From IMG/VR virus record IMGVR_UViG_3300043419_001150, positions 1 through 22,988 of that record: a stretch of 22,988 nt of DNA, one strand, 5' to 3'. Source of the DNA: a virus. Under the pieces are notes generated by a model. That model was not told where the DNA came from. It ran no database searches and saw only the letters and a list, made by a program, of their open reading frames with translations. The translations under genes and the position numbers were made by a program. The number at the start of each line of letters is the position of its first letter. Position 1 is the stretch's first letter. Shown one piece after another: positions 1 through 22,988 of this stretch.

Positions 1-679
1 TATTAAGAAACTCACCTTCTGTTGGTGTTGCCGTGTAATTTGTCCCAGCTTTATGTATTATAGACTCAACGGACAAAACATTATCCTCAGGAAGTGTTAT
101 CTTATAAAAAGGTTGTGTTGTTGAGAACGCTTGTGTGTAAACTTTACTTGTACCAGCCACAACAATACCAGTTTTTGTTATACTATAACCCGTTAATTTG
201 TTATTAACGAAAATAGGTCTTTTTGTTCTATCAACATTACCAGAACTATTTGTTGCTGATGCGAAATCTATATCATATAAAACCTCATAAGCCACAGAAC
301 CATTACTAACTTGGGTACCAGCCTTAATAACTGGTAAATATTTCTTATCTTCTTGGTCCCCATACGCAGGTACTTGAGCGGTAAACTCAACAACCGCAAC
401 AGCAGCTGACTTAGTTGGTAGTTTTAAACCATATGTTTTGGCTATGTTGAACAGTGATTGTCTTTCTTGGGCGTAATCTAAAACCGTCTCTTGTAAAGCT
501 CGGTCAATCTGAAAGTTTAGGTTATCAGCGATAGCCGCATTCAAATCCAAAAATACCGATAGGATGGACGCATCGTTAAAGTTTTGTACAACCTCAGGGT
601 AATACTGTTTAATATAGTTTATTTGCTCGGTTTTTAACGAAGCAAAATCTCTTTTACTATAATTTATTTGTCTTGCCAT
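1..679 (-). CDS. 6: Baseplate wedge protein, gp6-like (baseplate J family), 3' end cut by window edge
   Basis: Translation from the ATG at 679 begins MARQINYSKRDFASLK and stays open for 226 codons to the left edge, so the C-terminal part is missing. Around residues 35-95 there is the segment NDASILSVFLDLNAAIADN, followed by NFQIDRALQETVLDYAQERQ and a lysine/glycine-containing AKTYGLKLP stretch. This helix pattern is the N-terminal signature of the T4 gp6 / phage P2 J baseplate wedge family. In that family, copies of the protein form the ring joining wedges around the hub. It starts only 3 bp downstream of the gp25-like stop, and 25-6 adjacency is common in contractile-tailed phages, which supports the call. 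No Shine-Dalgarno is visible. The later residues (roughly 100-226) look beta-rich and were not assigned to a domain. Confidence 0.82.
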   Translation of the reverse strand, partial: MARQINYSKRDFASLKTEQINYIKQYYPEVVQNFNDASILSVFLDLNAAIADNLNFQIDRALQETVLDYAQERQSLFNIAKTYGLKLPTKSAAVAVVEFTAQVPAYGDQEDKKYLPVIKAGTQVSNGSVAYEVLYDIDFASATNSSGNVDRTKRPIFVNNKLTGYSITKTGIVVAGTSKVYTQAFSTTQPFYKITLPEDNVLSVESIIHKAGTNYTATPTEGEFLN

Positions 680-682
680 TTT

Positions 683-1099
683 TTATATTGTTATAGATAG
701 TTTATCGCTTGTTTGGAACGTTTTTGTTGTTATTGTATAGTCAAGGTTAATCCTTATCTGGTGTTCTCTTTCCGTATCATTTTTATACTGTTCCTCATCA
801 CCAACTCTAATGATTATGACATCATTTAATTTAAGGTTTGGTATGTATTTTTCAACCGCATCTTGGATCTCCGTTTCGATCTTACCAAGAGTGATATCAT
901 CCAAAGGTTCGAATATATATTGGTATAGGTTTGTTCCAAAATCTGGTAAAAAATACCTAGAACCCTTTTTTGTTAATAATAAATGAATTAGCATGGCTTT
1001 CACCTCTGATTCAGGTATTGTTGTCAACCCAACGTAATCACCGCTATTCGAATTTACGAAAGGGAAATCTATACCAAATGTTTGTTTTTTTATTGCCAT
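683..1099 (-). CDS. 25: Baseplate wedge protein, gp25-like (GPW/gp25 family)
   Basis: This 138-aa protein is close to the size of T4 gp25 (132 aa). The sequence shows the family hallmarks: an N-terminal FGIDFPF segment, the helix SEVKAMLIHLLLTKKGSR, the PDFG turn and the conserved Glu-Pro pair at E64-P65 in the context IFEPLDDI. After that come a helix (KIETEIQDAVEKYIP) and C-terminal beta strands. Members sit at the inner baseplate wedge, contact gp6, and help nucleate the sheath. Older annotations call T4 gp25 a lysozyme, but I see no catalytic motif here. It is the first gene after the nrdA terminator, so it probably starts a new transcript, and it is followed 3 bp later by the gp6-like gene. 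The leader is A/T rich with no Shine-Dalgarno. Confidence 0.9.
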   Translation of the reverse strand: MAIKKQTFGIDFPFVNSNSGDYVGLTTIPESEVKAMLIHLLLTKKGSRYFLPDFGTNLYQYIFEPLDDITLGKIETEIQDAVEKYIPNLKLNDVIIIRVGDEEQYKNDTEREHQIRINLDYTITTKTFQTSDKLSITI

Positions 1100-1103
1100 A
1101 AAT

Positions 1104-1121
1104 CTTTTATAAATAAATATC
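1104..1121 (-). promoter_or_regulatory. Candidate promoter/leader element upstream of gene 25
   Basis: The minus strand reads GATATTTATTTATAAAAG just upstream of the gp25-like start. The same core (ATATTTAT) lies upstream of nrdB (4605-4619) and of the small gene starting at 11019. A promoter is expected here because a terminator lies immediately upstream. The element is only 4 nt from the ATG, so a true -10 box would leave almost no leader. It may instead be an A/U-rich translation leader, or chance in AT-rich DNA. Confidence 0.3.
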
Positions 1122-1144
1122 GGTATATTTTATTTTTTGTAAAT

Positions 1145-1174
1145 AAAAAAAAATCCCGACATGGTGTCGGGATT
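1145..1174 (-). terminator. Rho-independent terminator after nrdA
   Basis: A perfect 10-bp inverted repeat (AATCCCGACA paired with TGTCGGGATT) with a 3-nt loop is followed, on the minus strand, by an uninterrupted run of Ts. It lies 22 bp past the nrdA stop and ends the nrdB-nrdA transcript before the baseplate genes resume. The G+C-rich stem stands out sharply from the AT-rich surroundings. Confidence 0.88.
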
Positions 1175-1200
1175 ATTGTCGTGATTAGTGTCGCGATTAG
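1165..1200. repeat. Three tandem 12-bp repeats spanning the nrdA stop and the terminator arm
   Basis: On the plus strand three adjacent 12-mers read tgtcgggattat, tgtcgtgattag and tgtcgcgattag (1165-1176, 1177-1188, 1189-1200). They differ at two positions. The first forms one arm of the terminator stem and the third contains the nrdA stop codon (1197-1199). Confidence 0.85.
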
Positions 1201-3602
1201 GCTGAACACCCAAAACAGTCAAATTGACTATTTTCTGGTTTTGAAACCTCTTGAAGCATTGGTTCTGGTTTTGGTACCGCTAACGGTGTTTCAGTACTAG
1301 CGATATTAATTGCCAGGTGTTTTGCCCCTGTTGATATCGCTTTGGTTCTAACATAGTAGCAGAGTGACTTAAGACCACGTTTCCAAGCCCAGAAGTGACT
1401 AGAAGATAGTTTTTGAACGGTTGGGTTTTGGAAATAAACGTTCATGGACTGTGATTGATCAATAAAAGGTGCTCTATCAGCTGCCATATCAATCAATTCT
1501 TTCTGTGAAACTTCCCAAATGGTTCTATATTTTTGAATTAAGTGCTCAATTCTTTTAATTTTTTTCTCATAATGTTTGTCGGTTGAGTCCAAAAACTTGT
1601 TAAAGTTGATATTTTGGATGGAACCTTCATTCATGATGATCTCATTTTTGAATTGTTCTGACCAGATACCCAAATCCTCAAAATCTTCAATCAAATATCT
1701 GTTAGCAATCAAGAACTCACCACCAACAACTCTTCTATTGAATAAATTAGACGGGATAACTTCAGTCATTTCATATGAACCTGTAATCTTAGCTGAAGAT
1801 GCCACAGGCATTTGAGCTGTGAACAATGAGTTACAAACACCATGTTCTTTTACAGAAACTTTAAGAGAGTCCCAATCCCACATTAATTCATTTTGATCAA
1901 CACCCCACATGTCGAATTGGAAGTTACCTTTAGACATTGGTGAGCCTTTGAAGTATTTGTAAGGTTTGTATTCACCAGACTTACACAACTCATTACTCTC
2001 GCTGATGGCAGCAAAATAAATCGTTTCAAAAATCTTCTTATTTAATTCCTTAGCCTCATCTGATGTGAAAACGTAGTCCATTAAAAAGAATACGTCAGCA
2101 AGACCTTGTACACCAATAGCAATCGCTCTTTGTTCAAGACCACCCTTTTTACCCTTTTCTGTTGAGTATGAGTTGATGTCTACAACTTTATTCAAAGCTC
2201 TAACAACTTTTCTAACCTCATGGTACATTTGATCGAAATCAAAAGTTTTGTTTTTTACATAATTTTTAACAACAATAGATGATAGTGTACAGATAGCCGT
2301 TGTCTTTTCATCCGTAAATTGGTAAATTTCATTACAAAGATTAGATTGTTTGATAACCCCGATGTTCTGGTGATTTGTTTTACTATTTGCGTTATCTTTT
2401 GAACATAGGTAAGGTACACCAGTTTCAACTTGTGACTCAATAACTTTAATCCAGATTTCCTGTGCCTTTACTTTCTTACCTAAGCCCATTTCAACGGCTT
2501 TGTTATAGTTAGCCTCATATTCGTCACCAAAACACTCCTGAAGTGGCTTTAAACCGTTTTTAACGATATCATTCGGGCAGAATAAATACCAATCACCATC
2601 TTGTTCAACAGCTCTCATGAAATTATCTGGAATCCACAAAGCTGTGAACAAATCTCTCGCTCTAAGTTCTTCGGCCCCAGTATTTTTCTTAATCTCAAGT
2701 AAATCAAAAATATCCTTGTGCCAAGGTTCAATGTAGATAGCAGCACTACCTGGTCTACGGCCTTGTTGGTTAAAGAATCTTAGCGACTCATTAACAATTT
2801 TAAGATATTTTAATAACCCGCCAGCAAATCCACCAGATGTTTTAATCCTACTTTCTTTACTACGGATATTTGACATACAAAGCCCAATACCAGCTGCATC
2901 AGCAGAATAAACAGAGATATCTCTTAAACTATCCAAAAGACCGTTTCTAGAGTCATCGTTATTGTAGTGTAACACACATGACGCTAATTGTGGTATTTTG
3001 GTACCAGAATTAATCATAATAGGTGTTGCGGGTGAAATGAATTGGTTTGATAAAGCCTCGTAATACTCAACAGCCTCTTCAAATGAATTTGTAACCCAAA
3101 GAGCTACACGCATATACATATGCTGTGGTCTTTCAACTTGTTTACCTTGGGATGTTTTTGTTAAATACATCTCATGTAAAGATCTCCAGGCGAAGTAATC
3201 GAATTGGAAATCTCTATCGTGATTAATAACAGCATCCACATTATCGGCACCATAATTTTCAATTATTTTTATCAATTCATCATTGATGATACTATCTTCA
3301 GCTAACAATTTCATTGTTTCACTAAAGCTTGGGTTGGTCTCTTTATGGTATGATGTTATAGCGATGTAAGACGCCAATTTACTATAGTCATAATGACTAC
3401 CAGTGTAAGAAGCTGAGATTTCCGCTAAGAGCTTATCAATTTCTTTTGTTGTAACAACACCCTCATTGGGTAATGAGGTTATGCCCTTGATAAAAATTTC
3501 ATCAGCATTAACTTTTAAACCTTTTGCCGCTCTTTTGATTCTCGTTAAAATCTTCGTGGGATTAAACGCCGCTTGCTCATCATTACGTTTTTGTATGATC
3601 AT
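1197..3602 (-). CDS. nrdA: Class Ia ribonucleoside-diphosphate reductase, large (alpha) subunit
   Basis: The enzyme reduces ribonucleoside diphosphates to deoxyribonucleotides together with NrdB, supplying dNTPs for phage replication in the cytoplasm. It has 801 aa, the normal full length. Residues 1-95 form an ATP-cone (MIIQKRNDEQAAFNPTKI start). The catalytic barrel holds the expected residues: C209 (LASCV) and C438 (AICTLSS) as the redox pair, N421/C423/E425 in SNLCNEI as the thiyl-radical site, and Y749-Y750 for radical transfer from NrdB. The C-terminus carries the mobile C796/C799 pair (DCFGCSA) used for re-reduction. Motifs such as RPQHMYMR and YIEPWHKDIF resemble the eukaryotic/Bacteroidota NrdA type more than the enterobacterial one. 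It follows nrdB by 34 bp, evidently co-transcribed, with a terminator right behind. No intein or intron is visible. Confidence 0.97.
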   Translation of the reverse strand: MIIQKRNDEQAAFNPTKILTRIKRAAKGLKVNADEIFIKGITSLPNEGVVTTKEIDKLLAEISASYTGSHYDYSKLASYIAITSYHKETNPSFSETMKLLAEDSIINDELIKIIENYGADNVDAVINHDRDFQFDYFAWRSLHEMYLTKTSQGKQVERPQHMYMRVALWVTNSFEEAVEYYEALSNQFISPATPIMINSGTKIPQLASCVLHYNNDDSRNGLLDSLRDISVYSADAAGIGLCMSNIRSKESRIKTSGGFAGGLLKYLKIVNESLRFFNQQGRRPGSAAIYIEPWHKDIFDLLEIKKNTGAEELRARDLFTALWIPDNFMRAVEQDGDWYLFCPNDIVKNGLKPLQECFGDEYEANYNKAVEMGLGKKVKAQEIWIKVIESQVETGVPYLCSKDNANSKTNHQNIGVIKQSNLCNEIYQFTDEKTTAICTLSSIVVKNYVKNKTFDFDQMYHEVRKVVRALNKVVDINSYSTEKGKKGGLEQRAIAIGVQGLADVFFLMDYVFTSDEAKELNKKIFETIYFAAISESNELCKSGEYKPYKYFKGSPMSKGNFQFDMWGVDQNELMWDWDSLKVSVKEHGVCNSLFTAQMPVASSAKITGSYEMTEVIPSNLFNRRVVGGEFLIANRYLIEDFEDLGIWSEQFKNEIIMNEGSIQNINFNKFLDSTDKHYEKKIKRIEHLIQKYRTIWEVSQKELIDMAADRAPFIDQSQSMNVYFQNPTVQKLSSSHFWAWKRGLKSLCYYVRTKAISTGAKHLAINIASTETPLAVPKPEPMLQEVSKPENSQFDCFGCSA

Positions 3603-3636
3603 TTTATTATTAGTATTAAATATTTTTTAATTTTAA

Positions 3637-4587
3637 TTAGAAATCGTCCGTAAAGCTAAGTTTCTCATTCAATTTAGCTTTTTGGTATTCCATTGTTCTA
3701 GACTCGAAGAAATTACCTTTTGTTTCAACAGCAATTTGCTCCATAAATTTGAACGGTTGTTCAACATTAAATTCTTTCTTACAACCAAATTTAACCAATA
3801 GACCATCTGTGACAAACTCTAAGTATTGTTTCATTAGGTTTGAGTTCATACCAATTAATGATACTGGTAATGACTCGGTGATAAACTCTTTTTCAATTTC
3901 TAGGGCAGACAAAAGAATCTCTTTGATTCTTGCTTCACTCGGTTTATCAACAACGTGGTTATTAGTTAAATGAATTGCGAAATCACAATGCAAATTTTCG
4001 TCTTTAAAGATAAGTGCGTTTGCATTACATAGGCCCTGCATCAAACCTCTTGATTTTAGCCAAAAAATAGAACAGAAGGATCCTGAAAAGAAAATACCTT
4101 CAACCGCTGCAAAAGCAATTAATCTTTCTTGAAAAGATGCGTTTTCGATCCAATCTAAAGCCCATTTAGCTTTTTTCTGTACGGCGGGTAAATATTCTAA
4201 CGCTCTAAAACTTTCGATCTTCTCCTGGTGATTTGAGATGTATGTATCAATCAACAAAGAGTACATAAGGCTGTGAATATTTTCCATCGCAATTTGGATA
4301 CCATAGAAAAATTTAGCTTCTGGGTATTGGACTTCTTTCAAGAAATTTTCAGCAAGATTTTCGTTCACAATTCCGTCCGAAGAAGCGAAAAATGAAAGTA
4401 TGTTCTTAATGAAATATCTTTCATTATCGGTTAAGTTCTGCCAATCTCTAATGTCATTAGATAAATCGACCTCTTCTGCGGTCCAGAACGCTGCTTGGTG
4501 TTGTTTATAAAACTCCCAAATGTCGTTGTGTTCGATAGGAAAAATAACAAATCTGTTAGGGTTTTCCTGTAATATAGGTTCTTGCAT
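3637..4587 (-). CDS. nrdB: Class Ia ribonucleotide reductase, small (beta, diiron-tyrosyl radical) subunit
   Basis: The protein generates and stores the tyrosyl radical needed by NrdA. All expected metal ligands and the radical residue are present in the 316-aa product: D71 ([10 protein letters not shown]), E102 and H105 (MENIHS), radical Y109, E163 (AAVEGIFF), and E197 and H200 (DENLHCDF). The opening [17 protein letters not shown], the [10 protein letters not shown] motif and the C-terminal tail SFTDDF (which docks into NrdA) match the eukaryote/Bacteroidota-like R2 lineage closely. The protein lacks the N-terminal extension of animal R2. The gene is first of an nrdB-nrdA pair and is separated from the upstream helicase gene by 51 bp holding a possible promoter. 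Its leader is A-rich with no Shine-Dalgarno. Confidence 0.97.
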
Positions 4588-4604
4588 AAATTAATTTTTT
4601 TATT

Positions 4605-4629
4605 GTTTAAATAAATATGGACAAAGGTA
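4605..4629 (-). promoter_or_regulatory. Possible promoter for nrdBA (TAnnTTTG -7 box)
   Basis: The helicase-nrdB gap contains, on the minus strand, TACCTTTG at 4629-4622, an exact match to the Bacteroidota -7 consensus TAnnTTTG. It is followed by CATATTTATTTAAAC (4619-4605), similar to the elements before gene 25 and before the small gene at 11019. No convincing TTG lies at the expected -33 distance, so this is weak. Read-through from the helicase gene is the alternative. Confidence 0.35.
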
Positions 4630-4638
4630 CGAATATTT

Positions 4639-6063
4639 CTAAATATTTTCCTGAATTTCTAAAGTATTTCCCTCGTTTTCTGTATTTACTTGGGTTCCAA
4701 TAGTTTCAAGGAATCTTCTTCTTACCTCTTTTTGTGATTGTTGTTTTTGTGATTCAAAGCCCTTTTCAGTTAGAACATCATTTGTATCGATGATGATCCT
4801 TGAGTTGTCAAACAAACAGTCTTTAAATATCATACCATCATCACCCATACGGTTTTTAAGTATTGATATAGTTGCAATCTTTTGATCTTTTTGTTCAAGG
4901 GTTTTTCCGATACTCATGATAAAGTGTGCGATCTGAGCTTTTTTAAGGTTACCACCCATATTCTCAGTCTTAACAACCTCAACACTCGTTGAACTTCTGT
5001 TACCTTGTGTGGCTGTCCAACCAACAACGTTCATCTCATCAACCATGCTTTCAAAAGCACGCATGATTTTACCCTCATTTGACCACTCTTCTGAATTGGA
5101 ATTTTCCTTCTCCATCGATAAGCAATCGATATAGTCTAGGACAAGGACATCAACTTTTCTACCTTTGGCGTTAATCTTTTTAATGATGTTCTTAATCTTG
5201 TTGATTGTAACACCATCTGAAGGTAGTTTTTGTAAGAACAAATTATTTTCGTGTTCTTCTTTAATCGCTTTGATTTTTGCTTGGATCAGAGCTTTGTTCT
5301 CCGACAACTCACTAAGCGGTATTTTTGTTAGGGCTGAAAAATGTTTTCTTTGTACGGCTTCTTCTTTATCTTCAAAAAAGATCTGTAGTACAGTTTTACC
5401 CTCTAAGAACGCACTACTAGCCACTTTGGTTAAGAAAGTTGTTTTACCAACACCTAATGGTGCGATAACTAACCCAACTTCACCTTTTGACAACCCACCT
5501 TTAGTGCAGTCATCAATACCTTGTATACCAGTTGGTACTGGATCACGGTAATCTTCAGATAAAACCCTTTCTATATTATCAAAAAGAAGTATTGGATCTT
5601 GTTCTTCCTTAAACGTGATCGCATCTTTGATTTTTTTCTCGATCTCGTCATAATCAGCGACAATACCACGATCCAACTTGGATTTTATCTCGTTAACAGC
5701 GTTTCTAATTGACTGTAACTTACAAAACTTTTTTGCGTTGCTCTGTACATTTAAATTACCAACCTTGCAGTTTTCGATGTCGGTAATCGTATCATCCAAT
5801 TGGGTTCTCAAAGCTTCTTGAGAAACCCCAACTTCCTCATTAACTAAAAGCCTTAAAGCTGGGAAGTTCATAAGAACATCGTGGTCTTTATGGTATTTTT
5901 TAATTAAGTGCGCTATCCGTTGGAATGACTCGGATGGGAAATACTTCGGGTCGATAATATCAATTATCGCCTGCCCGAATTTATGGTCTGTAATTATTTC
6001 ATTTAATAACTGTAGTTGAAAGTCTTTACCTAAATCTTCAAAGTTGTTTATTATATTACCCAT
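4639..6063 (-). CDS. Replicative DNA helicase, DnaB / T4 gp41-like
   Basis: This is a RecA-fold hexameric helicase expected to unwind DNA at the phage replication fork. In the 474-aa product residues 1-150 resemble the helical N-terminal domain of the DnaB/gp41 family, and residues about 175-425 form the motor. The Walker A loop is APLGVGKTT (A201 to T209, with K207), and the Walker B strand is VDVLVLDY with D310. The polar sensor is TATQGNR (Q353), and ILKNRMGD near 401-408 corresponds to the DnaB arginine-finger region. The C-terminal 50 residues are charged and glutamine-rich, probably a disordered partner-binding tail. The gene follows the 153-aa unknown by 16 bp in the recombinase-nuclease operon. 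No separate primase or loader gene is in the window. Whether it is closer to gp41 or to DnaB cannot be settled by eye. Confidence 0.9.
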   Translation of the reverse strand: MGNIINNFEDLGKDFQLQLLNEIITDHKFGQAIIDIIDPKYFPSESFQRIAHLIKKYHKDHDVLMNFPALRLLVNEEVGVSQEALRTQLDDTITDIENCKVGNLNVQSNAKKFCKLQSIRNAVNEIKSKLDRGIVADYDEIEKKIKDAITFKEEQDPILLFDNIERVLSEDYRDPVPTGIQGIDDCTKGGLSKGEVGLVIAPLGVGKTTFLTKVASSAFLEGKTVLQIFFEDKEEAVQRKHFSALTKIPLSELSENKALIQAKIKAIKEEHENNLFLQKLPSDGVTINKIKNIIKKINAKGRKVDVLVLDYIDCLSMEKENSNSEEWSNEGKIMRAFESMVDEMNVVGWTATQGNRSSTSVEVVKTENMGGNLKKAQIAHFIMSIGKTLEQKDQKIATISILKNRMGDDGMIFKDCLFDNSRIIIDTNDVLTEKGFESQKQQSQKEVRRRFLETIGTQVNTENEGNTLEIQENI

Positions 6064-6079
6064 TTAATTTTTTTTATTA

Positions 6080-6541
6080 TTATACCAATTGAACCTGTAA
6101 GTTGTAACCCATGTACTCTGTTTCCAATTCCTTTGTTGGTGTGCAGAGACATTTTTGTACTCTTGTGATTAATTCGTAAATGTGCTGACGAATATCTACG
6201 GTGTATCTAACCTTAACTGGGTAAATAGTTGCATCCCATTCTCTATATGCGATAACTTTACCTTCTTGCTTAACAACAATCTTCATAACGTCTTTAGAGT
6301 TGTTTTGCTCGTAGTCTTGAGTTTCGGCAAACTGTCTTTGATGCTCAGTTACAAAATCCAGGGTTCTGTCTTTTAGAACGCTTTGGATTAAGCGCATGTT
6401 GTCATCAACAGCTTCTTTGAAGTTAAGCGAGTTAATCGCTCTATGGTTAAAACCGATAATGTTAAAGAATCTTTGTACGATTATATTATCGTTAAGATAA
6501 AGTGTAAACTCAAATTTACGTTGTTCTCTTTTGTCTTCCAT
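6080..6541 (-). CDS. Uncharacterised 153-aa protein of the replication operon
   Basis: I do not recognise this family. I chose the ATG at 6541 (MEDKREQRKFEFTLY) because it lies 1 bp after the stop of the upstream nuclease gene, like the other tight junctions here. A frame opening at 6568 would overlap that gene by 26 bp and add nine poorly structured residues. The product has no signal peptide or membrane segment. It looks alpha/beta: an N-terminal strand pair (KFEFTLYLNDNIIVQRFF), a helical middle with many charged residues, then strands (KIVVKQEGKVIAYREW and YPVKVRYTVDI) and a C-terminal helix with two cysteines (KCLC). Its position between flap nuclease and helicase suggests a replication accessory or regulatory role. 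In T4 the small transcription genes dsbA and 33 lie next to rnh, but I see no resemblance strong enough to name either. Confidence 0.8.
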   Translation of the reverse strand: MEDKREQRKFEFTLYLNDNIIVQRFFNIIGFNHRAINSLNFKEAVDDNMRLIQSVLKDRTLDFVTEHQRQFAETQDYEQNNSKDVMKIVVKQEGKVIAYREWDATIYPVKVRYTVDIRQHIYELITRVQKCLCTPTKELETEYMGYNLQVQLV

Positions 6542-6542
6542 G

Positions 6543-7592
6543 TTATTTGTTTTTTTTGTTGTAATCATTTTCTTCCTTTTTTATAATAGTAATAAAAGAA
6601 CTCCAGAAAACAAAGAAAGCGTCATCATTTTTTGGTAAAAAATTTAATAATTCGTCTTCTTTCATCATTTCCATGATTTTTTTAATACCACCACGCCCTT
6701 CTGGGGATAAAGTTTCATTAACCATTTCATTAATCGCTTCTTTCAGTTCTTCCGTAACGTGCGGTTCTTTTAAGTTGATTATCTTATTCATCACTGAAAA
6801 ATAATCACTACCGTAAGTACCCCACTTAGTTTCACCGTTTATGATCGCGTTTAATGTCTTGTCATCGGGTTTTTCAACTAACAATTCCTTGGTTCGATTA
6901 AGTACCCAATCTTGATCAACTGATTTAGTTTTTATCTCTGGAAAATATTTTAAAACTTTTTGTTCCCCAACATTTTGTAAACCAGATATATTATCACTAC
7001 TATCACCAGCAATCATTTTTATGATACCAACATTTGAATAATGGTAATCAAAGTAACTATCAAAGTTATCCATGTTAATCATTACTTTAGCGCCTTTGAT
7101 TGTTAAGCAAACCTTAGTGTCCTCATCTAATAATTGTAATAAATCACGGTCGTTAGTGTAGACTATTTTACTTTCATTAGGTGAGTTCATTGAGTAGTGT
7201 GCGATACCATCATCAGCCTCACAACCATCAATTTCAACCTGACGTATCGATAACTCCTCAAGATATTGTTTGATTCGTATTCTTTGTCGATCTAAATCAA
7301 AAGCCTCATCCAGGTCAACCTTATTATTGCGATTTTCTTTGTAGTAGGGGTAATAAGCTTTTCTATAATCTTTAGAACCCTTACCTTCCCAAAAAACAAC
7401 AACCTTTGTTACGGCGTAATCTTGGTAAAATCGTTTAATCGTGTTGACGAAGTGGAAAATGGTGCCAACACTTCCGTGTTTACCTTGAAAATGTTTGGCA
7501 CCGTGAAATCCTTGTTTTAGAAGATATTCACCATCAATAAGTAACGAGTTAATCTTAATTACTCTGTTTCTGATTGGTTTATTAATCTTCAT
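6543..7592 (-). CDS. rnh: 5'-3' exonuclease / flap endonuclease, T4 RNase H-like
   Basis: This FEN-family nuclease is expected to remove RNA primers and 5' flaps during lagging-strand synthesis. From the ATG at 7592 it has 349 aa; T4 RNase H has 305. The start was chosen because it overlaps the uvsX stop by only 11 bp and leads directly into MKINKPIRNRVIKINSLLID. An upstream in-frame ATG at 7637 would overlap by 56 bp. Metal-site motifs are present in order: D20 (LLIDGEY), E69 within FWEGKGS, the arch segment YRKAYYPYYKENR (76-88), E125/D127/D128 (GCEADDG), D148/D150 (TNDRDLL), and D197/D200 (AGDSSDNISG) leading into the helix-3-turn-helix LQNVGEQKVLKYF. The usual Asp in the FD/ID motif is Glu here. 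The C-terminal about 100 residues are helical and lysine-rich. Confidence 0.92.
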   Translation of the reverse strand: MKINKPIRNRVIKINSLLIDGEYLLKQGFHGAKHFQGKHGSVGTIFHFVNTIKRFYQDYAVTKVVVFWEGKGSKDYRKAYYPYYKENRNNKVDLDEAFDLDRQRIRIKQYLEELSIRQVEIDGCEADDGIAHYSMNSPNESKIVYTNDRDLLQLLDEDTKVCLTIKGAKVMINMDNFDSYFDYHYSNVGIIKMIAGDSSDNISGLQNVGEQKVLKYFPEIKTKSVDQDWVLNRTKELLVEKPDDKTLNAIINGETKWGTYGSDYFSVMNKIINLKEPHVTEELKEAINEMVNETLSPEGRGGIKKIMEMMKEDELLNFLPKNDDAFFVFWSSFITIIKKEENDYNKKNK

Positions 7593-8586
7593 AGTCTGGC
7601 TCTTGATATTTGGTTGGTACTTCTTCTGATAAATCAAAATCAGCGGCGCCCAAAGTATCTACCCAGTATTGTGAACAATCTTTTTTGTATTGGTCGATAG
7701 CTTCTTTAGAATCCAAGATAAATCCGTGTGGTGTTGCGATAATTCTACCATCACCATAACCCAAACCATTTACGTGGTTTTTCATCACACTGATTTTAGT
7801 TCTTGTTGCAAATTTAACTTTTCTACCATTTTTGGTTGCGTCAATTTTAGTCGTACCAGCGTTTTTCTGATTACCGAATAAGAAAATGATCGTAGAGTTC
7901 AACCAGAAGGCGTCACCACCCTTAGCTTTGATCCTAGGCTGTCCCATTGGGCTATCTGGTAACTCAACCCATGGTTGATTAATAACCACCATAGTATTGG
8001 TGTATTCTGACGTATCCTTTCTTGTACTGTTGATTCGTTGGTTAATACCCATACCAATCTTTTCAGCCAATACACCAGCGGTGTGTTGTTTACCACCTTT
8101 ACCGTCAAATGTCATTTTACAAGGAACAGAACCAACAGAATCCCAGAAGAAAACCAAATCAAACGGGATTTCACCTTTTGCTTGATCATCTAATAGTTTG
8201 TTGATGTAATCGGTAATTTGTTCAATGTAAAAGAAATCGTCACGGTAAAAGAATCGGCCAACCCATTCACCTGTTGCGGGATCTTGGTCGCAATCCAAAC
8301 CCATTAATTTTGCGTGGCTAAAATCCCACTTTTTCTCGGTAACCAGGAATACTGGGATCATACCTTGTTTTTGTGCTGAAATAGCTGCTAAAATTAAAGC
8401 AGTTGTTTTACCAGTATCTGAGTGACCTAGTAACATGTTAATGTGTCCAACAGCTGGACCTGGGATACCAGTCATTTCCAAAAAAGCGGGTCCGCAATTT
8501 AGGAATGTATCTGGTTTGTAAGTTGTAGAGGAACTGTATTTATTCCTCATGTCATCGAATGAAAATTCTTTCTTTTTAACTGGCAT
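7582..8586 (-). CDS. uvsX: UvsX/RecA-like recombinase
   Basis: This RecA-family ATPase should form filaments on single-stranded DNA and drive strand exchange for recombination-dependent replication and repair. Of 334 aa, residues 45-66 hold the Walker A loop (GHSDTGKTT, G54 to T62, K60). E84 follows at the end of strand LVTEKKWDF and is the likely catalytic glutamate. The Walker B strand is DLVFFWDSVGS (D149). The segment VINQPW (201-206) corresponds to the RecA Asn-Gln sensor region at the start of DNA loop L2, and the glycine-rich RIKAKGGDAFW follows. The length is shorter than T4 UvsX (about 390 aa), mainly at the N-terminus. The C-terminus is acidic (EPDYED), as in RecA and UvsX tails. 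It lies 87 bp downstream of the SSB gene across a hairpin and overlaps the nuclease start. Confidence 0.9.
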   Translation of the reverse strand: MPVKKKEFSFDDMRNKYSSSTTYKPDTFLNCGPAFLEMTGIPGPAVGHINMLLGHSDTGKTTALILAAISAQKQGMIPVFLVTEKKWDFSHAKLMGLDCDQDPATGEWVGRFFYRDDFFYIEQITDYINKLLDDQAKGEIPFDLVFFWDSVGSVPCKMTFDGKGGKQHTAGVLAEKIGMGINQRINSTRKDTSEYTNTMVVINQPWVELPDSPMGQPRIKAKGGDAFWLNSTIIFLFGNQKNAGTTKIDATKNGRKVKFATRTKISVMKNHVNGLGYGDGRIIATPHGFILDSKEAIDQYKKDCSQYWVDTLGAADFDLSEEVPTKYQEPDYED

Positions 8587-8604
8587 GATATATTTTTTAG
8601 GTGT

Positions 8605-8659
8605 AAAAAAAGCATGGACACATACTTGGACATAATGCCCTAGTTAATATCCATGCTTT
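8605..8659 (-). terminator. Hairpin with 10-bp stem and T-run between ssb and uvsX
   Basis: On the minus strand AAAGCATGGA (8659-8650) pairs perfectly with TCCATGCTTT (8618-8609), and the second arm runs straight into TTTT (8608-8605), giving a seven-T tail. The loop is unusually long (31 nt) and could form a small inner stem (ACT/AGT and GG/CC). It lies 14 bp after the SSB stop and ends 18 bp before the recombinase start. It would terminate or attenuate ssb transcripts, or act as a 3' stabilising structure, with partial read-through into uvsX. Confidence 0.62.
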
Positions 8660-8673
8660 AATATTATTTTTTC

Positions 8674-9612
8674 TTAGAACGGTAAATCGTCAATCTTCAA
8701 CTTAGCGTTTGGTACCTCTTCATCTGTTGGTCCTTCTGTCATAACAGAATCATCATCTTCTTCAGACATGGCAACTGGTGCGTCATATACCGCTTTAGGT
8801 GCTGGTGTTGGTGTGTATGTACTAACACCATCTTCCACCTTAGCGATGAAACATTTTTGTTCAGCATCCCAGATTGGTTCGCTACCCTCAGCAACGATAT
8901 TCAAATACTCAACAGATTTTTTCTTGAACACATCTGTCCAAGCCATTGGGTCACCCAACCACTCTACCGCTTGGTTTTCATCATCAGAAAGTTTAGACTC
9001 TCTATCGGGGATGATAGAAGCAACTTTTGTAAAACCAACTTTTGAGTCTTTTGATTTATCTCTGATCATAGAGATTGTAAGGTCGAAACCTTCGAATGGG
9101 TTCCAGAACGCCCCGTACTTTTTAACAAGCGGTGCGATTTTATCCATAATCCCTGAACCGTCTTGTACAGCTGGGAATCTCCAGAATTTAACACCTTCAT
9201 GCTCCTTACCGCGTTCAATAACACGAACGATAAAGAATTGTCGTGATTTGTATTGGATGGCCAATTTTCTTTCTTCTTTGTCTTCACTCTTCATTAAGAA
9301 TTTGTACATCTCATTTAAAGGTGATGCTTCGCCATCTTGTGATGGGTCATAAAGTTTTGTCCATCTCTTTCCAATTTTTAAGTTGTGGAAATAACCAACT
9401 TTGTACCATTTTGTCGGATCGTCTTGGTTAGGAAGAATCCTAACTGATTTCTCACCGCTTTGCGCACCCTCATCAAGTGCAATTGTAAAATACTTTGTCA
9501 AGTCGACAGAACTAGATTGGGTAGTCTGTGTTGTTTTCGACTTTGCTTTTTCATAGTCGGCCAGTGTGTCTGTTGCGGCCTTGGACCAATCGATTTTCTT
9601 GTAGTCAATCAT
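8674..9612 (-). CDS. 32: Single-stranded DNA-binding protein, T4 gp32-like, with bacterial-SSB-type C-terminal tip
   Basis: The protein coats single-stranded DNA and coordinates helicase, recombinase and polymerase. It has 312 aa against 301 for T4 gp32. Residues 1-35 form a polar N-terminal arm. Residues about 37-245 match the gp32 OB core, seen in the strands KSRQFFIVRVIERG and EGVKFWRFP, the helix GIMDKIAPLVKKYG and NPFEGFDLTI (171-180; T4 gp32 has a similar Trp-Glu-Gly segment). After a Pro/Thr-rich linker (265-280) comes an acidic tail (EEDDD, TDEEV). The last residues, KLKIDDLPF, match the tip of cellular SSB proteins rather than gp32. The zinc-binding cysteines of T4 gp32 are absent; the only cysteine is C254. 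The gene has its own promoter (9636-9666) and is followed by a hairpin, as expected for an abundant protein. Confidence 0.88.
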   Translation of the reverse strand: MIDYKKIDWSKAATDTLADYEKAKSKTTQTTQSSSVDLTKYFTIALDEGAQSGEKSVRILPNQDDPTKWYKVGYFHNLKIGKRWTKLYDPSQDGEASPLNEMYKFLMKSEDKEERKLAIQYKSRQFFIVRVIERGKEHEGVKFWRFPAVQDGSGIMDKIAPLVKKYGAFWNPFEGFDLTISMIRDKSKDSKVGFTKVASIIPDRESKLSDDENQAVEWLGDPMAWTDVFKKKSVEYLNIVAEGSEPIWDAEQKCFIAKVEDGVSTYTPTPAPKAVYDAPVAMSEEDDDSVMTEGPTDEEVPNAKLKIDDLPF

Positions 9613-9635
9613 AATAATTTATTTTTGTTATGGTA

Positions 9636-9666
9636 CAAAAGTAGGTACAATTACCCGAAAAGTCAA
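9636..9666 (-). promoter_or_regulatory. Promoter for the SSB gene, Bacteroidota type
   Basis: The minus strand has TTG (9666-9664, within TTGACT), a 20-nt spacer and TACTTTTG (9643-9636), an exact fit to TAnnTTTG at the Bacteroidota -33/-7 spacing. Transcription would begin near 9630, giving a leader of roughly 18 nt before the ATG at 9612. It lies just downstream of the terminator at 9697-9718, where a new transcript must begin. This is pattern matching only. Confidence 0.6.
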
Positions 9667-9696
9667 TACCCCAACAAAATATTTTTTCCCACAAAC

Positions 9697-9718
9697 AAAA
9701 AAACCCCTTTAGGGGTTT
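9697..9718 (-). terminator. Rho-independent terminator before the SSB gene
   Basis: On the minus strand AAACCCC, a 4-nt loop (TAAA) and GGGGTTT are followed by TTTT, a compact 7-bp hairpin with a seven-T tail. It lies 23 bp after the stop of the 101-aa gene and separates the structural/unknown transcript from the SSB promoter. The opposite strand lacks a clean T-run, so it is directional. Confidence 0.85.
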
Positions 9719-9741
9719 CTTGTGAAATATTTTTTAGTTGG

Positions 9742-10047
9742 TTAGAATACTGTCTTATATCTCTTAATACCATAGACTAATAAACCTTTTGTAACAGGGG
9801 TTGGTTCGGAGTCAGATTGGTTAACAGCTGTTATTTCTAAGTTATCAATTGGGCATTCAATAAGCCCCATCATTGACAATGTTATATCTGGCACACCATT
9901 TAATGTGATAACAATGGTATCGTTGGTGTTACCTAATGTTAAAAAAGAGTGATATTTTATCGTATAATCGTTTGTTTCAACAAAAGTTAAAGCTGGATCA
10001 CCTAACTCTAATTTAACCATTACTAATTCTTGTAAATTGTTATTCAT
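9742..10047 (-). CDS. Uncharacterised 101-aa protein
   Basis: I do not recognise this family. The product is predicted to be mostly beta strands with alternating hydrophobic residues (KYHSFLTLG, DTIVITLNGV, DITLSMMGL, NLEITAVNQ). It ends in a basic-aromatic tail (GIKRYKTVF) and has no signal peptide, membrane segment or catalytic motif. The ATG at 10047 lies 1 bp after the stop of the 249-aa gene (TAATATG), so the two are probably translationally coupled, and a strong terminator follows. The context, last of three small genes behind the giant hub gene, suggests a minor virion or assembly protein, but nothing in the sequence proves this. Confidence 0.72.
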   Translation of the reverse strand: MNNNLQELVMVKLELGDPALTFVETNDYTIKYHSFLTLGNTNDTIVITLNGVPDITLSMMGLIECPIDNLEITAVNQSDSEPTPVTKGLLVYGIKRYKTVF

Positions 10048-10048
10048 A

Positions 10049-10798
10049 TTAATAGTTACTTACTGGTTTATCGTTATTATTTGTTTTATAAAAACTGTTT
10101 TTGATATCCATCTCATTATAGTTATTCATTAAACTATCGATCATAGACATCTTATCTGGTCTTTTTTCTAAATCTGTTTGAGTTTTTGTTGAATTACCAC
10201 TCATATACTCATCCTGTGTAACACTAAATGGGTATGAATCCTTAGCTAAAACTTTTCTTCTTTCTTCCTCAGTTGGTGGTCTCATTAACTCAACCTGTTT
10301 GGTTAACGCATCCATTTGTTGTACTAAAGAATCCATTTTCTGTAGATTTTGTTCAACGCTATTAACCTTGTTAATTATAGCCTCAATCTTTTCGGATGAG
10401 CTAGCGATTTTTTGGACGATGTCATCAGCTTTTGCCGCCATTTCTTTTGTTGAGTTTACCAAGTCAGTAACATCAACCTCAACATCACCATCTTCAGCTT
10501 GTGTATCCAAACCATCAATAGCCGTATCGTCAGCTGGGACTTCCTCACCCCCCATATCATCTACAGGAGCGGCTTCTTCACCGCCAGTTGTATCAACACC
10601 AGCATCTACAGGGGCAGCTTCTTCACCACCAGTTGTATCAACACCAGCATCAACTGGAGCTTCCTCTGGAGCAACCTCATCCTCTTCAGCTTCATAAAAT
10701 TTATAATGATGCCCTTCGCTCAATCTATCTTGATAGGACATGATTTTGTTAAACCTTTTTATCTCTTCGGATAAAATTTTATCTAATTTGTTGCTCAT
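10049..10798 (-). CDS. Acidic repeat and coiled-coil protein, unknown function (249 aa)
   Basis: I do not recognise the family. Three regions are visible. Residues 1-36 form a charged helix (MSNKLDKILSEEIKRFNKI). Residues 37-108 are a very acidic, Ala/Pro/Gly-rich disordered stretch with two perfect 15-residue repeats (DAGVDTTGGEEAAPV at 50-64 and 65-79) and partial copies on either side. Residues 109-172 show heptad-like spacing (KIEAIINKVNSVEQNLQKM, then VQQMDALTKQVELM), a likely coiled coil. The C-terminal part has a conserved-looking EEERRKVLAKDSYPF motif and an Asn-rich end. The coiled coil implies oligomerisation, and the acidic linker would be a flexible spacer or DNA mimic. Its ATG overlaps the stop of the upstream small gene by 4 bp (ATGA) and it is coupled to the 101-aa gene. 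A structural/assembly role is inferred from context only. Confidence 0.78.
   Translation of the reverse strand: MSNKLDKILSEEIKRFNKIMSYQDRLSEGHHYKFYEAEEDEVAPEEAPVDAGVDTTGGEEAAPVDAGVDTTGGEEAAPVDDMGGEEVPADDTAIDGLDTQAEDGDVEVDVTDLVNSTKEMAAKADDIVQKIASSSEKIEAIINKVNSVEQNLQKMDSLVQQMDALTKQVELMRPPTEEERRKVLAKDSYPFSVTQDEYMSGNSTKTQTDLEKRPDKMSMIDSLMNNYNEMDIKNSFYKTNNNDKPVSNY
10560..10649. repeat. Two tandem 45-bp in-frame repeats
   Basis: The copies at 10560-10604 and 10605-10649 differ at only three bases, all synonymous in the coding frame. Each encodes 15 residues of the acidic linker of the 249-aa protein. A degenerate partial copy flanks each side. The period is a multiple of three, so copy-number change would alter linker length without breaking the frame. 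Confidence 0.9.
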
Positions 10799-11019
10799 CT
10801 TAAAAATGTTTTCGTTGAATGGCTTATTGGTGATTCTTCTCTTAATAATTCTCTACCGTCCTCTAGGACTAATTTTTTTTCTATTAGAGTTCTTTCAATC
10901 AAACCGTCTTTTGTTTTTACATAACAAACCCCGTTTAGATCACAAACTTCTTCCCCTAGTTGAGCATCTTCAATTCTTTTACCCAAGAATTTATCTAAAT
11001 TGCTTCCAATATTGTTCAT
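10795..11019 (-). CDS. Uncharacterised 74-aa protein
   Basis: I do not recognise this small protein. The frame opens upstream at a TTG (11067), but the ATG at 11019 (MNNIGSNLDKFLGKRIED) is the better start. It follows an A-rich leader like those of neighbouring genes, and the 16 upstream codons overlap a likely promoter. The product is charged, with a short helix at the N-terminus, a two-cysteine hairpin (VCDLNGVCYVKTKDG, residues 25-39) and further beta-like segments (RTLIEKKLVLEDGREL). The hairpin might be a disulfide or a minor metal site, which is speculative. The TGA stop overlaps the ATG of the 249-aa gene (ATGA), so translation is coupled. It begins a new transcription unit 69 bp after the giant hub gene. 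Confidence 0.7.
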   Translation of the reverse strand: MNNIGSNLDKFLGKRIEDAQLGEEVCDLNGVCYVKTKDGLIERTLIEKKLVLEDGRELLREESPISHSTKTFLR

Positions 11020-11031
11020 AATTGTTATTTT

Positions 11032-11067
11032 CTTATAAATATCTGATTTTTTAATAAAAGTTGTCAA
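11032..11067 (-). promoter_or_regulatory. Candidate promoter for the three-gene unit 11019-9742
   Basis: The minus strand shows TTGACA (11067-11062), an 18-nt spacer and GATATT (11043-11038), inside the shared element GATATTTATAAG (11043-11032). The spacing fits a sigma70-like -35/-10 pair, although the -10 box is imperfect and there is no TAnnTTTG. The 69-bp gap after the hub gene is where a promoter would be expected. No terminator hairpin was found in this gap. Confidence 0.4.
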
Positions 11068-11088
11068 TAGCTCTTATATCTGTAAATA

Positions 11089-14000
11089 TTAACCCATTGC
11101 TTCTAATACTTGCTGAGAATATCCTGTCCTTTCAGATACTTTTGCATCAGATTGGTCTTTTGGTCTTTCCCATTCTTTCATAATCCACTCAGTTGCTGAC
11201 CTAACAGTTGTCTTAGTTTTTAATTTAGTTAAAACACCTTTATATGAATCTTTAAACTCTTTGACAAGGAATCCATAGTTAATCTCATCTGTTAAATTCT
11301 TTTGCGTGTAGTCAACACCCATCGACTTAGCATAGTCAGCTAAGTTTTGTTGTCTGTTTGATGATGTCCATTGCGCGTATCCATATCCAGTTGACCCATT
11401 AATTCTTAATTTACCAACTTTTACACCACCACCTTGTATCCTATCTGGTATAAGACCACTTTCGGCTATTAAGTTGCCGACAATACCAGCAGCTTGTACG
11501 TTTGTTAAACCTAAATCACTCATTAATTTTTTAGCTATGCCAGCACCCTTTTTAGCTTTTTCGGCCGATGTTAGAGCGGTTCCTTTGGTAAATGAGTTAT
11601 CATTAACAGTAGGTATTACTTGCCCAGTAAGATATGGTTCTGGGTCGGTTAATAAAGCTTGATTGGCTGAGCTGAAATAATTACTATTATCTAAACTAAT
11701 AGCGTTTTTCAAAATCTCGAAGTGTAAGTGCGGTTGACCTGGTGACCCTTCATCACCAGATTTGGCGATTAACTGGCCAGACTTTACAGTATCCCCAGCT
11801 GATACCAATCTTTCTCTTACGTGACCATATAACGTTGATAATCCATTGTTTGGGTGTGATATTATTATCGCATAACCATAACCACTTTGCGCTTGGCTTG
11901 ATACAACAACACCATCCAATACGGAGTAAACATTAGTACCAAGAGCCGCCCTTAAATCGTTACCCTCATGTTGTCTACCATTTCTAGGTCCAAAAGGTGA
12001 TGTCACTACGATATTATCCAATGGGTTTGACCACCCCGCCACTAGACTATTACCGTTACCCTGTGTTGCTGCCTTATATACGTTCTTGGTTTGCTCATCA
12101 CCAAAATTCTTTATTACATGTATTGGTAGTGTGTCACCAGTTGCGCCAGTGTCTTGCGGTAACTCGGTTGAGTTGATATAGCCGTGTAAAGTTAATTTTA
12201 ACGTATCGGTTTCAAACTTTTCCGTGTCCTTACATATTTTAAAGAATGAATATCTTTTACTTTTACCATAGGCACCAGCCACATATACAACCAACTCATC
12301 GCTACCATCATAACCAGTTGGTTTAAACTTAGAGGAAAAAGCTTTTTCAAATTTAAAACTACCATCAGTTAGTGTACCCAATGCTCTTGGTGTACTCGTG
12401 TTGGCCACTGTTGTTTGATTAGCAAATTGAGGTAAATTCGAAAATAATTGAGCTGCGAAGTTTGTTGTTTGTGTCTGTTGTGTTGGTAACACTGGTGAAT
12501 TGGGGAATTTAAACGAAGTGTTAACTTTACCAACAGTAGGTGGTTTATATAAAACTGGTGGTGCCACATACGTAGCATCGGTAGCATTTGCCGCTTGAAT
12601 AGCACTTTGTGATTGTTGTTGTAATGATGCTTGGTTAACTAATAAAGATGGTGCGTTTGTCGCCGCCGATGTATCAAAAAGATTAACCAATTCATACGTT
12701 GATAAGCCGTTAAATGTTTGGTAGTTACTTTCAGTCGTATCACTAACCCAATAGTTAACCCTAGTTATAATAGTAAGGTTTGATTGATCCACATCAGCTG
12801 GGAAGGTTATCTTAGGTAGGGTCGCGTCATTAGTTATGGCCTTGTCACTACTATTTGTAATTAAAATTGTTTTTGGGTTATATTTTTCATCTTCAGTTAG
12901 GGTTAAATATGTTAATAATTCACCTGGTTTTCCATTAAATTCTGATATTTTAACTAACACAGACTGATAGCCATCCCCACTAGTCGTTGGGTAGTTATCT
13001 AATAAACTACTAAGTGATAGAATGGGATCAACATCATAACCTAATTTGTGATATAAATCGTAAACAACTATATCGATAAAATAAGATGATGTGATTCCTA
13101 TATCCCAATCGCCTTCTGATAAAACACTAGCATTGTTATGTAAATAAGACACCAAAGTCTTAATTAATACCGTATCTGATGAATCACCACCAGTCATTAA
13201 TTTTAGGTAAGATGCAATAACCCATAAACCGTTATATGTAACATATTTATCGCTATCAGTACCTTTTTGGTATAAAAGACCATATTTTGTCTGACTTGTA
13301 CTACCGTCAACACCAGTAAAGGCTCTATCAATATATATCTGACCAGACGTTGGTATCGGTGTTGTGTCATTTCTATCAAGATAACCTTGTTGCGCCGAGA
13401 GTTCATTAGCTCTTTTAAGGAAAGCTTTAATGATTGCAACGTTTGGTGTTGGTTTTCTAGCGATTGGTTGTCTAACACCTTTAAAAGTTGTTGACATATT
13501 ATTCGGGGTTATCTTATGACTAACGTTCGTAATCCAATATGTACCGTAAAACAATGGTACGTTTCTTAAATAGAAGTAGGATAACGGTTGTATCGTTGCG
13601 TTACCAAGACTTGTAACGGTACAAGAATACGACCTATTTTCCATCGCACTAAAAAGTTTACCTGTTGATAGGATTGGTTGGTCTGTTTGTACAAGTCCCA
13701 CCTGGGCTTTTATACTTTCTTCAGTATTCGCAAACTCATCCGTTGATAATTGGATACTTTCAAACATGTTTTGGTTTTGGTTAGCGAAATCAACTATAAA
13801 CGATGAAACGTTTGAATTTCTAACATCCGATGGCGCATCCTCGTTAAGTATTCTACCATTACCATCAACATCCAACTTATTAGGATCTATATCTAAACAA
13901 AAAGTGTTACTTAAGTCAAAATTACTATTTGCCGAATTTTTTCTTTTGTTACCAGCATTAATGTTTGATGTTAGTGACCCAAATTGGAAAATAAAAGCTG

Positions 14001-17000
14001 GGTTTGATTCCCACATTTCTAAATTATTGAAAACACCAAACATATCGTGCGCTAAATCATATGGGCTATCGGATTCTGTTACCGATCCACTAAGATTTAT
14101 ATAAGATGTCATTGGCATCAAAAGGAACTCATGGTCACTAGCTAACTTAGATAATACGGTCCACATTGACTTAGATGTGGCTTTATTAATTTCAGTCGCA
14201 TTGAATATATCATCGGTTAACATTTGTTTTAGTGATACAATATCAACAAAAACTTTTGTACCAAAAGCGTTATTACCCCTATCAACAATACTAACATAGT
14301 CAACCAAATCTTTTAAATCTTTATTAGATTCAGTTAATAAACCAGCATCATCACAGATATCTTGCTGCTGAACATTAAAATTAAAAAACAGAGGGCTGTT
14401 TAATATTGCATTAACATCAGCGTTACCGAGCTCATAACTATGTTTTTTAATTAGTCTATCATCAGACAAATTGGGGTCAATAAAAGATACGTTTTTATCG
14501 TATAACGTTTTTATTCTATAATATGTCCCAGTTCTAATTTCCGCATCTTCTCTTGTTATCTCGGTATAAGTATTAGTGGTATCCCCTGTTGGGTTGCTAG
14601 TACCGCTACTGATTTTTTCAGATATTTTTGTGAATAAAGAACCCAAAGAGTTATTTAAAGTTGCTAAGGTTTTTTCTACAAAACCCTTATTAAAACTTTT
14701 TACCCAATCATTAAAGATAACATCAACTCCAAGATCATCGAATGTTTCAATATTGTAAGTAACTTTATTACCAGTTTGGGTTGGTACCCCATTTTTTATT
14801 TGGGTAATAATAACATCAGCTTTTTTGTTGTAATCGTATAAGGTATTTACAGCATTTTCTTTATTAGGGTAAATCGTTACCTCATTTTTATTTTGATTTT
14901 TTACATCAAAAATGTAATAAGATTTTTCCTTTTTTATATTTAACACATTATTTTTATATAAAACATCTGAAATAAAAGATCTTAAATACGTTATTAATAA
15001 TTTTAAATTATTTTCATTTAGTTGGATATTTAATTTTCTAAAAAAAGTTCTTGTTAACTCTTTTATCACAAAAAACTCATCTAAATTAGGGTCGACACCT
15101 TTCGTAGCACCCTTAAAGTAAACATATTTTTTTACTAAATTATCGATATCGATATTCAGATCACTATATGAGGTTATACTCTGATCCCCAAAAAGTATTG
15201 TTCTAAATAATAAGACATCACCTAATGGGGCCACAATATTTTCATATGTTCGAGTGTTTGTTGAATAGGCTACTATCGGGTTAAAAACAAAAGAACTCAA
15301 CCTTAGGCTATTTGGGTTGTTAACATCAGAACTCTCGATTGACAACGGGCCAGCTGTTGAATAATTATTCACAGTAATCTTAGCGTTTAAGAATTCATCG
15401 ATTACAAATCTAGCTTTATTTTCTTGACCTAACGTTAAAGCGGTATTAATTAATTTTGATAACCCCGTATTTGATGCGAATTCAATAAAAGAACCTGAAT
15501 ACCCACAAAGTATCGCCAATAACTCGTCTTTACCGAATGATCTACCGTCTAAAGTAAGTGATTCGGGTAAATTAGCATACCCAAACATTGTTGTGTGTTT
15601 AAGTAAGGATTTAAAATCAAAAGTATTAAAAGTTTTTGTGAAATAACTTTCTTGTGTTTCGTCACTAAATTTTTTAAATAAAGTTCTAAAATCCTCTAAT
15701 TTATCTACGTCAAAAACATCTAATAAAGCTTTTGCCGATAATTGTTCCTGGAATTGATTGTTATCAGAAAACAACCTCGTTAATTCTTTTGACTCGTTAT
15801 CAACTCTATGTGTTATGTATAAATTTAAACCAGATTTAAATTCGTCATATGTTGAAATATCCGACCTGTTTAAATTAACATCGTAAAAAGACTCACCATC
15901 CGTATAATCATAAACACTTTTATTTTTTAAATTAAAATGTGCAAATTCCAAATAATCAACTGATATTAATTTAGGTTTTTCAGATTGGTTTTTAGCCGCA
16001 AATTTAATTGTTTCGGGTGTGATTACTTTGTCATATTTTGGTGTATCGAACCAGAATAATCTGCTAGTGTTATGTATTAAAGATTTATTATCAAACTTAA
16101 GTTTTTTTATACCCTCTGGATCCGTAGTGTTTGAAACCAGGTACACATCATCGTATCTATCAAAATAATTAATAGCGTTACCATTTGTTGGTGCGTTTTC
16201 TGGTCTAAAATAAACTGGTGTAAATCTGTTTATTAATGAATTATCAAGTATTGGATTTACTCTAGGAATTGTAGTTTTACCTGAAAACTTATTAATGTTT
16301 TGGTTAAGATCAATAAATTCAAATAGCCCTGGGTTAATGTCAGAATACAATGATTTAGTGTCTCCATCATATTTTTTTAACACATCGTTAGACACGTCAT
16401 CATATTCAGCAAACGAACCGTCATTATATTTAAGTGTTTTTAAATACGCATCACCTTGGGTTTCGAATATCGTGTGAACAGTGTTTGTTTTTTGATACTG
16501 GTATCTAGGGCTTACCGAAGCCTTCGTTTCACTTAAACCGTAGGTATCACTATCGTTTTGTGTGAATAAGTTTTTAATATCGATATCCCCACCACAACTA
16601 GGGTAAACAACAAAAGCTCCTCTTGAGTCTAAGGCCTTTAATTTATTTTTTTCTCTTTGGTTAAATTCTCTAGACCAGACAGATGTTAGGTATCTTGAAA
16701 AATAATCATAAAGGTCATTACCCGTCAAATTATTAATCATAAAAATTAATTGGTATAACTCGAAATATTCTTTGGTTTTAATATCAATAAAACCGTTAAA
16801 AGATCTATAATCAACATTATACTTATCTAATATACTTAAATTCTTGTTAAATCTACCAAAACCTTCATCTGGTTCAACACCATCTGGTGGCATTAAACTA
16901 TATATCAATAATGTGATAAAATCTGGTATCTCAATATCGTCTTGTTTTGCTTTTAAATTGTTAACAGAACACAATTTTCTAACAATATTATAAACATCAA

Positions 17001-18141
17001 CCGTATCAATATGCCCACCAAGAAAATTACATTTTATTTTAGATAGTAATAGGAAAAATTCTATTTTTTCTTTATTGTTTTTATCAGTAAAAATAAAATC
17101 ATTATCAAACGTTAGCGCCGCTGTTATGGTATTTAAATCTGATTCTGGTGCTGGTAAATCGAATTTAACTGTCGGCCCGTAACTATTGTATGAAGCAAAA
17201 AAGTTTATGTTCTGATCATTATACGTTTTAAAGGTTTTTAATTTACCCCTAAAATTACCTATAATATGATAAGGTATCTTATCATCATTTAAGTTGGTGC
17301 CTTCTTTATTCTGACCATCTAAACCCTCACCAAAATAAACATAGGACATAGAGTTTAGATAATTATTTAATAAACCATACCCAGAAAAAGGTATGTGTGA
17401 TGAAATATTATTACTTAAAGGTATTTCTCTAGCGAATTCATAATCATAATAACCTTCGGTGTAATTTTTAGGTTCCGCGGTATCTTTATACGACTCATAG
17501 TTAAATAACATTAAATCATCGATAAATCTAGGCGTTAAAGGTTTTACAAATGGTAGTGTTACAGCCTTTAAAGCTGACTCAGCGTCTTCAGTAAAAGCGT
17601 ATGAACCATAGTGTTTATTCAATAATAATTTATTAGATAATAAATCAACACCGTCTTTATTAGTTATACCGTTAATTAAACTTAAATCGATATCCTTATC
17701 TGGGGTACCATAATAATAAAAATCATATAAACCACCTATGTACAATATTAAGTGTATCGGTACCTCGATTAAACCCTGTGAAGTTTTAAAAATTTTTGCT
17801 AATTGTGCTGGGGATATTTGGCCGTTATTGGAAGCTGTACCTAAACTACCAATGAATAGCTGTGCTGTTTTAAATAAACTACCTGTTTTAGATTCGTTAA
17901 CAATGTTTTGTGCAAAAATCGTGTGATTTACTGGTGTGTAATAAGTGTTTAAACTATTGCTACTATGAATATTACCAGAAAGTAACCTTTCTTCAAAAAA
18001 TAGGTTAACGTATTTCTGATATGTCGATTTAATTGTGTTATCATTGTACTCATCATACGCTTTTAACATAACAGACACTAGGTCATTTTCAGTACTACCT
18101 AAGTATCTTTCATTTAAATAATTCGATAAAGATGATGCCAT
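11089..18141 (-). CDS. Giant baseplate hub protein: gp27-like segment + M23 peptidase + tail lysozyme (2350 aa)
   Basis: This is likely the central hub/spike that opens the cell wall during infection. Residues 1 to about 1480 are not recognised: large, Asn/Asp/Tyr-rich, with no membrane segment. Around 1499-1565, the pattern YSCTVTSLGNATIQP, then FYGTYWITNVSHKI resembles the end of T4 gp27 and other hub (VgrG/late-control-D type) proteins. A further region to about 1840 is unassigned. It is followed by a Pro/Gln/Ala-rich linker (about 1845-1920) and a short beta-rich domain. An M23 metallopeptidase spans about 2040-2150, with zinc ligands H2058 and D2062 (HEGND) and the HLH motif H2138/H2140. 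A phage tail-lysozyme-like domain (about 2200-2350) carries GNLIAESGL with candidate catalytic E2227 and GYGYAQWTS. The ATG directly abuts the stop of the 966-aa gene (TAAATG). Domain boundaries are estimates. Confidence 0.88.
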   Translation of the reverse strand: MASSLSNYLNERYLGSTENDLVSVMLKAYDEYNDNTIKSTYQKYVNLFFEERLLSGNIHSSNSLNTYYTPVNHTIFAQNIVNESKTGSLFKTAQLFIGSLGTASNNGQISPAQLAKIFKTSQGLIEVPIHLILYIGGLYDFYYYGTPDKDIDLSLINGITNKDGVDLLSNKLLLNKHYGSYAFTEDAESALKAVTLPFVKPLTPRFIDDLMLFNYESYKDTAEPKNYTEGYYDYEFAREIPLSNNISSHIPFSGYGLLNNYLNSMSYVYFGEGLDGQNKEGTNLNDDKIPYHIIGNFRGKLKTFKTYNDQNINFFASYNSYGPTVKFDLPAPESDLNTITAALTFDNDFIFTDKNNKEKIEFFLLLSKIKCNFLGGHIDTVDVYNIVRKLCSVNNLKAKQDDIEIPDFITLLIYSLMPPDGVEPDEGFGRFNKNLSILDKYNVDYRSFNGFIDIKTKEYFELYQLIFMINNLTGNDLYDYFSRYLTSVWSREFNQREKNKLKALDSRGAFVVYPSCGGDIDIKNLFTQNDSDTYGLSETKASVSPRYQYQKTNTVHTIFETQGDAYLKTLKYNDGSFAEYDDVSNDVLKKYDGDTKSLYSDINPGLFEFIDLNQNINKFSGKTTIPRVNPILDNSLINRFTPVYFRPENAPTNGNAINYFDRYDDVYLVSNTTDPEGIKKLKFDNKSLIHNTSRLFWFDTPKYDKVITPETIKFAAKNQSEKPKLISVDYLEFAHFNLKNKSVYDYTDGESFYDVNLNRSDISTYDEFKSGLNLYITHRVDNESKELTRLFSDNNQFQEQLSAKALLDVFDVDKLEDFRTLFKKFSDETQESYFTKTFNTFDFKSLLKHTTMFGYANLPESLTLDGRSFGKDELLAILCGYSGSFIEFASNTGLSKLINTALTLGQENKARFVIDEFLNAKITVNNYSTAGPLSIESSDVNNPNSLRLSSFVFNPIVAYSTNTRTYENIVAPLGDVLLFRTILFGDQSITSYSDLNIDIDNLVKKYVYFKGATKGVDPNLDEFFVIKELTRTFFRKLNIQLNENNLKLLITYLRSFISDVLYKNNVLNIKKEKSYYIFDVKNQNKNEVTIYPNKENAVNTLYDYNKKADVIITQIKNGVPTQTGNKVTYNIETFDDLGVDVIFNDWVKSFNKGFVEKTLATLNNSLGSLFTKISEKISSGTSNPTGDTTNTYTEITREDAEIRTGTYYRIKTLYDKNVSFIDPNLSDDRLIKKHSYELGNADVNAILNSPLFFNFNVQQQDICDDAGLLTESNKDLKDLVDYVSIVDRGNNAFGTKVFVDIVSLKQMLTDDIFNATEINKATSKSMWTVLSKLASDHEFLLMPMTSYINLSGSVTESDSPYDLAHDMFGVFNNLEMWESNPAFIFQFGSLTSNINAGNKRKNSANSNFDLSNTFCLDIDPNKLDVDGNGRILNEDAPSDVRNSNVSSFIVDFANQNQNMFESIQLSTDEFANTEESIKAQVGLVQTDQPILSTGKLFSAMENRSYSCTVTSLGNATIQPLSYFYLRNVPLFYGTYWITNVSHKITPNNMSTTFKGVRQPIARKPTPNVAIIKAFLKRANELSAQQGYLDRNDTTPIPTSGQIYIDRAFTGVDGSTSQTKYGLLYQKGTDSDKYVTYNGLWVIASYLKLMTGGDSSDTVLIKTLVSYLHNNASVLSEGDWDIGITSSYFIDIVVYDLYHKLGYDVDPILSLSSLLDNYPTTSGDGYQSVLVKISEFNGKPGELLTYLTLTEDEKYNPKTILITNSSDKAITNDATLPKITFPADVDQSNLTIITRVNYWVSDTTESNYQTFNGLSTYELVNLFDTSAATNAPSLLVNQASLQQQSQSAIQAANATDATYVAPPVLYKPPTVGKVNTSFKFPNSPVLPTQQTQTTNFAAQLFSNLPQFANQTTVANTSTPRALGTLTDGSFKFEKAFSSKFKPTGYDGSDELVVYVAGAYGKSKRYSFFKICKDTEKFETDTLKLTLHGYINSTELPQDTGATGDTLPIHVIKNFGDEQTKNVYKAATQGNGNSLVAGWSNPLDNIVVTSPFGPRNGRQHEGNDLRAALGTNVYSVLDGVVVSSQAQSGYGYAIIISHPNNGLSTLYGHVRERLVSAGDTVKSGQLIAKSGDEGSPGQPHLHFEILKNAISLDNSNYFSSANQALLTDPEPYLTGQVIPTVNDNSFTKGTALTSAEKAKKGAGIAKKLMSDLGLTNVQAAGIVGNLIAESGLIPDRIQGGGVKVGKLRINGSTGYGYAQWTSSNRQQNLADYAKSMGVDYTQKNLTDEINYGFLVKEFKDSYKGVLTKLKTKTTVRSATEWIMKEWERPKDQSDAKVSERTGYSQQVLEAMG

Positions 18142-21042
18142 TTATATTCTTACTTTACTATATTTAGTCCCACTTGTTATTTTCTTACTGCTATCCAAAT
18201 TAATACCACCAACATAATTAGTGGCTTTTAATAAACCATCGGTTTTTAAAGCAAACGTTAAAGCTGTGGAATTAGGGTCATTAGCTTCAACTTTACTATC
18301 AACAGTGAAGTTTAGTTGGTCACCTTTTTCGGTGTTCAATGTATAAAAATAACCATTATTCGCAGAAACTAAACCCGTTTTTTTATATTCATTTAATTTA
18401 GCCGCGTATTTATTTAAATGGTCACTAACCCCATCATATTGATCGTGAGCATCGAGACCGTCAAAAAATAAAGCATTAACGGTTTGCCCCGAATCAGGAT
18501 TCTTTCTGTTTTTATACCTTAAGGGGTTATATTGGTATAATTTTTTAAATTCATTAATATCGGTTGCGCTATTAATGATTGCGTCAATTTTACTATAAAG
18601 TGATCTTAACTGATCTACCGTGTAATTTGTGGCTAATAGAGCCTTAAATTCTGGTAATAAATTATTTATATTATTTACAACAGCAATGTTATTTGTTGTT
18701 ACATCAAAAGTTGTGTTATCACTAGTGTCTATAGACCTACCATTAACCAACTCGTAACAAACTTTATCGTAATTAGTTGGTGTTTCATCACTAGGGACCC
18801 CAACACCGCCAATAAAAATTGACATGTTGCTATAGAAAAAATGTAAATCATTAGGTTCTTTGTTCTGGTATCGCCTATCAATTAAATCAAATTCGTGATC
18901 AACAAATAGTCTTGTAATATCACTTATCTTGGTGGTGTCTCCAGCTGTATTTATGAACCCTAGCGTTGAAAATAAAAGCACTTTTTCAATAAACTCAAGA
19001 CAAGTTTCTCTCGGGTTCTGCTGATCATCGTAATAATTTAAATTATTAACAACCAATAAAGTTGTTAGTAAAGCCATTCTTTTCTCACCAAGTATGTCGG
19101 TTTTAACTTTTTTAGCTTGTTCTAATTGGAACAACACATCAGCTTCTGTTTGACTGTCAAGCTTTCGATCTAAAGCTTTTAGTCGGTCCATTGCTTTGTA
19201 TATTTCTTCAACAAATTGAACTTCAAACCAATTTATTGTTTTAGTTGTGTATGGATAAATTTTTTCCCAAACAAACTCGTCCGAATCCGTGTCAAATTTT
19301 TTATGGAAATAATTTGGGAATGGGAAAAATCTTTTTAACTCTGGAGAATTGTTATCAACCTCATATTCACCAAATTTAGACTGGTTAGACTTTCTATCTG
19401 GATCATCATTTAATTGCTTTGCTGCATTTAGTGCAACTAAATTTAACATTGTTAAAAATATTTGCATGTTGTTCATTAAGATACGTATAACATTTGACAT
19501 GTTAGGGACGTAACCTAAATTACCTTTTAACTTAAAACCTAGTTCATCTATAACCCTATTTTCCTCTTTATCATAAAACGAATTTATTGTTTTAGTTATA
19601 GTTTTATGTAATATATCAAAATAAACTTTTGTGTAATAAACTTTAGCCAATTCAGAATCATCATTTGAGCTAGTATTGTACATAAGTATCAATTCTTCTC
19701 TTATTAGAGATTTTAAATCATCCTTAACTATACTACTTTTATAACCATCTGGTAAATCCGCGCTGTTTAAAATATCATCATATATCGCCGATTTTAATTC
19801 AACACTAACAGCGCCATCACCTTCATTCATTACTGTTAATTGTGTTAAATAATCTGATAACATATAACTAGGTTCTGGGAAATCGGTAAAAGAAAGTGTG
19901 ATCTCATCGGACTTTAATCGGTCAATTGTGTCTTGTCTGAGAAAAAATTTATCGTTATTATTTTTTAATAAAATAGTCTCCCAATAATCTTTATATTGTG
20001 CATCAATACCACTTGTATAGGCGGTATCTAACTGGCCACTAAAAAGTAGCGATTTCTCCCTCTCAACATTGATTTCTTTTATTTGACTTTCAATACTAAG
20101 GGTCTCATAACCAAGAGCGCTTTGTGCGAGTGATAAATCTAATAAACTTGGGTATTTTACGAACTCATGTTTTAAATACTCGGTTGTACCAGTACCATAT
20201 ATTTCAGCGTATTTTGCGTTTTGTTTTTGGTATAAAGCGGTCAATAATCTTTTACCTAAATAACTTTTCGGTACATCAGTTCTTTCGTACATGTACGGTG
20301 CAACGTAAGCATATATCATTAAGAAATTGTTGTATATTGAAAAAGTTCTTGACAAAAACTCAGCCCTAATAACATAGTTACCAGTTGATGAGTCGAATGT
20401 TGTTGATGTTTTAGTCATTGATAAAGGATATTCTATCGCTTTACCAAAATAACCTTTAATTGTTAATGTAAATAATGGGTACGGGAACCTATAAAATATG
20501 TTATATGGGTTAGTCGGATCATCTCCTCTCTCAAGTAGTGTCCTACCCTGTACATCAATAAACTCAATTTTAATAATAGGTGTTAAACTAGCGTTGTGTG
20601 TTACATCTATGTTTGAAATGCCAAAAGTTTCTGGATCAAAAAATGAACCCTGTTCAGCGTTTGATGTGAAATAATCAGACCACTCAGTTGTGAAATAATC
20701 TTTGTTTTTTTTATCACCAAAAACAACATTACCTAAATTATCCTTAGGAGATTTTGCCAATGGATTTAAAAAATTAACTCCAACCCTACCAATTGTAATA
20801 ACTTTACTGTTATCCGTACCATCATCAATAATCGCGCTATCAGGGTTTAATCTTGCTGTTATGTTTGCATACATAACAAGATCTTCCTGTTTAACATATC
20901 TAGGGATTATCGTTTCATCCTCTGTTACAATCTTATTCGGATCAACAACAAAAATACCTTTAGATAGGTTTTCTGGTTCATTTAATCTTACATTTCTTTT
21001 CCCGAATGTTGATAGTATCTTCTCATCATAATTAACCGCCAT
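18142..21042 (-). CDS. Large tail/baseplate structural protein (966 aa), family not recognised
   Basis: The gene lies between the gp53-like wedge gene and the giant hub gene, overlapping the former by 11 bp and abutting the latter, so a baseplate role is inferred from position. The clearest internal feature is a beta-rich domain at about residues 140-240. It contains IIKIEFIDVQGRTLLERG, FYRFPYPLFTLTIKGYFG (183-200) and the strands NYVIRAEFLSRTFS, which look like a baseplate barrel domain presenting a loop. The remainder is long, helical and Asn/Asp/Tyr-rich: about 560-600 has an NNMQIFLTMLNLVALNAAKQ helix, and about 640-720 has charged coiled-coil-like helices. There are no signal peptide, membrane span or enzyme motifs. 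It could be a hub or tube-proximal component analogous to one of the T4 gp48/gp54/gp27 group, but no sequence match can be claimed. Confidence 0.8.
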   Translation of the reverse strand: MAVNYDEKILSTFGKRNVRLNEPENLSKGIFVVDPNKIVTEDETIIPRYVKQEDLVMYANITARLNPDSAIIDDGTDNSKVITIGRVGVNFLNPLAKSPKDNLGNVVFGDKKNKDYFTTEWSDYFTSNAEQGSFFDPETFGISNIDVTHNASLTPIIKIEFIDVQGRTLLERGDDPTNPYNIFYRFPYPLFTLTIKGYFGKAIEYPLSMTKTSTTFDSSTGNYVIRAEFLSRTFSIYNNFLMIYAYVAPYMYERTDVPKSYLGKRLLTALYQKQNAKYAEIYGTGTTEYLKHEFVKYPSLLDLSLAQSALGYETLSIESQIKEINVEREKSLLFSGQLDTAYTSGIDAQYKDYWETILLKNNNDKFFLRQDTIDRLKSDEITLSFTDFPEPSYMLSDYLTQLTVMNEGDGAVSVELKSAIYDDILNSADLPDGYKSSIVKDDLKSLIREELILMYNTSSNDDSELAKVYYTKVYFDILHKTITKTINSFYDKEENRVIDELGFKLKGNLGYVPNMSNVIRILMNNMQIFLTMLNLVALNAAKQLNDDPDRKSNQSKFGEYEVDNNSPELKRFFPFPNYFHKKFDTDSDEFVWEKIYPYTTKTINWFEVQFVEEIYKAMDRLKALDRKLDSQTEADVLFQLEQAKKVKTDILGEKRMALLTTLLVVNNLNYYDDQQNPRETCLEFIEKVLLFSTLGFINTAGDTTKISDITRLFVDHEFDLIDRRYQNKEPNDLHFFYSNMSIFIGGVGVPSDETPTNYDKVCYELVNGRSIDTSDNTTFDVTTNNIAVVNNINNLLPEFKALLATNYTVDQLRSLYSKIDAIINSATDINEFKKLYQYNPLRYKNRKNPDSGQTVNALFFDGLDAHDQYDGVSDHLNKYAAKLNEYKKTGLVSANNGYFYTLNTEKGDQLNFTVDSKVEANDPNSTALTFALKTDGLLKATNYVGGINLDSSKKITSGTKYSKVRI

Positions 21043-21355
21043 AATAATCCAACCTGTTTTTTAATTTTGCTTCATATTCTCTAAGTGTATCTTGTAAAGG
21101 ATATGGTATTCTTATTGTTGAATTATCTGGAAACTCCCATTCACTTGAACCCAATTCTGGATTAGCCATTAATATTAACCAACCATAATAAGGTGCCCCA
21201 TAGTGTTGCTGACTAAGTTTATCTAATCTACTTTTATTAATCGTGTATGTTGTAAACTTATCGCTTTGTTTAGCATCCAATTTAATAAACGGTGGTGAGA
21301 TTCTTTTCTCATCACTGTTTAATTTCCTATATCTGTTAAAATAATTTAAAGGCAT
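21032..21355 (-). CDS. 53: LysM-type baseplate wedge protein, gp53-like
   Basis: This 107-aa protein has the compact layout of T4 gp53 and tail protein X-like wedge components. A short N-terminal arm (MPLNYFNRYRKLN) is followed by a LysM-like core: TTYTINKSRLDKLSQQHYG (35-53), YYGWLILMANPEL (56-68), then FPDNSTIRIPYPLQ (75-88), where the strand ending in Ile-Pro is typical. A charged C-terminal helix (LREYEAKLKNRLDYYGG) closes the protein. In T4, gp53 forms part of the baseplate wedge and helps join wedges around the hub. T4 gene 53 also lies immediately before hub gene 5. Here it precedes the 966-aa gene, with an 11-bp overlap, and then the hub, which agrees. T4 gp53 is longer (about 196 aa), so this may be a minimal version. 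Confidence 0.78.
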   Translation of the reverse strand: MPLNYFNRYRKLNSDEKRISPPFIKLDAKQSDKFTTYTINKSRLDKLSQQHYGAPYYGWLILMANPELGSSEWEFPDNSTIRIPYPLQDTLREYEAKLKNRLDYYGG

Positions 21356-21366
21356 TTTTATTTAAT

Positions 21367-22988
21367 TTATTGGTAAAATTCTGGGTACAATTGCGCTAAC
21401 TGAGTTGTCTCATTCTTTGTTTCAGTTTCGGCTTCAAGCGCAGAACTTATATTAATAATAGGGTCACTCTTGTATTTTGTAAAGAGTTTTAAGTTTCTCA
21501 CAATTGTGTTATCCAGTTTACTGGTTTCTCTCATTGTTAATGTATAATCCTCAACCCCACCTTTCATCAATTTATTTTTAATCTCTTCAGGTGTTAAATT
21601 TAAATAATCATTTTCTGGACCTTCAAAAACATTTTTATTTATTTTTTTAACTGTGTTGTTTCTAACATCTAAATTATAGAAAAATAAATCGCTAACAGCT
21701 GAATCAAATTCTGATACAAAATTACCGAATAAGTTAAACACATCCTTAATAGTTGATTCAATTGCCTTAGTTCTTTGTTCAATATATTTCTCAACCTTTT
21801 TAGGTTTATTTTTAATATTTGCTGGAACAGCGATTGATTCTAAAAATTGTGTTTTTAAAGCCTCAATATGTATATTTTTATCGGCGTTTATTTTAACCAT
21901 AAATTCCATGAAAATTAACTCATGCATTGCGGATAATTTAATTAAATCAACCGATTTACCATCAGTGGTATCACCAGTTAATGCTAAAATATTATTATCA
22001 GGTAACGCGTTTATAAAAAATTCGTTTATAGTGAAATCGTATTTTAACAAATTATTTAAAGTATCCAATATTGTTTCAAGATCAGTACCTGTAATATTAG
22101 GGTTATCCTTGTTAAATAAATAATAGTTAACTGGGTTAAGCAATCTATTAGGTTTTTTGTTGTCGCCATAATAGAATAATAAACTAGATAAGGTATTATC
22201 CGTTGTCGAACCAGTTGTTACGCCAGTTGTTACACCAGTTGTTGCGCCAGTTGTCGGTCCACTAATTGGTGTTATGGCGGTTGTACCCGTCAAACCAGTT
22301 AATTGCATATCAAACTCTAACGATGGTGTGTATGTAAAATCAACATCATTTAACTTAGTTTCTAGCTCATCTGATAACATTAGGTCTAATGTTTTATTAC
22401 TAAACTCTAACATCTCATAGTTTAATTTTTCCCAAGTATATTTCATCTCGTAGTTACCAACTCCAAATGAGTTATTCGCTGTATTAGCGATACTACCGTC
22501 AGCAAGTCTGGTTACTAAGTTATCGCCAGTTGTTTCTAAATCTCTAGCCGATGAAGAGGTGCCAAATTCTGTTGGGTTAAATGAGAATGGTGTTTCAAAA
22601 TAATAATTATACGAACCAGGACCAGCATCGGAAAACACTTTTGATTTTGGTAGGTAATTTTTAAAATTGTATTGGTTTGGTAGGTCGTCTATCGTATCAT
22701 AACCAAATACTTTTTGTAAAAATTCCATGTTTCTAACATATTCATTAATAACAGCGGATGTATCAGAAAAAATCGGCGAGTTTATTGTACTACCAACAGA
22801 AACCTCATTTACTAATTGTTTAAAGAAGTATAAACCGTTACCCAAACCAACGTAATCAATTAACGATGGTGTAGAAATACCGTCCCAGGTACCTGTTGAT
22901 GTGTTCTGGAATATTGTTTTAACATCCGAGTGATTAATTATTTCACCACCACTTATATTTAATTTTTTATACTGGTCGTAAGGGTTAT
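21367..22988 (-). CDS. Tail/baseplate structural protein, N-terminus beyond window edge
   Basis: The frame is open from the stop at 21367 to the right edge (539 codons). A TTG at 22845 could be taken as the start, but 47 more sense codons precede it in frame (through NPYDQYKKLNISGGEIINHS), so the true start lies outside. I do not recognise the family. The visible part contains Asn/Thr-rich, probably beta-rich stretches and a short Thr-Thr-Gly repeat linker. A helical C-terminal half follows (ETKTEIDN-like charged segments, KPKKVEKYIEQRTKAIEST, VFNLFGNFVSEFDSAVSDL), with the end TTQLAQLYPEFYQ. There are no membrane segment or catalytic motif. It lies 11 bp before the gp53-like gene in an all-structural run, so a baseplate or tail role is inferred from context. 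Confidence 0.8.
   Translation of the reverse strand, partial: NPYDQYKKLNISGGEIINHSDVKTIFQNTSTGTWDGISTPSLIDYVGLGNGLYFFKQLVNEVSVGSTINSPIFSDTSAVINEYVRNMEFLQKVFGYDTIDDLPNQYNFKNYLPKSKVFSDAGPGSYNYYFETPFSFNPTEFGTSSSARDLETTGDNLVTRLADGSIANTANNSFGVGNYEMKYTWEKLNYEMLEFSNKTLDLMLSDELETKLNDVDFTYTPSLEFDMQLTGLTGTTAITPISGPTTGATTGVTTGVTTGSTTDNTLSSLLFYYGDNKKPNRLLNPVNYYLFNKDNPNITGTDLETILDTLNNLLKYDFTINEFFINALPDNNILALTGDTTDGKSVDLIKLSAMHELIFMEFMVKINADKNIHIEALKTQFLESIAVPANIKNKPKKVEKYIEQRTKAIESTIKDVFNLFGNFVSEFDSAVSDLFFYNLDVRNNTVKKINKNVFEGPENDYLNLTPEEIKNKLMKGGVEDYTLTMRETSKLDNTIVRNLKLFTKYKSDPIINISSALEAETETKNETTQLAQLYPEFYQ
22211..22258. repeat. Four tandem 12-bp repeats encoding Thr-Thr-Gly-X
   Basis: The plus strand carries ccagttgttacg, ccagttgttaca, ccagttgttgcg and ccagttgtcggt in tandem (22211, 22223, 22235, 22247). 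Read on the coding strand they give TTGATTGVTTGVTTG, a flexible linker inside the structural protein entering from the right edge. The 12-bp period keeps frame, so copy number can vary harmlessly. Confidence 0.85.

Follow-up and report, generated by a model that had tools for sequence, protein, structure and literature searches.

The gp32-like single-stranded DNA-binding protein encoded in the stretch of DNA analysed here (22,988 nucleotides, hereafter the window, a fragment of an uncultured virus with 33.6% G+C) ends in the type of C-terminal tip that is carried by bacterial SSB proteins (SSB-Ct). We found this tip throughout one clade of gp32-like proteins, where it is conserved while the sequence that precedes it varies, which suggests that the phages use the tip to summon the proteins that answer to host SSB. 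By a modest balance of probability, we regard the window protein as an orthologue of the gp32 of T4-like phages whose SSB-Ct-like tip would be read mostly by SSB-interacting proteins of the host. The features of the window on which the argument draws are the following.

8674..9612, minus strand: gp32-like ssDNA-binding protein, 312 aa, stop codon included (Pfam, PDB profile, Foldseek)
9505..9612, minus strand: its N-terminal segment, residues 1-36, with a helix at 9-23 and then a low-confidence linker (AlphaFold2)
8839..9504, minus strand: its gp32 core, an OB-fold, residues 37-258 (alignment, AlphaFold2, Foldseek)
8677..8838, minus strand: its disordered acidic tail, residues 259-312 (pLDDT, composition, linker pN/pS)
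8677..8694, minus strand: its SSB-Ct-like tip IDDLPF, with a free C-terminal Phe (TAA follows at 8674-8676)
7582..8586, minus strand: UvsX/RecA-like recombinase, directly downstream of gp32 (PHROG 97, E 7e-15)
6543..7637, minus strand: 5'-3' exonuclease, T4 RNase H-like (PF02739, E 8e-27)
6080-6568, minus strand: 162-aa protein in the exonuclease-helicase interval, with no Pfam or PHROG match
4639..6063, minus strand: DnaB/gp41-like replicative helicase (PHROG 19, E 2e-55; PF03796, E 6e-17)

The gp32 gene is followed by UvsX-like, exonuclease, small protein, gp41/DnaB-like helicase and NrdB/NrdA genes, the NrdA being a putative one named from its sequence alone, and the order gp32-recombinase-exonuclease-helicase-NrdB is also found in the Flavobacterium phage immuto. 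No isolate relatives above about 30% identity were found for the window gp32 and helicase, and none at all for a 966-aa large structural protein of the window. The replication genes are adjoined by the structural gene block of a 2350-aa protein (11089-18141, minus strand), the C-terminal part of which is peptidase- and lysozyme-like in appearance. Another protein of the window (10049-10798, minus strand, 249 aa) has imperfect VDAGVDTTGGEEAAP repeats and matches a head maturation protease profile weakly.

The window protein is a homologue of gp32, and its membership of the bacterial SSB family is excluded. Its sole Pfam family is gp32 (PF08804, E-value of 8.8e-9, 36.1 bits against a cut-off of 26.8), and no match to PF00436, the bacterial SSB core, was found anywhere in the window. 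When a family profile made from 30 relatives was compared with PDB chains, the gp32 proteins of T4 and RB69 were recovered (1gpc, 8gme). In the AlphaFold2 model, which has a mean pLDDT of 77, the core is predicted with confidence and the tail is disordered, and its Foldseek comparison with the PDB gave six significant matches, all of them T4 or RB69 gp32 chains (2a1k, 1gpc, 8gme, 2atq and no other entries at E <0.001). The N-terminal MIDYKKIDW...LADYEK is conserved among relatives; this segment matches the gp32 B-domain in position and may, by analogy with T4, share its role. The T4-type zinc site (His, three Cys) is absent from the window protein, where the positions read D..S..N, and from the subclade to which it belongs. 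However, C..CPxC is retained in L083 and L288, which represent two deep branches of the tip-bearing clade, indicating that the loss in the window protein is secondary within the family and is no evidence against gp32 membership.

The ORF (9612-8674, minus strand, 312 aa) terminates in ...SEEDDDSVMTEGPTDEEVPNAKLKIDDLPF-TAA, a stretch that can also be written ...EEVPNAKLKIDDLPF-TAA, with LKIDDLPF at 8677-8700 and the complete KLKIDDLPF at 8677-8703. The last 54 residues include 14 acidic and 3 basic ones, and residues 261-306 have a pLDDT <50 in the AlphaFold2 model. The acidic residues, the hydrophobic-Pro-Phe end and the free C-terminus by which an SSB-Ct is recognized in sequence are all found in IDDLPF-stop. 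An earlier note on this DNA had described a gp32-like core that finishes in KLKIDDLPF behind an acidic tail and had stated that the tail of T4 gp32 ends otherwise; Pfam, PDB profile, Foldseek and ORF translation bear out the former, and the T4 end, ADDTDLDDLLNDL, agrees with the latter.

To place the tip among its relatives, we assembled 295 distinct gp32-like proteins from viral contigs scanned with several seeds and from one scan of cellular genomes, with annotated phages included. In a careful tree from which the tail was left out, the tip-bearing sequences form one clade (support 100/99, 200/200 bootstrap trees), and in a quick tree of all 295 sequences the tip has a history of one gain and two local changes. 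Judging from these trees, the tip arose once and is clade-wide rather than a quirk of a single phage. The clade comprises 152 members, which range in identity to the window protein from 96% down to about 28-30%, and their endings are LPF (136), LPW (4), MPF (3), IPF (2), QPF (1) and LP[YHS] (6). The earlier note had named conservation in relatives as the check on its proposal, and the tip passes it, since 145 of the 152 distinct members keep [LIM]P[FW], the seven exceptions being the LP[YHS] and QPF ends. A Pro-Phe end was found in none of the 618 other ORF ends of those loci, so that a chance match, against which the tip pN/pS given below also speaks, is rejected. Together with the single origin, the retention in 145 of 152 members marks the tip as a functional element and not noise.

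All six LP[YHS] ends belong to one rumen subgroup (L344, L346, L348, L349, L351 and L366, ending in DLPY, DLPH or DLPS), in which the terminal Phe is gone and the acidic residues, Leu and Pro are retained. The final Phe can therefore be lost. We looked for a second SSB that could compensate in this subgroup and found no PF00436 SSB, leaving that explanation unsupported. In a different small subgroup (L083, L084, L090, L369) Trp replaces Phe, the end being DQLPW or EQLPW. The sister clade, which includes immuto, the Microcystis phage Mel-JY01 and many marine and freshwater contigs, ends in FDDLFN or near variants; in many of its members (within L467-L526) a DLPW also occurs internally, some 20-25 residues ahead of the FDDLFNN end. 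Two gp32-like proteins ending in FDDLFNS and FDDLFND (L289, L290) are on contigs binned as Euryarchaeota and Nitrosopelagicus, which are marine archaea, a binning that may be wrong. Elsewhere, gp32-like proteins end in DLDDLLNDL (T4), RLAEED (cyanophages) and RKKRKK (SPO1).

The tip is under strong purifying selection, while the linker ahead of it evolves fast. Among 106 distinct sequences, Pro at position -2 is invariant and is written with four codons, position -1 is Phe in 103 and Trp in 3 (both Phe codons being used), position -3 is Leu in 103 and Met in 3 (with five Leu codons used), and Asp occupies position -4 in 101. As far as the sequences tell, this position profile is that of the SSB-Ct. 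When pairwise pN/pS was calculated in three subgroups (n=17, 18 and 75, respectively), with pairwise counts that represent non-independent events, the last four codons gave 0.00, 0.02 and 0.04, in contrast to 0.48, 0.78 and 0.56 for the linker just ahead of the tip; the gp32 core gave 0.07, 0.36 and 0.20. The contrast between tip and linker was the same in all three subgroups. One member (L025) has a deletion in the linker, yet its end is still LDDLPF. Linker acidity is kept less strictly than the tip, and some members, such as L034, have lost it.

Two tip-bearing gp32 genes lie on contigs of cellular genomes, binned as Paludibacteraceae (ending in DDNLPF) and Bacteroidales (SDDLPF). In the window, the start regions are devoid of Shine-Dalgarno motifs, as is usual in Bacteroidota. 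From the two MAG bins and these start regions, the tip-bearing phages probably infect Bacteroidota. Of 30 SSBs in a draw of genomes belonging to the same phylum as the Bacteroidales bin, 27 end in [LI]PF and 20 in exactly DDLPF. The phage tip is therefore identical to the one seen most often in the phylum of the probable hosts, which upholds the likeness to a host-type SSB tip that the earlier note had drawn. A gp32-like protein and a cell-type SSB occur together on two contigs. One is a phage-like contig of 286 kb in the Bacteroidales bin, with a gp32-like SDDLPF end and a cell-type SSB (PF00436) ending in GEDDLPF; the other (L506, on G064) has 355 kb, a gp32-like GGDLPF end and a cell-type SSB ending in PSDDLPF (L529, 4970-5272). 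The pair on the former is located as follows.

L288 contig (G017:C1), 163520-164065 and 44547-61413: gp32-like/cell-type SSB pair

A probable origin of the tip is suggested by the aligned ends: the tip clade has KIDDLPF where the sister clade has KFDDLFN and T4 has DLDDLLN. Since the DDL element is common to all three, the innovation is the terminal Pro-Phe. The earlier note had left it open whether the phage protein converged on the docking code of the host or acquired it, and the first half of that alternative is favoured, given that the sister clade and T4 have DDL[FL]N at that place. A short-motif alignment thus favours a scenario in which the terminal DDL element of gp32 itself would have converged once on the SSB-Ct code. 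For the capture of a whole SSB tail we found no evidence, as the linkers cannot be aligned and the DDL element is present in the sister clade as well. A cell-type SSB of the same phage was also considered as the source of the tail, and none was found in 9 large contigs, nor in 14 of 15 others, although the two contigs described above have both proteins.

In the docking reading that we favour, the core would coat phage ssDNA in the manner of gp32, and the disordered, fast-evolving linker would present the tip to pockets that read the SSB-Ct, where a hydrophobic pocket would take the Phe, a basic lip the carboxylate and a basic ridge the Asp. This is how SSB-interacting proteins hold the terminal Phe, the carboxylate and the Asp of SSB itself, and SSB-Ct binding is abolished or weakened when the Phe is missing or Ser replaces the Pro (PMC10164576). 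By sequence position, the residues conserved in the phage tip appear to be the ones that SSB-Ct pockets read, and in the rumen subgroup with LP[YHS] ends SSB-type docking should be weaker. The likeliest readers would be host PriA, RecO, RecQ, DnaG and similar SSB-interacting proteins. If they do read the tip, they would attend to phage DNA under gp32 as they do to host DNA under SSB. Recruitment of such proteins, or competition for them with host SSB, as proposed in the earlier note, is a putative outcome of this docking.

It is possible, if less probable, that the tip instead docks a phage-encoded partner (the UvsX-like recombinase, the gp41-like helicase, a gp61-like primase or the polymerase), whose pocket would have converged on, or been borrowed from, those of SSB-Ct readers, the likeness to the host then being a matter of shared chemistry. 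The acidic domain of T4 gp32 binds UvsX, UvsY and gp59 (PMC3016280), and phage HK620 requires the NDYPPF tip of its SSB for recruiting its recombinase, Sak4 (PMC5928155), so that an SSB-like tip need not imply a host partner. In the window and in immuto, the gene that follows gp32 is UvsX-like, short gp61-like primases are encoded in most large contigs of the tip clade, and the shared ancestral DDL tip implies an inherited phage-phage docking. However, the exact host-type sequence with its Pro-Phe end arose in a clade of which all members with a taxonomic placement come from Bacteroidota bins, and the sister clade has a different tip beside the same neighbours (gp32-recombinase-exonuclease-helicase).

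The host reading can be carried a step further, to a T4-like lineage lacking gp59 and UvsY that would have given mediator and helicase-loading duties to host RecO and PriA through its SSB-Ct-mimic tail, a suggestion that we regard as speculative and rather unlikely. If true, phage replication would run through the SSB hub of the host. Searches that matched both gp59 and UvsY in T4, in two cyanophages and in a Pelagibacter phage detected neither protein in immuto or in twelve large contigs, of which eleven have the tip and one belongs to the sister clade. Since one large contig of the clade encodes a family-B polymerase in addition to the gp61-like primases found in most, the phage appears to encode its own replisome and to be short of mediators. 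In a 166-kb relative (69 of 127 ORFs >130 aa), a family-B polymerase, RNR, dUTPase and PhoH are among the matches listed, and no SSB-interacting protein families are among them. However, immuto, which infects Bacteroidota, ends in FDDLFN, and gp59 and UvsY are undetected in it too, from which it follows that neither the host phylum nor absent mediators demand a Pro-Phe tip; the absence of these two proteins as its cause is accordingly weakened.

Quite improbable, in our view, is a role mainly inside gp32, with the tail and tip acting as an acidic mimic of ssDNA and the Pro-Phe fitting a pocket of the core. T4 gp32 or T7 gp2.5 without the acidic C-terminus has a higher DNA affinity (PMC5686142), and the distal acidic region of gp32 has been proposed to serve ssDNA-binding functions (PMC11551737), but a pure charge mimic leaves unexplained a Pro-Phe with pN/pS near 0 where linker acidity can be lost, as in L034. 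Hardly credible is an LPF end that serves as a ClpXP degradation signal limiting the lifetime of gp32: the LPF of SsbA is such a degron in some Streptococcus mutans strains, where LPY is tolerated, but it goes unrecognised in E. coli, S. gordonii and other S. mutans strains (PMC5143411), it does not account for the conservation of an acidic residue at -4, and there is little for a phage to gain from destabilising its own SSB.

In the literature searched, a scope outside which most subscription journals fall, we found no gp32-family protein described as having an SSB-type tip. Phage proteins were known to dock on the gp32 tail and host proteins on the SSB-Ct, and a gp32 clade with the host code links these two systems, which were previously studied apart. 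The tip makes possible a simple test of phages plugging into the host SSB interactome, and would point to shared docking pockets exploited by Bacteroidota phages. The window protein resembles the gp32 of T4 and RB69 in core fold, Pfam match, N-terminal segment and disordered acidic C-terminal domain, and in its UvsX-like, RNase H-like and gp41-like neighbour genes, but it has DDLPF in place of DLDDLLNDL and has lost the zinc ligands, and the gp59 and UvsY of T4 were undetected in the large contigs of its clade. The immuto protein shares PF08804, the gene order and a Bacteroidota host, whereas its KFDDLFN end is without the terminal Pro-Phe. T7 gp2.5 is likewise a phage SSB whose acidic tail is a docking site for replication proteins, and its terminal residue is aromatic; however, it is of a different SSB family, has no Pro-Phe, and is known to partner with the polymerase and the primase-helicase of the phage. 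In HK620, an SSB-Ct-like tip (NDYPPF) is likewise found on a phage SSB encoded with a RecA-like recombinase, but this SSB is a different, tetrameric one, and the partner demonstrated for it, Sak4, is encoded by HK620 itself (PMC5928155). Finally, bacterial SSBs have a PF00436 core where the window protein has that of gp32, for which docking is predicted from sequence, while both present [D/E]-D-[LIM]-P-F at the extreme C-terminus, behind a poorly conserved, disordered linker.
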